Origin: an uncultured Pirellula sp. | Lineage (GTDB): Bacteria > Planctomycetota > Planctomycetia > Pirellulales > Pirellulaceae | Direction: 5' to 3' | Length of the DNA: 64,000 bases | NCBI GenBank assembly: GCA_903892355.1 | Contig: CAITIE010000091.1 | Span: 310,001-374,000 of the forward strand | Part shown: positions 1 through 64,000 of the stretch, piece after piece | Position numbering within the stretch: the stretch's first letter is position 1 | How the letters are laid out: every line of letters starts with the position of its first letter | Notes under the pieces: model-generated | The model's database searches: none | Told to the model about the DNA's origin: nothing | What the model saw: the letters and a program-made list of their open reading frames with translations, nothing else | Position numbers and translations under genes: made by a program

Positions 1-2
1 GG

Positions 3-125
3 GGCACCATCGAAACCATCGAAACCCCCTCGAAAGGTACTTTTGGAGGTTTTGAAGGTGGTGCCCTAGCGGGTGTAGAAATTCTCAGAGGTGACGATGG
101 GCGGGTGCGCGGGGTGATCGAATGA
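3..125 (+). CDS. C-terminal tail of an unidentified element 1 protein (partial at window edge), possibly a primase/helicase
   Basis: The frame is open from the window edge to a TGA at 123-125. It encodes a tail rich in Gly, Thr and Glu (…TPSKGTFGGFEGG…). Similar 'KGTFGGF'-like tails occur on replication proteins of mobile elements, and it sits just upstream of a TubC_N-like gene, so a primase or helicase C-terminus is a guess. Its stop overlaps the ATG of the next gene (ATGA), which points to translational coupling. Only about 40 residues are visible, so function cannot be assigned from sequence. Confidence 0.5.
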   Translation, partial: GTIETIETPSKGTFGGFEGGALAGVEILRGDDGRVRGVIE

Positions 126-547
126 CCTCGGCGAAGGCGTTCTATCGGGAGTTGAGTGCCCTGGGGGTGGTGTTATCGATCGATGATCGAGGCCGATTAT
201 TGTTTGATGCCCCAAAGGGCGTGATGACCGATGAGCTGATGATCGGGATCCGATCCCATCGTGAGGAGCTGGTGGCGATCGTGGAGCGGATTGATGAGCG
301 TGCTGCGATCATGGAGCATGATGCCGGAATCCCCCGATCCGATGCGGAGCGGATGGCAAGGATGGAGGTGATTGACGACACTCCCAAGCCCATGCCCCGA
401 GGGGTTATCTGCCCGTGGTGCCGAGGGAATCTACTGATCGATGCCCTGGGTGGGCTGAAATGCTTGGACTGCTGGCGGTTGGCTTGGGTTAGCGTGCCCG
501 GTGCGATCGTGCGAGCCGATGCCCAGAAAATCGACCTCGGCATTTAG
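122..547 (+). CDS. TubC_N docking-domain-like protein with C-terminal zinc ribbon
   Basis: 141 residues. Residues about 5-55 fit the TubC N-terminal docking-domain pattern: an L-x2-L-x2-G-V-x-L start, then DGR-L, an APKG turn, 'LTxEL'-like helix and a final ELV-x-I helix. The domain was first described at the ends of NRPS/PKS proteins, but stand-alone relatives are common in mobile elements. Residues about 95-118 carry CPWC and CLDC, a probable zinc ribbon. The start ATG overlaps the upstream stop, implying one operon. A role in protein-protein docking of the replication machinery is inferred; no catalytic motif is visible. Confidence 0.65.
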   Translation: MTSAKAFYRELSALGVVLSIDDRGRLLFDAPKGVMTDELMIGIRSHREELVAIVERIDERAAIMEHDAGIPRSDAERMARMEVIDDTPKPMPRGVICPWCRGNLLIDALGGLKCLDCWRLAWVSVPGAIVRADAQKIDLGI

Positions 548-609
548 CGTGAGGTTGACGATCGAGAGGTGGGCTGATGTTTGGATCGATCAGGTTTTGA
601 GCGATTCAG

Positions 610-644
610 AAAGCGTTTTGCAGCGTTTTAGGGAAAGCGTTGCA
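610..644 (+). repeat. Short iteron-like repeats upstream of integrase 1
   Basis: The motif AAAGCGTT…TGCA occurs at 610-622 and 634-644, with a related GCAGCGTTTTA between them at 620-630. This lies in the 223-bp gap between the TubC_N-like gene and the integrase. It may be an operator or a recombination accessory site. Nothing else is clear in the gap. Confidence 0.4.
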
Positions 645-770
645 TCGTGATGCCGATAGAGGGTATGGTGATGGTTCCACGGCTAGGAAATCATGAGCCG
701 AAAACTGGATACCCATGCCAGCTGCCGTGGATTTTGTTTCTTCATGGGTTCAACGTATGGGAGTTGAGTG

Positions 771-2168
771 ATGGCTGATTTGAGTCGAGAGAGTGGGCGT
801 GATTCTTGGAAGTTGAGATGGTACGGTTCTGATGGTCGGCGGAAGTCGATGCGATTGGGATCGATGCCCAAGAAAACGGCGGAGCAATTCCGAACGAAGT
901 TTGAAGAGCTGCTCGGTGTGCGGCACGGTGGCGGTTCGTTGCCCTTGGAACTGAGCGAGTGGATTGATAACAAGCTGAGCAAGGAGCTGCGGGAAAAACT
1001 GGCATTGGCTGGATTGATCGAGAGCCAAAAGCGTTTAACGGTTGCGAAATTCTGTGATGAGTTTCGAGCGAGTCGAACAAAGGTTGCTGCGGCAACGGCG
1101 GTTCGGGATCGTCAGGTGAGTGACTTGCTGATTGAGTATTTTGGTGCCGATCGTCCCTTGGAGTCGATCACTGCCCGAGATGGCGAAGCGTGGCAACAAT
1201 GGCTCTCGGAGAAAGGGAACAAGCGAGACAAGGCACGTCGATCCCTCGGCGATAACACGGTGCGGCGGAGAACGGGCGTTGCTCGTCAGATGTTCAACAA
1301 AGCGATCAAGTGGAATCTGATCAAGGAAAACCCGTTTTCGGATTTGTCGGTGACGGTGCTTGAGAATAGGGCTCGTCAGGTGTTTGTGAGCTGGGCTGAT
1401 ATTATCAAGGTGATCGAGAAAGCCCCATCGGCCGAATGGAGAGCGTTGATTGCGTTTGTGAGGTTGACCGGGTGCCGAGTCCCCTCGGAGCTGGTTGGGT
1501 TGACCTGGGCAGATGTGGATTTGATCACCAAGCGAATCGTGATCCGATCCCCGAAAACTGCTCATCGTGGCGGAAAACATGCGATGCGATCGTGCCCCAT
1601 ATTCCCCGAGTTGTTCCCGTATTTGCAGGAATTGGCGGATGCTGTGGGCCCTGGGGTGGATGTTCCGATGAGTGCGCCATTGTTCCCGATGGCTCGAAAC
1701 CCGAAGGTGAATTTGAGAACGGGGTTATCTAAGATGATCGTGCGAGCCGGCCTGACCGTATGGGATAAGCTGTTCGTGAATCTGCGATCGAGTCGTCAAA
1801 CTGAGCTGCTTGCCGTTTACCCCGTCGCCGATGTGTGTGCATGGCTCGGCAATAGCCCAGCGGTGGCGGCCCAGTTCTATGCTCAAGCAAGAACTGATGT
1901 TGCTGATCGAGCTGCGAGCGAGTCGATTTTACCGGGGCCTATAGCGGGGCCCATAAGTGACAAAATGGGGCCTAAAACGGGGCCGATCACTACCCATCAG
2001 AGGGGTAGCGGTAGTCGTTCAGACAATAAAAAAACCCAAGGAAATCATTGGGAAAACAAGGTTCCCGATGCCTTGGGTGGTGATGCTGATGGAGTCCATC
2101 AGTGGGCGAAGAGGGACTCGATAAACCTACGGATTCACAGGGAAAACAACATATCGACAAGGAGTTAG
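771..2168 (+). CDS. Tyrosine recombinase (integrase) of element 1
   Basis: 465 residues; an in-frame GTG at 768 directly precedes the ATG at 771. It has an N-terminal arm-binding region, a SAM-like core-binding domain (about 85-190), and a catalytic domain with an Arg in LTGCRVPSEL, a Lys region near SPKTAHRGGK, LRSS in box II and a tyrosine in AAQFYAQ. These fit the phage-integrase family. The last 80 residues are low-complexity and are encoded by repeat and terminator DNA; the frame crosses the tRNA-derived att copy at 2103-2121 and stops inside element 2, so the C-terminus is a hybrid created by integration. It should catalyse integration and excision at tRNA-Val. Confidence 0.85.
   Translation: MADLSRESGRDSWKLRWYGSDGRRKSMRLGSMPKKTAEQFRTKFEELLGVRHGGGSLPLELSEWIDNKLSKELREKLALAGLIESQKRLTVAKFCDEFRASRTKVAAATAVRDRQVSDLLIEYFGADRPLESITARDGEAWQQWLSEKGNKRDKARRSLGDNTVRRRTGVARQMFNKAIKWNLIKENPFSDLSVTVLENRARQVFVSWADIIKVIEKAPSAEWRALIAFVRLTGCRVPSELVGLTWADVDLITKRIVIRSPKTAHRGGKHAMRSCPIFPELFPYLQELADAVGPGVDVPMSAPLFPMARNPKVNLRTGLSKMIVRAGLTVWDKLFVNLRSSRQTELLAVYPVADVCAWLGNSPAVAAQFYAQARTDVADRAASESILPGPIAGPISDKMGPKTGPITTHQRGSGSRSDNKKTQGNHWENKVPDALGGDADGVHQWAKRDSINLRIHRENNISTRS
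1934..1984 (+). repeat. Paired GGGGCC repeats inside integrase 1 (probable arm-type sites)
   Basis: GGGGCC occurs at 1934, 1946, 1967 and 1979, giving 12-, 21- and 12-bp spacing. The block lies about 120 bp inside the att copy at 2103. Its position matches the paired GTTAGCCC repeats near the right att of element 2. They are probably integrase arm-binding sites; the protein they encode in frame (Gly-Pro rich) looks like a by-product. Confidence 0.45.
2028..2077 (-). terminator. Minus-strand Rho-independent terminator inside the integrase 1 gene
   Basis: On the minus strand CCCAAGG (complement of 2071-2077) pairs with CCTTGGG (complement of 2035-2041) and is followed by seven Ts (A-run at 2028-2034). 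A smaller hairpin lies in the loop (2051-2067). It sits just downstream of the tRNA 3'-end copy at 2103 and would terminate tRNA-Val transcription if element 1 alone occupied the site. Confidence 0.6.
2103..2121 (-). repeat. Attachment site copy (attL of element 2 / attR of element 1)
   Basis: tgggcgaagagggactcga is identical to 11661-11679, which is the discriminator, the 3' acceptor strand and part of the T arm of tRNA-Val. The 19-bp direct repeat defines the left boundary of element 2 and the right boundary of element 1. Confidence 0.85.
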
Positions 2169-2187
2169 CCCCAAAGTTAGCCCTATT
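2163..2187 (+). repeat. Arm-type repeat, left copy (element 2)
   Basis: A 25-bp stretch with two GTTAGCCC units 11-12 bp apart. It is identical to 11502-11526, 135 bp inside the right att. It lies 42 bp inside the left att. Paired repeats inside both ends of an integrated element fit integrase arm-binding sites. Confidence 0.6.
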
Positions 2188-2519
2188 TGACATACAAGGC
2201 CTTTGGAAGTCGCTCGAGGACAAGGAGAAGATCGCAACGCTGCTCCTAATCGCCAAGCTCAAGGACGGGACAGTAAGTCTTTCCGAAACTGTTTCGAAGT
2301 CGGAAGGCTCAAAGGCCTAGGGTACAATATGCCCCACGGTCAACGGGTCCCGTTGGAAGGTTTCAAGAGCATGGGGTTGGAATCATCCCACAGAGTCACA
2401 GAGAAGTTCCTTCTGTCTGGAGCTGTGGGGAAGGGGGAATCTGGCAACCGTTCGTCACACGATCGTTCGCACCCCTTCCTTAAAGAAAGTCAGCAAATGA
2501 AATTCAAGGAGTTTTTGCA
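2169..2519. other. Non-coding left end of element 2
   Basis: No convincing gene. A short open frame from 2102 to 2320 begins in the att site and continues through the arm repeat, but it looks like att-derived read-through. The stretch holds a near-consensus -10 hexamer (TACAAT at 2323-2328) without a clear -35, a perfect 15-bp palindrome (2341-2355, CAACGGG T CCCGTTG), and the AAGGAG ribosome binding site (2506-2511) of the next gene. Confidence 0.5.
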
Positions 2520-2951
2520 ATGGTCGGAATAGGTGGTCGCTCGGGAGGGGATCGAAGCCTCGGAGAGGATTCTTCTATCGAGGACGGGCTTCCCAAAAAG
2601 CCTAAGCTTTCGGCAAAGGTTTCCAAAAAATGGGACCAGTTGCTTGAGCAACTCCCGCAAAAAGCACTCCGGAAGATCGACGCTCACGAGCTTAAGCTTT
2701 TGGCCGAGCTGCTCGCTCACAGCGATTCACTGGCCGAGGTCGTTCGCAAAGATCCAGGGGACCACGCCTCGGGCCGGCTCTTCTTGAATTATTGCGATAG
2801 GATCCATCGCCTATCGGCAAGCTTTGGACTCAATCCAGGCGATCGAAAGAGACTCTCTCTCGCAGTTCAAGCAGAGGAGGACGATCCTTTTCAAATATGG
2901 CTAAAGGATGCAACTAGCTACATGGAAACTCGACTAAAGCCACAGGAATAA
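2520..2951 (+). CDS. Phage terminase small subunit-like protein (P27 family)
   Basis: 143 residues. AAGGAG lies 8 nt before the ATG. After a charged N-terminal 30 residues, it follows the P27/Terminase_4 pattern: KPKLSAKVSKKWDQLL helix, an acidic turn, a long helix with L-x2-L, and the C-terminal signature RIHRLSASFGLNPGDRKRL, close to the usual 'FGLTPxDRxRL'. Small terminases recognise the pac or cos site and load the large subunit. No large terminase lies in this element, so it may redirect a helper phage's packaging, as TerS of phage satellites does. Alternatively it could be a remnant of a degraded prophage. Confidence 0.65.
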   Translation: MVGIGGRSGGDRSLGEDSSIEDGLPKKPKLSAKVSKKWDQLLEQLPQKALRKIDAHELKLLAELLAHSDSLAEVVRKDPGDHASGRLFLNYCDRIHRLSASFGLNPGDRKRLSLAVQAEEDDPFQIWLKDATSYMETRLKPQE

Positions 2952-3003
2952 AGTATCGGGGTTGTATTTTAGAAAACGGGTAGCGATCTGATCCATCGCG
3001 AAT

Positions 3004-3065
3004 GCTTGCCGGCTCTGGGGACGCCTTACTCCTCGGGGCCGGTAAGCAACCCCAGAAAGTAAGGC
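3004..3065 (+). promoter_or_regulatory. Interleaved inverted repeats before the 307-residue gene
   Basis: Three arms are followed in the same order by their complements: 3004-3013 pairs with 3038-3047 (10 bp, one G-U), 3014-3020 with 3050-3056 (7 bp) and 3023-3030 with 3058-3065 (8 bp). The order A B C A' B' C' cannot fold as one nested hairpin; it gives a pseudoknot or mutually exclusive stems. The last arm includes the purine-rich sequence directly before the ATG at 3068. Confidence 0.6.
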
Positions 3066-3067
3066 AC

Positions 3068-3991
3068 ATGAAAAAGAAACAATCCAAGAAATCGGAGATC
3101 CCTTTGGATCCCGTTGCCACGATCTACGACAAAGTTTTCTATCTGTTGCGTTACTTATGGACGATGGCTCCGCAAAGACTCGCCCCCCCAATCGCTTACG
3201 AGACGGATTCTGACGGAGAGTTACTGGATACAAAGGCTACAGTCGATCATTGTTGGAAAGAGTTTGATCGCTTTATGAATCTCTATCTCAAGACGTTTCA
3301 GGCCTTCACTCCGATCCTCCAAGAAATCCGAAGCTTGCGACAAGATCCTATCGTCTGCGAATCAGTCTTTCGTACTTTCGCCGATAAGCAAAGAGAATCC
3401 GCAAGCCTCGACGAGGCGATCGAGTTTGTCGAGAAAGGGTTTAAGCTTTTCAGGCGATTAATCGAGGAGGGAGGGGTAGCCGAAGTAAGGACGGAGGAAG
3501 TTTTCTATCGCCAAGTTGGGGTATGTAGTCGGATCTGGAACCAGCACGATTACGACTTGTTAGAGATTAAGGATCTCGAATCTGGTTTAAAGTGGGAGCT
3601 TGCGACAATCGAGAATCGGCGAAATCCAATTCAATCAACTTCCAGTTCATCTCAACAAAGATCTTTATCAAAGAAAAAGTCCTTAAAGGAGCGATCAAAT
3701 AGGGAGCTTTTGATTGCGATACTTTTGGATCATCATCGATACAAACATCCCTCGGGGACTCTCAATCAAAATCCAATCTCAACAAAGGAGGCAATCCAAA
3801 AACTTGGGAAAAGCTCTGGGACCTTGAGTAGGACTTGGAAGGAAATACGGACGGGACTCGATTACGAAAAATACTGTCGGCTTTGTGGCAAATACTCAAC
3901 CTTAGAAGACTTTCTTCGAATGATCGATTCCAAGGAAGGTTATCTCGAACGAACAAACAACCAGGAAGCTATTGATTACTCGGAAGAGTAG
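3068..3991 (+). CDS. Unknown 307-residue element protein
   Basis: Not recognised. The ATG at 3068 (MKKKQSKK) is preferred over one at 3002 because the 3002 start would translate the structured leader. The protein is charged and mostly helical, with aromatic residues in the first half. A Ser/Lys-rich linker (about 190-210) leads to a C-terminal part with ISTKEAIQKLGKSSGTLSRT, which could be a winged-helix segment, and a CRLCGKYSTLEDF stretch with a single CxxC. It lies between the terminase-like gene and the AlpA-like gene. A DNA-binding or packaging role is possible but unsupported by a named family. Confidence 0.55.
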   Translation: MKKKQSKKSEIPLDPVATIYDKVFYLLRYLWTMAPQRLAPPIAYETDSDGELLDTKATVDHCWKEFDRFMNLYLKTFQAFTPILQEIRSLRQDPIVCESVFRTFADKQRESASLDEAIEFVEKGFKLFRRLIEEGGVAEVRTEEVFYRQVGVCSRIWNQHDYDLLEIKDLESGLKWELATIENRRNPIQSTSSSSQQRSLSKKKSLKERSNRELLIAILLDHHRYKHPSGTLNQNPISTKEAIQKLGKSSGTLSRTWKEIRTGLDYEKYCRLCGKYSTLEDFLRMIDSKEGYLERTNNQEAIDYSEE

Positions 3992-4192
3992 GCGTTTCGG
4001 TTTCATGTTTCATTAGAGCTTTGTGAAACGTGTCGAATTTTCTTTTTGTGCTATTCCCTGACTTTTTCTGGCTTTTCCTGTCCTGTCGGCTCCACTTCAC
4101 CCAAAAAACTGAAACGGCAACTCCATAGGTGTAGGCCAAAGCGAAACGGTCGCCAAGGCCTTGAATCACTTCTTTGATATGGAGGTTGCCGT

Positions 4193-4408
4193 ATGGCAAG
4201 CCAACACGAAACCGGGGAGCAGTTGCTTACGAAGCGACAGCTTGCCCAAAAGCTCCAAGTATCGATGCGATCCATCGATCGACGAATTAGCCAAGGGGAG
4301 TTTCCTCGAGGCTTGAAGGTGGGAAGCTCTGTCCGTTGGAGGTCGTCGATTATCGACGCTTGGATCTCCTCGAATTGTCCGGCTGAAAAGAAGGGAGGTC
4401 GTCGCTAA
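4193..4408 (+). CDS. AlpA/excisionase-like helix-turn-helix protein
   Basis: 71 residues. GGAGG lies 7 nt before the ATG. The core LLTKRQLAQKLQVSMRSIDRRI…FPRGLKVGSSVRWRSSIIDAWI is a typical MerR-like winged helix of the AlpA/helix-turn-helix 17 group: helix, turn, recognition helix, then a wing with RW and a closing W helix. Such proteins act as excisionases or transcription activators of integrative elements. Its stop codon overlaps the next start (TAATG), suggesting coupled translation. The 201-bp gap upstream holds a pyrimidine-rich tract and two GAAACGG repeats (near 4108 and 4143), possible binding sites. Confidence 0.75.
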   Translation: MASQHETGEQLLTKRQLAQKLQVSMRSIDRRISQGEFPRGLKVGSSVRWRSSIIDAWISSNCPAEKKGGRR

Positions 4409-4818
4409 TGTCACGGCAACCAAGCTTGAAGTTTGTCGATCCCGAGACGATCGACTTGTCGGACAAGCGATGCGATCTCCGAGGCCTTACAGCTGAGGAA
4501 GGAGCGAAAAAATTCTACGCTTTCCTTTGCGAGATCGCGGAGCTTATCGGGACAGCTGCTCCAATTATCTATCCCCCAGGATCTCGGGAAGAGGCCGGCG
4601 ATAATTGGTGGGTCATCTGGGAAGACTGTCCTTGGCCGGAGTGGTCGCTCACGGGAGGGGGTTGGTCAAAAGGTCCTCTTGCCGGCTGGGAGTCGCTTCG
4701 AAACGGGGTCCACTATCCCAAGCCGGAGTTGGGACCGTTCTTCCAACAGGATCATTCCGGTCCTTGGTATATCCAGCCGTACTGGGGCTTCGATGCGATC
4801 TTCTGGGCTAACAGCTGA
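4408..4818 (+). CDS. Unknown protein, 136 residues, possibly truncated by an in-frame TGA
   Basis: Not recognised. The ATG overlaps the stop of the AlpA-like gene. It is rich in Trp and aromatic residues (NWWVIWEDCPWPEW; WYIQPYWGFDAIFWANS), which suggests a compact globular fold. The frame stops at TGA 4816-4818, but the same frame continues open to 4983 with a convincing cysteine/histidine pattern (see the next feature). The annotated protein may therefore lack its original C-terminal zinc-binding tail. Confidence 0.6.
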   Translation: MSRQPSLKFVDPETIDLSDKRCDLRGLTAEEGAKKFYAFLCEIAELIGTAAPIIYPPGSREEAGDNWWVIWEDCPWPEWSLTGGGWSKGPLAGWESLRNGVHYPKPELGPFFQQDHSGPWYIQPYWGFDAIFWANS

Positions 4819-4983
4819 AGAGATCCGGACTCCTGCGAGATCTGTAGCTCGTCGGAATGCTCCAAGCACTTAATCGATGGCGAAGAGGCTCTTCGCTGCG
4901 ATCGTCACGCTGTCGGCATATCGAAGGCAGCTGAAAACACATACTGGCAAAGACGCTCTTTGCCGAATCAAGAATCGTTTTAA
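4819..4983 (+). pseudogene. In-frame zinc-knuckle-like tail after the TGA of the 136-residue gene
   Basis: Read in the frame of the upstream gene, this segment encodes CEIC, then C, then CDRH (pattern C-x2-C-x4-C…C-x2-H, with SKHLIDGEEALRC between) and ends at TAA 4981-4983. It has no ATG, GTG or TTG start of its own in a useful place. It is either the lost C-terminus of the preceding gene after a nonsense mutation or a read-through tail. There is no visible selenocysteine insertion element. Confidence 0.5.
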
Positions 4984-4990
4984 TCTAGGG
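4946..4990 (+). promoter_or_regulatory. Hairpin plus 20-nt leader motif, copy 1
   Basis: A 7-bp hairpin (4946-4952 with 4958-4964) is followed by AAGAATCGTTTTAATCTAGG at 4971-4990, just before the ATG at 4997. The same motif (one base different) follows a hairpin before the prim-pol start at 5478. The duplication in front of two starts suggests a shared translation or RNA-processing signal. Confidence 0.55.
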
Positions 4991-4996
4991 TCAATC

Positions 4997-5368
4997 ATGA
5001 ACAATGAATTTTCATTCACAGTATCAAAAAGCTCAGGCGTTCCGGTTGGGACTTATAACGCTGTCTTCGAAGGAATCGAATCCTTTACCGAAAACTCAGA
5101 CAAATACGGTGAGGGGTTGTGTCTTAAGTTCCGGATCCTTTCCGGAGAACACAAGGGGGAAGAGGCCTCGAGGATCGTCTCGAAGCCGAGGAAATTCTCC
5201 GCCAAGACGTTCCTCTTCAAGTTCGCGAAGGCTATAGCTGGTCGAGATCTTGAAGACGGGGAGGCCTTCAGCTTCAAGGACCACTTCGGGGTCAAGGGAA
5301 TGATCATCGTCGAAGCGACAGAAGGCGGATCAACTCGAGTCGGTAACTTCCTTCGAGCTGCGGAATAG
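4997..5368 (+). CDS. Small phage/mobile-element protein, DUF669-like (possible ssDNA-binding role)
   Basis: 123 residues. The ATG at 4997 follows the conserved leader motif; an upstream in-frame ATG at 4877 would read through the leader hairpin and is less likely. The sequence follows a pattern common in planctomycete and phage replication modules: PVGTYNAVFEGIESF, YGEGLCLKFRIL, GEHKGEEASRI, then a GRDLEDGEAF turn and IIVEATEGG-TRV. This all-beta layout resembles DUF669-type proteins placed beside recombination and replication genes. ssDNA binding is inferred from neighbourhood (it directly precedes the prim-pol/helicase), not shown by a motif. Confidence 0.6.
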   Translation: MNNEFSFTVSKSSGVPVGTYNAVFEGIESFTENSDKYGEGLCLKFRILSGEHKGEEASRIVSKPRKFSAKTFLFKFAKAIAGRDLEDGEAFSFKDHFGVKGMIIVEATEGGSTRVGNFLRAAE

Positions 5369-5401
5369 CAATCGATCACGGACTTCGACTCCGTGAATGC
5401 A

Positions 5402-5461
5402 AGAGGCCTCGGGAGCTGTATCTCTCGAGGCCTCTCTTTTCAAGAACCGTTTTAATCTAGG
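5402..5461 (+). promoter_or_regulatory. Terminator-like hairpin plus 20-nt leader motif, copy 2
   Basis: AGAGGCCTCG (5402-5411) pairs perfectly with 5426-5435 and is followed by CTTTT, resembling a Rho-independent terminator or attenuator for the preceding gene. A smaller hairpin (CACGGA/TCCGTG) lies just upstream. AAGAACCGTTTTAATCTAGG then follows at about 5442-5461, 16 nt before the prim-pol ATG at 5478. Confidence 0.6.
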
Positions 5462-5477
5462 CAATCGGACGCTTTCA

Positions 5478-7418
5478 ATGATACCAACAAACTCGACTGT
5501 AGACCACGTTCTTGGGTACGCTTCCAAGGGTTGGAAGCCTTATCCCGTACAACCCCCAAAAGGGAAAGCTTGTTCCTGCAAGAAGGGAATCAATTGTCCG
5601 GATCCCGGTAAGCATCCGTTCCACGATCTCGGAGGGTTGTCTTCAGCGACAACGGATTCCCAACAGCTGAAAACGATCTTTGCCAATTCCGAGGCCTCGA
5701 TCGGGCTTCGCTGCGATGGCTTTTGGGTTCTTGATGTCGATGGCGAAAAGGGACTCGCGGACCTCTCCCAGCTGATCGCGGAGAACGGGGAGCTTCCAAG
5801 AACACCTACAGCGACAACAGGCGGAGGGGGCCGGCATTACCTATTCAAGACCGATCGACGGGTCGCGAAGAATGCAACCAAGGTCCAAGGCCTATCGATC
5901 GACATTAGGACCAAGGGAGGAGCAATAGTCGCTCCGCCAAGCCTTCACGCTTCGGGTAATCGATACGAATGGCTGATCGCTCCGGACGATTGTGAACTAG
6001 CCAAAGCTCCGGAATGGCTGGTCGAGTTTGTGACACAATCCAAGGCAAAAGACGTTGGGGAGTTTGTCTTCGAGGATCTCGATCTTCGTACTGCTCCAGG
6101 TGCAACCGAGGGAAACCGAAACTCCCAACTTTGCCGGCTTGTCGGATCTCACTTGGCGAGGCTTGGCGATACTCCCGATCTCCTTCAACTCGCTACGGAC
6201 TGGGGCCGAAGATGCGATCCTCCCATGAACGATTCAGCAATCGCCAAGACGGTCGCCAATTTGGTCGCCAAAGAGATCGCCAACAAGCAACAAGGCGAAG
6301 ATTTGGAATCCGACGAAGACGAAGAATCAGAGGGGTTTGATCTCGAAGTTACAAGTTTTTCCACAATCGAGGCCAAGCCGGTCGAATGGCTTTGGAAGGG
6401 ACGCTTTGCTCTGGGGAAGATCACGCTCCTTACGGGTGAAGGTGGGGTTGGTAAGTCGATGCTCACTTGTGATATGGCTTCGCGGATCTCTCAAGGGTTG
6501 TTATTTCCCGATGAAGGAGTCGCTCCCTTGGGATCGGTCTTTTTCATCGGTGCAGAGGACGGGGCCGAAGACACGGTAAGGCCGAGGCTTGACGCTGCGG
6601 GAGCGAATGTCGATCGCATTTTTTTGATCCAAGGACCAAGGCGAAAAGGGGAGGCCTTTGCGAGTCCTATCGATCTGTCGCTTCACATGGACAAACTCGA
6701 TCGCCTTCTTTCCGAGCATCCGGACGCCAAGCTTCTAATCATCGATCCGATTATGGATTATCTCGGAGCTGCAACCAACAGCGACAAGGCAACGGACGTT
6801 CGAAGAGTCCTATCGCCCTTGCGATCTCTGGCAGAAAAGCACCAGGTTTCAATCTGTGCGATGAATCACTTGAACAAGCGACAAGGAGGAAGTTCGAAGA
6901 ATCGGTCCTTGGGATCTGGGGCCTTCGTCCAAGTCGCTCGAATTGAATTGAGGGTTGTCGAAGATCCCGATGATACCGATCGACGACTTCTCCTTCCGGT
7001 GAAGAATAACTTGGCAGCTGCTCCCGGCTTGGCGTATCGGATCGAGTCGGCAAGCAATGGCTCAGGCTACTGCGTATGGGAGGAAGGATCGGTCGATATA
7101 TCAATTCACGAAGTCGAGTCGGAGGGAGGGTCGGAGGATCGCTCCGCAATCGACGAAGCTCAGGCTTGGCTATTGAGTTTCCTATCGGAGGGACCGGTTA
7201 AAGCATCCGAAGCGAAACGCAAAGCAAGTTCGGACGGAATATCCGAAAAGACTCTCAAACGGGCGAAGAAGGCCTTGGAGATCATCGCGGAGCAAAAAGA
7301 TCGCTGTTGGTGGTGGAGGCTTCCGGAAAAGTGGAGAAGCCTCGAAGAGGGCGGCAACAACAACCCCCAAGAAGCCGAAGAGGACGACCCCTCCGAGGAG
7401 TCGAGCTTCGTCTTCTGA
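5478..7418 (+). CDS. Bifunctional primase-polymerase / RepA-like helicase
   Basis: 646 residues, start at 5478 after the leader motif. The N-terminal prim-pol domain has the CSC…C…PGKHP cluster (about 32-46), the catalytic DxD in VLDVDGEKG (D86, D88), and the IDIRTKGGAIVAPPSLH strand typical of the family. The C-terminal half is a RecA-fold helicase of the RepA/AAA_25 type: Walker A GEGGVGKS (320-327), Walker B LLIIDPIMDYL, and MNHLNKR near sensor position. An acidic linker separates them. It should prime and unwind element DNA during autonomous replication. A DNA polymerase gene follows after a large hairpin. Confidence 0.88.
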   Translation: MIPTNSTVDHVLGYASKGWKPYPVQPPKGKACSCKKGINCPDPGKHPFHDLGGLSSATTDSQQLKTIFANSEASIGLRCDGFWVLDVDGEKGLADLSQLIAENGELPRTPTATTGGGGRHYLFKTDRRVAKNATKVQGLSIDIRTKGGAIVAPPSLHASGNRYEWLIAPDDCELAKAPEWLVEFVTQSKAKDVGEFVFEDLDLRTAPGATEGNRNSQLCRLVGSHLARLGDTPDLLQLATDWGRRCDPPMNDSAIAKTVANLVAKEIANKQQGEDLESDEDEESEGFDLEVTSFSTIEAKPVEWLWKGRFALGKITLLTGEGGVGKSMLTCDMASRISQGLLFPDEGVAPLGSVFFIGAEDGAEDTVRPRLDAAGANVDRIFLIQGPRRKGEAFASPIDLSLHMDKLDRLLSEHPDAKLLIIDPIMDYLGAATNSDKATDVRRVLSPLRSLAEKHQVSICAMNHLNKRQGGSSKNRSLGSGAFVQVARIELRVVEDPDDTDRRLLLPVKNNLAAAPGLAYRIESASNGSGYCVWEEGSVDISIHEVESEGGSEDRSAIDEAQAWLLSFLSEGPVKASEAKRKASSDGISEKTLKRAKKALEIIAEQKDRCWWWRLPEKWRSLEEGGNNNPQEAEEDDPSEESSFVF

Positions 7419-7421
7419 GGG

Positions 7422-7482
7422 TCAGGGGGCCAGGGGGTCACCTATTGCACATGAGAGAACCGGTGACCCTCTGGCCCTCTGA
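7422..7482 (+). terminator. 61-bp hairpin after the prim-pol gene
   Basis: 7422-7442 pairs with 7462-7482 over 21 bp (19 Watson-Crick, two G-U) around a 19-nt loop, starting just after the prim-pol stop codon. No T tract follows, so it is not a classic intrinsic terminator. It may stabilise RNA, separate expression of the prim-pol and polymerase genes, or be a DNA element such as a replication structure. Confidence 0.55.
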
Positions 7483-7556
7483 AAGTGACAGGTTAGGACA
7501 ATTCTCGACATTCCAAGACAAGCCTCTTTTTCGGCTTCAAGGCCGGCATTCCTACC

Positions 7557-9899
7557 ATGAACATACAACAGCTGTTCGATTCCCTTTCCGAGCGATCACT
7601 CCAAGTCCGACTTCGTAAGGACGGACGGCTTGAAGTAGTTGGCAATGTCAAAATGCTTACGGACACAATGATTGAATCACTTCAACGCAACCGACAACTT
7701 TTCCTCAATCTCTTCGCGAAGGAAGTGGGACCGGACCAAGGCCTCTCTTCCGTTCGACTTGGGGACAAGGACTTCGAGTTCTCGATCTGGGAGTCTCGGG
7801 ATCTGCTCCGGTCGCCAATCGCGATTGATACCGAAACCGAACTTATCGACGGATTCCGAGTCCCCGGAATGGCTTTGGCTTCCGTATCGGACGGGGTGAA
7901 GCATCGACTCATTAAGCCGGAAGATCTTCAATCCTTCATCGATCAACACTCCAAGGCTCACTTCGTCGCCCACAATGCAAGCTTCGACTTTGCTGTAATT
8001 CGAGACACCCTCGAGGATCCCTTGGCTTGGTTCGAAGTCGCTCAGGAAGGCCGGCTTCACGATACCATGATTCTCGATTCTTTGATCCGACTTGGACGGG
8101 ATGACAGCTTTCCGAGTCCTCGAAACCTTGGGACGTTGGCAAGTCTCTATTTGGGGGTTGTTATCGACAAGGACGATCCGTTCCGGCTTCGATACGGGGA
8201 GATTCTCGATCGTCCTTGGGCCTTGGCCGATCCGGGCTTCTTTCGCTACGCAATCAAGGACGCGATCGCAACTCGCAAGCTCTGGGACGTTCTAACGGCA
8301 ATCGCGGCGGATATGGTCAAGCCGTTCAAGGGACAACTTCTCCCGGAAGCCTCGAGGCGATACGGACTCCTTACGGAATCGCTTCAGGTCCGGGGGGCGA
8401 TCGCATTGGCCGAGATCGAGCGAAACGGAATCGCACTCGATCAAGTCCAGGTTGAAGCGACGAAGACTAGGCTCTCCGATGAAGTGAAGACGCTGATCGA
8501 CAAGCTCAACAGGTTGGAAGAATCGGAGGGACTCTTCAAGGTCACGAAGTCCGGCGAGTTGGTTCTAACGGCTTCGCTCAAGCCGGCAATCAACCAAGGT
8601 CGCCTTTGTGAGATCCTCGAGGGGATCGCGGAGGAGCTGTCGCTCGAGGACGTTCCAAGGACCGGGAAGACGCTCAAGGTTAGTTGCTCCGTTAAGTTCT
8701 GGGGCCAGTACGCCGAGCAAGCTCCGTTTCTGTCGCTTTGGGTACAACTCGAGGAAGTCGCCAAGCTTTGCCAATTCTTCGCGGGACTCCGTTCCGATCG
8801 GATCCATCCACGCTATACGGCAATCGTTCGGACGGGTCGGACTTCATGCCACGGACCGAATATCCAACAGCTTCCGAGATCGGGAGGCTTTCGAGAAATG
8901 ATCGTCCCCTCGGAGGGGTCGCTCTTCCTCGGGGTCGATTATGCAGCAATCGAGCTTAGGACGTTGGCAGCTGTCCTCGAGCATCGATACGGACGATCCC
9001 AGTTGGCAACGGTAATCCGTGAAGGAATTGATCCTCACGCTTTTACGGCTTCCATGTTTCGCGGGGTATCGCTCGAGGAGTTCTCGAAGCTCCCGGATCG
9101 AAAACAGCTGAGGCAACAAGCAAAGGCTCTCAACTTTGGCATTCCGGGAGGCCTCGGAGCGAAGTCCTTGGTCGCTTATGCGGCTTCGACTTACGGGGTC
9201 GATATGTCGCTCGAGGAAGCGACTCTTTTTCGCGATCGATTGATCGGGGAAGTGTATCCCGAGCTTGCAGAATATCTCAAGGACGACTCGATCGAGGCTC
9301 TTTCGTACAACTTGAAAACCTCGGGATTCCGGGTTCGGAGCTGCTTCGATACCGATGGAGCTTTGGGAGCTGCAAAAAGAATCATCGCGGGGAAAGGCCG
9401 AGCATCGGGAGCAGAATACGGGGAAGCCTTTGTCGATCGAGTTTGGGACTCCCTCAAGGGCTTGAACGAAAACCGGAAGCTTGCGGATCGGATCGCCCAA
9501 AGAGAAGCCGGTGAACAACTCTCAAGAGATCTTTTCTTCGGGCCAGTAATCACGCTCACGGGCCGGCTTCGAGGCAAGGTTGGTTTCTCGCAATCGCGGA
9601 ATACTCCTTTCCAGGGGATCGCGGCGGATGGAGCAAAGTTAGCTTTGTGGGGGTTGTATCGAGCTGGCTTCCGAGTGGTCGCCTTCATTCACGATGAAGT
9701 TTTAATCGAGCTTCCGATCGACTCGGACCATACAACAGCTGCTTCCCGAATTGATCGAATCCTATGCGAGTCGATGGAGCAGCTGACGGGATCCGTTCCG
9801 GTCGCTTGCGAGTATTCCCTCTCGAATCGGTGGTATAAAGCATCCGAGGCAGTCTTCGACGAAAACGGCAAGCTTTGTGTATGGAGTCCGGAAAAATGA
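7557..9899 (+). CDS. Family-A DNA polymerase with N-terminal TubC_N-like domain and 3'-5' exonuclease
   Basis: 780 residues. Residues 1-55 fit the TubC_N pattern (LFDSLSERSLQVRL, DGRLEV, LTDTMIESL, LFLNLF). Residues about 85-240 form a DEDD-type exonuclease: IAIDTET, HNASFDF, and YAIKDAIAT. The polymerase domain has RTGRTSCHGPNIQQLP, motif A DYAAIELR (D461), motif B RKQLRQQAKALNFGIPGG and motif C FIHDEVLIEL (H712, D713), so all catalytic residues are present. There is no 5' nuclease domain. It should replicate the element together with the prim-pol/helicase; the TubC_N-like domain may dock it to a partner. Confidence 0.9.
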   Translation: MNIQQLFDSLSERSLQVRLRKDGRLEVVGNVKMLTDTMIESLQRNRQLFLNLFAKEVGPDQGLSSVRLGDKDFEFSIWESRDLLRSPIAIDTETELIDGFRVPGMALASVSDGVKHRLIKPEDLQSFIDQHSKAHFVAHNASFDFAVIRDTLEDPLAWFEVAQEGRLHDTMILDSLIRLGRDDSFPSPRNLGTLASLYLGVVIDKDDPFRLRYGEILDRPWALADPGFFRYAIKDAIATRKLWDVLTAIAADMVKPFKGQLLPEASRRYGLLTESLQVRGAIALAEIERNGIALDQVQVEATKTRLSDEVKTLIDKLNRLEESEGLFKVTKSGELVLTASLKPAINQGRLCEILEGIAEELSLEDVPRTGKTLKVSCSVKFWGQYAEQAPFLSLWVQLEEVAKLCQFFAGLRSDRIHPRYTAIVRTGRTSCHGPNIQQLPRSGGFREMIVPSEGSLFLGVDYAAIELRTLAAVLEHRYGRSQLATVIREGIDPHAFTASMFRGVSLEEFSKLPDRKQLRQQAKALNFGIPGGLGAKSLVAYAASTYGVDMSLEEATLFRDRLIGEVYPELAEYLKDDSIEALSYNLKTSGFRVRSCFDTDGALGAAKRIIAGKGRASGAEYGEAFVDRVWDSLKGLNENRKLADRIAQREAGEQLSRDLFFGPVITLTGRLRGKVGFSQSRNTPFQGIAADGAKLALWGLYRAGFRVVAFIHDEVLIELPIDSDHTTAASRIDRILCESMEQLTGSVPVACEYSLSNRWYKASEAVFDENGKLCVWSPEK

Positions 9900-10045
9900 T
9901 CTCCTAGGATCGCCTAGGAATCGCGATCGCCTCCTTCGATGGCTTGCGGGTCACACTGGGAGAAGTCGCTTCCAAAAGCGAATCTCGAGCTTTGCCTACG
10001 CTGTCTCACAATGTCGCGAAGAATTTGACGTCGAGAAGCCGATAC

Positions 10046-10077
10046 AGTACAAAAGGCGAACTAGTACAGAAAGCGAA
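10046..10077 (+). promoter_or_regulatory. Direct repeat operator candidate before the XRE gene
   Basis: AGTACAAAAGGCGAA (10046-10060) and AGTACAGAAAGCGAA (10063-10077) are 17 bp apart, so they face the same side of the helix about 1.6 turns apart, and end 3 bp before the ATG at 10081. This is a good position for autoregulation by the XRE-family protein. Confidence 0.5.
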
Positions 10078-10080
10078 GCA

Positions 10081-10311
10081 ATGAAGAAAGCTAAAAAGAA
10101 GACGAAGCTCCCGTTCTCCGAGCAACTGAAGGAGCTGATCGAGGGGGCCGATATGTCAAGGTATCGGATCGCCAAGGACTCGGGAGTTCCACAAAGTACG
10201 CTCTCTTCGTTCGTGAAAGGACGAAGGGCTTTGTCGCTTATGAATATCGATCGAATTTGCGAACTGCTCGATCTCGAGCTTGTTCCCAGGAAATCAACTT
10301 CAACCAAGTAA
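10081..10311 (+). CDS. XRE-family (Cro/C1-type) transcriptional regulator
   Basis: 76 residues. Start taken at ATG 10081, after the direct repeat; an upstream in-frame ATG at 9877 overlaps the polymerase gene and adds no conserved sequence. A lysine-rich N-terminus leads to a five-helix HTH: FSEQLKELIEGADMSRYRIAKDSG-VPQSTLSSFVKGRRALSL and IDRICELLDLEL, with the usual SxYRIA…G…TLS recognition pattern. It is the likely repressor of the element, placed directly upstream of the integrase (13-bp gap to ATG 10325). Confidence 0.8.
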   Translation: MKKAKKKTKLPFSEQLKELIEGADMSRYRIAKDSGVPQSTLSSFVKGRRALSLMNIDRICELLDLELVPRKSTSTK

Positions 10312-10324
10312 GGAATCGGAATCG

Positions 10325-11701
10325 ATGGCAACGCTCAGAAAACAACCCAAGGGAGATAGCTGGCAGCTGCGAGTCTATCTCAGAAAAGAACGAATCACGT
10401 TTTCGCTTTCAAACATGATGCCGGCTCAGGCGGAGCGATGGAAAAACTTCGTTCAAGCGATCGTAACTAGTATCGAGTTTGAAAAGCCTCTCGATCGAAA
10501 GATCCTCGAGTGGTTGTCTTCACTCACTCCCGAGCAACGCAAAAAGCTCTCCGACAAGGGCTTGATTGATCCGGACAAGGAGGAGGAGTCCAAGGAGATC
10601 CGGTTAAAGGATTATCTCGAGGAATACTTCTCGACTCGGAGATCTGACGTTAAGGCATCGACTTGGATCTTCTACCAACACACACGAAAACGGCTTGAGG
10701 AATACTTCGGGGATCGCTCGATCCAAAGCATCACAGCGATGGAGGCCAAGCAGTTTCGGAAGTGGCTTGAGGACTCCAACAAACGAGACAAGCCAAAAGA
10801 GGGGGAAGAAAAGAAGGCCTTGGCGATCAACACGATAAAGCGAAGGACGGGACTTTGCCGGCAAGTCTTCAAGCAAGCGATCGAGGACGGACTTATCTCC
10901 CGGAATCCGTTTTCGGGAATGTCGACTTCGGTCCGGTCCAACAAGGAGCGAATGCACTACGTCGATTTGGAGACGTTCGCCAAGGTCCTTGATAAAGCTC
11001 CTAACGCGATTTGGCGATCGCTCTTGGTCCTGGCAAGGATCGCGGCTTTGAGGATCCCAAGCGAAGCCCAAGGCCTCAAGTGGGAGCATATCGCTTGGGA
11101 CGCCAAGAGGATCTCGATTGTCGGATCGAGCAAGACCGAGCATCACGCCAAGCGACAAGTCCGGATCGTTCCCTTGTTCCCAGAGATCGAAAAGGAGTTG
11201 CTCAAGCTTCACCTAGAAGCCGAAGAGGGGGCCGAGTACGTCTTCCCGGCTCTTCGGGCAAACTCCAATCTTCGAACAACCCTCGAAAAGATCATTCGAC
11301 GGGCCGGCGTGAAGACTTGGCCGAAGCTCTGGCAGAATCTCAGGTCATCGGGAGCAACGGACTTTGCTCGATCGGTCCCTTCACATATCGCGGCTTCGAT
11401 CTGCGGGCATACGGAGGAGATCGCCAAAGAGCATTACTGGAAGGTGGGAGATCAAGACTTAGATCAAACGATGACGAAGCTCTCTTCGATGCACTCTGAA
11501 AAGTTAGCCCCAAAGTTAGCCCTATTGGATGACTCTTGCGGTCCTAATCCGTCCTTTACTGTCTCGGGGGCTTCCGGTCAGGATACGAAAAAACCCAAGG
11601 AATCCCTTGGGTTTGTCGCGATTTGTCAAGCTTTGGCTTCGCTTGGCTTTTCCCTAAGAATGGGCGAAGAGGGACTCGAACCCCCGACATCTACTTTGTA
11701 A
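10325..11701 (+). CDS. Tyrosine recombinase (integrase) of element 2
   Basis: 458 residues; ATG at 10325 chosen over 10280 because the latter overlaps the XRE gene and lacks conserved sequence. It has an arm-binding N-terminus, a core-binding domain (about 100-200, STWIFYQHTRKRLEEYFGD) and a catalytic domain with the Arg of AALRIPSEA, Lys of SSKTEHHAK, the LRSSGATDF box and GHTEEIAKEHY with the nucleophile tyrosine. The C-terminal tail (MGEEGLEPPTSTL) is encoded by the tRNA-Val gene itself on the opposite strand, so the gene end depends on the integrated state. It shares the domain order of integrase 1 but is clearly divergent. Confidence 0.92.
   Translation: MATLRKQPKGDSWQLRVYLRKERITFSLSNMMPAQAERWKNFVQAIVTSIEFEKPLDRKILEWLSSLTPEQRKKLSDKGLIDPDKEEESKEIRLKDYLEEYFSTRRSDVKASTWIFYQHTRKRLEEYFGDRSIQSITAMEAKQFRKWLEDSNKRDKPKEGEEKKALAINTIKRRTGLCRQVFKQAIEDGLISRNPFSGMSTSVRSNKERMHYVDLETFAKVLDKAPNAIWRSLLVLARIAALRIPSEAQGLKWEHIAWDAKRISIVGSSKTEHHAKRQVRIVPLFPEIEKELLKLHLEAEEGAEYVFPALRANSNLRTTLEKIIRRAGVKTWPKLWQNLRSSGATDFARSVPSHIAASICGHTEEIAKEHYWKVGDQDLDQTMTKLSSMHSEKLAPKLALLDDSCGPNPSFTVSGASGQDTKKPKESLGFVAICQALASLGFSLRMGEEGLEPPTSTL
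11502..11526 (+). repeat. Arm-type repeat, right copy (element 2)
   Basis: Identical over 25 bp to 2163-2187, with two GTTAGCCC units. It lies inside the integrase gene, 135 bp from the right att. See the left copy. Confidence 0.6.
11588..11614 (-). terminator. Minus-strand terminator of tRNA-Val, supplied by element 2
   Basis: A perfect 10-bp stem (11591-11600 with 11605-11614; AAACCCAAGG/CCTTGGGTTT) with a 4-nt loop; on the minus strand it is followed by six Ts (A-run 11588-11593). It ends transcription 47 nt past the tRNA 3' end and lies inside the integrase gene, so the element provides it. Confidence 0.8.
11661..11679 (-). repeat. Attachment site (attR of element 2) in tRNA-Val
   Basis: The 19-bp sequence identical to 2103-2121, covering the discriminator, 3' acceptor strand and part of the T arm. 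Confidence 0.85.
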
Positions 11702-11734
11702 GAGTAGCGCTCTAACCAACTGAGCTATTCGCCC
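11661..11734 (-). tRNA. tRNA-Val (anticodon UAC)
   Basis: A complete 74-nt cloverleaf on the minus strand: 7-bp acceptor stem GGGCGAA/TTCGCCC with discriminator A, D arm GCTC/GAGC, anticodon stem CTACT/AGTAG with loop CTTACAA (anticodon TAC), and T arm GGGGG-TTCGAGT-CCCTC. No CCA is encoded. The 3' end is the integration site of both elements, and integration keeps it intact. Confidence 0.95.
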
Positions 11735-11913
11735 TTCATGTTCTTACTAAGACGCACTAGTACGTCTATTGTTCGCTCGAGGTCGAAATCCACCTTTTAG
11801 TAGATTCTACCGCTGGCCGGTCACGCTATCGCAACCGTGTCCAGTTCTTCGAATGGACCCACGCTTTTCCTGCAAGAAATCGGCAAACATTTTCGCCAAT
11901 CTTGCAAGGACGA

Positions 11914-12108
11914 CTAGATGCCCAACAAACGCATGCGGCGCGATCGACGCTCTGCCCGTTGCTTGCTCCGTCGCTTGATCTCGCTCGGCTTTTCGTAAAA
12001 CTCGCGACGACGCATTTCCTTTTTCAGACCGCTTCGTTCTACCAACTTACGAAAGCGTCGCACCGCTTCTTGGATCGTTTCACGATCGCGGACGAGCAAC
12101 CTAACCAT
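11914..12108 (-). CDS. rpsU: 30S ribosomal protein S21
   Basis: 64 residues, basic, with the S21 pattern: [26 protein letters not shown], then [19 protein letters not shown] and an Arg-rich tail. GGAGG lies 6 nt before the ATG. S21 sits near the anti-Shine-Dalgarno region of 16S rRNA and helps initiation. In many bacteria rpsU precedes dnaG and rpoD; here those genes are about 22 kb away on the other strand. It is the first core gene to the right of the tRNA integration site. Confidence 0.93.
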
Positions 12109-12834
12109 GCACTACCTCCGAAAATCATTCAATCTTGGCTATCCGTCGTACCTTTGTCCGGAATTTCCAGCACTTTGCTGAGAAAAATCTCCGGCGTGTC
12201 TTTTCCGAGCTGATCGAGCTATATTCAAGCTGATTCCAGCGTACCTCAACCGGCTCAGAAGGGCCAGAATTGTAACGGTACCCGGACCGTCAGTCTAGGC
12301 CGTTCAACTAGTTTCGCTGGCATTTCGGGGCTCATCCCCAAATCTAACCCGATCTCCCGAGTTTATCGGCTAGGATTCCGCCTTCGGCTGAGGGAACTTT
12401 TGGTTCTCTTTCGTGTTATCAAAGGTGCTAATCGAGCGGATCGCCGCCGATCGGAGCCATGCCCAATCCGACTCGGCCGAAACCGTTCTAGAGATTTCCT
12501 GGCGGATCTAGCTAGAATAGGGGTGGACGTGTGTTCATTGCGAAGATCAATTCCGAGGTCTCCGACAGGTCTGTCGGTCGGCTCGGCACGATTTCGTCGG
12601 AAAACGCAGTTCATCAGGAAAACCGAGAGCTTATCCAAACCCGAGGGCAATTGACCTGATTCGATACTACTGGAAGAGTCTCTTTACCGTCGGCCTTCGG
12701 ATTTGCGTTCCGAGGCGGCCGGAAATCGAGAGTCTTCGGCAGTCCTGCAACCCGATCCTGCCTTCATTCACCCGATCCTGCCTTCATTCACCCGATCCTG
12801 CCTTCATTCACCCGATCCATCGCCGGTTTTTGCT
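12109..12834. other. Intergenic region between rpsU and the efflux adaptor gene
   Basis: No supported gene: open frames on both strands (up to about 95 codons) are unlike any family and overlap each other. It contains the two divergent promoters' regions, but I see no clear -35/-10 pair; TAGAAT near 12512 on the plus strand is only a weak candidate. A 20-bp tandem repeat lies at its right end (12751-12818). Confidence 0.5.
12751..12818 (+). repeat. 20-bp tandem repeat, about 3.4 copies
   Basis: Unit cccgatcctgccttcattca repeated three times plus 8 bp, ending 16 bp before the ATG at 12835. The frame upstream of that ATG is open only because the repeat contains no stop, so I do not extend the gene through it. 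Confidence 0.9.
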
Positions 12835-14655
12835 ATGAGAAAAAACATGCATTCTTCAAATCGCCAATTTTCACGACTCGCCCGAATGAGGCGTCGCGGT
12901 TCTGCTCAGCGAAGCATTTTGGCCCTTTTGGGGCTCTCGGCTGCGGTGGGTGCTGGGTACTGGTGGTGGAGTTCGGGGGGGCGTTCCGGGTCGGCTGGAT
13001 CGGCTTCGGAACCGTTGCTTCACGTGGTAACCCAAGGGCCATTCGATCACATTGTGCTGGAGCAAGGTGAGATCGAGAGCAGCAGCAACAATGAAGTGAA
13101 GTGCGAAGTCAAAGGTCGCGGTGGTAGCGGGACGCCGATCCTGAGCGTGGTCGCGGAGGGGACGTTGGTGAAAAAGGGGGATCAGCTTTGCCAGCTGGAT
13201 GCCTCGGCTCTTGAGCAAGAAGCAAAGAATCAGCGGATCGTTGTCAGCAGCGCGGAGTCGGCTGTGATCAGCAGTGAAGCGGCTGTCAACAAAGCGGTGA
13301 TCGCTCGCCAAGAGTATCTCGAGGGGACGTTCCTGACCGAACGCAAAGCCATCGTCAGCGAGATCGCTGTGGCTCAGCAGTCGCTTCGAAAGGCGGAACT
13401 GTCGCTTGAGAGCGCGGAACGACTGGCTGCCAAGGGCACGCTCAAGCCTCTGCAAATTGAAGCCGAGCAATTCTCGGTCGAAAACGCGAAGAGCAATCTC
13501 GAATCGGCGGAGGGGCGTTTGAAGGTTCTCGATGAGTTGACCAAGGCGAAGATGCTGGTTCAATTCGATGCCGATATCGAAACGACGAAGGCCAAGCTGG
13601 AATCGGACAAGAACACGTTGGTCGAAGAGAAGAACAAGCTGGAAGAGATTCAGACCCAGATCAAGGCATGCACGATCAAGGCACCGGCGGACGGCCAAGT
13701 CGTTTACGCCAACAAGTCTGGAGGCCGAAGCGGCGGTGATTTCATCGTTGAGGCAGGTGCCTTAGTGCGCGAGCAACAAACCGTATTTCTGCTTCCGGAC
13801 CCGACTCGGATGCAGGTCAAAGCAAAGATCAATGAATCGCGGATCAGTTTAATCCGCGAAGGGATGCCGGTGAAGATTCGGGTCAATGCCGGCGAGGATG
13901 AGCTTTTAGGCCGAGTGATCAAAGTGAACAAGTACGCTGAGCCCGGGAATTGGTGGGGGTCGAACGTGAAAGAGTACGCGACCTACATCCAGATCATGGA
14001 GCCACCCGAGACCATTCGAACCGGCATGACTGCCGAGGTCCGGATCTTCGTCGAGCAAATTGAATCGGCGGTTCAGGTTCCAGTGCATGCGGTTTATGAG
14101 ACCAAGCGTCATCACTTCGTTCTGCTAAAGGACGGGAACAGTTGGAAGACTCAGGAGATCGAAATCGGCGCGACGAACGACAAGTTCGTCACGGTGAAGA
14201 CGGGTGTAGCCCAGAGCGACAATGTCGTTCTCGATCCGCGCAACCATCTCGATAGGATGGACATTCCTGAGATTCGCGAGGAAAACGATCGGGAGAAGAT
14301 GGTCGCCCTCTCCAATCAACCGATGCCCAAACCATTGGCTGGTGCGGGAGGACCCGCGGGCGCTGGTGGGCCGGGGGCTGGCGGTGCCGGCGCAGGTGGT
14401 GCTGGTGGTGGAATGAACCCAGACACAATCGCTGGCATGATCATGGGACGCATGGACACCAATTCCGATGGCAAGTTAAGCCAAGAGGAAGTCGCCAGCG
14501 ACGAGCGGATGAAGACTGCGTTCGGCGACTACGACGCCAACAAGGATGGGTCGGTGGACAAGGCGGAGCTGGCAGCAGGGATGAAGAAGCGAATGGCTGC
14601 GATGGGAGCAGGAGGTGGTGGTCGTGGTCCAGGGGCAGGAGCGCCCTCCAACTAA
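12835..14655 (+). CDS. MacA/HlyD-family efflux adaptor with C-terminal EF-hands
   Basis: 606 residues. One N-terminal membrane segment (about 24-42, LALLGLSAAVGAGYWWW) places it in the periplasm. It has a biotinyl-lipoyl-like beta domain (VVAEGTLVKKGDQL…), a long coiled-coil hairpin (about 125-275) closed by a CTIKAPADGQVVY strand, and beta-barrel and membrane-proximal domains. A Gly/Ala-rich linker then leads to two EF-hand loops, DTNSDGKLSQEE (about 540) and DANKDGSVDKAE (about 566), which are unusual for adaptors. The start at 12835 leaves out the upstream repeat. MacB-type ATPase and permease genes follow, so it probably links them to an outer-membrane channel. Confidence 0.85.
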   Translation: MRKNMHSSNRQFSRLARMRRRGSAQRSILALLGLSAAVGAGYWWWSSGGRSGSAGSASEPLLHVVTQGPFDHIVLEQGEIESSSNNEVKCEVKGRGGSGTPILSVVAEGTLVKKGDQLCQLDASALEQEAKNQRIVVSSAESAVISSEAAVNKAVIARQEYLEGTFLTERKAIVSEIAVAQQSLRKAELSLESAERLAAKGTLKPLQIEAEQFSVENAKSNLESAEGRLKVLDELTKAKMLVQFDADIETTKAKLESDKNTLVEEKNKLEEIQTQIKACTIKAPADGQVVYANKSGGRSGGDFIVEAGALVREQQTVFLLPDPTRMQVKAKINESRISLIREGMPVKIRVNAGEDELLGRVIKVNKYAEPGNWWGSNVKEYATYIQIMEPPETIRTGMTAEVRIFVEQIESAVQVPVHAVYETKRHHFVLLKDGNSWKTQEIEIGATNDKFVTVKTGVAQSDNVVLDPRNHLDRMDIPEIREENDREKMVALSNQPMPKPLAGAGGPAGAGGPGAGGAGAGGAGGGMNPDTIAGMIMGRMDTNSDGKLSQEEVASDERMKTAFGDYDANKDGSVDKAELAAGMKKRMAAMGAGGGGRGPGAGAPSN

Positions 14656-14774
14656 AGAGGTTCGGTCTCGTCCTTGATCTCGCCGCCGTATACGCTCGCG
14701 CGGTCGTGAGCACCGCGGGTCAATGACGCTACGCCTGCCTACCTTCAACATCCCCAACTCCGGAAAATCCTTGA

Positions 14775-15542
14775 ATGTCCGAAACGATGGAAACCGACGG
14801 TTACGCGTGTCGCGTCGTCGATCTCAAAAAAGAGTATGTGCTGAAGAGCGAAACTGTGCGCGCGTTGCGGGGGGTAACGTTTGATATACCGGTCGGTGAT
14901 TACGTGGCCATCATGGGCCCTTCGGGTTCTGGCAAGAGTACGTTGTTGAATGTGTTGGGTTGTCTCGACCAGCCGACCTCGGGCAGTCTCTGGCTGGGGA
15001 ATGACGATGCGGCCAAGATGTCGGATGATGAGTTGGCTGACATCCGATCGCAGCGGATTGGGTTCGTGTTTCAGGCGTACAACTTGATCCAGCAGTTAAC
15101 CGTCGTGGAAAACATCCAAGTTCCCTTGTTTTACCAAGGCCGCCCGCTCAGTCCTGAGCAGCGAAAGCGATGTCATGATTTGGCCAAGATGGTCGGTCTC
15201 GGAGATAGGCTTGACCACCGACCGACGCAATTGTCTGGTGGTCAGCAGCAGCGGGTTGCGATTGCGAGGTCGCTTGTGAACGATCCCTATTTCATTTTAG
15301 CCGATGAGCCGACGGGGAATTTGGATTCCCGAACGACCGAGGAGATCCTGCAGTTGTTTGAGCGGCTCAACAATGAAGGTCGAACAATTATTTTAGTGAC
15401 ACACGAAGACGAAGTTTCCAAGCGGGCGAAGCGAGTCGTGAGGCTGAAGGACGGTCGGTTGCAGTGGGATAGGATCAACTCCCAAGAGGTGCGTGACGAG
15501 GCCGCGCGGTATGCCCTCGAGAACATGCCGGTGGAGGTTTAA
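14775..15542 (+). CDS. MacB/LolD-type ABC transporter ATP-binding protein
   Basis: 255 residues. Walker A GPSGSGKST, Q-loop region in GFVFQAYNLI, signature LSGGQQQR, Walker B YFILADEPTGNLD and H-loop VTHE are all present, so it should hydrolyse ATP. The close packing (the permease starts 2 bp after its stop) and the adaptor gene just upstream define a three-gene MacAB-like export operon. In MacB of proteobacteria ATPase and permease are fused; here they are separate, as in LolCDE-type systems. The substrate is unknown. Confidence 0.92.
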   Translation: MSETMETDGYACRVVDLKKEYVLKSETVRALRGVTFDIPVGDYVAIMGPSGSGKSTLLNVLGCLDQPTSGSLWLGNDDAAKMSDDELADIRSQRIGFVFQAYNLIQQLTVVENIQVPLFYQGRPLSPEQRKRCHDLAKMVGLGDRLDHRPTQLSGGQQQRVAIARSLVNDPYFILADEPTGNLDSRTTEEILQLFERLNNEGRTIILVTHEDEVSKRAKRVVRLKDGRLQWDRINSQEVRDEAARYALENMPVEV

Positions 15543-15544
15543 TC

Positions 15545-16870
15545 ATGGGATTATGGCTAGGTACGATCCAACTCGGCGTGAAGAGCTTGTGGCTCCACCC
15601 CATGCGTTCGATTTTGACCGTGCTCGGTATCTTTATCGGCGTGGCAAGCGTTATTTGGCTGCTCGCGATCAGTAAAGGGATCGGGGACGAAGCTCAGCGG
15701 CAGATCGAAAGCCTTGGCGCCGACACGATCATGATTCGGACGGTGAAGCCGCCGAGTGAAAAGTTGTCGAGCCAAGGGTTGACGCCATATGGATTGACGC
15801 GTGAAGAATACGACATGCTGGTCGCAACGATTCCAACGGTTCGGAGTGCGATCCCGATTCGAGAGATGCGTCGTCAGTTTCAATTTAAGAACCGGAAGCT
15901 CGACGGGCGGCTGGTGGGGTGCACGCCGGAGTATGCCGAGGTGACGAAGTTGGAGTTGACCTCGGGGCACTTCATCACGGACGCCGAGAATTTCGCGAGG
16001 GATTGCCATTGCGTGCTTTCGGCGAAGGTAGCCGAGAAGTTGTTCCCGTATGAGGACCCCGTTGGACAGCGGATTTACATGCCGGAAAACCAAGACTTTT
16101 ACTTGGTGGTGGGAGTGCTCAAGCCCAAGGGTGCGACGGCGGCGATCGGCGGATCGATGGCGGCGCAAGACTTTTCCAATGACGTGTACATTCCTATCCG
16201 AACTCTGCAGCAGCGGATCGGCGATACGGTCATGACCATGCGGTCTGGGTCTCGCGAAGGAGAGATTATCGAGCTCAATCAGATTACCTTGCGATGCCGC
16301 GATGTGACTGACGTGAAGAAGACAGCGGAGTTGGTAGGTGCGGCGCTCGACAGTCACTCAAAGATGGAAGACATCGCAGTGGTGGTACCGCTCGAGTTGC
16401 TCGAACAAGCCAGAACGACGCGAGCGATGTTCATGCTCTTTATGGGGATGATTGCGGCCATTTCGTTGCTCGTCGGTGGAATTGGGATCATGAACATCAT
16501 GCTCGCCACCGTGACCGAGCGGACTCGAGAGATCGGGATTCGACGGGCGCTCGGAGCGAAGCGGCGTGACATCATCCGTCAGTTCCTCGTGGAGACCAGC
16601 GTATTGAGTTTGACGGGTGGTATTACCGGCATTCTGTTCGGATTGCTTTGTGGGCCAGCGGTGACCATGGCGAGAACACTTGCCAACACGTGGTTTGAGA
16701 AGCAGATGATGGATTTGCCTGAGGTTGTACGAACCGTTCAGCCATCAATTGTTCCCGAGAGCATTCCGGGTGCGTTTTTCATTTCGCTCGTCGTTGGGTT
16801 GGTGTTTGGGATTTACCCCGCCACCCGGGCGGCCAAGATGAATCCGATCGAAGCGTTGCGGCACGAATAG
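15545..16870 (+). CDS. MacB/FtsX-type ABC transporter permease
   Basis: 441 residues. An N-terminal membrane segment (about 20-42, RSILTVLGIFIGVASVIWLL) is followed by a large periplasmic MacB_PCD domain (about 45-265) and three C-terminal membrane segments (about 295-320, 345-372, 405-428) of the FtsX domain. The conserved EIGIRRALGAKRRDIIRQFL coupling helix and the terminal NPIEALRHE are clear. It works with the preceding ATPase and adaptor, moving a substrate from the periplasm or inner membrane outward. Confidence 0.92.
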   Translation: MGLWLGTIQLGVKSLWLHPMRSILTVLGIFIGVASVIWLLAISKGIGDEAQRQIESLGADTIMIRTVKPPSEKLSSQGLTPYGLTREEYDMLVATIPTVRSAIPIREMRRQFQFKNRKLDGRLVGCTPEYAEVTKLELTSGHFITDAENFARDCHCVLSAKVAEKLFPYEDPVGQRIYMPENQDFYLVVGVLKPKGATAAIGGSMAAQDFSNDVYIPIRTLQQRIGDTVMTMRSGSREGEIIELNQITLRCRDVTDVKKTAELVGAALDSHSKMEDIAVVVPLELLEQARTTRAMFMLFMGMIAAISLLVGGIGIMNIMLATVTERTREIGIRRALGAKRRDIIRQFLVETSVLSLTGGITGILFGLLCGPAVTMARTLANTWFEKQMMDLPEVVRTVQPSIVPESIPGAFFISLVVGLVFGIYPATRAAKMNPIEALRHE

Positions 16871-16932
16871 TTGGTATTGTAATTAGCGACGAGCCGTTTG
16901 CTTCTAAAGGGACATGAGGATCTCTAAGGGTT

Positions 16933-16963
16933 GACGGAATCCGCGGCCCCCGCGGACTCCGTC
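16933..16963 (+). terminator. Hairpin after the MacB-type operon
   Basis: GACGGA-A-TCCGCGG (16933-16946) pairs with CCGCGGA-C-TCCGTC (16950-16963) with one mismatch and a 3-nt loop. The T content after it is modest (GATTCTGTCTTCC). It is a plausible end of the three-gene operon. Confidence 0.5.
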
Positions 16964-16981
16964 CGATTCTGTCTTCCTGGC

Positions 16982-17035
16982 GGCAGTTGGCATTCCAACG
17001 GCAACTGTCTTTCCAACGGCAACTGTCTTTCCAAC
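16982..17035 (+). repeat. 18-bp tandem repeat, three copies
   Basis: Two perfect units (ggcaactgtctttccaac at 17000-17017 and 17018-17035) and a degenerate first unit (16982-16999). It lies in the 326-bp gap before the dehydrogenase gene. Apart from the upstream hairpin I see nothing else there. Confidence 0.85.
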
Positions 17036-17196
17036 GGGCCGCCGAACGCTTATCTTGGAATCTTTCCCGTGGATTGTTTCGCGAGCGGAACTGAACAGAG
17101 GGGAACCGAACACCAGTTTGCATTCAATTCGCAATTGGTTTGACGGCTTGAACCGATTCTTTTTGGAAAACTCTTTGCACGACGGCAGTCTATTTC

Positions 17197-18243
17197 ATGC
17201 AAATGCAACCCGCAGTCATCAATTATTCGTCCGCCCCAATGTCGGTGGAGATCCGTGAGATACCGGTCCCGGAGATCGGAGACGAGGATTGCTTGATGCA
17301 GGTGGCTGCGGTCGGCGTGTGCGGGAGTGATTTGCATCAATGGGCGGGTGTTCATAGTTGGCCGGTAAATTATCCGGTGACTCTCGGGCACGAGTTCGCG
17401 GGGCGTTTGGTGCGGGTTGGATCGCGCGTGACTGGTTTTAAGGAGGGGGATCGTGTTTGCAGCGAGACAGCGGCGATCATCGACCCCGATTCGCCGATGA
17501 CACGGATCGGTCGGTATAACTTGGATCCGAACCGCAAGGGGTTTGGGTATGGAACGCATGGCGCGATGACTCATTTTGTGAAGGTGCCGGCTCGATGCTT
17601 GCATCATGTACCAGCATCGTTACCACTGCGGTACGCAGCGTTGACCGAGCCGTGTTGTGTGGCTTTTAGTGCAGTGGTCACCAATGTAAATATCTTGCCA
17701 GGCGATCGTGTGGCGGTATTGGGACCAGGACCGATCGGACTTTTGTGCGGTGCGGTTGCACGGCTTCGCGGGGCGGACGTTGCGGTGGTCGGATTGCCTC
17801 AGGATCGGGTCCGATTGGATTTGGCGAAGGAGTTAGGTTGTACGCCATTGCTCAATGAAGAGCTGAAAGGATGGGCGAATGCGCGGGATGGATTGGGTTG
17901 TGATGGGGTGGTGGATGCTGCGGGGGTGTCGGCAACGTTGAAGACGGCGATCGATATTGTTCGGCCGGCCGGATGGATTAGCAAGGTAGGCTGGGGGCGA
18001 GATCCACTCGGTTTCTCCATCGATCCATTGGTTCAGAAGAACGTGACGTTGCAGGGTAGTTTTTCGCACACGTGGGCGATTTGGGAACGAGTCCTATCTC
18101 TTTTGGCCAGCAAGGCGATCGACGTTGAGAAGGTCGTTGGCGGTGCGTGGAGTTTGGAGTCGTGGCATGATGCGTTCGAGACCATGCACTCTGGGAAAAT
18201 TGCCAAGGCGGTGCTTGAGGTGCAGCCGGACATTGCCGGCTGA
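17197..18243 (+). CDS. Zinc-dependent medium-chain alcohol/polyol dehydrogenase family protein
   Basis: 348 residues. Catalytic zinc ligands are recognisable: Cys in GVCGSDLH, His-Glu in GHEF, and Glu in LTEPCC. The Rossmann glycine motif is VLGPGPIGLL. The four-cysteine structural zinc lobe seen in most family members is missing: the place is taken by DPDSPMTRIGRYNLDPNRKG. The overall layout is closest to the sorbitol/threonine dehydrogenase group. The next gene is a methylene-H4MPT dehydrogenase, so an aldehyde or alcohol related to C1 metabolism is a possible substrate, but this is inference. Confidence 0.8.
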   Translation: MQMQPAVINYSSAPMSVEIREIPVPEIGDEDCLMQVAAVGVCGSDLHQWAGVHSWPVNYPVTLGHEFAGRLVRVGSRVTGFKEGDRVCSETAAIIDPDSPMTRIGRYNLDPNRKGFGYGTHGAMTHFVKVPARCLHHVPASLPLRYAALTEPCCVAFSAVVTNVNILPGDRVAVLGPGPIGLLCGAVARLRGADVAVVGLPQDRVRLDLAKELGCTPLLNEELKGWANARDGLGCDGVVDAAGVSATLKTAIDIVRPAGWISKVGWGRDPLGFSIDPLVQKNVTLQGSFSHTWAIWERVLSLLASKAIDVEKVVGGAWSLESWHDAFETMHSGKIAKAVLEVQPDIAG

Positions 18244-18352
18244 GGCGACTCCGAAAACGAGTCTGTTCGTGTTTCATCCGTTTGACCAATCATCCGTTCA
18301 CTTTTTTCTTTTTCTCGTTCGAATAAACTCCAACTAGATCCGGTTCAAGGCG

Positions 18353-19237
18353 ATGACGAAGCAACGCATATTGATTCAGTTCGATACCGATCCGCAAGCG
18401 AGCGTGTTTGACGCGGTGGTTGCGGTGGATGCAGGGGTTGATCATTTGTTGCAGTACAGCAACGTGAAGCCTGAGCAGGTTCGTGATTTGGTGCATGGTG
18501 CGATGTACACGCGTGGCCCGCAGGATCTTCGAAGTACGGCGATCTTTGTGGGTGGGAGCAACGTGGCTCATGGCGAGCAGATTTTTGCGATTGCCCAAGA
18601 AGCCATGTTCGATCCGTTTCGCGTGTCGGTGATGCTCGATTGCAATGGATCCAACAGCACGGCTGCTGCGGCAGTACTGAGTGCGTCGCGGCATTTGACG
18701 TTGGAAGGATCGACTGCGTTGGTGTTGGCAGCCACGGGACCGGTGGGGCAGAGGATTTGTAGGATTCTTGCGAACGAGAAGTGCAAGGTTTACGTGTCGT
18801 CCCGTTCGATGGAACGCTCGGAGGAGACCGTGGAGCGACTGCGTGAACTGGGGGTTGATACTTCGAGGTTGGTTGCCATTTCGGCGAACGATGAGGCGTG
18901 GGTGGCCAAGTCGTTGGCGGAGTCGGAAATGGTGTTTGCGTGCGGGGCTGCTGGGGTGCGGTTGCTCCATGGGGAGCAATTGGCGGTGGCCAGCAAGCTG
19001 AAAGTCGCGATCGATTTGAACGCGGTTCCTCCGCTGGGGGTCGATGGTATTGGGTTGACCGACAAAGGTGTCGAACGTAACGGTCGTTACGATTATGGGG
19101 CTTTGGGGGTGGGTGGTCTCAAGATGAAAATCCACAAGGCTTCGGTGGCTGCGTTGTTCGAAAGCAATGGGAAGAGGCTCGATTGCCAAGAAATGCTGGG
19201 GGTGGGACGCGATATTTTGGCCAAGGAAATGCCTTGA
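18353..19237 (+). CDS. mtdB: NAD(P)-dependent methylene-tetrahydromethanopterin dehydrogenase (MtdB/MtdC type)
   Basis: 294 residues. It starts with ILIQFDTDPQASVFDAVVAVDAGVD, keeps the conserved LDCNGSNSTAAAAV segment, and has the cofactor motif VLAATGPVGQR followed by SSRS. These are features of MtdA/MtdB-type enzymes that oxidise methylene-H4MPT to methenyl-H4MPT. Planctomycetes are known to have a divergent class named MtdC, so the exact symbol (mtdB or mtdC) and cofactor preference cannot be fixed from sequence. Fae (29890) and a DUF447 protein (60925) elsewhere in the window support an H4MPT-linked formaldehyde oxidation pathway. Confidence 0.85.
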   Translation: MTKQRILIQFDTDPQASVFDAVVAVDAGVDHLLQYSNVKPEQVRDLVHGAMYTRGPQDLRSTAIFVGGSNVAHGEQIFAIAQEAMFDPFRVSVMLDCNGSNSTAAAAVLSASRHLTLEGSTALVLAATGPVGQRICRILANEKCKVYVSSRSMERSEETVERLRELGVDTSRLVAISANDEAWVAKSLAESEMVFACGAAGVRLLHGEQLAVASKLKVAIDLNAVPPLGVDGIGLTDKGVERNGRYDYGALGVGGLKMKIHKASVAALFESNGKRLDCQEMLGVGRDILAKEMP

Positions 19238-19348
19238 ACCGGTAAAACGCTGGTTTGACATGAACGGGCGATCCAATAAGATGGAAGGGAAGCTGTTTCT
19301 TCGAAGCGGCGACTCCCCGCCAATCCCTCCACGTAAGAAATCAAATCC

Positions 19349-19525
19349 ATGTTTGGAATAGGCACTACGGAATTGATGATTTTCTTGGTCATTGCCATGC
19401 TACTCTTTGGCAGTGCACGGCTCCCATCGCTGATGCGGAATCTTGGGCGGAGTGCCGTCGAGTTCAAAAAGGGAATGCGGGATGATGAAGAGGAACCGAC
19501 CCCTACAGACGCGAACAAGTCATAA
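19349..19525 (+). CDS. tatA: TatA/E-type twin-arginine translocase subunit (58 residues)
   Basis: A small gene. The sequence is a short N-terminal membrane helix (ELMIFLVIAMLLFGSARLP) with the FG hinge, an amphipathic helix (LMRNLGRSAVEFKKGM) and an acidic tail. This is the classical TatA layout, the pore-forming subunit that exports folded proteins. A second TatA/B-like gene starts 18 bp later, so the two are co-transcribed. Confidence 0.88.
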   Translation: MFGIGTTELMIFLVIAMLLFGSARLPSLMRNLGRSAVEFKKGMRDDEEEPTPTDANKS

Positions 19526-19543
19526 ACGGGGTGGGAGCGAACC

Positions 19544-19813
19544 ATGTTTGGTGGCATCGGTACCTTTGAGATGGTGGCTTTCGGCGTTTTGGCGCTGATG
19601 TTGTTTGGTTCTAGGTTGCCCGAGGTGGCTCGGAATCTTGGTGGCACCTATCGTGGTCTGAAGAAGAACGTGGACGAGTTCAAGCGGGAATTTCAGGCGG
19701 TCGAGAACTACGATCCCAAACCGAAGGCACCCAGGATTTCCGAGGAGCCGAGCACGTTGGAGACGACGGCACCCAAGTTTGTACCCCCTCCGGAAGATGA
19801 CCAACCCGTCTAA
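19544..19813 (+). CDS. TatA/TatB-type twin-arginine translocase subunit
   Basis: 89 residues. It has the same layout as the previous gene: MFGGIGTFEMVAFGVLALMLFGSRLPEVARNLG, then an amphipathic helix (GLKKNVDEFKREFQ) and a longer acidic, proline-rich tail. The longer tail is more like TatB, but the FGSRLPEV hinge is shared by TatA, so I leave the subtype open. No tatC is visible in the window. A Rho-independent terminator follows. Confidence 0.85.
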   Translation: MFGGIGTFEMVAFGVLALMLFGSRLPEVARNLGGTYRGLKKNVDEFKREFQAVENYDPKPKAPRISEEPSTLETTAPKFVPPPEDDQPV

Positions 19814-19854
19814 TCCCATTTTGTGGTTGGGTCATCTCGTTCGGGCATTTCTGG

Positions 19855-19886
19855 CCTCGGCGGATTTCTGTTGCCGAGGGTTTTTT
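19855..19886 (+). terminator. Rho-independent terminator after the tat pair
   Basis: CCTCGGC (19855-19861) pairs with GCCGAGG (19873-19879), followed by G and six Ts (19881-19886). Confidence 0.85.
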
Positions 19887-20027
19887 CCACGATGGCGGCT
19901 CGAATTTCCAGGCTAGGAAAACTTGCCTAGTTGTTACAATATCATGCGTGTCCAGGCGGGAATCGCCTGTGGGCACGATCAAATCAATCATCCTTCCGCA
20001 TTAATCCCACCCTTTGGAGTACCTGAA

Positions 20028-21281
20028 ATGAAAGCGACAGCTCGCTATTTGTTCGGTTTCGTAGCGTCGAGCGTTGGAGTGACTGGCTTGTTGGGCGGTA
20101 CGGCAGCGTTGGGTGCAGAGACGGTTCGATTAGGGGATCCAGCGTTGACCAGTGGAATTTCTGGTGCTGGTCCATTGACCGTGGCTGACATTAAGAAGTA
20201 TTTGGAAAACCCTGCCAATCACTTGGAGCTGGCGGTCGAGTTGCCTGATGGGTTGTCCGCGGGCAAGGAAGCGATCTACATTCCGAGCGACAATCCGTTG
20301 ACGCGTGCAAAGATCGAGCTGGGGCGGCAGTTGTATTTTGATCGTCGATTGTCGAAGGATGCGACGGTAAGTTGTGCCGACTGCCATAGTCCCTCGGCTG
20401 GTTACGGGGCCAACACTCAGTTTGGAGTTGGAGTCAAGGGCCAAACGGGGAACCGCAATTCACCGACATCGTTCAATCGGATATTGAGCAAGGCGCAGTT
20501 TTGGGATGGTCGAGCTGGGAGTTTGGAGGCTCAAGCGGTTGGACCGATTGCCAATCCGATTGAGATGGGGAACACCCATGATGCAGTCGTAAAATTTGTT
20601 GGAGCGAACGAAGGGTATCGCTTGCAGTTCGCGAAGGTGTTTGGTGGGACTCCGAACATCGATCAGGTGGGCAAAGCGATTGCGGCGTTCGAGCGAAGCA
20701 TCGTGACCGGATCGAGTCCGTATGACTACTACGAGCCCCTTCGCAAGTTCGAAGAAGCGTTTGAGGAAGAAATCGCCGACTTGGACAGTTTCAAGACCGA
20801 TGACGCCGAGAACTTCGAGAAGTACACCGCGCTCAAGAAGCTGAGTGAATCTCATCCGATGAACGACTCGGCCAAGCGTGGTCGCGATTTGTTCTTCAGT
20901 GCCAAGTCGAACTGTTCCGCGTGCCATGTTGGGGCGAATTTCACCGATGAGCAGTACCACAATCTCGGGGTAGGCATGGAGGCGGCCAAGCCGGATTTGG
21001 GGCGTTACGAGCAGACCAAGCAGGAGAAGGACAAGGGGGCGTTCAAGACCCCGACGCTTCGCAACATTGAGTTCAATGCGCCATATATGCACGACGGTAG
21101 CCAGAAGACCTTGGAAGAAGTCGTTGAGTGGTATGCCAAGGGTGGGCATCCCAATCCGCATTTGAGCGACAAGATCAAGAAATTGGACTTGAGCGAGCAA
21201 GACAAAGCCGACTTGGTAGCGTTCATGAAGGCATTGAGCGGGCCGTTGCCTAAAGTCAACGAGTCGCGATTGCCCCAGTAG
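20028..21281 (+). CDS. Di-heme cytochrome c peroxidase / MauG-family protein
   Basis: 417 residues; ATG 20028 gives a signal peptide (MKATARYLFGFVASSVGVTGLLGGTAALGA, cut after Ala), whereas the frame upstream is unlike a start. Two heme c attachment sites are present, CADCH (C116-H120) and CSACH in the C-terminal half, with the layout of bacterial di-heme peroxidases and MauG-like proteins (NRNSPTSFNR, QFWDGRAGSLEAQAVGPIANPIEM, FKTPTLRNIEFNAPYMHDG). It should reduce hydrogen peroxide or oxidise a partner in the periplasm. A bidirectional terminator follows. Confidence 0.93.
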   Translation: MKATARYLFGFVASSVGVTGLLGGTAALGAETVRLGDPALTSGISGAGPLTVADIKKYLENPANHLELAVELPDGLSAGKEAIYIPSDNPLTRAKIELGRQLYFDRRLSKDATVSCADCHSPSAGYGANTQFGVGVKGQTGNRNSPTSFNRILSKAQFWDGRAGSLEAQAVGPIANPIEMGNTHDAVVKFVGANEGYRLQFAKVFGGTPNIDQVGKAIAAFERSIVTGSSPYDYYEPLRKFEEAFEEEIADLDSFKTDDAENFEKYTALKKLSESHPMNDSAKRGRDLFFSAKSNCSACHVGANFTDEQYHNLGVGMEAAKPDLGRYEQTKQEKDKGAFKTPTLRNIEFNAPYMHDGSQKTLEEVVEWYAKGGHPNPHLSDKIKKLDLSEQDKADLVAFMKALSGPLPKVNESRLPQ

Positions 21282-21344
21282 TTGCGAACGATGGCAGGGG
21301 GCACATCGTGTTCGCCGCCTGTATTTGCAAGGCTATAAATAGAA

Positions 21345-21378
21345 AAAATCGGCCCGCCATTTCTGACGGGCCGATTTT
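21345..21378. terminator. Bidirectional terminator between convergent genes
   Basis: AAAATCGGCCCG (21345-21356) pairs with CGGGCCGATTTT (21367-21378), flanked by A-run and T-run, so it can stop transcription from both sides (peroxidase on plus, Cys-rich gene on minus). Confidence 0.88.
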
Positions 21379-21420
21379 CTTTTTTCGCTCGTATCTGAAC
21401 CCTAGCGGTCCAAGTCGTGA

Positions 21421-22224
21421 TTAACGAACTCGGGTGCTGCTAGCTTGAATGACACGGCGATTGGTGTTCATGTAAGCGTGTGGATCGACCACTGGAGCTG
21501 GAGCGGCAGCAGGAGCAGCAGGAGCTACTGTGGTGCTTCCGCAAGAGCTGCAACCAGCTGGAGCTGCGTCGCAAGCGATCGAATCACATCCGCCCTTGTG
21601 CTTGAAAATCTTGCTGAGCAAGCCAGCATGACGCTTCTTCAGGCCACAGCCGCTGTCGCAAGCTGGAGCTGCACATGGATCACAAGCAGCGATTTCAGCG
21701 CCGCAGGTTGGGCCGTTTCCGCAAGGAGCAGCGATTTCAGCACCGCAGGTTGGGCCAGCGCCACATCCAGCGATTTCAGCGCCGCAGGATGGGCCAGCGC
21801 CACAACCCGAATCGCATCCACGAGCCTTCAGAGCAGCGAACTTGCCCTTGATGTGAGCGCCGATGTTGGCCTTAGCATTGTGCAGTTTGCACTTCAGGCC
21901 CTTGAGCTTGTCAAGAACTGGAGTGCGGCACACAGGGCCACAACCACTTTCAACGCCGCAGCTTGGGCCAGCAGCAGCTGCACATGGGTCGCATGCTGGA
22001 GCAGCGATTTCCGCTCCGCATGTTGGACCTTGTCCGCAGCCGTTTCCGCATGGAGCAGCCATTTCAGCTCCACACGATGGATCAGCAACGGTGGTATCGC
22101 AGCAGGAGCTAGCAGCTCCGCAACCATGACCACCCATAAGTCGATGCAACAGGTCGCCGCCGAAGCTTTGTCCGCAAAGGCTAGCACCCAAAACCATCGA
22201 TCCAACAAGAATGTTCCACTTCAT
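21421..22224 (-). CDS. Exported Cys-rich repeat protein
   Basis: 267 residues; the start at 22224 (MKWNILVGSMVLGASLCG) gives a signal peptide, while upstream residues do not. The body is a repeat of about 10 residues built on GPxCGAEIAA, at least six copies, mixed with CDPCAA pairs and separated by two basic, helical spacers (GLKCKLHNAKANIGAHIKGKF and KKRHAGLLSKIFKHKGG). It has no known family. High Cys, Ala and Gly with a signal peptide would fit a disulfide-linked surface or cell-wall protein; planctomycete walls are protein-rich, so this is a fair but unproven link. Signal peptide and repeat are seen; role is inferred. Confidence 0.75.
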   Translation of the reverse strand: MKWNILVGSMVLGASLCGQSFGGDLLHRLMGGHGCGAASSCCDTTVADPSCGAEMAAPCGNGCGQGPTCGAEIAAPACDPCAAAAGPSCGVESGCGPVCRTPVLDKLKGLKCKLHNAKANIGAHIKGKFAALKARGCDSGCGAGPSCGAEIAGCGAGPTCGAEIAAPCGNGPTCGAEIAACDPCAAPACDSGCGLKKRHAGLLSKIFKHKGGCDSIACDAAPAGCSSCGSTTVAPAAPAAAPAPVVDPHAYMNTNRRVIQASSTRVR

Positions 22225-22870
22225 CGAACCAAATCTCCCTATGTACATTGGGTCACTGACCGTCACTCTGCATCAATCGAACCATGGTGGAGTTGAGACC
22301 GATTTCGGCGCACGAAGTCGCCGCCGAAATCGCCCTCTACGGCGTGGCTGTTGAGCACCTTGTTGAAAGTGCTCCTGTGACTTCGTAAGCCCCATTTCCA
22401 CGGTTGAACTCTTCCTACGTTGAGTTTCAACCTACCATGGCTGATGACGTCCCTCCGGCCCCTCAGCACAGAGGAGTTGAGAGACGGCTGCCGGCCGGGC
22501 CATCCATTGGCCCGATCAGTTCTGGGTCACCGGCAATTTTGCTCTGCATCTGGCACTTGGCTACACTTGTAACCGAGGTAAGATGCGTTGGCATGCGAAC
22601 GTATCGGCCGACTGGTGAAATTGGCTTGAGCATCCACCGTCATTTTTCAAAAAATGCAGCCTATCAATAACTTACGTCAACTTTGCGGGTTGGACACCGT
22701 GGCTGGACTATGACGGTTGCTCCATCGCAAAGTCTTCCTAAGTTACCAACGTTGCAGGATCATTCTGCGGCATCCGCAAAGTTGCCCCAGCTTATGGGAG
22801 GCTGCTCTCTGCCGAGCAGAGCCCGGTGGACCTTTGCGGTGCGGTTCCAAACGAGGGAGTACCAGAGAGC
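22225..22870. other. Intergenic region between Cys-rich gene and glycosyltransferase
   Basis: No supported gene. A hairpin with a 10-bp stem (22301-22310 with 22322-22331, GATTTCGGCG/CGCCGAAATC, 11-nt loop) lies about 80 bp upstream of the Cys-rich gene (minus strand), a possible regulatory element. Nothing else stands out. Confidence 0.5.
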
Positions 22871-24160
22871 GTGAAGATTGCATACTTGACTGCGGGCGCG
22901 GCGGGAATGTTTTGCGGTTCCTGCATGAACGACAACGCGGTAGCCCGCGCACTCAATCGGCTCGGACATGACTGTGTGCTCGTACCGGTCTATACTCCAA
23001 TTCGAACCGACGAAGAAGACGTCAGTGTTGATAAAGTCTTCCTGGGTGGGGTCAATGTCTACCTGCAGCAGAAGTTGAGCTGGTTTGGCAAGCTCCCTCG
23101 TTCCATCGATGCGTTTCTGAACGCACCTTGGTTGATCCGATGGTTGACTAAGAACGCGGGCAAAACATCCCCGAAGCTTTTAGGGGCATTAGCGGTGTCG
23201 ATGCTGGAGGGGTATCGAGGGCAGCAGCATAAAGAGTTCGAACGCTTGGTGGCTTGGTTGAAGAGCGACATCAAGCCGGACCGAGTGCTGTTCACCAACC
23301 TTTTGATCGGGGGCTGCATCCCCCAATTGCGGGAGTCGCTCCATGCCGATGTTTTTGTCACGCTGCAGGGAGATGACATCTTTTTGGATTCGCTTCCCAA
23401 CGCGAATCGGAAGCGATGCATTGATTTGATGCGGGGCTTGGTTCCGGAGGTGGCAGGGTTTGTCGTCCATTCGAAGGCGTACGGAGCGAAGATGGGTGCG
23501 TTGCTCGGTATCCCGCACGAGAATATCCACGTTGTTCCGCTCGGGATTGCTGCGAGTGATTTCTCGACTTGGGGAGCACGAGAGCCTGTCGGGATCAAGC
23601 GGGGTAGACCTCCGTCGTACACGATTGGTTATTTGGCGCGGATGGCTCCCGAGAAAGGGTTGCATCAGCTCGTGGATGCGTTTATCGCACTGTGCCAGCG
23701 AAGGCCGGATATTCGTTACGTGTTGCGGCTGGCGGGTTGGATGGGTCCACAGCATCAGGCCTTTTGGGCTGAGCAGCAACGAAAGTTGAAAGCTGCGGGA
23801 CTCGATGGCCGTTGGGATTATTCTGGAGCCGTGGATCGTACTGGGAAGATGGAATTTCTGTCATCCCTCGATTTGTTCTGCGTGCCCACGACCTACGCGG
23901 AACCGAAGGGATTGTTTTTACTCGAGGCTGCTGCTCTCGGGCTCAAGTATGTGGCTCCAGATCATGGCGCCTTTCCCGAGCTTCATCAGAGGCTGCAGCA
24001 TGGATGGCTTTACCAGCATGATTCTATGTCGGACTTAATCGGGACCTTGGAGCGAGCCTGCGACGCACGGCCCACGCGGGAGAGTCCCAGCGAAAGCACT
24101 TTGCGAGAAATCGACATTGAAACTCACGCAGAAAGGCTTTGGCGGGTACTGAACGCGTAG
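22871..24160 (+). CDS. Glycosyltransferase, GT4-like
   Basis: 429 residues; the GTG at 22871 gives the natural N-terminus MKIAYLTAGAAGMFCGS, matching the first beta strand of GT-B enzymes (an upstream GTG at 22826 adds no conserved sequence). The C-terminal domain has the GT4 pattern: TIGYLARMAPEKGLHQLVDAF, RLAGWMG, VDRTGKMEFLSSLDLFCVPTTYAEPKGLFLLEAAALG (the E-x7-E nucleotide-sugar site), HGAFPEL. Sugar donor and acceptor cannot be told. No other polysaccharide genes are adjacent, so its pathway is unknown. Confidence 0.82.
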   Translation: MKIAYLTAGAAGMFCGSCMNDNAVARALNRLGHDCVLVPVYTPIRTDEEDVSVDKVFLGGVNVYLQQKLSWFGKLPRSIDAFLNAPWLIRWLTKNAGKTSPKLLGALAVSMLEGYRGQQHKEFERLVAWLKSDIKPDRVLFTNLLIGGCIPQLRESLHADVFVTLQGDDIFLDSLPNANRKRCIDLMRGLVPEVAGFVVHSKAYGAKMGALLGIPHENIHVVPLGIAASDFSTWGAREPVGIKRGRPPSYTIGYLARMAPEKGLHQLVDAFIALCQRRPDIRYVLRLAGWMGPQHQAFWAEQQRKLKAAGLDGRWDYSGAVDRTGKMEFLSSLDLFCVPTTYAEPKGLFLLEAAALGLKYVAPDHGAFPELHQRLQHGWLYQHDSMSDLIGTLERACDARPTRESPSESTLREIDIETHAERLWRVLNA

Positions 24161-24324
24161 CGAACTTCTCAAATACCGCTGATAGCAACCGACGTTCCCC
24201 AACTGTTCGGCGATCGCAAATGGGGCCATAATGCGAGAACTCCGGTGGCGATACTGGAGCGATCCAAGTTGAAATGCGGTATGTTGTGAACTATGCGCGG
24301 ATACGCCTTCAAACCACTAGCCAT

Positions 24325-24369
24325 TTTCAACCTGCTAGCTTTCAACCTGTTAACTTTCAACCCATTAAC
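24325..24369 (+). repeat. 15-bp tandem repeat, three copies
   Basis: Units tttcaacctgctagc, tttcaacctgttaac and tttcaacccattaac directly follow one another and end 18 bp before the ATG at 24387. Confidence 0.8.
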
Positions 24370-24386
24370 ACAGAGCAATCAAAGCG

Positions 24387-25508
24387 ATGGACATAAAATT
24401 ATCTTGGGGGCGGTCAGTCATGAACGGGGCGCTCTTGGCGTCTTTGGTTTTGGGGACCCCAACGCGGTTGTTGGCAGATACCAATGCGGAAAAACTAGGA
24501 ACGCTTCGAACCATCCGCCCCAATAACGATACCGATGTGAAGACTGCTTCGTCGGTGGTGAAGCAGTTGTCGGAGAGTAGCGATGTTGGGTTGATCGATG
24601 TGCTCAAGTCCATGAAGGGGGCTTCTCCGCTCGGAAAGAATTGGTTGTTGGGACTTGCAAACTCGCTGCATCGAAAATCCCCGGAATCGAAAAATGATTC
24701 CTTGAGGGCCTTCCTTATGGATGCCTCGCAAGATTCTGAAGCGCGGTACACGGTCTTTCGTTGGTTGACCGACAACGATGCCGAGTTGAAGGCGAAGATG
24801 CTTGACGGAATGCTTCAGGATTCAAGTCCGGAACTCCGATTTGAAGCAGTCGCCAAGGTTCTTAATTCGTCCGAGAACTTGGAGACGGGTGTGCTGCAGT
24901 CGTTGCTCGATGCATCGCGACAACCAGAGCAAGTCGTCGCGATCATTGGACGACTGGGGAAGCAAGGAGTAACGGTCAACCAGTCTAAGCATTTTGGGTT
25001 CCTGGATACGTGGAATTTGATCGGTCCGTTCGACAATGTCGGCAGCAAGAGTTTTGATAAAGAGTATGCCGTGGAGTCGGACTATGCCGCAGGAAAGAGT
25101 CTTTCCGGGGGATACGACGGTAAGTCAGGGGCTGTGCAATGGGTTTCGGAGACAACGGCTGATCCAGAGGGGGTTGTGGACCTGGCCAAGGTTTTCAATA
25201 ACGAAAAAGGGTGCATCGTGTACGGCGTTGCAACGGTGGAGCTACCCGCCGATATCGACTGCGAAATTCGGGTTGGATGCATCAATGCGCAGAAGGTTTG
25301 GGTGAATGGAAAGCTCGTGATTGCGAACGAGGTTTACCACACCGGTATGCAGATCGACCAGTATGTTGCTCCGGTCAAACTGCGAGCTGGGACCAACCAA
25401 ATCTTGATCAAGGTTTGTCAGAATGAGCAGAAAGAAGCTTGGGCGCAACGGTATGTTTTTCAAGCCCGCCTCTGTGATTCGACCGGAAAAGCGATTTCGA
25501 CGAAGTAA
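24387..25508 (+). CDS. Exported protein with helical repeats and a C-terminal beta-sandwich, function unknown
   Basis: 373 residues. A signal peptide (MNGALLASLVLGTPTRLLA; an alternative ATG is at 24420) is followed by helical HEAT-like repeats (about 40-190; LLGLANSLHRKSPESKN, LDGMLQDSSPELRFEAVAKVL). The C-terminal part begins with the motif DTWNLIGPFDN and runs through IRVGCINAQKVWVNGKLV, a beta-rich region resembling a carbohydrate-binding-like sandwich seen in many planctomycete exported proteins. No catalytic motif is seen. A 25637 PQQ-propeller protein follows in the same direction, and the stop lies inside an 18-bp tandem duplication. Confidence 0.7.
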   Translation: MDIKLSWGRSVMNGALLASLVLGTPTRLLADTNAEKLGTLRTIRPNNDTDVKTASSVVKQLSESSDVGLIDVLKSMKGASPLGKNWLLGLANSLHRKSPESKNDSLRAFLMDASQDSEARYTVFRWLTDNDAELKAKMLDGMLQDSSPELRFEAVAKVLNSSENLETGVLQSLLDASRQPEQVVAIIGRLGKQGVTVNQSKHFGFLDTWNLIGPFDNVGSKSFDKEYAVESDYAAGKSLSGGYDGKSGAVQWVSETTADPEGVVDLAKVFNNEKGCIVYGVATVELPADIDCEIRVGCINAQKVWVNGKLVIANEVYHTGMQIDQYVAPVKLRAGTNQILIKVCQNEQKEAWAQRYVFQARLCDSTGKAISTK

Positions 25509-25525
25509 GCGATTTCGACGAAGTA
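25490..25525 (+). repeat. 18-bp tandem duplication across a stop codon
   Basis: agcgatttcgacgaagta occurs twice, 25490-25507 and 25508-25525. The first copy contains the last codons of the 373-residue gene, so the second copy looks like a duplication at the gene end. Confidence 0.85.
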
Positions 25526-25636
25526 GTCGAACGATTTTTAATGATGATTCCACTGGTTTGCTCCACGTGTCGCCACGGGGGCGAGCACTCAACATCCTCC
25601 AATCCTGAACCAAAAACTCAATCAAGAAGTTTGGCC

Positions 25637-26926
25637 ATGACCAAGCCTGGAAAGTTCATTATGACCTCATTATCCAACTGCCGATCGTCGCCGCATGCCA
25701 TGCGAAAATTGGTGTTTTCGTTCTTTTCAATCGGGTTGTCGGTACCGCTCGGGGTTGGTCTGTGTGCAGCTGATGACTGGCAGCAGTTTCGAGGACCGGG
25801 GGCGTTGGGTGCCTCGGTCAGCAGCAAACTTCCTGAGCAGTTCGATGGTGAGACGCTAAAGAATGTCGCTTGGAAGACGTCGATTCCGGGACGCAGCGTC
25901 GGTGGTGCGATCGTGATCGGGGATCAAGTGATCACGACGACAGGGGACGGCATGGATCAACGCCGCATTCGGCTCTTGAGTTATGACACAAAAACTGGCA
26001 AGCAACGATGGGAGCAGCAATTGGTTGCTCGGGGAAGGCCCTATTGCCATCCGACCAGCGCCAATGCTGCACCGACACCGGCATCGGATGGGGAACGCGT
26101 GGTTGCGTTCTTCAGTTCCAACGATTTGGCTTGTGTGGATTTGCAAGGGAACTTGGTTTGGTACCGTTCCCTCGCTACCGATTTTCCAAAGGCTGGGAAC
26201 GATGTTGGGATGAGCAGTTCTCCGGTGATAGTCGACGGAGTGGTGATCGTCCAGGTAGAATGCCAAGGGGATTCCTTTGCGATCGGCATCAACATTGTTG
26301 ACGGTACCACGGCATGGTTGATGGATCGACCACGTAAAGCGAATTGGTCATCGCCGACGCTGGTGAAGATGCCTAGCGGTAAGAGCGGTGTGATTCTTCA
26401 GTCCAGCGAGGATTTGGTCGCTGTTTCGCCGAGCGACGGGAAAGCGATGTGGAAAATGGAGATGGGATGTTCCACGACTCCATCTGCAGTCGCCGACGGA
26501 AATCGGCTGATTGTTCCTTCGGGTGGATTGACGGTGTTGGATCTGTCGAGCGCTGGGGCTCCGAGCCAGCTTTGGAAAGAGAACAAGCTCAATCCGAATG
26601 CGTGTTCACCGGTGGTTGCCAACGATAAAGTCTACGTCGTGAACCGAACGGTTTTGGTCTGTGGCGATGCGTTTACGGGCAAGGTGTTGTGGCAATTGCG
26701 AATTCCGGATGCAAAGCAAATTTGGTCGTCGCCAGTGATTGCGGGGGATAGGCTTTATCTATTCTCGATGGAGGGAGCATGCTTTGTGGTCGATATCTCG
26801 GGCGAAGAAGGAAAGATCGTCGAAACAAACCAGTTGGGGGACGAGGTACTCGGTTCCCCGGCAGTGGTTGGAAATGCGATGTATGTCCGAGGAGCCACTA
26901 GCCTTTGGAAGATTGCAAGCGAGTGA
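25637..26926 (+). CDS. Exported PQQ-binding-like beta-propeller protein
   Basis: 429 residues if started at ATG 25637 (AGAAG just upstream); an alternative ATG at 25700 begins directly at a signal peptide MRKLVFSFFSIGLSVPLGVGLCA. The body contains DWQQFRGPGALGAS and several propeller blades with the pattern DxKTGKxxWxx (YDTKTGKQRWEQQL, DLQGNLVWYRSL, VDGTTAWL, DGKAMWKME, DAFTGKVLWQL). Such proteins are common in planctomycetes; some relatives assist outer-membrane protein assembly, but no specific role can be assigned. The gene overlaps aroA by 4 bp. Confidence 0.82.
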   Translation: MTKPGKFIMTSLSNCRSSPHAMRKLVFSFFSIGLSVPLGVGLCAADDWQQFRGPGALGASVSSKLPEQFDGETLKNVAWKTSIPGRSVGGAIVIGDQVITTTGDGMDQRRIRLLSYDTKTGKQRWEQQLVARGRPYCHPTSANAAPTPASDGERVVAFFSSNDLACVDLQGNLVWYRSLATDFPKAGNDVGMSSSPVIVDGVVIVQVECQGDSFAIGINIVDGTTAWLMDRPRKANWSSPTLVKMPSGKSGVILQSSEDLVAVSPSDGKAMWKMEMGCSTTPSAVADGNRLIVPSGGLTVLDLSSAGAPSQLWKENKLNPNACSPVVANDKVYVVNRTVLVCGDAFTGKVLWQLRIPDAKQIWSSPVIAGDRLYLFSMEGACFVVDISGEEGKIVETNQLGDEVLGSPAVVGNAMYVRGATSLWKIASE

Positions 26927-28290
26927 GTTCCAGCCATCAAAGCCCCCGTGGGGATAGGCCGTATTCGGTCGCGTTTGCGCCAGTAACCGATGGGATCGTG
27001 GGGCGGGTGCGTGTACCTGGGTCCAAGAGCATCACCAACCGAGCGTTGATTTGTGCGGCGATGGCCGAAGGTACTTCGGTGCTGCGTGGCGCACTTGAGA
27101 GCGAAGACACCATTGTGATGGTGGATGCGTGGCGTCAATTAGGTGTGGCGATCGATTGGGATCGCGATGCAGCGGTGATTTCGGTGCGAGGGTGCGGTGG
27201 CCAGCCCAATTCGCCGCACGGAAAGCTTTTCGTTGCGAACAGTGGAACCTCAATCCGTTTTTTGACGGCCGCGTTGGCTGCAACAAAAGGTGAGTACACG
27301 CTCGATGGCGTCCCCAGGATGCGAGAGCGTCCTATTGGGGATCTGATCCAAGGGCTCAAAGATTGGGGGGCTGACGTCGAAAGCCACAATCGCGAGCGAC
27401 CGGACTGCCCGCCGGTTCACTTGAGAGCATCGGGCTTGGCGGGTGGGGTTGCGGTAGTGCGAGGGGCTGTGTCGAGTCAGTTCCTAAGCGGCATGATGAT
27501 GGCGGCGCCGTATTGCCGTGAGCCCGTGCGACTGGAAGTCGAGGGGGGATTGGTATCCAAGCCGTATGTTGCGATGACGGCGAGAGTGATGGAGAGTTTC
27601 GGCGTCCGCGTTTTGGAGGAGGCTGAGAATACGTATCAGATTTCGGCCCCTCAGCGGTATCAGGGAATTGAGTATGCGATCGAGCCAGACGCGTCGGCAG
27701 CCAGTTACTTTTTCGCTGCAGCGGCGATCACAGGCGGACGCGTGCGGGTCGAAGGGTTGTCGATGGATGCGTTGCAAGGGGATGTGAATTTCGCAAAGGT
27801 ACTCGCGCGTATGGGATGCGTGCTTCGCAGTGGTGATGACTATATCGAGGTCGAGGGGCAGGCGTCGCAAGGGATCGATGTGGATATGAACTCGATCAGC
27901 GATACGGTACAAACGTTGGCTGCGGTGGCGGTCTTTGCGAAGTCACCGACGAGGGTTCGCGGGGTGGCGCACAACCGGCATAAAGAGACCGACCGCATCG
28001 GTGATTTGGCGAGGGAGTTGCGCAAACTGGGTGCGACGGTTGATGAGCACGAGGATGGTTTGACCATTCACCCACAAGTGCTGAAGCCAGCGACGCTCGA
28101 AACGTATCGGGACCATCGCATGGCAATGAGTTTTTCCTTGATTGCCATGTGTGTTTCGGGAACCCGGATTCTTGATCCGAGATGCACCGAGAAAACGTAC
28201 CCTGGGTTCTTTGAGGATTTCGGGCAGTTGATAGGAAAGATTCCTGAGTACGGTTACGAGTCGGGAGATTCCATGAAAAAAGGGACCTAG
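26923..28290 (+). CDS. aroA: 3-phosphoshikimate 1-carboxyvinyltransferase (EPSP synthase)
   Basis: 455 residues. The start is the GTG at 26923 overlapping the previous stop (GTGA), the best coupling start; a TTG at 26905 is less likely. Family motifs are present: VPGSKSITNRAL, NSGTSIRFL, RERPIGDLIQGL, SQFLSGMMMAAP, PDASAASYFFAAAA, DTVQTLAAVA, RGVAHNRHKETDRI, DHRMAMSFSL and YPGFFEDF. It joins PEP to shikimate 3-phosphate, the sixth step to chorismate. It follows a propeller gene rather than other aro genes. Confidence 0.95.
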   Translation: MSSSHQSPRGDRPYSVAFAPVTDGIVGRVRVPGSKSITNRALICAAMAEGTSVLRGALESEDTIVMVDAWRQLGVAIDWDRDAAVISVRGCGGQPNSPHGKLFVANSGTSIRFLTAALAATKGEYTLDGVPRMRERPIGDLIQGLKDWGADVESHNRERPDCPPVHLRASGLAGGVAVVRGAVSSQFLSGMMMAAPYCREPVRLEVEGGLVSKPYVAMTARVMESFGVRVLEEAENTYQISAPQRYQGIEYAIEPDASAASYFFAAAAITGGRVRVEGLSMDALQGDVNFAKVLARMGCVLRSGDDYIEVEGQASQGIDVDMNSISDTVQTLAAVAVFAKSPTRVRGVAHNRHKETDRIGDLARELRKLGATVDEHEDGLTIHPQVLKPATLETYRDHRMAMSFSLIAMCVSGTRILDPRCTEKTYPGFFEDFGQLIGKIPEYGYESGDSMKKGT

Positions 28291-28305
28291 TTAAGGTCCC
28301 TTTTT
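28277..28305 (+). terminator. Rho-independent terminator overlapping the aroA stop
   Basis: AAAAGGGACC pairs with GGTCCCTTTT around a 7-nt loop; the aroA TAG (28288-28290) lies in the loop, so the terminator's left arm encodes the last residues of the protein. Confidence 0.8.
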
Positions 28306-28360
28306 AATCGAACTCTTAGCGTTGGAACACCGGGTTGGGTGTGCCAGCGATACTCAGCAA

Positions 28361-28460
28361 AGTCGTTTGGGAGATTACTGAGTCGTTTGGGAGATTACTG
28401 AGTCGTTTGGGAGATTACTGAGTCGTTTGGGAGATTACTGAGTCGTTTGGGAATTTACTC
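28361..28460 (+). repeat. 20-bp tandem repeat, five copies
   Basis: agtcgtttgggagattactg is repeated four times exactly and a fifth time with two changes. It lies between the aroA terminator and the stop of the convergent Gly/Met-rich gene; the last copy overlaps the stop codon region of that gene. Confidence 0.92.
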
Positions 28461-29474
28461 AGGTTGAGCGGATTCGCCAGGGGACTTGAGCAAGGCTGAT
28501 TCGCCCGTGGAGCGGATGGTGTCGCCGGGGCTGGCGGTCGTTGCCGCTGTATTTTCGGCAGCTCGTTGAGCCAATGCGGTGACTCGGAGTGCGTTCTGGA
28601 TTTCCACGCGATTGAAGTAGTATTCGATACCGGTGTATTCCGAGATCATCCGAGGCTTACTGGTGAGTTCTTCCCAGGTTAGTCCGTTCGCGATGTGCCA
28701 CGCGGCAGCTTGGGCTGTGTTTTGAGGAACATCGCCACGCGCGACTGCTTTGCAAAGCTCGGCGATTTCAGGAGCCGCGTTCACTTCGGACAATCGAACG
28801 ACGCGGTACTTCATACGAGGGTTAGGATCGGGTTTGCCGTGCTCGAGGCAGAGCGTTGCAACGGTCATGCGACGAGGACGATCGGGTTCGACACGCATCA
28901 TGCCACCCATCCCCATGCCGCCACCGCCCATACCACCCATTCCGCCGCCGCCCATGCCGCCCATGCCGCCGCCCATGCCACCCATTCCGCCGCCGCCGCC
29001 CATGCCGCCGCCCATGCCTTGACCGCCGCCGCCCATGCCGCCGCCACCCATGCCTCCGCCGCCCATGCCACCCATACCGCCGCCGCCCATACCACCCATT
29101 CCGCCGCCGCCCATGCCCATACCACCACCCATGCCTTGGGCTACAACAGGAACGGCACCAAACGTTTCAGGAAGCATGATGTCAATAGGCTCGTTGCCTT
29201 TGTTTCGGAAGATGAGGTTGGCTTCCGTGGAGTCTTTTCCGATGTAGTCGACCGTGATCAACCCATCGTCCATGGCTGCGAACATTTCGACGCGTTTGGG
29301 GGTGGCTTTGGTCGGATTGGTACCGGCAAGCTTCCCTTTCTTTTGGGTGACCTGAGCGCGGGTGTTGGATTTGGTTGTCCCGTCGTTGCCGTTGGCTTCG
29401 TCCGCCGTAACTTGGACAGCGATAGCGCCCACGATAGTCATGGACATGGCGAAATTGCGAAGAAATCGTTTCAT
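28455..29474 (-). CDS. Exported Gly/Met-rich protein
   Basis: 339 residues; the start at 29474 (MKRFLRNFAMSMTIVGAIAVQVTA) gives a signal peptide. The N-terminal third is polar (DEANGNDGTTKSNTRAQVTQKK) with a short folded part (VDYIGKDSTEANLIFRNKGNEPIDIMLPE). A central low-complexity region of about 65 residues is made of GMGG/GGGMGG repeats. The C-terminal part (HGKPDPNPRMKYRVVRLSEVNAAPEIAELCKAVARGDVPQ) is a conserved-looking globular domain of no recognised family. GMGG repeats with exported proteins are seen in planctomycetes; binding or structural roles are speculation. Confidence 0.72.
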   Translation of the reverse strand: MKRFLRNFAMSMTIVGAIAVQVTADEANGNDGTTKSNTRAQVTQKKGKLAGTNPTKATPKRVEMFAAMDDGLITVDYIGKDSTEANLIFRNKGNEPIDIMLPETFGAVPVVAQGMGGGMGMGGGGMGGMGGGGMGGMGGGGMGGGGMGGGGQGMGGGMGGGGGMGGMGGGMGGMGGGGMGGMGGGGMGMGGMMRVEPDRPRRMTVATLCLEHGKPDPNPRMKYRVVRLSEVNAAPEIAELCKAVARGDVPQNTAQAAAWHIANGLTWEELTSKPRMISEYTGIEYYFNRVEIQNALRVTALAQRAAENTAATTASPGDTIRSTGESALLKSPGESAQPE

Positions 29475-29889
29475 CGGAATGAACCCTGTGATTGTGAACA
29501 TCGAATCGACTTGGGGACTAGAAAACGCATTGGTGAGCCTAGAGGCTCTGACAACCCGACAGGGCTTCCCTACGGGTTACCCTCTGGGGCGACCGATTCC
29601 ATCGCCTCAGTCCTATCGCTTGAACAAGTATAGCAACTGCCATGCCGGATGGAAAAAACGCATTCTCAACTTCCTAAACTAATCCGTCCGGATGGAAAAT
29701 CCAACGTAAAACCGGCCGAAAAATCCCCCTGCGGCACGTTGTAAACGTCAAAATCGGCCTGCTGAGGGGTTTCCGAGGGGGAGTCGCGTTGCAGAAATGT
29801 TGCGGTTTGCTACTCTCTGGTGTTCAAGAACGCGTTTGTTTCGCGGAACGTATCCACAACTCTCCATCCATCAGGTAGGGAATCTGTCT
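29475..29889. other. Intergenic region upstream of fae
   Basis: No gene is supported. Divergent promoters of the Gly/Met-rich gene and fae should lie here. A weak plus-strand candidate is TTGCAG-16 bp-TACTCT (about 29788-29815). A GGATGGAAAA motif occurs twice (near 29647 and 29691). I see no clear riboswitch. Confidence 0.4.
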
Positions 29890-30387
29890 ATGTCTATGTA
29901 TGTCGGCGAAGCCTTGGTCGGCGAAGGTAACGAAATTGCTCACATCGACTTGATGATCGGCAGCAAAGATGGCCCGGTCGGTGTTGCATTTGCAAACGCC
30001 TTGGCAACCCAAAGCAGCGGTCACAGCAATTTGCTCGCAGTGCTCGCGCCAAACGTGGCCGTAAAGCCAGCTACGGTCATGATCACCAAGGTAACGATCA
30101 AGGGGATGAAGCAAGCTGTTCAAATGTTTGGACCTGCCCAAGCTGCTGTTGCGAAGGCTGTTGCGGACAGCGTCGCTAGCGGAGTGATTCCAAAGGACCA
30201 AGCGGAAAACCTCGTCGTTGTTTGCGGTGTCTTTATCCATCCAGCAGCAGCCGACGATCGCAAAATCTATGAGTACAACCACAAGGCAACAGTGGATGCG
30301 ATCGCCAACGCGATGAAGGGATTGCCGACCGCTGATGAAATGATCGCTAAGAAGGACTCGGCAGCGCATCCATTCCGGGGCTTCTAG
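29890..30387 (+). CDS. fae: Formaldehyde-activating enzyme
   Basis: 165 residues; ATG 29890 (or 29896) gives the natural N-terminus MSMYVGEALVGEGNEIAHIDLMIG. The family's signature is strong: IDLMIGSKDGPVGVAFANALA, GHSNLLAVLAPNVAVKPATVM, VTIKGMKQAVQMFGPAQAAVAKAVAD and GVFIHPAAADDRKIYEYNH. Fae condenses formaldehyde with tetrahydromethanopterin to methylene-H4MPT, which the MtdB/MtdC-type enzyme at 18353 would oxidise. A terminator follows, so it is probably a single-gene transcript. Confidence 0.97.
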   Translation: MSMYVGEALVGEGNEIAHIDLMIGSKDGPVGVAFANALATQSSGHSNLLAVLAPNVAVKPATVMITKVTIKGMKQAVQMFGPAQAAVAKAVADSVASGVIPKDQAENLVVVCGVFIHPAAADDRKIYEYNHKATVDAIANAMKGLPTADEMIAKKDSAAHPFRGF

Positions 30388-30484
30388 TCTTTCGGAATCG
30401 CCGATATTGGTCGCTTTTCACGTCTGTTGCATTGAGCCGTCGGTAATGTTGGCGGCTTGATCACGACGGGAATGGGAGACTCGG

Positions 30485-30535
30485 AGGTCCAGGTTTGTTC
30501 ACCAAGTGACGCCTGGGCCTTTTTTGTTGCCCTCA
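30485..30535 (+). terminator. Rho-independent terminator after fae
   Basis: AGGTCCAGG (30485-30493) pairs with CCTGGGCCT (30522-30530, one G-U) and is followed by a run of Ts to 30535. Confidence 0.75.
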
Positions 30536-30613
30536 CGGCATTGCACGGGACCTTGGCGAGAACCGTGGGTGTCTCTTCGATGACATATCCTCTTAGTTGA
30601 CTATTGAGGAGAG

Positions 30614-31597
30614 GTGGTTCGCGTGGATCGAACGAGTGTCTCTGGAAAACCGTTGGTTACCTTGTGGCATTTCGGATTGGTCTCGTTGATGGTTTGCATG
30701 ATCGGGAATTGCCTCGTTCCGCCGTTGGTATCGGATATATGGGTGCGTGATTCGGACGTGGGCTTGTGGTTTTGTGGCGGGGTTTTCCTGAGCCAATTGT
30801 CGGTTCCTGGCTGGCTTAGTTTATGGAAAGTCGGTTCGCCGGAGCATCGATTTCTAGTGGCAGCTGCAATGACGCTGTGCTGCATCGGATCGGCATGGAT
30901 CGGTTTTCTGATCTCGGGTCCTGCGAGTCAAGATGATGCCATCGCCTTCATGGTTTCTGTCTTTGTACCTCCGTTTGTCTTTTGGGGGTTGGATTATTGG
31001 GTGGGGTGTATTACGGGTTTTTCGTTTGTGGTTCAGTCCCGTATTGCAAGCACCCCTGGGCTGCCGGTGCAGTGGGAGCAGGATAAATCTAAGGTTGCAG
31101 TCGTCGATGGAGGCGGGGCTTCGCATGCGGACTCTGGCATGCATGCGGACGGGGTAGATAGCGAGAAAGATGGTGTCGGGGATGGATTCCGATTCCGTCT
31201 ACGGTCATTGTTCGCTTGGATCACCTTGGTGGCGATCGGAGTGGCCATATGGAAGTCGGCAGCGAGCATGAATGCGATTGCGTTTCGCGATATCCGAGGA
31301 TTCTTGATGGAACCGCCGCTCCATTCCTTGGTTCGTCTCGTTTTTTTGGTCACCGTGCATGGCTTGGTAATCATCGCGACGCTGAAGCCTGGTGCTCGTT
31401 GGGCTTGGTGGGTTTTGATTCCTGGATTTGCGGGTGGGCTCGAAGGAATACGTCGTCACTTTTCCGGTTTTAGCAGTACCTTTGGTTATCTGGAATGGGA
31501 TTTTGCGATGCTGTCGCTAGGGTTTGTGGTTGGGCAAATACTGCTCGGGCTATCCATTCGTTGGATGGGGTGGGTAGGAGTCAGGGAGCGAGGTTGA
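30614..31597 (+). CDS. Membrane protein of unknown function
   Basis: 327 residues. GTG starts at 30614 and 30623 both follow a GAGGAGAGG stretch; 30623 has better spacing. Membrane segments are predicted by eye at about 17-42, 50-70, 78-100, 112-135, then, after a hydrophilic Asp/Gly/His loop (about 150-195), at 200-220, 240-262, 268-285 and 300-320. The second half begins RFRLRSLFAWITLVAIGVAI, a motif seen at the start of many short planctomycete membrane proteins. No transport or enzyme signature is seen. It lies in the same direction as the methyltransferase gene 94 bp downstream. Confidence 0.65.
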   Translation: MVRVDRTSVSGKPLVTLWHFGLVSLMVCMIGNCLVPPLVSDIWVRDSDVGLWFCGGVFLSQLSVPGWLSLWKVGSPEHRFLVAAAMTLCCIGSAWIGFLISGPASQDDAIAFMVSVFVPPFVFWGLDYWVGCITGFSFVVQSRIASTPGLPVQWEQDKSKVAVVDGGGASHADSGMHADGVDSEKDGVGDGFRFRLRSLFAWITLVAIGVAIWKSAASMNAIAFRDIRGFLMEPPLHSLVRLVFLVTVHGLVIIATLKPGARWAWWVLIPGFAGGLEGIRRHFSGFSSTFGYLEWDFAMLSLGFVVGQILLGLSIRWMGWVGVRERG

Positions 31598-31691
31598 GTT
31601 CGCAATTCGGGTCCGGTCGGATATATTCGTCAGGAATGCGGTCAGAACCACGGCGTGGGTCGCCAATGAAACCGAGCCTTATCGAGCGAAT

Positions 31692-32435
31692 ATGTCCTTT
31701 CTTAAAGACCTAAAAATTTTGTACCACTTGGTTCTCCGACCTGTGCGAGGCAAGGACCATGCGCAGCGGATGGAGAATTTTTATGCTGGACAGGCCTCCC
31801 ATTATGATGACTTCAGGAAGCGATTGCTCCAAGGTCGGGAGCTGGTTTACGAGACACTTGGAAAGACCGGTGAGGGCACCTGGGTTGATTTCGGGGGAGG
31901 GACCGGGGCCAATCTCGAGTTCGTGGGAGAGCCGCTCCGCAAGTTTCAGCATGTATATGTCGTGGACCTTGCGACCAGTTTGCTGGACGTTGTGCAGCAA
32001 CGCGTTTCGAAGAATGGTTGGTCCAATGTTGCCGCGGTTACGGCCGACGCAACCACGTGGACGCCCCCTGAGGGTAGTGCCGACGTGGTGACGTTTTCGT
32101 ATTCATTAACGATGATTCCAGATTGGTTCGCGGCGATCGATAATGCTTTGCGAATCTTGAAACCGGGTGGAAGGATTGGGGTTATCGATTTTTATGTCTC
32201 CAGAAAATACCCTGCGGCAACGCTAAAAAAGCATGGGTGGGGCACGCGGTCCTTTTGGCCGGTCTGGTTTTCGAGCGATAACGTCTTCCCAAATCCCGAT
32301 CATTTGCCCTACTTGCAGCGCCACTTCGAGACGGTCATGCTGGAGGAGCAGAGGGCTAAGGTTCCTTATATTCCTTTGATCCGTACTCCCTTTTATCAGT
32401 TCCTAGGGCGAAAGCCTTTGTCTGCCTTGCGGTAA
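31692..32435 (+). CDS. SAM-dependent methyltransferase, BtaB-like
   Basis: 247 residues. The class I methyltransferase motifs are WVDFGGGTGANLEF (motif I), VYVVDLATSLLD (acidic residue after strand 2), VTADATTW and VTFSYSLTMIPDWFAAIDNALRILKPGGRIGVIDFY. The YSLTMIPDW signature and the FPNPDHLPYL C-terminal region resemble BtaB, which N-methylates diacylglyceryl-homoserine to the betaine lipid DGTS. No btaA is visible in the window, so the substrate remains unproven; another lipid or quinone methyltransferase is possible. Tandem repeats lie in the gap after it. Confidence 0.72.
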   Translation: MSFLKDLKILYHLVLRPVRGKDHAQRMENFYAGQASHYDDFRKRLLQGRELVYETLGKTGEGTWVDFGGGTGANLEFVGEPLRKFQHVYVVDLATSLLDVVQQRVSKNGWSNVAAVTADATTWTPPEGSADVVTFSYSLTMIPDWFAAIDNALRILKPGGRIGVIDFYVSRKYPAATLKKHGWGTRSFWPVWFSSDNVFPNPDHLPYLQRHFETVMLEEQRAKVPYIPLIRTPFYQFLGRKPLSALR

Positions 32436-32512
32436 TGCTGCGCCGCGTTACCCATGCAACGTACCCATAGATTATCTTTTCGTGGCTGGGATTTACGTTG
32501 CGCGTCGATCTG

Positions 32513-32608
32513 GAGCAAGAGCACAGTAGAGCAAGAACACAGTAGAGCAAGAGCACAGTAGAGCAAGAACACAGTAGAGCAAGAGCACAGTAGAGCAAGA
32601 GCACAGGG
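32513..32608 (+). repeat. 16-bp tandem repeat, six copies
   Basis: Unit gagcaagaRcacagta (A and G alternate at one position) runs six times and stops about 10 bp before the ATG at 32618. The last copy merges with the GGGAAA of the start region, so it is likely part of the 5' UTR of the following gene. Confidence 0.92.
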
Positions 32609-32617
32609 AAATCGAAA

Positions 32618-33586
32618 ATGCCGTTCGAGTTTGTTTGCCCATTTTGCTTGAACCGTACGAAGGTGGGTGACGAGTACTTGGGCCAGGGTGGGCCATGTGC
32701 GAATTGTGGCCGGCATGTTGTGATGCCGACACGCGATGCACGCGGCGCGTTGGTGGCATCCATTCAGACGGGAGTTCCTGTTCCTACCAAGGAGAAGGTC
32801 GATGCTGGCCCGTATCCCAAGTACCTCAAGCTCGCGATTGCCCTGTCGGTATTGACGCTGATGGTGATCACAGGTGTTCTCGTTGGTGTTTTCGTGGTGC
32901 CGTGGTTTCGAAGCGCGATTGCAGAAGCGTCGCAGCGACGGGATTTGAACAACATGCAGCAAATTGCAGAAGCCTTGAACGCGTATTCTGCTCGTTATGG
33001 TACTTATCCAACGCCTGCGGTCACCGACGCGAATGGAGTCAAACTGTATTCATGGCGAGTTCTAATTCTTCCATTCCTCGGGTATGAGTCGGAGTATGAA
33101 TTATTTCAAAAGGATCAGGCGTGGGATAGTCCCGCGAACGCGTCGCTGATCTCGCGAATGCCCCCTGTTTTCGCAAGCGATAACTCCAGCGATGCTTTGG
33201 CGAATTTCGAATCCAACTACAGTCTGATATTGGGGGCCGGGACTTTGTTTCCCCCCCAAGGGCCCTTGGGGAAAGCGGATGCAAAAGACAAGCCCACGAT
33301 CCTGGTTGTGGAGACTCGAAATAGTGGAGCCTCATGGACGCAACCGGGCGACATCGACATTTCACTTTATGGCCTTAAGGTCGCACAGAAACCGATGCAA
33401 TCGATCGGTGGCTTGCACGGCGATGTGGTGTTGGCGGTCGACAGCGACGAGAATGAATTGAAGCTCCCTATGTCTACGCCCCAAAGTGTCCTTGATGCTT
33501 TGGTGACTGCGAATGGAGGAGAGAGTATTCAGCCAGGGGCGTGGAAGTCCGGTGCCGCAGCTGGGAAAACTACTGGAGGGAAGTAG
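32618..33586 (+). CDS. Membrane protein with N-terminal zinc ribbon and DUF1559/pilin-like domain
   Basis: 322 residues. N-terminal CPFC and CANC form a zinc ribbon (about 7-30), then one membrane helix (about 66-90, LKLAIALSVLTLMVITGVLVGVFVV). The C-terminal domain has RRDLNNMQQIAEALNAYSARYGTYPTPAVTDANG, YSWRVLILPFLGYESEYELFQKDQAWDSPAN and a GLHGDVVLAVDSDE end, the layout of DUF1559-type proteins, which resemble type II secretion pseudopilins and are highly amplified in planctomycetes. Its function is not known. The 16-bp repeat array is upstream. Confidence 0.85.
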   Translation: MPFEFVCPFCLNRTKVGDEYLGQGGPCANCGRHVVMPTRDARGALVASIQTGVPVPTKEKVDAGPYPKYLKLAIALSVLTLMVITGVLVGVFVVPWFRSAIAEASQRRDLNNMQQIAEALNAYSARYGTYPTPAVTDANGVKLYSWRVLILPFLGYESEYELFQKDQAWDSPANASLISRMPPVFASDNSSDALANFESNYSLILGAGTLFPPQGPLGKADAKDKPTILVVETRNSGASWTQPGDIDISLYGLKVAQKPMQSIGGLHGDVVLAVDSDENELKLPMSTPQSVLDALVTANGGESIQPGAWKSGAAAGKTTGGK

Positions 33587-34194
33587 TCGCAAGACGCCGC
33601 GGTTTGCGGGTTGCCCAGGTGCAATGCCATCAAATGGGAGGTTTATGGAGTTTCCGGAATCTCGATAAAATGGCGGAACTGGAGTTGACGGTCCCCCCAG
33701 GCGTTGGGCATACTCTTTGCCCGAGCTATGGATGGCTCGGCGCTGGACGCGGACGGACCCAATTCTGCACCCAATCCAGCAAACCTATTTACCGCATACC
33801 TGCCCATAAGTTCCGCTGCAGTCTTGAAAGGTTGTTCTGGCTTGAGAGGCTGCTCAGGCTTTTGGCAGGGAGGATGTTCACCAAAGCCATAGTGTGGTGA
33901 GTCGACGCGCCTTCGTTTCCGAAGATTTTTGCGATCGCTGGCTTTCAGAAGATTTCATTTCCCGACAGGTTGGTATCCCAACGTTGTTTTGGAGTCATGG
34001 GTCCTTTTGAAGCTGAGTTATTGAAAGCGATGACTCCCGAAAGAAAATGGCAACCGGTTGACGTCTCACGGGTATAATCCTGTCGCCGCTGGTTTACGGT
34101 TGCAACGCCGCAGATGAGCGCTGAGGGGCTTGGGACGAAGCGAACTAATATCAAATCGCAAATTCGCAGTAAACCCAAATTTTTAGGAGACCAC
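33587..34194. other. Intergenic region upstream of dnaG
   Basis: No supported gene; the open frames at 33541-33900 and 33704-33892 have no family features. The region must hold the dnaG-rpoD promoter; a perfect TATAAT is at 34073-34078 (see that feature). Confidence 0.5.
34073..34078 (+). promoter_or_regulatory. Candidate -10 element for dnaG-rpoD
   Basis: TATAAT is an exact -10 hexamer 117 bp upstream of the dnaG start. There is no good -35 at 17 bp; TTGACG at 34058 is too close. Confidence is therefore limited. Confidence 0.4.
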
Positions 34195-36168
34195 GTGGTA
34201 ATCCACTTCGACAACGCTACGAAAGATCGCGTTCGCCTTGCGGTCAACATTGTCGATGTTGTCGGCAGCTATTTAGAGCTGCGCCGGCAGGGGCGTGGTT
34301 TTGTGGCGAGGTGCCCTTGGCACGATGATCGGCATCCGAGCATGCAGGTCAATCCTGATCGGCAGAGTTGGAAGTGCTGGGTATGCGATTTGGGTGGTGA
34401 TGTTTTTAGCTTTTTGATGCAGAAGGAAGGTGTGACATTTCCTGAAGCGCTTCGGATGTTGGCGGATCGAGCCGGGATCACGCTTGAGGAGAGGAAAGGT
34501 AAAGGGAGCCGGGACACGGGTGAGGACAAGCGTGGTCTGTACCTTGCGATGCAGTGGGCTGTTGCCGAGTACCATCGGAGCTTTGTCGAGTCGTCCGAGG
34601 CCGCTGCCGCTCGAGAATACATTAAGGAGCGCGGTATCGAGTCAAGAATGATTGAAAAGTTTCAGCTCGGTTTTGCTCCCGAGTCGTGGTCGTGGTTGCT
34701 CGATCGTGGGGCGAGTGCTGGTCAGTTGATGGAGCACTTGGAATCCGTGGGTTTGGCGGCTCGCAGTGAACGAGGGACGCGGTTCGACCGTTTTCGCGGG
34801 CGAGTCATCTTCCCGATCAATGATCCACAGGGGCGGCCGATAGCGGTCGGCGGACGGATCTTGCCAGGTGCGACCAACGAAGGCGCAAAGTACATCAATT
34901 GCAATGAGACGAGGCTGTACCACAAAAACCAGACCCTCTATGCCCTAGATCATGCTCGGGACACGATGAGCAAGACGCGGCAGGCGATCGTGATGGAGGG
35001 TTACACCGACGTCATCATGGCCTTTCAGCATGGAATAACGAACACGGTTGCATGTTGCGGCACTGCGCTGGGTGAAAATCATATAAAGTTACTTAAGCGT
35101 TATTGCGATTCGGTAGTGCTGCTCCTCGATGGAGACGAAGCGGGGCAGCGTCGTACCAGTGAAATTCTCGAGCTGTTCATTGCGGCGCAGATGGATTTGC
35201 GAATCCTCACGTTGCCAGATGGCTTGGACCCTTGCGATTATTTGCTCCGATTTGGTGGTGAAAACCTGAAGGGGTTGATTGCGGGTGCCATCGACGCATT
35301 GGAGCATAAGATTCGAACGGTTTGCAAAGGCTTTGATCCGTTGCTCGATACGCATCGCGCTAACGTAGCTCTCGAAGACATCCTTTCCTCGCTGGCACGC
35401 GTGTCCCAACAGGGGTTGCTGGAGAATGATGGGGCACGGCTACGTCAGGACCAGATTTTGGTTCGGTTGGGGCGGCAGTTCGGGATTGAGCAAACGGAAA
35501 TTCGGTTGAGGCTCGACGCTATTCGCCAGCGTGCTAAACAAATTGAGCAATTTAGAAGGCAAGCTCAAGCTAGCCAGGGTGGGGCTTCGACGCAGCCTGC
35601 ATTAGGAGCTTCCGGTTCCAATTCTGCGCCACAGCGCTCTCAGCGTGGCCCAGACACAATCAACAGTATTCCTCCGGGTTCGGTGTCCGACGTCGCATCG
35701 TTAGATTATCGGTATAGCGAATTGCTCCCAGTCGAATGTGAATTGCTCGAGATCCTCGTACTGCATCCAGAGTTGGTCTCCTTCGCAATTGAGCGATTCC
35801 CTGTGGAAAATCTTCAAAGTTCAACCGCAAAGTATGTATTTCAACTCTATTTGGATTTAGAGTTGGACGGTCATCCGCTCGATTTTCCGAGCGTGATGTC
35901 CGCGACCGAGGAGCCACGACTAAAGAGTCTGCTAGTCAGTTTGGAAGATCAGGCGGCGAGGAAGGCTGCAAAATCAACCATGACAGCAGAAGAACGATTA
36001 CATTCCTTGTGCGAGCATTTGGGGAATCAAGAAGATGTCGCCCATCATCGCTCGCGGCTTCGAACGCTCGAGAAGAAGGATCTCGACCCGCAATCGGAGT
36101 TGGAACTGCTGCAAAGCGTTCTGCAGGATGCCAAAATCCGTCACGGAATTGTCCGTATGGAAGAATGA
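34195..36168 (+). CDS. dnaG: DNA primase DnaG
   Basis: 657 residues; GTG 34195 has AGGAG 5 nt upstream and gives MVIHFDNATKDRVRLAVNIVDVVGSY, the usual DnaG N-terminus. The zinc-binding domain has CPWH (C40, H43) and CWVC (C61, C64). The catalytic region contains FRGRVIFPINDPQGRPIAVGGR, AIVMEGYTDVIMAFQ and VVLLLDGDEAGQRRT (toprim acidic residues). A C-terminal helicase-binding region follows. It makes primers at the replication fork. rpoD follows 86 bp later, the conserved dnaG-rpoD order of the macromolecular synthesis operon. Confidence 0.96.
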   Translation: MVIHFDNATKDRVRLAVNIVDVVGSYLELRRQGRGFVARCPWHDDRHPSMQVNPDRQSWKCWVCDLGGDVFSFLMQKEGVTFPEALRMLADRAGITLEERKGKGSRDTGEDKRGLYLAMQWAVAEYHRSFVESSEAAAAREYIKERGIESRMIEKFQLGFAPESWSWLLDRGASAGQLMEHLESVGLAARSERGTRFDRFRGRVIFPINDPQGRPIAVGGRILPGATNEGAKYINCNETRLYHKNQTLYALDHARDTMSKTRQAIVMEGYTDVIMAFQHGITNTVACCGTALGENHIKLLKRYCDSVVLLLDGDEAGQRRTSEILELFIAAQMDLRILTLPDGLDPCDYLLRFGGENLKGLIAGAIDALEHKIRTVCKGFDPLLDTHRANVALEDILSSLARVSQQGLLENDGARLRQDQILVRLGRQFGIEQTEIRLRLDAIRQRAKQIEQFRRQAQASQGGASTQPALGASGSNSAPQRSQRGPDTINSIPPGSVSDVASLDYRYSELLPVECELLEILVLHPELVSFAIERFPVENLQSSTAKYVFQLYLDLELDGHPLDFPSVMSATEEPRLKSLLVSLEDQAARKAAKSTMTAEERLHSLCEHLGNQEDVAHHRSRLRTLEKKDLDPQSELELLQSVLQDAKIRHGIVRMEE

Positions 36169-36254
36169 TTTTTCGAGTTGTTGACCCAGCGGTACCGCAT
36201 TGGATGTGAGTGCCGTCAACGCTCATTGCACTGTTGTCAAAAGGAGTTGAACAC

Positions 36255-37928
36255 GTGGAATTGCAATCTCTAGATCTGCAGCAATTGGTCGCGCTCGGCC
36301 GTCAGCAAGGTTACGTGACGTACGAACAGGTCAGCGGCTATTTGCCCGATGAAGCCAACACCGCGGAGCAATTGGACGAGATGCTCGTGGCGCTCGAACA
36401 GGCCGGCGTTGAAATCATCGACCAAGCGGATATTGCACAGGCCCCCAATCTCCGAATTTTTCGTGGCGGCGATGCCGATTCCGCGATGGATGATTCGGAA
36501 AATGCGATGGATGCATCTGCCGCGCCCCTTACCACCAGTGAGAACAGTCGGCTCACCAACGACCCGATTCGGCTTTATTTGAGCCAAATGTGTGAGATTC
36601 CCTTGCTGAGCCGAGAGCAAGAGATCTCGTTGGCGAAGAAGATTGAAATCACTCGCCGAAAGTTCCGTCGAGCGGTCCTCGGAAACGATTTTGCTCTCCG
36701 GCACACGGTAGAGATTCTGCGCAAGGTTGCTGCAGGAATTCTACCCTTCGATCGTACTATTAAGGTTTCATTGACCGAGCGATTGACCAAGGAGCAGGTC
36801 AGCGCGCGGATGCCGCACAACCTGAGAACGCTCGATATGCTCATGGATGAGAATCGACGGGACTTTCAAGCCATTGTGCGAAAGAGCACTTCGGAAGCGG
36901 ATCGAAACGCGGCTCGAAGAAGTTATCAGCGACGACGCTTGAAGTCGCTCGTGCTCGTCGAGGAATTGTCGCTTCGGTCTCGTCGCGTCATTCCTTTGAT
37001 GCGACAACTGGAACAGTACTCGCAGCGCATGGATTTCTTGCAGGCTCGAATCGCATACCTGCAACAGACGCAATCCAACCCCACGGAGTTGAACCGATTT
37101 CGCTCCGAATTGCGTCACTTGATCATGACAACGCAAGAGAGTCCTCGTTCTCTTCGAGCCCGCGTCGAAGAGTTCCGACGAAACTTCAAAGAATACGAAG
37201 CGGTCAAGCGACAGTTGTCGAGCGGAAATCTACGACTGGTTGTTTCCATCGCAAAGAAATACCGCAACCGAGGTTTGAGTTTCTTGGATCTGATTCAAGA
37301 AGGCAACACGGGCCTTATGCGAGCTGTGGATAAGTACGAGTATCGACGCGGATTCAAGTTCTCAACCTATGCGACATGGTGGATTCGGCAAGCGATCACA
37401 AGGGCGATCGCAGACCAAGCTCGCACGATCCGTATTCCAGTTCACATGATCGATGTTCTATCGAAGTTGCGGAATATTCAAAAGCGACTAACGCAGCAGC
37501 TTCGGCGGGAACCGAGCGTGCATGAAATCGCTGAGGTGGCGGAAATCAACGTTGAGGAGGTGCAACGCGTGCTCGATATCGGTCGGCATCCAATCAGTTT
37601 GGACCGTCCGGTCGGCGAAGGGGAAGACAACGCGTTCGGCGAATTTATCGAAGACCCGTCGAGCGATAATCCAGTTCGCAATGCCGGGAACGGTGTGCTG
37701 CGCGATCGAATCGATTCCTTGCTGAAAACATTGACGTACCGAGAGCGTGAAATCATCCGTTTACGTTACGGGCTAACCGACGGCTATTCCTACACATTGG
37801 AAGAAGTTGGGCGGATCTTCAAGGTTACCCGGGAGCGAGTGCGGCAGATCGAAGCCAAAGCCGTTGCGAAACTCCAAAATCCTGTTCGAGCCAAAATGCT
37901 CGAAGGGTTCCTGAAGCAGGCTGCATAA
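36255..37928 (+). CDS. rpoD: Primary sigma-70 factor RpoD
   Basis: 557 residues; GTG 36255 has AAGGAG 8 nt upstream and starts [26 protein letters not shown], a region 1.1 start. Region 1.2 is [26 protein letters not shown], region 2 is [29 protein letters not shown]…[15 protein letters not shown], and region 4 ends [25 protein letters not shown]. It recognises -35 and -10 promoters for housekeeping transcription. A second rpoD-like gene lies at 59011. The hairpin at 38013 ends the transcript. Confidence 0.95.
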
Positions 37929-38012
37929 GCTTTGTGGATAGAGAGCATCGGAGGGTAACGGCTGATAGTCGTATCTTCCGTTGCGTCGCTCTGAAGCGTA
38001 TCTTATGAGATA

Positions 38013-38043
38013 GAAACCGGTCGCAGATTCGGCGACCGGTTTC
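38013..38043 (+). terminator. Hairpin after rpoD
   Basis: GAAACCGGTCG (38013-38023) pairs with CGACCGGTTTC (38033-38043) over 11 bp with a 9-nt loop, followed by TCAATATT. This would end the dnaG-rpoD transcript. Confidence 0.75.
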
Positions 38044-38096
38044 TCAATATTATGGCTACCTGCCCTGTGCACCTTGATCCGACATTTGGATTCGAA

Positions 38097-39323
38097 ATGA
38101 CTGACGTACCCTTCCGAGTCGAGTTTGCTCCTCGCGTTCACCGGCTTCCACCTTACCTTTTTGGTCGTATCAATGGGCTGTTGTATCAAAAGCGGCGAGC
38201 GGGGCAGGATGTCATCGACTTGGGGATGGGGAATCCGTCCGACCCACCCGATCCGATGGTGATCGAAAAGCTGTCCGAGGCTGCGCATGATGTTCGGAAC
38301 CATGGGTACTCCAAGAGCAACGGGATTTTAAATCTTCGCCGTGAATTGACCAGCAAGTATTTGCGCAAGTATGGAGTCCGTCTGGACCCCGAGACAGAGA
38401 CGATTACTTGCTTGGGCTCGAAAGAGGGATTCTCACACATGCTTTTGGCGTTGATGGGAGCCGGTGACACGGCGATCATTCCTGCGCCATTTTTCCCTGT
38501 GCACATGTATGGGGTTATTTTGGCATCGGGAAACGTTGTGTCGCTTGATGTGGCGAATACAGAGAAGTACCTGTCGAATATTGCGTACACCTGCGAGCAT
38601 TTTTATCCGCGACCGAAACTTCTGATCATCAATTACCCTCACAATCCATCCACGGTCACGGTGGAACCGGAGTTCTTCGTCGATGTCGTGAAGTTGGCCA
38701 AGCGTTACGGGTTGATGGTTATCAGCGACTTTGCGTACGCTGATGTCGCTTACGATGGATATGTACCACCCTCCTTTTTGTCGGCACCTGGAGCTAAGGA
38801 TGTCGGGGTTGAGTTTACGACGATGAGCAAAGGGTACAACATGGCTGGCTGGCGCGTTGGTTTTTGCTCGGGCAATTCCGAAATGATCCGTGGGTTGGCG
38901 ACGATTAAGGGGTACTACGACTATGGGATGTTTCAAGCGATTCAGATCGCGGCGATTGTTGCCTTGCGAGACACAGAAGCAACGGTTGAGAAGCAGAGTT
39001 TGATCTATCAAGGTCGGCGCGATGTGCTGATCGAAGGGCTGCACCGCTTGGGCTGGGAAGCGGCGGTGCCGCGCGCGGGCATGTTTGTCTGGGCAAAAAT
39101 ACCTGAGCCATGGGCGTCGCAGATGAACTCCATCGATTTTGCAATGCATTTGTTGGAACAAGGCAACGTGGCGGTTAGTCCAGGCGGTGGATTTGGTCCC
39201 GCGGGCGAAGGGTATCTGCGGATGTCCTTGGTCGAGAATGAAGCTCGGTTACGGCAGGCCGTACGGCAGATCGCAGCGTGTCTCGACAAGAAATCCACCC
39301 CTCAATTTCAGTCCGTCTCGTAG
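38097..39323 (+). CDS. Class I/II PLP aminotransferase, AlaC type (alanine transaminase)
   Basis: 408 residues from ATG 38097, which agrees with the family's N-terminus and has a GGA upstream; an ATG at 38052 is just 9 bp after the terminator hairpin. [80 protein letters not shown] and [16 protein letters not shown] (PLP lysine) are the AlaC/YfdZ-type features. It would interconvert alanine and 2-oxoglutarate with pyruvate and glutamate; other amino acids such as LL-DAP are possible. Confidence 0.85.
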
Positions 39324-39340
39324 ATGACAGTCGGTGTAGC

Positions 39341-40057
39341 ATGAAAACCAAAGTTCAGATTTCGTTGGATTTGACCAATCTCGATGAGGCGTTGGCGACG
39401 GCCGAGCAAGCCATGAAAGTTGGGATCGACTGGCTCGAGGCGGGCACGCCATTGATCCTCGCGGAGGGTTTGCGAGCTATCCGCGGATTGCGCGAGCGGT
39501 TTCCGAATACCCCCATCGTCGCCGATCTGAAAACCATGGACGGAGGTTACCTTGAAGCTGAGATGATGGCCAAGGCGGGTGCGACGCATGTCGTTGTGAT
39601 GGCCCGGGCACATGAAGAGACGATCAAATGCGTTGTGAAGGCCGGGAGGGATTACGGGATCGGAGTCATGGGAGACAATCTCGGTTACGTCTCGATGGTC
39701 GATGGAGCCAAGCGGCTTGAGGAACTCGGCTGCGGTTACATCATCCATCACATCGGCTACGACGAGCGACGAGGGATTGCTGCCGCAGGAAAACGCCCAC
39801 CGAATCCGTTGGATGAGCTTCGGCAGATTGTTGACGCCGTATCCGTTCCCGTTCAAGCGGTCGGAGGGCTGTCGCTCGAGCAAGCCATCAGCACCCCGAG
39901 TTATGGAGCTCCCTTAGTTGTGATCGGAGCTCCTCTCGTGATCGACAGCGATCGATTCGCTCAAGCCTCCAACGATCCGATGGCGGTCCTAAAGCGGATC
40001 TGCGATGAGGTCCATGCGTATGGCGATGTACCGGTGAAGTGCGAGTCGAGGGCCTAA
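39341..40057 (+). CDS. HUMPS-family enzyme, 3-hexulose-6-phosphate synthase-like
   Basis: 238 residues, ATG 39341. It matches the family shared by orotidine monophosphate decarboxylase and HPS: QISLDLTNLDEALATA, WLEAGTPLILAEGLRAI, PIVADLKTMDGGYLEAEMMAKAGA and VQAVGGLSLEQ. The ADLKTMD acidic-Lys motif is the active-site region. HPS joins formaldehyde to ribulose 5-phosphate; with fae and mtdB in the same window, a role in formaldehyde handling is attractive. The length and the LEELGCGYIIHHIGYDERRG segment differ from classical HPS, so another HUMPS activity is possible. Confidence 0.75.
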   Translation: MKTKVQISLDLTNLDEALATAEQAMKVGIDWLEAGTPLILAEGLRAIRGLRERFPNTPIVADLKTMDGGYLEAEMMAKAGATHVVVMARAHEETIKCVVKAGRDYGIGVMGDNLGYVSMVDGAKRLEELGCGYIIHHIGYDERRGIAAAGKRPPNPLDELRQIVDAVSVPVQAVGGLSLEQAISTPSYGAPLVVIGAPLVIDSDRFAQASNDPMAVLKRICDEVHAYGDVPVKCESRA

Positions 40058-40104
40058 CCCGTTAGGGCTTGATTGGCGATTCCGCGCGATAACAGACGTA
40101 CGGT

Positions 40105-42195
40105 TTATCGCAGTACTTCCAAAAGATTACTGCGATCATCGGTCCAGATAACGAATCGAGACTGTGGTTTCGCGCTTTGTACCTTTGGATCGAGTCTTGC
40201 GATAACGGACGGATCTCGCGATAGAATCGCCCACGTTGAGTCTTGTGCATTATCCGTGTTTCCCTTGTTCTCAATAACGATCAGTTCCATACCTGCTCGA
40301 TGTGCAAGGCCTGCGACGATCGGACGAAGATCGAAGTAGAGGTTGGATATGTGGATCGCTAATACACCTCGATCTTTGAGGTGTCGCTGATAGGTGTCGA
40401 TCGCTTCGCTGGTGAGCAGGTGAACGGGGATCGCATCGCCGCTGAAAGCATCCAAGACCAAGCAATCGAAATCTTGGTCTGGTTCTCGTTCTAAGAGGAG
40501 TCTCGCATCGCCGACGATGGTTTCTGTCGTCGCTGGGCATCCTGGTAGATAATGGAAATAGCGATTCGCCAAATCGATGACGTCCGGATTGATTTCGTAG
40601 AACCGAAATGTATCTCCGGGTTGTCCGTAGGCTGCGAGTGTTCCAGCCCCCAATCCCACAACACCAATCTTTCGACAGGTATTGTTCATGGATAGAAGCA
40701 ATTGTCCGACCCCGGAACTGCGTGAATAGTAGGTGGTCGGGGTTGTGTTAAGTTCAGGGTTGAGGAATTGGCTACCATGGACAATTCGACCATGAACTAG
40801 GTTGCGGATCGGTTGTTGTGTTTTAGGATCCGAGGTCTCAACCACGGTGAGTACGCCGAAAAAATTTCTCGTCTCTTTGAGTGTGCCAGGTCGATGGCTC
40901 GACCAAGACACCGCTGTGACGGTGATGCATACCGCCGATGTTACAATCGCTAATCGCACGGGGAGAGAGAAACGCTCCTTCCATGCCTGCGACTCATCGA
41001 GATAGGTCCAGACGAAGATAGCGATGACGCTCAGCAACCCAAACTGCCATTCGAGGAATGTCCGAAAGATGCTCGGCGCGATGATGCCGACCAGGATTCC
41101 ACCGAAAGCGCCGCCAGCAGCGATGGTGATGTAGAACCGAGTGAGTTCGTTGGCTGAGGGGCGACGTTGGTACAACTCGCCGTGACAAACCATGCACGAG
41201 AAGAAGAGTCCGGAGAAATATGCGGAGACTTCAACCCACAAATCGACTTCGAGATTCAGTCCTTTGATAGCGAATAGAGCGATAAAGCTGATGCATCCCA
41301 GCATGATGTACGCTCGGCGTTGGTACCAGCGTTCGTGTTCAAAGGCGAGGATGAATGTGACGAGGTAGATCGCTAGCGGGAGCACCCACAGGAAGGGAAC
41401 GACCGCCGTATCCATGCAGACTTGATTGGTGGTGGCCAGGAGGAGAACCGAAGCGATGGCAGCTAGAACAAACCAGCCAGCTTGGGTCGAGAATGGAGCG
41501 CGGGTTAGGCATTGTTCATGGTTGGTTGGAAGTGCTCTTTGATCCAACCTGCGCTCGCTGCGGGAAACCAGGTAAGAAATGATCCCACAGAGCAATGCGT
41601 AGAGGATAAAGGATGAGGACCACAAAACGGATTGCTGGTAGGACGATAGGTTGGGTTCGACTAGGAAAGGAAACGAGAGCAAGGCTAGTAGCGAGCCGAA
41701 ATTCGACAGGGAGTAAAGTCGATACGGTTGGTCGATACAGCGGGTCTGTCCTAGCCAGGACTGCAACAGGGGGCCGGTTGAAGAGAGCATGAAGTATGGT
41801 GCCCCCACTTTGGCCAGCAGCAGCAGGATGATCGAAAGGCTCGGGGATTCATCGCCCGTCGGTTTCCAGGAAACGTCTGGCGCGATGGGTAGGGTGCAAG
41901 CGGCCAGGATCAACAGGCCCGCGTGGATGGTTGCTTGGGCTCGAAGCCCGAATAGGCTGGAGAGGATATGCGCATAAGCGTAACCTCCGAAGAGGAGCAA
42001 TTGGAACACCAGCATGCAGGTGGTCCAAACTCCGGGGCTACCGCCAAACCAAGGCAAAATGTACTTGCCCATGATAGGTTGGACTTGGAAGAGCAAGAAG
42101 GCACCCAGAAAAATCGTAGAGGCAACTATCGCAATTCTGAGGTTGCGGGTGTTGGTTTCTGAAGTGAGTTTGTCGGTGGAGGATTGAGGATTCAT
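40105..42195 (-). CDS. Membrane protein fused to a spermidine-synthase-like domain
   Basis: 696 residues; start at 42195 (MNPQSSTDKLTSETNTRN) rather than the ATG 24 bp upstream. About ten membrane helices (about 20-430) precede a soluble domain with IGVVGLGAGTLAAYGQPGD, FYEINPDVIDLANRYF, IVGDARLLLEREPDQDFDCLVLDAFSGDAIPVHLLTSEAID, the spermidine synthase/methyltransferase fold. This matches the known family of MFS-like membrane proteins fused to SpeE-like domains. True polyamine synthesis is not established for them. It is convergent with the HPS-like gene (47-bp gap). Confidence 0.85.
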   Translation of the reverse strand: MNPQSSTDKLTSETNTRNLRIAIVASTIFLGAFLLFQVQPIMGKYILPWFGGSPGVWTTCMLVFQLLLFGGYAYAHILSSLFGLRAQATIHAGLLILAACTLPIAPDVSWKPTGDESPSLSIILLLLAKVGAPYFMLSSTGPLLQSWLGQTRCIDQPYRLYSLSNFGSLLALLSFPFLVEPNLSSYQQSVLWSSSFILYALLCGIISYLVSRSERRLDQRALPTNHEQCLTRAPFSTQAGWFVLAAIASVLLLATTNQVCMDTAVVPFLWVLPLAIYLVTFILAFEHERWYQRRAYIMLGCISFIALFAIKGLNLEVDLWVEVSAYFSGLFFSCMVCHGELYQRRPSANELTRFYITIAAGGAFGGILVGIIAPSIFRTFLEWQFGLLSVIAIFVWTYLDESQAWKERFSLPVRLAIVTSAVCITVTAVSWSSHRPGTLKETRNFFGVLTVVETSDPKTQQPIRNLVHGRIVHGSQFLNPELNTTPTTYYSRSSGVGQLLLSMNNTCRKIGVVGLGAGTLAAYGQPGDTFRFYEINPDVIDLANRYFHYLPGCPATTETIVGDARLLLEREPDQDFDCLVLDAFSGDAIPVHLLTSEAIDTYQRHLKDRGVLAIHISNLYFDLRPIVAGLAHRAGMELIVIENKGNTDNAQDSTWAILSRDPSVIARLDPKVQSAKPQSRFVIWTDDRSNLLEVLR

Positions 42196-42457
42196 CGTGG
42201 TCCTTGTAGCGACGAGCACGCAGATACGTTACTTTGGCTGAAAACGGTACCACCTTGGAGGAGATGTGCCCCGAGTGGTCAAGCACGTTGATTCGCATTT
42301 TTTTCCGAACGGGAAAGATCTAACGGTTATGTCGGTTGTTCCTTCGGCTTCGGAAGCGGTTCACTTATGTGATCGAATCCCTTGGATACCCCAGGTCGTA
42401 TTGTGCGAGATAGCATCGTGTTTTGTCTTGAATTGTTATCGGTGAGTAGAGCGAACG

Positions 42458-44167
42458 ATGGGTAATTTTTCCGTGCTTCGATTTCTAACTAGGCGATCCT
42501 TGGATCGGAGAGCGAGCGTGGGGAGTATGCGGCTTCCCCGGTACGTGTCGATGCCTAGAGCGTCGATGATGTTGGGCGTAGCCCTAGTTTGCTTGGGGCC
42601 GGGGATGGCATGGGGCAGCGACCCTCACGGCCATCCTCAGAGTGAACCCCAGAGTAAGCCCCAGAGTAAGCCCCAGAGTAAGCCCCAGAGTAAGCCTCCA
42701 AGCGAGCGCCGAGGGCCTAATGTCGTTGTGTTCTTGATCGACGATATGGGGGTCATGGATACATCGGTACCATTCTTACTGGATGGGGAGGGCAAGCCTG
42801 TTCGCTATCCGCTCAACGAGAAGTACCGAACGCCCAACATGGAGCGGTTGGCGGCGCAAGGGATTCGATTTAGTCAGTTCTACGCCATGAGCGTTTGTTC
42901 CCCTTCGCGGATATCGATCATGACGGGGCAGAATGGTGCGCGGCATCGGACGACGAATTGGATCAATCCCGATGCAAACAATGCTGGGCCGAATGGTCCT
43001 CCTGATTGGAACTGGCGAGGTTTAACGGGAGAAAGTTTGACGCTCGCGCGAGTGCTCCAAGCGAATGGATATCGGACAATTCACATTGGGAAAGGGCATT
43101 TTGGGCCGCGGGGGACGGATGGTGAGAGTCCATTGAATTTGGGGTTCGATATCAACGTCGGTGGTTCATCGATTGGGCAACCGGGAAGCTATTTCGGCGA
43201 GAAAAACTATGGAGCGAGTGGACCGAAAGCGACTCATGCGGTTCCTGGGTTGGATGCTTATTTTGGCGAAGAGATGTTCCTAACCGAAGCATTGACACTC
43301 GAGGCCAAACGGCATGTCGCAGAGGCGGTTCGGGAGGAGAAGCCATTCTTTCTGAATTTCTGCCATTACGCGGTGCATGCTCCATTCCAGCAGGATCCTC
43401 GATACCAGAGTGAAGGTGTTTGGCCGAGCAAAGATGCTGCAGCGTTCGCATCGCTGGTGGAGGGGGTCGATAAGTCGCTTGGGGATATGCTCAAGACCTT
43501 AGAGGAATTGGGGGTGGCGGAGGAAACGCTTGTGTTCTTCCTAGGGGATAACGGTTCCGATGCGCCGTTGGGTGGAGCCCATGAGGTTGCGTGTGCTGCT
43601 CCATTACGGGGTAGGAAAGGTTCGCACTACGAAGGTGGAATGCGGGTCCCTTTTATTGCAGCGTGGGCTAAGCCGACCGGCGACAATGAAATGCAGAGCA
43701 CTCTACCGATCGCCAAGGGGGCGGTTCAAACGCAGATGGCGGCTGTTTATGATCTCTTTCCAACGATCCTCGAACAATCAGGGATTGGGCTGCCAGAGGC
43801 TCATGCTTTGGACGGGCAATCGTTAGCATCTTTACTGCGTGGTGGACCGGATCCAATCCATCGTTCCGATTTCCTGATGCACTATCCTCACTCGCCCCAT
43901 CGGAGCGATTACTTCACGGTTTACCGGCAAGGGGATTGGAAGTTGATCTACCACTACCTGCCAACGCCAAAGGGTGGGGGGAAACACTACCAATTGTTTG
44001 ACTTGAGTCGGGATCCCTTCGAGCAGAGCGATTTGGCGATGGTGGAGCCGGACAAGCTGCGTTTGATGGTGGGATTGATGAAGACGCGGCTGAACGAAGA
44101 GTCTGCACAATTACCTGTAGACCGAGGTAGTGGGGAACTATTGGTTCCGCGGTTGCCGAATGAGTGA
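42458..44167 (+). CDS. Exported arylsulfatase (formylglycine type)
   Basis: 569 residues. A long N-terminal region ends in a signal-like segment (MMLGVALVCLGPGMAWG); the start could also be one of the ATGs at 42527 or 42551. A Pro-Gln-Ser-Lys repeat (four PQSK) encoded by a 12-bp tandem repeat follows. Catalytic features are PNVVVFLIDDMG (metal ligands D95, D96), SVCSPSR (C147 becomes formylglycine), HIGKGHFG, FCHYAVHAPF and LGDNGSD. Sulfatases desulfate algal polysaccharides in marine planctomycetes. No anaerobic maturase is visible near it. Confidence 0.92.
   Translation: MGNFSVLRFLTRRSLDRRASVGSMRLPRYVSMPRASMMLGVALVCLGPGMAWGSDPHGHPQSEPQSKPQSKPQSKPQSKPPSERRGPNVVVFLIDDMGVMDTSVPFLLDGEGKPVRYPLNEKYRTPNMERLAAQGIRFSQFYAMSVCSPSRISIMTGQNGARHRTTNWINPDANNAGPNGPPDWNWRGLTGESLTLARVLQANGYRTIHIGKGHFGPRGTDGESPLNLGFDINVGGSSIGQPGSYFGEKNYGASGPKATHAVPGLDAYFGEEMFLTEALTLEAKRHVAEAVREEKPFFLNFCHYAVHAPFQQDPRYQSEGVWPSKDAAAFASLVEGVDKSLGDMLKTLEELGVAEETLVFFLGDNGSDAPLGGAHEVACAAPLRGRKGSHYEGGMRVPFIAAWAKPTGDNEMQSTLPIAKGAVQTQMAAVYDLFPTILEQSGIGLPEAHALDGQSLASLLRGGPDPIHRSDFLMHYPHSPHRSDYFTVYRQGDWKLIYHYLPTPKGGGKHYQLFDLSRDPFEQSDLAMVEPDKLRLMVGLMKTRLNEESAQLPVDRGSGELLVPRLPNE
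42635..42706 (+). repeat. 12-bp tandem repeat inside the sulfatase gene
   Basis: Unit ccccagagtaag, about six copies (the first degenerate), encoding repeated PQSK. The unit length is a multiple of three, so copy-number changes keep the frame. Confidence 0.92.
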
Positions 44168-44197
44168 GCGAACGAAAGGGTGCTGCCGAAGAGCCGG

Positions 44198-44620
44198 CTA
44201 CGAGTCGCAGAGCGCCCGGCTGGGGTTTGGTTCTTTCAGCAGGTCGCTAATCGTGGTTCCCCCGAGGGATTTTTCCATGTGTTGGATGCTGTCATCCACT
44301 CGACTGTGGAGAGAGCAAAGTCGCTTGCCATGCGACTTGAGTCCCAACGGGCAGAAATCGATTCGCTTGATAGGATCCACTGCGTTGATGACGTCGAGGA
44401 TTGTTAAGACTTCCGCGGAATGGGTCAAGGAAACGCCACCACCGATCCCACGTTGGAGAGATACGAGTTCCTTGCGTTGCAGTTCCTGGAGAATCTTGGA
44501 GAGATAAGCGACAGGAACTTTGGTCTTCTCCGCGATAACCGAGGTCTTTTGCGGTGTGCCTTCGTTGAGGGCAAGATGAGCCACTGCACGCAGTGCGTAC
44601 TCGACGGTCTGTGAAAACAT
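44198..44620 (-). CDS. Rrf2-family transcriptional regulator
   Basis: 140 residues. A winged helix runs from FSQTVEYALRAVAHLAL to SKILQELQRKELVSLQRG, with VIAEKTKVPVAYLSKIL as the recognition helix. After the typical GVSLTHSAEVLTILDVINAVDP stretch, it has cysteines in DFCPLGLKSHGKRLCSLH, two of the usual Fe-S ligand positions, so an iron-sulfur or redox-sensing role is possible; the third cysteine of NsrR/IscR is not clear. It is convergent with the sulfatase gene and lies beside the FHA-EAL gene in the same direction. Confidence 0.85.
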   Translation of the reverse strand: MFSQTVEYALRAVAHLALNEGTPQKTSVIAEKTKVPVAYLSKILQELQRKELVSLQRGIGGGVSLTHSAEVLTILDVINAVDPIKRIDFCPLGLKSHGKRLCSLHSRVDDSIQHMEKSLGGTTISDLLKEPNPSRALCDS

Positions 44621-44675
44621 GGATGAGAGAAAGTGTGTGTGGAACCGGAGCGTGCAAAGGGTTGATCGCGATAGT

Positions 44676-45818
44676 TTAGCTTACCGGAACAAACTTTGAC
44701 GGGGGAGAGGGGCGGCCGAAGTAATAGCCTTGAGCGAGGGTGAAACCTAACTGGGCGCACACCTTCGCTTCGGCTTCTGTTTCGATCCCCTCTGCGAGGG
44801 CTTTTACACCTAGATCGAGAACAATTTGGACGAGGGAGCGGAGGACCTTAATCCTCTCGAGGGGGGCTTTGTCGATGTCTCGGATGAGTCCCATGTCGAA
44901 TTTTAGAACATCAGGTGGGGCGCTGCAGAGTTCGGCGAGTCGATTTTGACCGGCCCCGAAGTCATCGTAAGCGATTTGGATAGAGAGTGCTCGAAGTTCT
45001 TTACGGAGCTCGAACATCTCTTGGGGCTGTGTGATCGCTGCTTCGTGAATCTCGAGGGTGATTGGAATATTGGGTGCTAATTCCCGGACTTGGACCATCG
45101 AATCGATGAGCCCTGTGCGAGAGAGTTCGAGGGGGTGGGTATTGACGTAGAGTGCAGCGGGTTGCGGGAGAGACAATCCTTCCCGGATACCTTCCCAGCG
45201 TAGCATTTGGCTCAGTTCCACTTCCATGCTCAGTTTTGAGGCGGCTCCGAAGAGAGCGGCAGAGGTTTCGAGGCCGTACATCCGACTTCGAGCAAGAATC
45301 TCATAGCCGAGGGTCTTGGAATCGGAGAGGCGGATAATAGGCTGGAAGAATGGAGTTACCAATCGCTTTTCCATCAAGCGGTCGAATTGAACCAACGCGA
45401 GGGCTTGATCGCATAGGTCTTCACATACGGTATTGATGGCAGACGCGTGGGAGTCTTTTTTCAGGCGGAAGGCAAAGTCCGCAAACTGGAGCATATCTTC
45501 TTCGTTGAGATCGCATTCCCCCTTGACTCGACGACCGTTGACATAGGTACCGTTGGTACTCTCTCGATCGACCACTACCAGCTTTCCATCGTGAAGAATG
45601 AGATCGGCATGATGGCCTGAGACGGTCTTCGACGGGAGTTGCAAGCTACATCCGACTTTACGGCCGATCGAAAAGGGCATTGGATGGATGACGGTCAGGT
45701 TGTCGGTGGTTTGTTGGCCGACGCTGGCAAGAATCCAGACCGACCTGTTTTCTCCCACGCTGAATCGCCGGGCAATTGACGACAAAGGAGTTCTCATGGA
45801 GGAGGGAGGAGTGCTCAT
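44676..45818 (-). CDS. FHA-domain protein with C-terminal EAL (c-di-GMP phosphodiesterase) domain
   Basis: 380 residues from ATG 45818. The N-terminal FHA domain (about 30-118) has PFSIGRKVGCSLQLPSKTVSGHHADL and STNGTYVNG, the phosphothreonine-binding signature. The EAL domain (about 140-375) has the substrate-binding and metal residues EIL (in place of EAL), N in VNTHPLEL, E in LEIHEAA, DDFGAG, LKFDMGL, and EGIETE, and the final QGYYFGRP; so phosphodiesterase activity is plausible. FHA domains read Thr phosphorylation. A Ser/Thr kinase gene lies in the divergent operon, so a kinase-to-c-di-GMP link is an attractive idea. Confidence 0.88.
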   Translation of the reverse strand: MSTPPSSMRTPLSSIARRFSVGENRSVWILASVGQQTTDNLTVIHPMPFSIGRKVGCSLQLPSKTVSGHHADLILHDGKLVVVDRESTNGTYVNGRRVKGECDLNEEDMLQFADFAFRLKKDSHASAINTVCEDLCDQALALVQFDRLMEKRLVTPFFQPIIRLSDSKTLGYEILARSRMYGLETSAALFGAASKLSMEVELSQMLRWEGIREGLSLPQPAALYVNTHPLELSRTGLIDSMVQVRELAPNIPITLEIHEAAITQPQEMFELRKELRALSIQIAYDDFGAGQNRLAELCSAPPDVLKFDMGLIRDIDKAPLERIKVLRSLVQIVLDLGVKALAEGIETEAEAKVCAQLGFTLAQGYYFGRPSPPSKFVPVS

Positions 45819-46120
45819 CTCGCCGGACTTCTGTTCAAAAAGGATACAGCATTGGGCTTGGAAGTAGTCGATCGGACATCCTCGCTGTGGAAGCCGACGG
45901 ACCTTCGCGCATGGGAAACGTAGGTTATGAAATCGGCACAGAAAGGGAGTGAACTGGGATGGCAATCCGATATTTCTCGGAATAAACGGCACGTTAAGTT
46001 TGTTCGTGCAGGCTGTTCCTTTCGTAGCCGATTATGAAACCGAGTCGGAGTCGATTCGCAACGATGATCATTTCGATGGTAACGGTTGTACCATCTTTAA
46101 CGCCGTGCACGGAGGTGCCC
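45819..46120. other. Divergent promoter region between FHA-EAL and the AAA+ gene
   Basis: 302 bp with no convincing gene. The GGAGG ribosome binding site for the plus-strand AAA+ gene is at 46111-46115. No clear promoter consensus or operator was found by eye. Confidence 0.5.
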
Positions 46121-47833
46121 ATGAGTTCGTTTTTGAACATGCGCGATACGATGGCCTTGGACAATCCTGTGCTGCCAGCGGTCCTCAACACAGATGCGTT
46201 TTGGCCCTTTGAGCCGAAGACCCTCGAAGAGTGCGGCGTCTCCGAGATCGTGATCGAATCGATCATGCTGCAGATTTTCTTAAACGTCGGCACCTTGACC
46301 GGGAGGAATCTCAGTGACCGGATGAAGATTCCTTTTCCGATCGTTGAGCAGCAGCTGGGGCAGTTGCGGATGCGTCAACTGATCACGCATGCAAGGCCAG
46401 CGCCGCTGAATGATTTTTATTACAGCGTCACGGAAAGCGGCCAAAACCGCGCATTCCATTATCAGAAATCGATGTCGTATTCGGGCCCTGTTCCCGTGCC
46501 CTTGATGGATTACGTCTTGAGCGTTGAGGCACAAGCTGGGTGTTTTGAGCCGATCACGGAAAACCAGCTTCGCGCTGCGCTGTCCAATGTTACATATGAC
46601 CCGCAATGGCTCGATTTTCTCGGTCCTGCGGTGAATAGCAATTCGGGGGTGTTTTTGTACGGTCCCCCAGGAAACGGCAAGACCACAATTGCAAAGTGCT
46701 TACCAGCGTGCCGTGGACAAGACATCTGGATCCCGCATGCGATTATCGACGACGGGATGATCATCAAATTCTACGATGCGACATATCATGTCGGATCGAC
46801 CAATAAGTCGACCAATGATCGGGTCATGGCCAATCAGGAACACGATTGTCGATGGGTTCGCGTACGGCGTCCCTCCGTGGTCGTTGGTGGTGAATTGACG
46901 ATGGACAGTTTAGAAATCCGTCATGATCCTCGGAGCAATACATGCGAAGCCCCATTGCAACTCAAGAGCAATTGCGGATGTTTGCTGATTGATGACTTTG
47001 GCCGACAGCGGATTGCTCCCGCGGAACTGCTGAATCGCTGGATCATCCCACTTGAGAATCGCGTTGATTACTTGACGTTACCCACGGGTAAAAAAATCTC
47101 GGTTCCGTTTGAGCAGATCGTGTTGTTTTCGACCAATTTGGATCCGGAATCGTTGGTGGATGAAGCGTTCCTGCGACGTGTACCATTTAAGATTCAAATC
47201 GCGGATCCAAGCGTCGAAGAGTTTACCGAACTGTTTCGTGCCGCTTGCGAATCGATGGATATCGTCTGGCGGCCCGAGATCATCGATCGAATGATCGACA
47301 CGCATTATCGGAAATTAGGCAGGTCATTCCGACGTTGCCATGCTCGGGATCTGCTTCATCAAATCCAGTGCTTGGCGGCTTACCGAGGTGAGCGTTGTGA
47401 ACTGCGAAATGAGTTCATCGATCAAGTTTGCCGGAATTACTTTGGCTCAAACAATGTTTTAGATAAAAGCAATAATAAGGCCGCCGAGCTGGATGAAGCC
47501 GGAAATGGTAGAAACGAAAATCCGATCAATTTAGCCGGGGAGGGGACGCAGGTTCTGGCTGCGGTAGCCCCTGTGCCATCGAGTACACCACTCACCAGCG
47601 CGCTGAACGTGTCGAGTCGTTCAGGGGTTGGCGGGAATGGAGGCTACAAACCTTCTGCACCGAAACCATCGGTAGCGAGTACACCGTTTGGAATTTCAGA
47701 GATTCTCGGTGAGATGGCACCTGAAGGCAAGGTACGTCCCGTTCCTGCTGGGCAAATCCCGCGACCAACCAATACGCAACTTCCACCTGTGTCGCCGAAT
47801 TCGCCGACTACTAACGATCGCCCAACGAGGTAA
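46121..47833 (+). CDS. AAA+ ATPase with winged-helix N-terminus, partner of a kinase-tubulin protein
   Basis: 570 residues from ATG 46121 (GGAGG, 5-nt spacer). The N-terminal 40-120 region looks like a winged helix (VIESIMLQIFLNVGTLTGRNLSDRMKIPFPIVEQQLGQLRMRQLI). The AAA+ core has Walker A GPPGNGKT (181-188), Walker B CLLIDDFGRQRI (287-298) and a sensor-like IVLFSTNLDPESLVDEAFLRRVPF. The ATPase has no recognised specific family. A Pro/Ser/Gly-rich C-terminal tail (about 470-570) looks disordered. The next gene, a kinase-tubulin fusion, starts 3 bp after its stop, so they form one operon and probably one complex. Confidence 0.82.
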   Translation: MSSFLNMRDTMALDNPVLPAVLNTDAFWPFEPKTLEECGVSEIVIESIMLQIFLNVGTLTGRNLSDRMKIPFPIVEQQLGQLRMRQLITHARPAPLNDFYYSVTESGQNRAFHYQKSMSYSGPVPVPLMDYVLSVEAQAGCFEPITENQLRAALSNVTYDPQWLDFLGPAVNSNSGVFLYGPPGNGKTTIAKCLPACRGQDIWIPHAIIDDGMIIKFYDATYHVGSTNKSTNDRVMANQEHDCRWVRVRRPSVVVGGELTMDSLEIRHDPRSNTCEAPLQLKSNCGCLLIDDFGRQRIAPAELLNRWIIPLENRVDYLTLPTGKKISVPFEQIVLFSTNLDPESLVDEAFLRRVPFKIQIADPSVEEFTELFRAACESMDIVWRPEIIDRMIDTHYRKLGRSFRRCHARDLLHQIQCLAAYRGERCELRNEFIDQVCRNYFGSNNVLDKSNNKAAELDEAGNGRNENPINLAGEGTQVLAAVAPVPSSTPLTSALNVSSRSGVGGNGGYKPSAPKPSVASTPFGISEILGEMAPEGKVRPVPAGQIPRPTNTQLPPVSPNSPTTNDRPTR

Positions 47834-47836
47834 TTC

Positions 47837-50800
47837 ATGAACAGGTCTCTCATACAACCTGGATACGAACCAATACCTGGGTACATACTCCGGAAGCAGG
47901 TAGGCGCTGGGGGATACGGAGAGGTTTGGCTTTCTGATGCTCCCGGTGGATTGCGCAAAGCGATCAAGTTCGTATTTGGTAACGTCGACGATAACCGCGC
48001 CACCACGGAACTTAAAAGTCTAAATCGCATCCGTAAGCTCAATCACCCATTTATTCTGTCCCTTGAGCGAGTTGAGATTGTCGAAGGTCAATTAGTCATC
48101 GTTACGGAGCTTGCACAAGGTTCCTTGCATGACAAGTACAACGAGTACCGACAAAAGGGGTTTATTGGCATCGCCCGAGATCGATTACTACGCTATCTCG
48201 GTGATGCTGCCGACGGATTGGATTTCTTGTGCCAAGAGCATGACTTGCAGCACTTGGACGTGAAACCTGGTAATTTGCTGCTGATCGCGGACCGGGTGAA
48301 GGTCGCCGATTTTGGGTTGATCAAGGAATTGGAATCCAATTCCCAGTCCATGATGAGCGGTATGACACCAACCTATGCAGCTCCTGAGTTGTTCGATGGG
48401 CGGCCGGGGCGTTATAGCGACCAGTACTCGTTAGCGATCGTTTACCAAGAGCTTTTGACAGGAACGCTACCGTTTCGAGGTAGGACTGCGGCTCAATTGG
48501 CGAACGAGCATCTGCACAAAGCGCCAAACCTGGAAGCAGTTCCATTGCTGGAACGACCAATTTTAAGCAAGGCCTTATCAAAAAAGCCACACATGCGTTA
48601 TGCGGACTGCCGTGAGTTTATTCGCGCCCTTACTGAAACGCGTCAAGAGGTCAAACTGGTATCGCCGGTAGCGGAAAACCAAAGTGCAGCAAGTCCGGCA
48701 AGTCCGGCGAATCGGGGTGCGGCTCGGCGATTTTCGGGGCGCAGTCTCCGTCAATCCACAAACGAGCAGATCGCCGAGGAAATGCCGAAATTCGAGAGGG
48801 AGATTCGTCCGATCGAATTGCAGACCGCCATGCCACCGATTGGCCCAGATCAGATGCACCGTTCCAAGCGGATCCTCTATTTGGGTGTTGGCGGGACGGG
48901 GGGCGTTGCAGTGCAACAGATTGTTGGACGGTGCGAGTATCGGGATTCCGATGAGACTCGTAGGGACGACAAGCGGACACAATGCCTTTATCTGGATACT
49001 GACAACAGCGCGATTGAGCGGATACTCGACGCGTCGCAGTCGATCCCATTACCCCATTCTGCGGTACTCCCGGTGAGACTGAACTCATCCCAGTACTATA
49101 GTCAATCGACGTCCCCAGACCTGCTCCGAATCAGCCGTCGATGGATCTACAACATACCCAGGTCACAGAAGACCGAAGGGGTGAGACCATTGGGATTGTT
49201 GGCGTTTTTAGACCAAGCAAGAACATGTTTCGACAGATTGGTGGACACGATTGATGAGTTGGTAGGGGAAGAGTCGGGGCGGCGGTCGTTGACGGTGTAT
49301 CTATTTGCATCGGCCCACGGTGGTACGGGAAGTGCCATGGTTTCTGAGTTGGGGTTCATGCTTCGCCAGATTTCCGCGGCGATGGAGATCGACCTTCACA
49401 TCGAATTACTGCTCCTTTGCGCGGATACATCGCAGCACCACAACGGCGATCTTGCTGCTGCGTCAGCATACTCATGTCTCAAGGAAATCAGCGAGCACTT
49501 TGAGTCGGGGGGGCTGCACACCCCGCTCGCTTCGCTTCCAGCATCGATTGCGGTGGATCAACCCCCGTTTGACTATGTCACCTTGGTCCCGGGTGGAGTT
49601 CTGGGCGAACAAGGAGATTGGCAATACGGGATTGATCAAGCGGTCGCGTACGCGTGGGGGCAGGATCATACGGATTTAGGCCATCGACTGGCTTGGATGC
49701 GATTGAGGGACAAAAAACGGCTCGATCAAGCCAATGATACCCAGGGGCTGCCATGGCTAGGAACGATCGGTTTGTCGTCGCTGGATCTGGCTTCCTTTTC
49801 CGATAGCGAGGGCTCTACCAATCGATGTAGCCTTCTTGCAATCCAGGCGTGGACCTCCCTCCTCAATCGAACGATTGCGGATTTAGGAGAGTTGGAGAAT
49901 AGCCATCCAAGCACCGAGAAAAAGCATGAGCAAACCGATTTGTTTTGGGTTTCGAATCTGTTTAGCGCCTGCGGTTGGGGAACTGATGCTTGGGTCAAGC
50001 AGCTGATGGCGACGATCTCCTCCCAAGGTGCAAAGGCGGAGAAGGAAAATCCGAACACTCCGATTTCTGGCGACAAAAAAACTGTCCAGAATTTCTTGGG
50101 CTCTCGTATTCTTGAGCAAGAGCAATCGGATCTCGATGCGATCGCCGAAAAGCTCGCGATCGATAACAACGTGGGAACGCAAGCGGTTTGCGATCTTTTA
50201 GAATCCTCACGAACGAGATTTTTTCAATGGATTGATCGGAATCTGCTCGGGGATACACACGGATGGATGCATTTTGGCATCATCATAAAGACCGTGCATG
50301 AGCGGTTGCTCGAAAATGCGAATCAACTCCTTGGAATCGCTGCCGATCATTGCAGTAAGCACGATCAGGTTCTCGAGACCGCATACGAAGGAAAAGACAT
50401 TATCTCCCAAGAAGTGGAGTTGAAGCTCGAAGCCCTCGCGCTGGAGGCTCGCATTTACTCGCTCGCTTCTCAAATGCTCAATCGCCTCGCCGGACATGTC
50501 AAGTACTTAGGTATATTGTGGGCGAATCACGCGAAACAGCTGTCCAAGGATCTGATGAGTTTGTCGCAACCCATCATGGACAAGATGCAAATCGCGGATA
50601 AGGACTTCAATTCGAAAACGCCGGACTTCGCAAAGCTAGGCAAGGACGCTTTTACTCATGCCGCTAGCTCCTACCTGCTCGATCATACCCACATCCGTCT
50701 TCTTCACGCATGGAGCATCAAGGAAGAATCAAAACGCTATAAGCGGAGTGAGCGCGTGGAACTGAAGGAATTGTTCCCTTGCGTCAAAGCAATTATTGAG

Positions 50801-51295
50801 GCGACGCAAAGGCAAAGCCAGTATGTGGAATCCTACAAGGAGGACGGCCCGGAGTCGCCGTCCACGACTCTGTCCTCGATGGGGTCGACGTCCGACGAGG
50901 TAAATCCTGCCAAGGGCGATGTCGGTGTGGCCGTGCTTCCATCGCAGAGAGTGGAGGCGAGCCCCAGCATTTTCCGAGTTCGTCGTATTCTTGAAGTCGA
51001 GAACGAAGACATCGGCGAGGAGTTCGATCGTGTCCGGTCGAAGCTTCTCGACTACGGTGGGTCGCTGCGCAATGTCTTAATGATTAGCGACGAGTTAAGC
51101 CAGTTGCTCCAAGATCGACACTTCAAACAAGCGCACGAAAAGAGTGCGACCGTGATTTCAGACCCCGTTTCAGCTCACTGTACCGTCTTGTCGGTCGGGG
51201 AACGGTTGGACCTAGACACGGTTCTCGAGCGGGTCTATCACCCGACTCCAAGCCTTCAGGAATTGGCCAATCGGATTAGTTGTCGTGTGGAATGA
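47837..51295 (+). CDS. Ser/Thr protein kinase fused to a tubulin-like (Tubulin_2) domain
   Basis: 1152 residues. Kinase domain about 15-268: glycine loop GAGGYGEV (23-30), Lys44, HLDVKPGN (Asp141, Leu instead of the usual Arg), DFG 158-160, APE 182-184. A Ser/Pro linker follows (about 275-340). Then a tubulin-like GTPase domain: RILYLGVGGTGGVAVQQI (348 onward) and LFASAHGGTGSAMVSELG (tubulin signature, about 494-500). The rest (about 520-1150) is helical and of unclear family. It is co-transcribed with the AAA+ ATPase. A role in a kinase-controlled polymer or complex is inferred; activity is not proven. Confidence 0.82.
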   Translation: MNRSLIQPGYEPIPGYILRKQVGAGGYGEVWLSDAPGGLRKAIKFVFGNVDDNRATTELKSLNRIRKLNHPFILSLERVEIVEGQLVIVTELAQGSLHDKYNEYRQKGFIGIARDRLLRYLGDAADGLDFLCQEHDLQHLDVKPGNLLLIADRVKVADFGLIKELESNSQSMMSGMTPTYAAPELFDGRPGRYSDQYSLAIVYQELLTGTLPFRGRTAAQLANEHLHKAPNLEAVPLLERPILSKALSKKPHMRYADCREFIRALTETRQEVKLVSPVAENQSAASPASPANRGAARRFSGRSLRQSTNEQIAEEMPKFEREIRPIELQTAMPPIGPDQMHRSKRILYLGVGGTGGVAVQQIVGRCEYRDSDETRRDDKRTQCLYLDTDNSAIERILDASQSIPLPHSAVLPVRLNSSQYYSQSTSPDLLRISRRWIYNIPRSQKTEGVRPLGLLAFLDQARTCFDRLVDTIDELVGEESGRRSLTVYLFASAHGGTGSAMVSELGFMLRQISAAMEIDLHIELLLLCADTSQHHNGDLAAASAYSCLKEISEHFESGGLHTPLASLPASIAVDQPPFDYVTLVPGGVLGEQGDWQYGIDQAVAYAWGQDHTDLGHRLAWMRLRDKKRLDQANDTQGLPWLGTIGLSSLDLASFSDSEGSTNRCSLLAIQAWTSLLNRTIADLGELENSHPSTEKKHEQTDLFWVSNLFSACGWGTDAWVKQLMATISSQGAKAEKENPNTPISGDKKTVQNFLGSRILEQEQSDLDAIAEKLAIDNNVGTQAVCDLLESSRTRFFQWIDRNLLGDTHGWMHFGIIIKTVHERLLENANQLLGIAADHCSKHDQVLETAYEGKDIISQEVELKLEALALEARIYSLASQMLNRLAGHVKYLGILWANHAKQLSKDLMSLSQPIMDKMQIADKDFNSKTPDFAKLGKDAFTHAASSYLLDHTHIRLLHAWSIKEESKRYKRSERVELKELFPCVKAIIEATQRQSQYVESYKEDGPESPSTTLSSMGSTSDEVNPAKGDVGVAVLPSQRVEASPSIFRVRRILEVENEDIGEEFDRVRSKLLDYGGSLRNVLMISDELSQLLQDRHFKQAHEKSATVISDPVSAHCTVLSVGERLDLDTVLERVYHPTPSLQELANRISCRVE

Positions 51296-51411
51296 TCAGC
51301 GGACGGCGGTCGTTGCCTCGTCGAAAGCGAAGCTCGTCGATCCGGATACCCGCAGCTAACCGAGGGTTCCCCTAGATGTAGAAACCCTGCCCGTTCGGCA
51401 TCGGTTGGTTG

Positions 51412-51633
51412 CTAGATCACACCGCCGTGTGTACGGTAGGGAGTCATGTGGTCAGGTTGGTCGAGGAACCAAAAGCGTTCCCATTCCTGAACCAATGCCC
51501 GGAGGTTTTCCGAGGTGAAAATCAGCTGCTCCGCTCGACGCGAGGGAAGGGCCGAATAAATCGGCAAGGCGCAACCAACCGTAGGAAGTGCAGCCAACGA
51601 TAGCAACAAACCCATCATGACTCGACGTCGCAT
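51412..51633 (-). CDS. Small putative lipoprotein
   Basis: 73 residues. RRRVMMGLLLSLAALPTVGC is a lipoprotein-type signal with Cys after TVG, so it should be lipidated. The remainder (ALPIYSALPSRRAEQLIFTSENLRALVQEWERFWFLDQPDHMTPYRTHGGVI) is compact with many aromatic residues and an internal DQPDHMTPYRTHGG end that looks conserved. No function is known. It lies 23 bp upstream of the HU-like gene stop region on the same strand. Confidence 0.7.
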   Translation of the reverse strand: MRRRVMMGLLLSLAALPTVGCALPIYSALPSRRAEQLIFTSENLRALVQEWERFWFLDQPDHMTPYRTHGGVI

Positions 51634-51655
51634 CTGTTCTTACTCCGTGAACTGT

Positions 51656-52057
51656 TTAGCTTTCGGAATCGTTTCCTTCGGAGAAGGTGTCTAGATCACT
51701 ATCCAGGTCCGCTTCTAGCCCGACATCCAGATCTCCAGATGCCGCTGCGTCGCGAATCTTTTGAGCGAGCGGGGTTCCCTCGATTGAGTTCACACGCTCC
51801 TCCATGATCTTGCCAGGTTTGAAGCTGACCACGAATTTCTCGGGCACTTCAACCTGCTTGCCGGTTCTCGGATTGCGAGCCTTTCGGGCCGCCCTAGGAC
51901 GGACCTGAAACACCCCGAAATTCCGCAACTCAATCCGGCCTTCCTCGACCAGCGTCGCTACGATCGAATCAAACGTCTTTTGGACGATTTGCTTGATCTG
52001 CTGCTGGTTGAGTCCCGTCTCGTCGGAAATCGTTTTCACGATCTCTTTCTTTGTCAC
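51656..52057 (-). CDS. HU/IHF-family DNA-binding protein with acidic C-terminal tail
   Basis: 133 residues from GTG 52057 (AGGAG upstream); the longer frame upstream lacks family sequence. The HU fold is clear: [89 protein letters not shown]. It differs from most HU proteins by a C-terminal extension of about 40 residues ending in an acidic tail ([25 protein letters not shown]). It probably organises the nucleoid; the tail may tune DNA binding. Confidence 0.9.
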
Positions 52058-52102
52058 GACCGAACTCCTACAAACTTCAATGCAACCTAAGTCGTTTGTG
52101 CA

Positions 52103-52128
52103 ATAGACTTTACTGCATCGAAGTCTAT
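52103..52128. promoter_or_regulatory. Inverted repeat upstream of the HU-like gene
   Basis: ATAGACTT (52103-52110) and AAGTCTAT (52121-52128) form a perfect 8-bp inverted repeat with a 10-bp spacer, 45 bp upstream of the GTG start. It fits a dimeric repressor operator. Confidence 0.45.
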
Positions 52129-52359
52129 GGGACTGAGTCGCTCCCGTCAAGATGCTCAAGCAACTGCTTGGGCCTTCACGAGGTACATTCCAGAGAATCG
52201 ATAGAAATGATTTCGGACGCATAACCCGCAAATCTTGACATCTTTCGGAGGATTTCGGTCGATTTAGCGGCCTAGAAAGGCTGCGGACTTTGCTAGCAGC
52301 TCCGTTTTCGCGGTTGCGCACCCACTCTGCTGAGGGGAGATTGCTGGAATGCTGCCCCC

Positions 52360-53385
52360 CTACCCACCCAGTTTAGCTAGGGTATCGCAAACCCGTTCAA
52401 TTTCGGATCGGCCAACATCTAGGTGAGTTACCATCCGAATACTTTGTGCGCTAAAAGCCATGGCGAGGATCCCTTCCGCTCGGAGTTTTTGGACAATGTC
52501 CGAAGCGGTGCCCAAGAATGGATCTACTTTGAAAATCACGATGTTGGTTTCGACATCGGTTCCCAGCAAATGGAAGTGCCTCGAACCGAGGACGGCGCGA
52601 GCGAGCAATTTTGCATGCTGATGGTCTTCTGCCAACCGTTCGATTTGATGATCGAGAGCGTATAAGGCTCCGGCAGCGATGATCCCGGCTTGTCGCATTC
52701 CCCCACCGAATAGCTTGCGGCATCGTCGAGCTTTGGCAACGAACTCTTTCGAGCCTGCCAAGCATGAGCCGACGGGGGCTCCTAAGCCTTTGCTGAAGCA
52801 GACGCTTACTGAGTCAAATGGTTCTGAGAGTTCTCGAAGCGATTTCCCCGTGGCGACTTGCGCATTGAACAGTCGAGCCCCGTCCAGGTGCGTATTTAAA
52901 CCCGCCGCGTGCGCCCAATCGCAAATCGCTCGACTCTTTTCGATCGGGAATACTTTTCCTGCCCCTCGGTTATGCGTGTTCTCCAAGCACACAAGACGTG
53001 TCCGAACGGTGTGGTCGTTTTCGGTTCGGATCCATTCTCGGATTTGGTCCAGATCAAAGACTCCTTGCACTCCTGGAACGGTTCTAGCCACGAGCCCACT
53101 CAGCTGGGCAAATGCACCTTGCTCATAGTTGTATATATGGCATTCCGTTTCGCAGATAAACTCATCCCCTGGAACGCAATGAACACGCAACGCTATCTGA
53201 TTGGTCATGGTCCCGCTGGGCATGAAAATTGCGGCCTCTTTGCCCAGAAGGTCCGCGGTTTTATCTTGCAACTCAACCACGGTGGGATCGACGTCGATCA
53301 CATCATCGCCGACGGTGGCCCGCATCATGGCATCGAGCATTCCCGGCGTTGGCTTGGTAACAGTGTCACTTCGTAAGTCAATCAT
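52360..53385 (-). CDS. ltaE: Low-specificity L-threonine aldolase
   Basis: 341 residues. Family motifs are present: [86 protein letters not shown] and [17 protein letters not shown] with the PLP lysine. It cleaves L-threonine or allo-threonine to glycine and acetaldehyde. It is divergently transcribed from the transaldolase gene across 219 bp. Confidence 0.94.
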
Positions 53386-53604
53386 GAAAGCATTGTTGAA
53401 AAATAGGACTCTTCGTTCGACTTAGGCTGCAAAACATTTCCCGAAAGCTTACCATGGGACCATCCCGAAGGGTACTCGTTCATCGCCGTTCCTATCGCGA
53501 CAAAATTTTTAAGAGTATCCGTATTTACGAACATTATCCGATCCCATCACCCGTTCACATCGGATCCATCCGCTCCGTGTGACCTACAACGAAACGAATG
53601 TAAG

Positions 53605-54660
53605 ATGCGTCCAGCGCCGATTGAATCCCTTATCCAATCTGGAACCAATCTCTATTTGGATTCGATCGATCCGGATCTGGTCGTTCAGAATATTGAATGG
53701 GGGGCTGTGGGTGCCACCAGCAATCCGATCATCATCTCGAATTTGATCCGTACTGGACGTTTCGATCCATTGATTACCGAACTGATCCGTTCCGGGTTGG
53801 ACGATCATGCGATCTGTTGGAAAGTCACCGATACGTTGGTCGCGTCCGCGCAGGATAGATTCCATGCGATTTGGGCATCAACCCAAGGAAACGTGGGGTG
53901 GGTCAGTTTTGAACTCGATCCACTCATCGAAGATCCAACCGTGGATCTTCCTCATGCCGATCGTGTTGCGAAGTACATTGCGCTCGGCAAGCAGTGGTCC
54001 GAGGGGCATGACAACCGCATGATCAAAGTACCTGCGACGCCAGCAGGTTTGGACGCGCTCGAGGAATTGGCAGCCCACGGAGTCACATTGAATGTGACCT
54101 TGATTTTTACCATGCGTCAGTATTTGCTCGCTCGAGATGCTGTGTGGCGTGGGGCTCAGCGAAGGGCCACACTGGCCCATTTTAAGAGTGTGTACAGTAT
54201 CTTTGTCTCCCGAATTGATCAGTTCACGTCGGAACGTTATCCGGAATTGCCGGTTGCCGTTCAAGGACTTTTTGGGATCCTGAATGCCAAGCGGATTTGG
54301 AGTGCGAACGCCGAGTTTTGGGCACCGAAGAAGACACCGTTGCAGCAGGAAATCATTTTTGCCAGCACCGGGACAAAGAACCCAAACGACCCACCATGGA
54401 AGTATGTTTCCGCGTTAGCGGGTTCGGATATTCAAACCAACCCTCCCGAGACCAATGCCGCCGTTGCTGCGAGCGAACAGCGATTCACATCCAGCGTGCG
54501 TACTCTACCGTCGCAGGATATCTGCGAGACGTTGGATCGGATCGTGCAGATTGAGGATTTGGAGAGGACGTTGATGAAACAAGGGATCGACAAGTTTGTT
54601 GCGCCGCAGAAGCAACTGCTGCAGACCATTCGCGACAAGCGAGCCACGCTTGGTTCTTAG
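53605..54660 (+). CDS. tal: Transaldolase family protein
   Basis: 351 residues. Motifs of the class I aldolase fold of transaldolase are visible: NLYLDSIDPDLV at the start, GAVGATSNPIIISNLI, FELDPLI, RMIKVPATPAGLDALEELAAHGVTLNVTLIFTMRQYLLARDA (the Schiff-base Lys in MIKVPAT) and FASTGTKNPNDP. It transfers a three-carbon unit in the pentose phosphate pathway, and would also serve a ribulose monophosphate cycle if the HPS-like enzyme is active. The start is at ATG 53605. Confidence 0.88.
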   Translation: MRPAPIESLIQSGTNLYLDSIDPDLVVQNIEWGAVGATSNPIIISNLIRTGRFDPLITELIRSGLDDHAICWKVTDTLVASAQDRFHAIWASTQGNVGWVSFELDPLIEDPTVDLPHADRVAKYIALGKQWSEGHDNRMIKVPATPAGLDALEELAAHGVTLNVTLIFTMRQYLLARDAVWRGAQRRATLAHFKSVYSIFVSRIDQFTSERYPELPVAVQGLFGILNAKRIWSANAEFWAPKKTPLQQEIIFASTGTKNPNDPPWKYVSALAGSDIQTNPPETNAAVAASEQRFTSSVRTLPSQDICETLDRIVQIEDLERTLMKQGIDKFVAPQKQLLQTIRDKRATLGS

Positions 54661-54845
54661 CTGTTCGAGGCAGCCCGCGAGTTGGCGTAAGGCTAAGCAC
54701 CGCGTCGTTTGACTCACTGCAAGTTGAGTGCAGATGACGTTGGGATAGGACCTTCATCGCCTTGATGACGAGCTCCAAAGCCTGTTGGATGCTTGTAGGA
54801 TTGCTTGCAAGCAATACAGCCAAGGCATGGATGGTCGTGGCTGAT

Positions 54846-55088
54846 CTAAGGCGCGAAGATCAATTGCAGCAGACCGACGAGTACAAATAGTGACAAACCA
54901 GCGAAGGCAATTGCGAGCCACGAAGTCCATCGCTCTGGATGGTTGACTCCATATTCCTCCGCGAGCGATGCAACCTTTGCTTCCGCTTGCATCAATGAAA
55001 CCCCGAGTTCATCTCGGTACAATCGCACTGCCTCGGACCAGTGCCCTTCGCGAATCAAATGAATTGCTAGCGAATCAAGATTCGACAT
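54846..55088 (-). CDS. Small membrane protein, function unknown
   Basis: 80 residues: a soluble N-terminal part (SLAIHLIREGHWSEAVRLYRDELGVSLMQAEAKVASLAEEYGV) with a helical EAVRLYRD repeat, and one C-terminal membrane helix (WLAIAFAGLSLFVLVGLLQLIF). No family recognised. It looks real because the helical part is amphipathic and ends in a clear TM segment, but no partner is adjacent. Confidence 0.6.
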   Translation of the reverse strand: MSNLDSLAIHLIREGHWSEAVRLYRDELGVSLMQAEAKVASLAEEYGVNHPERWTSWLAIAFAGLSLFVLVGLLQLIFAP

Positions 55089-55474
55089 GCTCTTTGGATT
55101 CTCTTGCGTCCTTGGTGTGCCTTTTAGCGGTGCGTGCGTCTGCTAGGATGGCGTTTGATCCGGATTGGCTCTGGTGTTTCGACTTGCTGTCGAAGGGAAG
55201 ATCCGGAGGTTGGGTAAAATGCAGCGGATGGAGAGACTGGAAAGGGTTCCGGTTCCTTGGCCGCTTATCAAGTTGGGTAGCTTTTCGGTATCGGCGGTTC
55301 ACTTTCCGTGGCTTTAGCGGAACCTTCATCTTGAGGCCAAATTTCTCGACTTCTATACTCCGCTCAGAACACACGGTATCGCTGAGCGTTGGCCGGCCTT
55401 CAAGCGCGAAGTGAGTATTCCTTTCCAACGGAGAGGGGAGTGTGTGCTAATTCCCTAGGAGAAGTGAGTAGGTA
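55089..55474. other. Region between the small membrane protein and the LptD-like gene
   Basis: Two overlapping open frames (54968-55414 plus; 55075-55428 minus) look unlike any family; the minus one is basic and its end overlaps the start of the 80-residue gene, so it could be a small coupled gene but I cannot support it. No other feature. Confidence 0.35.
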
Positions 55475-58400
55475 GTGGAACGGAATCCCAATACCGTATC
55501 CAATCTCGCGCATCATCCGCCACCAGCATGGCGTGTGCGAGTTCAAAAGTGCCGTAGGTTGTCTGTGGGGATGCTCTGCTTGCATCTGCTCTTGGGTTGG
55601 ATTTGGATTGGACTCCTTTCGCACGGGCGGCTTCATGGTCAAACACATGGCGTTGAAATTGGGGTGCCCTTATCGGATTCTAAATTCCCTGTTTCTATCT
55701 TCGCGCATTCAGGAATCAAATCCCAACGGGGTTCGGCGACTGTGTATCAGTTGGATGGGGGCTGCCGCATTTACCAAGGTGCGTTTGTTTCGCAGAGCGA
55801 GCAGGCCACCGTTTGGGTGCATACCGAGGATGTGGAAGGGGAAACGTTTTATCGTTTGATTGTTGAAACCGAAGGTGCGTGTGACGTTCGGTGGAACGAG
55901 GATCAGCGACTTCAAGACAACCATTGGATGGGCCGACTCTTTACCAAGCATGAGCTCGAGGTCTCCGTTCAGGTATGGAGGGAGAGCACCACGCCAACTC
56001 CAGCGGTCGATTGGGCCCGTGATCATCGTCGAGAGGCGTCTAGCATGGTTGCGACCGGGTCAGCGGATCCAGCCATCCATTGGACCCATGACGATGATGC
56101 CAGTTATCTGCGATTAGCGTCGCAACTTCAGGAGGGAGTTTCGAATCCGGGCGAGCAGCCTCTGCCAAATTCGATGCAGGTGGGTAATGCATCGTTGGGA
56201 GGTACGGTCTTGGACGCTGGTTCCATGCAGTTATTTGAGAGCGTCGCGCCAGCTCCATCGGGTGCTACTGCTCCGTTCCCGGCGAACTCAACGCCCGCGA
56301 ATACGGCTCCGGCGAACACGGTTCCACCCGCCAATGGGGTACCCCCTGTTCGTTCCGTGGAATCGTTCCAGCTTCCTCCTCCGGCACCCGCGACGCCATT
56401 GATCATTGATTCTGGCCCTGCACCCATCGCAGCGCCTGTAGCTGCGTCGACTCCCAATATTAAAACAGGCCAGAAAATCGGGGCGCGGACGTTCATGTTT
56501 ACTGGGCGAGGCGGTGTGGAACCCAAAATTCAAGTGAACAATCGACCGGAACGAGGAGATACCGTGGTGACAATTTCGCGCGGTATCCGTTTACGGTTCG
56601 GTGATGCTGCGGTTCAGACGAGCGGTGGACTCTTCGACGTGGGAACTATCCTGATCGAAGCGGACCGCTGCGTTATTTGGACCAGTGATATGAACAAGCT
56701 TTTGTCGAGTCGCATCGACGATTTGCCAGTGGAACTTTATCTTGAGGGGAATATCGTTTTTCAACAAGGTGCACGGCGGATTTTCGCAGACCGCATGTAC
56801 TACAACGTTCAGTCCGAGTATGGGATGATCCTTGGGGCCGAGGTTCTGACACCGGTCCCTCAGTACGAAGGGATCTTGCGTCTGAAGGCTGACGTGATTC
56901 AGCAGCGATCTCGTGAGAATCTTTTAGCGAACCGAGCCGCGCTGACGAGCAGTCGTTTGGGGGTACCTCGCTATTGGCTGCAATCGGACCGGATCGAGTT
57001 GAATGACCAACGTCAATCGGTCAATACGGGCTTGCTCGGTTTCGGTATCCTTGCACCCTCTGGTGATCAAACGGCGATGAAAGCCAAAGCGAGGAGTAAC
57101 TTCGTTTATGTCGAAGGGGTTCCCGTTTTCTATTGGCCTGTGCTTAATTCGAATGTTGAGAGTCCCAGTTTCTATGTGTCTGGTTTCCAAGCACGTCAGG
57201 ATACGTTGTTTGGAACAGTTGCGATGGTCGATTGGGATCTCTATCAGATTCTTGGGATCAATGCGCTCGATGGGACGCGTTGGGGGCTATCCACGGACTA
57301 CCTGAGCAAACGCGGCTTTGCGATGGGGACCAATTACAACTACAACTTACCCAGTTTGTTGGGATCCGGTCCTGCTTATGGCTGGTTGGACGCGTGGGGT
57401 TTGAGCGATCGCGGCTTGGATACTCTGGGTAGCGATCGTAAGGATATGGTGCCGGAGGCGACGCGCCGGGCGAAGGTTTTCCTGCAGCACCGACAGCTCC
57501 TTTCCCAAGATCAAGAGTTATGGGCCGAGGTTGGTTACATCACCGACCGTAACTTTTTGGAGCAGTATTTCGAGAACGAGTGGGACACATGGAAAGATCG
57601 AGCAACGGCGCTTCGATATCGGCATTATTTCGCTGAGCAACAGATGCTGGATATCTGGGGTGCGGTCCGCACCAATGACTTCTTCACTGAGACGGAGTGG
57701 CTTCCGCGTGCTGATCATTACTGGCTCGGTAAGGACGTTGCAAATGTGATGACATGGTACTCGCATTCCCAGGTCGGGTATGCCAAGCTCCAAAAGGCAT
57801 CGTTTCCGACGGCGCCCGAGGACGCTGCAAAATGGATTTATCAGCCTTGGGAAGTCCCTTCATCGGGGATTCAAGCGATTACGCGACAGGAACTAGCGAT
57901 GCCTGTCGATTTGAAGTACTCCAAGTTGACTCCGTACATCGCAGGGGAAGCGGCCTATTGGGGAGAAGACCTCAATGGGGATTCACTTGGTCGATTGACG
58001 GGGCAAGCGGGTGTCAGGTCGTCGACTCCTTTCTGGAACGTTTTTCCCGACGTTCAAAGTTCGCTGCTCAATTTGAATGGATTGGCGCACAAGGTATCGA
58101 TCGAGGCAGACACGTGGTACGCCGATTCCTCGAAGAATCTTGATCAACTTCCTCTCTACGATCCTATCGATGATAATTCGCAAGAGCACTTCCGCCGACG
58201 GTTGATCATCAATACCTTTGGCGGCACGTTGCCTGCGCAATTCGAGTCCAATAATTTTGCTGCTCGACAAGGGATGCAGCGCTATGTTTCCGCTGCGAGT
58301 TCGATCATTGTGGCGGATCAGATGCAAAGCCGGATGGGACTGCATCAGCGATGGCAAACGAAGCGGGGAGTCCCCGGGCGCGAGCGTATTGCGGACGTGG

Positions 58401-58924
58401 TGGAGTTCGATGTCGACGGCATCTATTTCTACAACCCCGACCGAGATAATTTCGGCCAAACCGTCGGCGGGATCAACTACGCGTTCCGGTATCACATCGG
58501 CGATCGCGTGACGTTGCTGAGCGACGGGTACTACGACCTCTTCGAGAGCGGGTTGCATGCGACGACCCTTGGTGGATCGATATCGCGACCAGGTCGTGGG
58601 GACATGTATATCGGGTTTACCACCCTAGATGGTCCGATGACATCCGATCTTCTCACTGCCGCGTTCAATTATCGAATGAACGACAAATGGGCGGCGTATG
58701 GAGGAACCAGTTACGATTTCAACGCATCTGGGAACCGGGGGCAGGCGTTGGGAATCACTCGGATTGGTGAGTCCTTCTTGCTTCGTCTCGGTATCAATTA
58801 TGACTTGAGTCGCGACAACACCTCGTTCCAATTCGCGTTAGAACCCCGGTTCCTCCCGTCGCGAGGATTGGGGGTGATCGGTGGTCAGGTCATTCCGCCG
58901 GCGGGGGCGTATGGCCTCGAGTGA
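55475..58924 (+). CDS. lptD: LptD/OstA-like outer-membrane beta-barrel protein
   Basis: 1149 residues, GTG start at 55475. A hydrophobic stretch (about 30-50) may be a signal peptide after a long n-region. A Pro/Ala-rich linker (about 245-330) precedes the OstA-type N-terminal domain (VVTISRGIRLRFGDAAVQTSGG, ELYLEGNIVFQQGARRIFADRMYYNVQSEYGMILGAEV). The C-terminal two thirds are beta-barrel (many amphipathic strands, GWLDAWGLSDRGLDTLG, WAAYGGTSYDFNASG). LptD inserts LPS at the outer membrane; presence here supports an outer membrane. The long linker is unusual. No lptE is seen near it. Confidence 0.82.
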   Translation: MERNPNTVSNLAHHPPPAWRVRVQKCRRLSVGMLCLHLLLGWIWIGLLSHGRLHGQTHGVEIGVPLSDSKFPVSIFAHSGIKSQRGSATVYQLDGGCRIYQGAFVSQSEQATVWVHTEDVEGETFYRLIVETEGACDVRWNEDQRLQDNHWMGRLFTKHELEVSVQVWRESTTPTPAVDWARDHRREASSMVATGSADPAIHWTHDDDASYLRLASQLQEGVSNPGEQPLPNSMQVGNASLGGTVLDAGSMQLFESVAPAPSGATAPFPANSTPANTAPANTVPPANGVPPVRSVESFQLPPPAPATPLIIDSGPAPIAAPVAASTPNIKTGQKIGARTFMFTGRGGVEPKIQVNNRPERGDTVVTISRGIRLRFGDAAVQTSGGLFDVGTILIEADRCVIWTSDMNKLLSSRIDDLPVELYLEGNIVFQQGARRIFADRMYYNVQSEYGMILGAEVLTPVPQYEGILRLKADVIQQRSRENLLANRAALTSSRLGVPRYWLQSDRIELNDQRQSVNTGLLGFGILAPSGDQTAMKAKARSNFVYVEGVPVFYWPVLNSNVESPSFYVSGFQARQDTLFGTVAMVDWDLYQILGINALDGTRWGLSTDYLSKRGFAMGTNYNYNLPSLLGSGPAYGWLDAWGLSDRGLDTLGSDRKDMVPEATRRAKVFLQHRQLLSQDQELWAEVGYITDRNFLEQYFENEWDTWKDRATALRYRHYFAEQQMLDIWGAVRTNDFFTETEWLPRADHYWLGKDVANVMTWYSHSQVGYAKLQKASFPTAPEDAAKWIYQPWEVPSSGIQAITRQELAMPVDLKYSKLTPYIAGEAAYWGEDLNGDSLGRLTGQAGVRSSTPFWNVFPDVQSSLLNLNGLAHKVSIEADTWYADSSKNLDQLPLYDPIDDNSQEHFRRRLIINTFGGTLPAQFESNNFAARQGMQRYVSAASSIIVADQMQSRMGLHQRWQTKRGVPGRERIADVVEFDVDGIYFYNPDRDNFGQTVGGINYAFRYHIGDRVTLLSDGYYDLFESGLHATTLGGSISRPGRGDMYIGFTTLDGPMTSDLLTAAFNYRMNDKWAAYGGTSYDFNASGNRGQALGITRIGESFLLRLGINYDLSRDNTSFQFALEPRFLPSRGLGVIGGQVIPPAGAYGLE

Positions 58925-58926
58925 AG

Positions 58927-58965
58927 CAAGACGGCACCACGAGGAAGCCAAGTGTTGCCGTCTTG
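58927..58965 (+). terminator. Terminator-like hairpin after lptD
   Basis: CAAGACGGCA (58927-58936) pairs with TGCCGTCTTG (58956-58965), 19-nt loop, followed by TTGTTG. The convergent sigma gene ends at 59011. Confidence 0.6.
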
Positions 58966-59010
58966 TTGTTGAAAAATGGATAGCGAGCTATCGCATCGGA
59001 TCAGATGGGG

Positions 59011-60666
59011 TTAGAGAGGGCGATCGCCGGAGCCAGCGGTTTCTGGGAAGTTTGGCATTTCTACTCCATCGACAAAGCTCATGAGCGACTTGCTTCGTTG
59101 TGGATGCTGTAGCTTCTTCACCGCTTTGCTTTCGATCTGTCGAACGCGCTCCCGGGTTACTTGGAAGATTTTCCCAACTTCTTCGAGCGTGTAAGCATAT
59201 CCGTCGGCCAAACCATAACGAAGCTTGAGGATCTCGCGTTCGCGGTAGTTGAGCGTTTGCATCGCTTCTTGGATTTGATGTTTCAGGGTTTGCTGATTGG
59301 TTTCGTAGAGGGGATCATGATCGCGGTAGTCTTCGAGGAATTCCCCGAAGAAGCTGTCGTCGTGATCGCCGACGGGTTGATCGAGGGACAGAGGCTGGCG
59401 GGCCATTTTGATCACGACGCGAGCGTCATCAAGGGACAGCCCAGCGCGTTGTGCGGTTTCTTCGACCGAGGGTTCGCGGCCGAGTTCTTGGATCAAGTCT
59501 CGGGTCACTTGGCGAACTTTGCTCATGGTGTCGATCATGTGCACAGGAACTCGAATGGTTCGGCTTTGATCGGCGATTGCCCGAGTGATGGCTTGGCGGA
59601 TCCACCATGTTGCGTAGGTCGAAAACTTGAATCCACGTTCGTATTCGAATTTATCAACAGCCCGCATCAGGCCGGTATTGCCTTCTTGGATGAGGTCCAG
59701 GAAGCTCAGTCCACGATTGCGATACTTTTTGGCGATGGAGACGACCAATCGCAAGTTTCCTGCGGAAAGGTCTCGTTTGGCCGCATCGTACTGAAGTCGG
59801 TAGGTGCTTACTCGATCGATTCGCCGTGCCAGGGTTGATGGTGTTTCGTAGGTGATTCGCATCAGGTAACGGAGTTCCTTGAGCATCTTTTCAATGGTTG
59901 TGCCTTCTGCGTAACCATTGATTTGCGCTTCGGCGATACGCCCCTTCAAGGCGGCCATTTGGCTCTGAATGATCGTTAGCTTGGCGAAGATAGGTTCGAG
60001 CCGGTTGGTACGAAGATTCATTTCTTCGATCAATCGGACTGCTTTATTTCGGCGGCATACCAATCGTTTCCATGCTGCATGGCGTTCTTCACGGTCGATT
60101 TTCTTGTTGATCGCGGTGTAGTAATCGCCATGGTTTCTCAAGAGCAAGTGGCGGAGTGTTTTGATGTTGGGACCGATGCGTCGCATGATTGCGACTTTCT
60201 CGGTGGCGTTGGTCACGCTCACTTCAATGGTTCGGTCCAATCGCAACTTGCCATCGCGGACTTGTTCGAGGAGTTTGGTGGCTCCCTGGAGCATGAAATC
60301 CGAGGCGAGCATCCAATTGCGGTAGAAAAACCGGGTTTGTTCAATCTTGCGGGCGGCTGAGACTTCTTGCTGGCGGGTCAGGAGGGGGATCTCGCCCATC
60401 TGCATCAGGTACATCCGGACAGGATCCTCAGTGGCATCGACCACTTCATCATCATCGTCGCCGAACAGGTCATCATCCCCATCTTCTTCATCGAATACGT
60501 CTTCGATCGAGGCGACTTCGTCCGCATCGACATCCTCTTCCTCTTCTTCTTCGTACACGAGTCCATCCGCCAACTCGTCGGTGATCATTCGGTCGTCATC
60601 AAGGTATTCGAACTCGTTGGCTCGGGACTTTCGATTGGCAGGGCGGCGGGTGGCTCGTTTTGGCAT
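59011..60666 (-). CDS. Second sigma-70-family factor, RpoD-like
   Basis: 551 residues. A very acidic N-terminal region (about 25-85; [36 protein letters not shown]) replaces most of region 1.1. Region 1.2 is [22 protein letters not shown], region 2 is [30 protein letters not shown]…[18 protein letters not shown], and region 4 ends [17 protein letters not shown]. It is closely related to the RpoD at 36255 but distinct, so the genome has at least two primary-type sigma factors. Its promoter set cannot be predicted. Convergent with lptD. Confidence 0.93.
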
Positions 60667-60924
60667 GACTGCTTTCTCTCGGCTGTGAGTCCTTGGATTC
60701 CCGCTGGAATCGATGGGTTCCGGCGGATCTTGAGAGGAGACAGATGCGAGGCGCGTGCCGAAAAAGAGAATTGCGAAATTTTTTAATTTCGACCTGGGAA
60801 TTCGCTGGAAATGCTTCGGTCGGGTAATTAGCCAACCGGAGGCAGGCGATGAAAAAAATCAACGAGGGAAGTTGAAAAAACACACCAACGTAGCGAAAAC
60901 GCACCTTGGCGTGGGGCGTTCGTA

Positions 60925-61491
60925 TTATTCCGAATGCTGCAGAGCCTTTTCAACAAGGTGCAAACCTAGTAACTCGCGATCTCCCGCGGTTTTTTGAATG
61001 ATTGTGCGGTGATGTTCCAATTGCTGCTGCAAGTAATCCTGGTCCAAGAGGTGTTTTCGACTGACGAGGATGGAGAGTTCGAGCAAGCTGTTGCAGGCTC
61101 GATTCCAGCCCCAAAATGGTTTCAGCTCGATGCGTTCGACCTCCAGGCATGTTGCGGTAGCTCGTTCGCTTTGAAGATCCCATGCAGAAACACGGAGTGG
61201 AATTGCGCTACATGCGTCTTGGAGGATCCAGCCTAAAGAATCCTCGAACCGTGCGGCTGGGGTTTGTTCTGGCGAATTGCAAATGCCGAGTACGCTTTGG
61301 ACCATGAGGAGTCCATCATCGACGACATGAAAGACGGCTCGCGATTGGCGATGCAAATTGGAAAAGGTTCTTGAGGTCTGAAAAGGTTTCAGGATCCATG
61401 AGGACATTGCACGATCGACGTGCGGACCGATCGGCGCCACGTGCAGAGTTCCGTCTTCGGATTCCGTCGTGAGGATCCCTTCGACAATCAT
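60925..61491 (-). CDS. DUF447-family protein (archaeal-type C1-associated flavoprotein-like)
   Basis: 188 residues from ATG 61491 (GGAGAAG upstream). The pattern MIVEGILTTESEDGTLHVAPIGPHVD, ILKPFQTSRTFSNL, AVFHVVDDGLLMVQSVLG, RVSAWDLQSERATATCLEVERIELKPFWGWNRACNSLLELSILVSRKHLL matches DUF447, a family found beside H4MPT-linked C1 genes in archaea, methylotrophs and planctomycetes. A flavin-binding fold is expected from relatives; the reaction is unknown. Its gene is last in an operon with two metallophosphatases, with a 46-bp gap to the preceding stop. Confidence 0.78.
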   Translation of the reverse strand: MIVEGILTTESEDGTLHVAPIGPHVDRAMSSWILKPFQTSRTFSNLHRQSRAVFHVVDDGLLMVQSVLGICNSPEQTPAARFEDSLGWILQDACSAIPLRVSAWDLQSERATATCLEVERIELKPFWGWNRACNSLLELSILVSRKHLLDQDYLQQQLEHHRTIIQKTAGDRELLGLHLVEKALQHSE

Positions 61492-61537
61492 TAACTTCTC
61501 CGGAGCACGCGAGGTTGTAGAGCGGTTGCGGGAAGGC

Positions 61538-62284
61538 CTAACGTCCTTCTCGGAGCCGTTCACCCAGGAAATTATCGAGTTCAGGAATGGCGAAGATTTT
61601 GTTCACGGTGGAATCGATATCGTATTCTACGCGTCGAAACTCGAGTTGGTCATCATCCATGATCACGTAGCAACTTCGCCAATCGCCGTCGCGAGGCTGG
61701 CCGACACTGCCGACATTGATCATGGTTTTTTCGTCAGGCAACGTATAGCGATAGTTCAGCTCGTCTGGGCGCAGGAACTGCATGTTCAACGTAAAGATGC
61801 CAGGGGCATGGGTGTGTCCTTGGAAGCTGTAGAACTGGATCATGGAGAAGAGTTTTTCCATCTTTCTACGGTTGTAGATATCCTCAGGAAAAACATATTC
61901 GTTCACAGGGTTTCGGACCGAACCGTGAACGAACAGGACTTTCTCTTCCATGATCGTACGGGGGAGTTTCGAAAGGAAGGCCATCCGGGTGCGGGAACCT
62001 TCTTTGTCGCTTCCTCCCTCGAGTTGTTTTCTCGTCCAAAAAATCGCTTGTTCGGCAGCGGCACTGAAGCCTTCGGGGTCGATCAAAGCGCCGTAGTCGT
62101 GGTTTCCGAGGACGCAGGCGTCCATTTTCATGACTCTATCCAGGCATTCGCAGGGGTTGGGGCCGTAACCTATGACGTCTCCCAAACAGACAATGCGATC
62201 GCACTTCTGTTTTTCGATATCTGCGAGAACCGCCTCGAGCGCTTCGAGGTTGCCATGTATGTCGCTTACGATTGCCGTACGCAC
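61538..62284 (-). CDS. Metallophosphatase family protein (copy 2)
   Basis: 248 residues. It carries the calcineurin-type metal ligands: SDIHGN, CLGDVIGYGP, VLGNHDYG, FVHGSVRNP and FQGHTHAPGIF. The family includes phosphodiesterases such as YfcE-like enzymes; the substrate is unknown. It is a clear paralog of the gene directly upstream (62291), separated by only 6 bp, and probably arose by tandem duplication. Confidence 0.88.
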   Translation of the reverse strand: MRTAIVSDIHGNLEALEAVLADIEKQKCDRIVCLGDVIGYGPNPCECLDRVMKMDACVLGNHDYGALIDPEGFSAAAEQAIFWTRKQLEGGSDKEGSRTRMAFLSKLPRTIMEEKVLFVHGSVRNPVNEYVFPEDIYNRRKMEKLFSMIQFYSFQGHTHAPGIFTLNMQFLRPDELNYRYTLPDEKTMINVGSVGQPRDGDWRSCYVIMDDDQLEFRRVEYDIDSTVNKIFAIPELDNFLGERLREGR

Positions 62285-62290
62285 GTTGTC

Positions 62291-63043
62291 TTACCGTCCT
62301 GTCCTAAGCCGATCGCCGAGCATGTTGTCGAGCTCATCCGCCGCGTAGATCTTCTTGATCGTGTCTTCGAAATTGTACGGGACCCTCCGAAAATAAATCT
62401 TTTTTTCGGAATGGTCGATAATCGTGTAGCAGGCGCGATTGTCTTCGTCTCGGGGTTGTCCGACACTACCGACGTTGACCATCAGTTTCTCTTTGCCGAG
62501 CGCAAATACAAAATCGCACTGATGGGGCCGGATAAATTCTAAGTCGGGTGTGAAGACTCCAGGCATGTGGGTGTGCCCTTGGAAGCAATATTGGGGCACC
62601 TTTTGAAACATGCTCTCCATTTTGTTCTTGTCGTAGATCGTCTCGGGAAAGACGTACTCATTGGTCGCGTCGCGGGGAGAGCCATGGACAAAAAGGAATT
62701 TGTCTTGGACATGCATTCTGGGAAGCTCGCTCAGAAAATCCCAGCGGCGATTCACGACTTGATTGCTTCCGGTGTCGAGTTGATCCCGGGTCCAGTAGAT
62801 AGCCCTCAAGGCGACCGGGTTGAATCCATCCGGATCGATCAGTGCGGCTTGATCGTGATTCCCCAAAATCGTCAGTGAAGACTTTCGACTGACGATCTCA
62901 AGGCACTCATTCGGATTCGGACCGTAACCAACGATATCCCCCAAGCAAACGACTTGGTCGATACTCTGGCCTGAAATATCGGCAAGGACCGCTTGGAGTG
63001 CCTCCAAGTTTCCATGGATATCACTGATCAGTGCCTGCCTCAC
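62291..63043 (-). CDS. Metallophosphatase family protein (copy 1)
   Basis: 250 residues. The same ligand pattern as the downstream paralog: SDIHGN, CLGDIVGYGP, ILGNHDQA, FVHGSPRDA, FQGHTHMPGVF. Several stretches are nearly identical in both copies (NLEALQAVLADI, VNVGSVGQPRD), but the middle regions differ. It is the first gene of a minus-strand operon with copy 2 and the DUF447 gene. Confidence 0.88.
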   Translation of the reverse strand: MRQALISDIHGNLEALQAVLADISGQSIDQVVCLGDIVGYGPNPNECLEIVSRKSSLTILGNHDQAALIDPDGFNPVALRAIYWTRDQLDTGSNQVVNRRWDFLSELPRMHVQDKFLFVHGSPRDATNEYVFPETIYDKNKMESMFQKVPQYCFQGHTHMPGVFTPDLEFIRPHQCDFVFALGKEKLMVNVGSVGQPRDEDNRACYTIIDHSEKKIYFRRVPYNFEDTIKKIYAADELDNMLGDRLRTGR

Positions 63044-63279
63044 AAATAACTCCTCAACTACCCGGGAAACCCTTTAACCGGTCGGAACCTGCGCGGTGCA
63101 GGAGCGTGTTGTCGCGAACCGGTCCGGGGATCTTACCCGCTGATTATCGTCGGGCGGTGGCTTCCACGTTGGGCAACCAGCGCCGCTCCAATCCCCTAGT
63201 TTAGTGAGCGATTGCATCTCTGGGCAGACCATTCGTAACCCTTACGAGCATAATCGTCCCCGTTTTTATCAGTCAGGCT

Positions 63280-63864
63280 TTACCGGTCAGGCTTTTCGGG
63301 CGAGCGAGTCTCTTTGCGAAAATCCCAAGGAGCCTGGGGGGGTTCCGTCGCCCAAAGTCCTCGCTTGGCCTTTTTCGCCTCATCCTCAAGCTCAGCGAGT
63401 TCCTTTGATTGGTTGTAGCGTTTGAAGTGCCAAGCGTGCCCGGTCCGGAGCATTTCCTGATTGACGTGAGTTTTGTCGATATGGATTTGGGCGAGCAATC
63501 GGTCGAAATTGTCTTTCTTGGTCCAGGTCACTTTGATTTCCTTGCCCATCACCATCTTGCTAAGGGCTTCGGTTGATTCCTTGCCATGAGGCTGCTTCAA
63601 CTCGGGTGCGTCGATCCCTTCGACTTGGATTTCGTACTCCTTCCCCTCCTTCGATTTCGCCTTGAGCGAGTCTCCATCGATGATTTTGGTGACTGTTACG
63701 ACGATCGACTCTTCCTTCGCTTCTTTTTCTTCTTTTTCAACCCGTGGCTTTTGCGACGTTTGTTTCGTTGATTCTTGGTGCAGAGCTCCAATCGCTTGAG
63801 AAATCGCGCACGCTCCAAGCACGGTTGCGAGCAAAATAGGATTCCGAAGGTACATGATGGTCAT
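63280..63864 (-). CDS. Exported thermonuclease (SNase)-like protein
   Basis: 194 residues from ATG 63864 (63855 also possible); a signal peptide (NPILLATVLGACAISQAIGA) precedes a charged Lys/Glu linker (about 30-52). The OB-fold SNase domain has VTVTKIIDGDSLKAKSKEGKEYEIQVEGIDAPELKQPHGKESTEAL, FDRLLAQIHI and VNQEMLRTGHAWHFKRYNQSKELAELEDEAKKAKRGLW. The catalytic Arg of VRLIGID-type motifs is replaced (IQVEGIDAPE), so nuclease activity is uncertain. It would act in the periplasm. Confidence 0.82.
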   Translation of the reverse strand: MTIMYLRNPILLATVLGACAISQAIGALHQESTKQTSQKPRVEKEEKEAKEESIVVTVTKIIDGDSLKAKSKEGKEYEIQVEGIDAPELKQPHGKESTEALSKMVMGKEIKVTWTKKDNFDRLLAQIHIDKTHVNQEMLRTGHAWHFKRYNQSKELAELEDEAKKAKRGLWATEPPQAPWDFRKETRSPEKPDR

Positions 63865-64000
63865 TCCAATCTAAATGCTTAAGTCCTAGCTCGATGGGGG
63901 GAACGAAAACGGGAGCGAACCGCACGCGTGCAGCTCTCGGGAAAGTATTCCCGGGGACCCCGCCACCCGGTATGATACCAAGTACGCGTAGGATATCACG

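Follow-up and report, generated by a model that had tools for sequence, protein, structure and literature searches.

Three adjacent genes were found between positions 44,676 and 51,295 of the window, by which the whole analysed stretch of 64,000 nucleotides is meant. The minus-strand gene encodes an FHA-EAL protein; the two plus-strand genes encode an AAA+ ATPase with a winged-helix domain and a fusion protein of a Ser/Thr kinase and a Tubulin_2/FtsZl1 domain (KT). The open reading frames, their strands, the 1152-residue length of KT and the gap of 3 bp between the AAA+ stop and the KT start, all given in a preliminary description of this DNA, were reproduced in the ORF check. The features of the locus are the following.

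44676..45992, minus strand: FHA-EAL gene (ORF list and Pfam); probable true start Met59 at 45818
45483..45671, minus strand: FHA domain, residues 108-170 (Pfam and kept residues)
44709..45383, minus strand: EAL c-di-GMP phosphodiesterase domain, residues 204-428 (Pfam and intact catalytic set)
45819..46120, no strand: probable shared control region of two divergent transcription units, placed from the probable starts
46034..47833, plus strand: AAA+ ATPase gene with a Pro/Ser-rich tail (ORF list, kept AAA motifs, AF2); probable true start Met30 at 46121
46244..46471, plus strand: winged-helix N-terminal domain of AAA+, residues 42-117 (AF2, block pLDDT 84-97)
46661..46687, plus strand: Walker A motif of AAA+, residues 210-218 (conserved in the alignment)
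47837..51295, plus strand: KT gene, 1152 aa (ORF list, Pfam, alignment)
47888..48640, plus strand: Ser/Thr kinase domain of KT (residues 18-268), of the non-RD type (HLD), with the catalytic residues in place (Pfam and alignment)
48863..49762, plus strand: tubulin-like GTPase core of KT, residues 343-642, with the T1 GVGGTGG, DTD and T4 GGTGSAM loops (Pfam Tubulin_2, AF2, PDB matches)
49790..51022, plus strand: long helical low-confidence insert of KT, model residues 310-720, separating the two parts of the predicted tubulin fold (AF2)
51023..51292, plus strand: conserved last 90 residues of KT, which for the most part seem to round off the tubulin fold (AF2, CetZ alignment, conservation)

The longest-ORF starts of FHA-EAL and AAA+ are probably too early. 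With the later starts, Met59 of FHA-EAL and Met30 of AAA+, which were deduced from the lengths of the relatives and the positions, the divergent control region would span about 300 bp and not 41 bp.

The preliminary description had read KT as an apparently active kinase joined to a tubulin-like domain, and both parts were recovered above the Pfam cut-offs. Pkinase covered residues 18-268, with a protein score of 101.4 bits, and residues 347-584 were matched by Tubulin_2 (PF13809). The Gly-loop, lysine, catalytic aspartate, DFG and APE motifs of the kinase were present in the alignment. The lysine and DFG were kept in 52 of 52 aligned sequences and the catalytic Asp in 51 of 52, the remaining one carrying Asn. 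The HRD motif was HLD, i.e. of the non-RD type, in 52 of the 53 aligned KT sequences, with a gap in the last one. Gly352, Gly495 and Gly496 of the GTP-binding glycine loops GVGGTGG (T1) and GGTGSAM (T4) were kept in 53/53 KT. Beyond the closest relative, the identity of the KT proteins to the KT of the window was only 21-36%, with one outlier of 14%. The HMM check against tubulin/FtsZ families, which had been proposed earlier, gave a divided result, as Tubulin_2 scored 58.5 bits with a cut-off of 27 whereas the generic Tubulin profile (PF00091) stayed under its cut-off with 19.1 vs 33 bits.

The tubulin-like fold on which the preliminary description had staked its reading was also the fold predicted for the C-terminal half of KT (AF2, PDB matches); prediction is the basis of this assignment. 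In the AF2 model of the tubulin core, the block pLDDT was 75-97 in 28 of 30 blocks, and 64 and 72 in the other two. Behind the GTPase domain, the model showed a long stretch of low-confidence helices over model residues 315-661, and the block pLDDT of the last 90 residues was 66-93. The VIA alignment of the KT model with CetZ 3zid_A covered model residues 1 to 801. In the last 90 residues, R808 was invariant and G732, G733, R736, E778 and R804 were nearly invariant among 61 sequences. According to the model, the greater part of this C-terminal stretch appears to complete the tubulin fold, which would be split around the helical insert.

The three genes are co-inherited. Tubulin_2 was present in 137 of the 297 genomes of a class-wide sample and in 78 of the 119 genomes of the family. 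The same locus was found on contigs of Rhodopirellula, Rubripirellula, Stieleria, Roseiconus, Roseimaritima and many planctomycete bins and, further off, of Lacipirellula, Botrimarina and Adhaeretor. The host is taken to be a planctomycete of the order Pirellulales, probably a member of the Pirellulaceae. For the comparison of neighbourhoods, the best 80 of 139 KT relatives, all found with one peptide pattern, were used as named loci. Unsupervised clustering of their neighbours resulted in FHA-EAL at 60 loci, AAA+ at 59, a REC-GGDEF-CBS protein at 14 and the next cluster at 10. Of 30 KT loci from the family, 25 had FHA-EAL and 24 had AAA+, while the other 13 window genes were found at 0-5, mostly in the congener only. 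The co-occurrence of the three genes in related genomes, expected by the preliminary description, was thus far above that of the other neighbours (119 genomes; best 80 of 139 loci).

Over the 119 family genomes, KT and FHA-EAL were both present in 68, KT only in 10, FHA-EAL only in 5 and neither in 36, i.e. the two agreed in 104 of 119. The corresponding numbers by genus (68 genera) were 41, 5, 3 and 19. With KT and AAA+, both were present in 69 genomes, KT only in 9, AAA+ only in 1 and neither in 40; the AAA+ list was cut at about 437 bits to exclude a paralogue, and two of the retained matches, at 439 and 437 bits, may themselves represent paralogues, which leaves the genome counts unaffected. 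The rows left out were AAA+ matches below about 437 bits and second fragments of Tubulin_2 genes (G639, G645) and of FHA-EAL (G580). Six genera were mixed for KT. In four of them, FHA-EAL was present in the KT-plus genomes and absent from the KT-minus ones; the pattern failed in the other two, where FHA-EAL occurred without KT (genus 358) or KT without FHA-EAL (genus 384). Within 8 kb of the 82 Tubulin_2 places of the family, AAA+ was found at 57, FHA-EAL at 54 and both at 48, leaving 25 places without AAA+ and 28 without an FHA-EAL profile match, some of them at contig ends. At least one of the 10 genomes with KT only (G121, L059) was missed by the FHA-EAL profile because this was built from the active form. 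At 12 of the 80 named loci (best 80 of 139), AAA+ was present but no FHA-EAL was found up to 9 kb away or as far as the contig reached; with ample flanks only, this was the case at 7 of 54. The genome counts are not independent because the genomes are related by descent, and P values based on them exaggerate the independence; the persistence of the neighbourhood at the 30 KT loci serves as the control for common descent. As KT, FHA-EAL and AAA+ are usually inherited together, they probably form one signalling machine, and a linked function of the three genes is assigned with high confidence.

The AAA+ protein stayed under every Pfam cut-off (best 17.2 vs 21.2 bits). The Walker A, Walker B, sensor-1 and arginine residues were nevertheless kept in 37 of 37 members of the AAA+ cluster, paralogues included. 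The winged helix ahead of the ATPase module was modelled with confidence (AF2, residues 30-484) and the fold of the model matched AAA+ proteins, in agreement with the domain order that had been read from the sequence earlier.

Relatives of this AAA+ were detected in 75 plasmid records; the 20 matches listed of the 75 were 32-36% identical to it along 86-96% of its length. In 7 of the 7 plasmid records opened, which come from five genera only (Rhizobium, Ensifer, Sinorhizobium, Burkholderia, Salipiger), the relative lay in or beside a Tad/Flp pilus locus; three of the records were without annotation there, and their Tad/Flp genes were read by tblastn. The AAA+ of the window, in contrast, adjoins KT outside any Tad locus. 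These relatives would fit a module that regulates the Tad/Flp (type IVc) pilus, in which AAA+ would be a relative of the Tad-locus ATPase that is no longer located with the pilus genes, while the pilus activity would be set by KT and FHA-EAL. The Tad marker RcpC was found in 110 of the 119 family genomes, with a single match in the present genome, on another contig (C75). However, RcpC is so nearly universal that it does not track KT, and its co-occurrence is no test of a pilus role. No recurrent Tad gene cluster was present near KT among the neighbour clusters of the best 80 of 139 loci. The distance of the relation also counts against the pilus, as does the AAA+ paralogue of about 45% identity, which sits elsewhere in the same genomes and is present in family genomes without KT as well. 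Regulation of the pilus is compatible with the mechanism preferred below, but we consider it doubtful.

The minus-strand protein scored 122 bits with the EAL and 59.3 bits with the FHA profile. The FHA site residues Gly110, Arg111, Ser125, His128, Asn147, Gly148 and Asn152 were all kept in 32 of 32 proteins, and in 59 of 60 FHA-EAL proteins of the named loci (best 80 of 139), the one miss (L125) being an ORF truncated where its contig stops. The Arg, Ser and Asn of FHA domains are the residues that bind phosphothreonine. The FHA-EAL of the window also carries the full EAL catalytic set E-L-N-E-E-D-D-K-E-E-Q in the alignment, the roles of which we presume from EAL enzymology. Judged by these intact residues, it should be a phosphothreonine reader and a c-di-GMP phosphodiesterase, as had been proposed.

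Two forms of the locus were distinguished. In form I, FHA-EAL is divergent from AAA+ and KT, or AAA+, KT and FHA-EAL stand in a row; in form II, FHA-EAL lies directly before KT, and a REC-GGDEF-CBS-CBS gene is often divergent to it. The EAL residues of form I were intact in 24 of 24 proteins and in 42 of 45 from the named loci (best 80 of 139), the other three comprising one without the end and two differing at one position. The catalytic residues of form II were degenerate in 8/8 and 15/15, respectively, the latter from the same named loci. A REC-GGDEF-CBS gene was found within 9 kb of 11 of these 15, and the GGDEF site was lost in 20 of 21 REC-GGDEF-CBS proteins. The active and degenerate groups were assigned with profiles from proteins sorted by locus type, which was seen together with the EAL residues. 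The split in residues is therefore partly built in, as the EAL-bearing profiles did the sorting, and the tie to gene order is the sole independent result: among the best 80 of 139 loci, 15 of 15 degenerate FHA-EAL copies lay immediately ahead of KT on its strand, vs 1 of 45 active ones (L130).

The FHA is kept in both forms and the EAL residues are lost in form II. What stays constant is therefore the phosphothreonine reader and what varies is the c-di-GMP enzyme, and c-di-GMP hydrolysis is not needed everywhere. Together with the lost GGDEF sites, this would suit an FHA-EAL that acts mainly as an adaptor, the FHA reading phosphothreonine, the EAL fold serving as a c-di-GMP sensor or contact surface, and the output being exerted by protein contact rather than through a lower c-di-GMP level. 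Selection on a mere scaffold, however, would not explain the full catalytic set kept in the form of the window, which makes the adaptor unlikely in our estimation. The present genome has 11 GGDEF matches vs only two EAL matches, one of which is FHA-EAL, and the protein could therefore matter for the c-di-GMP of the whole cell.

The kinase-tubulin fusion itself is known. Makarova and Koonin described the kinase-FtsZl1 fusion in 2010, with four members from Planctomycetes that have the N-terminal kinase (PMC2875224), and the fusion is repeated in PMC9871819. It is also visible in PMC11032199, where, of the domains restricted to cytoplasmic kinases, the tubulin-like one is the most frequent. For Pirellula staleyi, a reviewer's remark in PMC2875224 mentions a diguanylate (c-di-GMP) phosphodiesterase as a neighbour of FtsZl1. 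KT resembles the FtsZl1 family in the Tubulin_2 match, the T1 and T4 loops and the helical extension. The constant partners here are FHA-EAL and the winged-helix AAA+, in contrast to the neighbours described in the main text of PMC2875224, namely vWA (in an operon with the majority of members), separate kinases, OmpA and a P-loop GTPase. No vWA was detected by Pfam in the five other window proteins scanned, and no further neighbour cluster exceeded 10 of the 80 loci (best 80 of 139). The same paper saw no tubulin similarity in the C-terminal part, whereas in our model the final 90 residues would for the most part belong to the fold. Among the matches listed in the literature search, which covered main texts, no paper was found that deals with an FHA-EAL protein in Planctomycetes or with AAA+ as a neighbour of FtsZl1 there. 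The three-gene module, its two forms, the presence of an FHA domain on the phosphodiesterase, the link to Tad loci and the split fold were likewise not found in these searches. Of the claim that the system was undescribed, the fusion and one c-di-GMP phosphodiesterase neighbour thus have to be given up, and the module with AAA+, its occurrence in two forms, the relation to Tad and the predicted split fold are apparently new as far as these searches go.

The nearest precedent known to us, by analogy, for a kinase, an FHA protein and a tubulin relative in one path is the mycobacterial circuit of PknA, FipA (FhaB) and FtsZ (PMC3989709). A Ser/Thr kinase, an FHA protein and a tubulin-superfamily protein act together there as three separate proteins with a canonical FtsZ, whereas KT is a fusion. 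To our knowledge, neither an EAL nor an AAA+ protein is involved in the mycobacterial circuit.

The reading that we prefer, and to which we give about an even chance, is that the three genes make up a conserved signalling module in Pirellulales. With its kinase end, KT would phosphorylate threonine on itself or on a close partner, and the FHA end would bind the phosphothreonine made by KT, recruiting the EAL end, which would degrade c-di-GMP at the KT site. The tubulin end would bind GTP and act as an assembly switch or as a scaffold gathering the complex, with the helical insert reaching outward, and AAA+ would dismantle and reset the complex, or an attached pilus or envelope machine. Every physical interaction in this scheme and the direction of control are presumed. 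The docking of FHA-EAL on phosphothreonine and the local c-di-GMP hydrolysis in form I are proposed with moderate confidence, the assembly of KT and the role of AAA+ as a remodeller with low to moderate confidence. The cell process might, at a guess, be surface attachment or pilus control. The interpretation of the preliminary description is hence partly supported; for its polymer and its c-di-GMP output, inference is still the basis.

A more elaborate arrangement would be a self-phosphorylating tubulin. GTP-driven assembly of KT would gather the kinase ends for trans-phosphorylation, and the phosphothreonines would recruit FHA-EAL as a moving or localised c-di-GMP sink in a budding cell without FtsZ. 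AAA+ would sever or dismantle the polymer as spastin and katanin do with microtubules, the insert would be an arm displaying the kinase and the docking sites, and in the second form the enzyme pair would have turned into non-catalytic partners. Such an arrangement is regarded as quite improbable.

Planctomycetes are reported to divide without FtsZ (PMC10632474), and KT could be its replacement in budding division. In the 6.18 Mb genome to which the window belongs, KT was the only Tubulin_2 protein and no PF00091 tubulin/FtsZ match was obtained, while the same search gave matches in 13 of 14 control genomes; the predicted tubulin fold is in line with such a role. However, KT was absent from 41 of the 119 family genomes, including one congener. 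In canonical FtsZ and tubulin, the catalytic acidic T7 loop lies between H7 and H8. The T7 acidic motif of KT was not recognisable, as no conserved acidic residue was present in the loop among 61 sequences; model residues 289-291 were a gap in 58-59 of the 61, and the placement of the loop rests on the model. By the model, the unrecognisable T7 loop, the long helical insert and an identity of 16% distinguish KT from the CetZ/FtsZ structures 3zid, 4b45 and 1w5a. In the paper on the essential genes of Planctopirus (PMC10632474), neither 'tubulin' nor 'kinase' occurs in the main text (0 mentions each). The replacement of FtsZ is very improbable on this evidence.

That the genes are neighbours by descent only, with no common function, would agree with the one gene order common to most named loci with FHA-EAL (best 80 of 139). 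It is hardly tenable, though, as most other neighbours have been exchanged across an equal divergence, the module genes stay together in three gene orders and losses often coincide. An anti-phage defence system, suggested by the scores of the kinase with the PADLOC kinases MAD6 and PD-T4-6 and a weak one of AAA+ with IetA, is the least credible explanation, as the kinase matches span the kinase part only and the make-up of the locus is kept over many genera.

We know of no FtsZl1 protein whose function has been tested since the description of the family in 2010. With constant partners of known biochemistry, namely a kinase, a phosphothreonine reader, a c-di-GMP phosphodiesterase and an AAA+ protein, the question of FtsZl1 is reduced to a few direct tests in cultured Pirellulales, for which the active and degenerate EAL forms provide a natural built-in control. 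If the preferred mechanism is true, Ser/Thr phosphorylation and c-di-GMP would be joined in one complex, and in bacteria whose division does without FtsZ, second-messenger signalling would be organised by a tubulin relative.

At the window locus, the longest-ORF starts of the FHA-EAL gene (44676-45992) and of the gene of the winged-helix AAA+ ATPase (46034-47833) were probably placed 58 and 29 codons too early, respectively. Just beyond the FHA-EAL gene and on the same strand, one further gene was found:

44198-44620, minus strand, Rrf2-type regulator

The Rrf2-type regulator was next to FHA-EAL at only one of the 30 loci of the kinase-tubulin fusion (KT) in the host's family, that of a congener (L040).

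The degenerate form of FHA-EAL faced a divergent REC-GGDEF-CBS-CBS gene at L126, L129, L132-L134, L140, L151, L153, L162, L165 and L181. The GGDEF site was degenerate in nearly all of the proteins encoded in this divergent position.

An AAA+ paralogue with about 45% identity was also observed, for example at G000:C17:13520-14767 (L071). The paralogue was common across the host's family, including some genomes without KT, and no conservation of its gene neighbourhood was detected across the six paralogue loci inspected.

The Tubulin_2 matches per genome reached a maximum of four among the sampled genomes of the class. In a different planctomycete family, two KT genes were arranged in tandem (L080, L081, L085), and both AAA+ and FHA-EAL were absent from the examined stretch around these genes.

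In several Rhodopirellula-type genomes (L104, L106, L107, L109, L121), AAA+ and KT were still paired, with no FHA-EAL found within 9 kb of the pair. In the family genomes G582, G643 and G605 (L061, L066, L067), KT was distant from the KT-type AAA+ or the two were located on separate contigs. The protein searches of the host congener G651 resulted in zero matches to KT, FHA-EAL and AAA+ alike, which suggests that the three genes were lost jointly in this genome.
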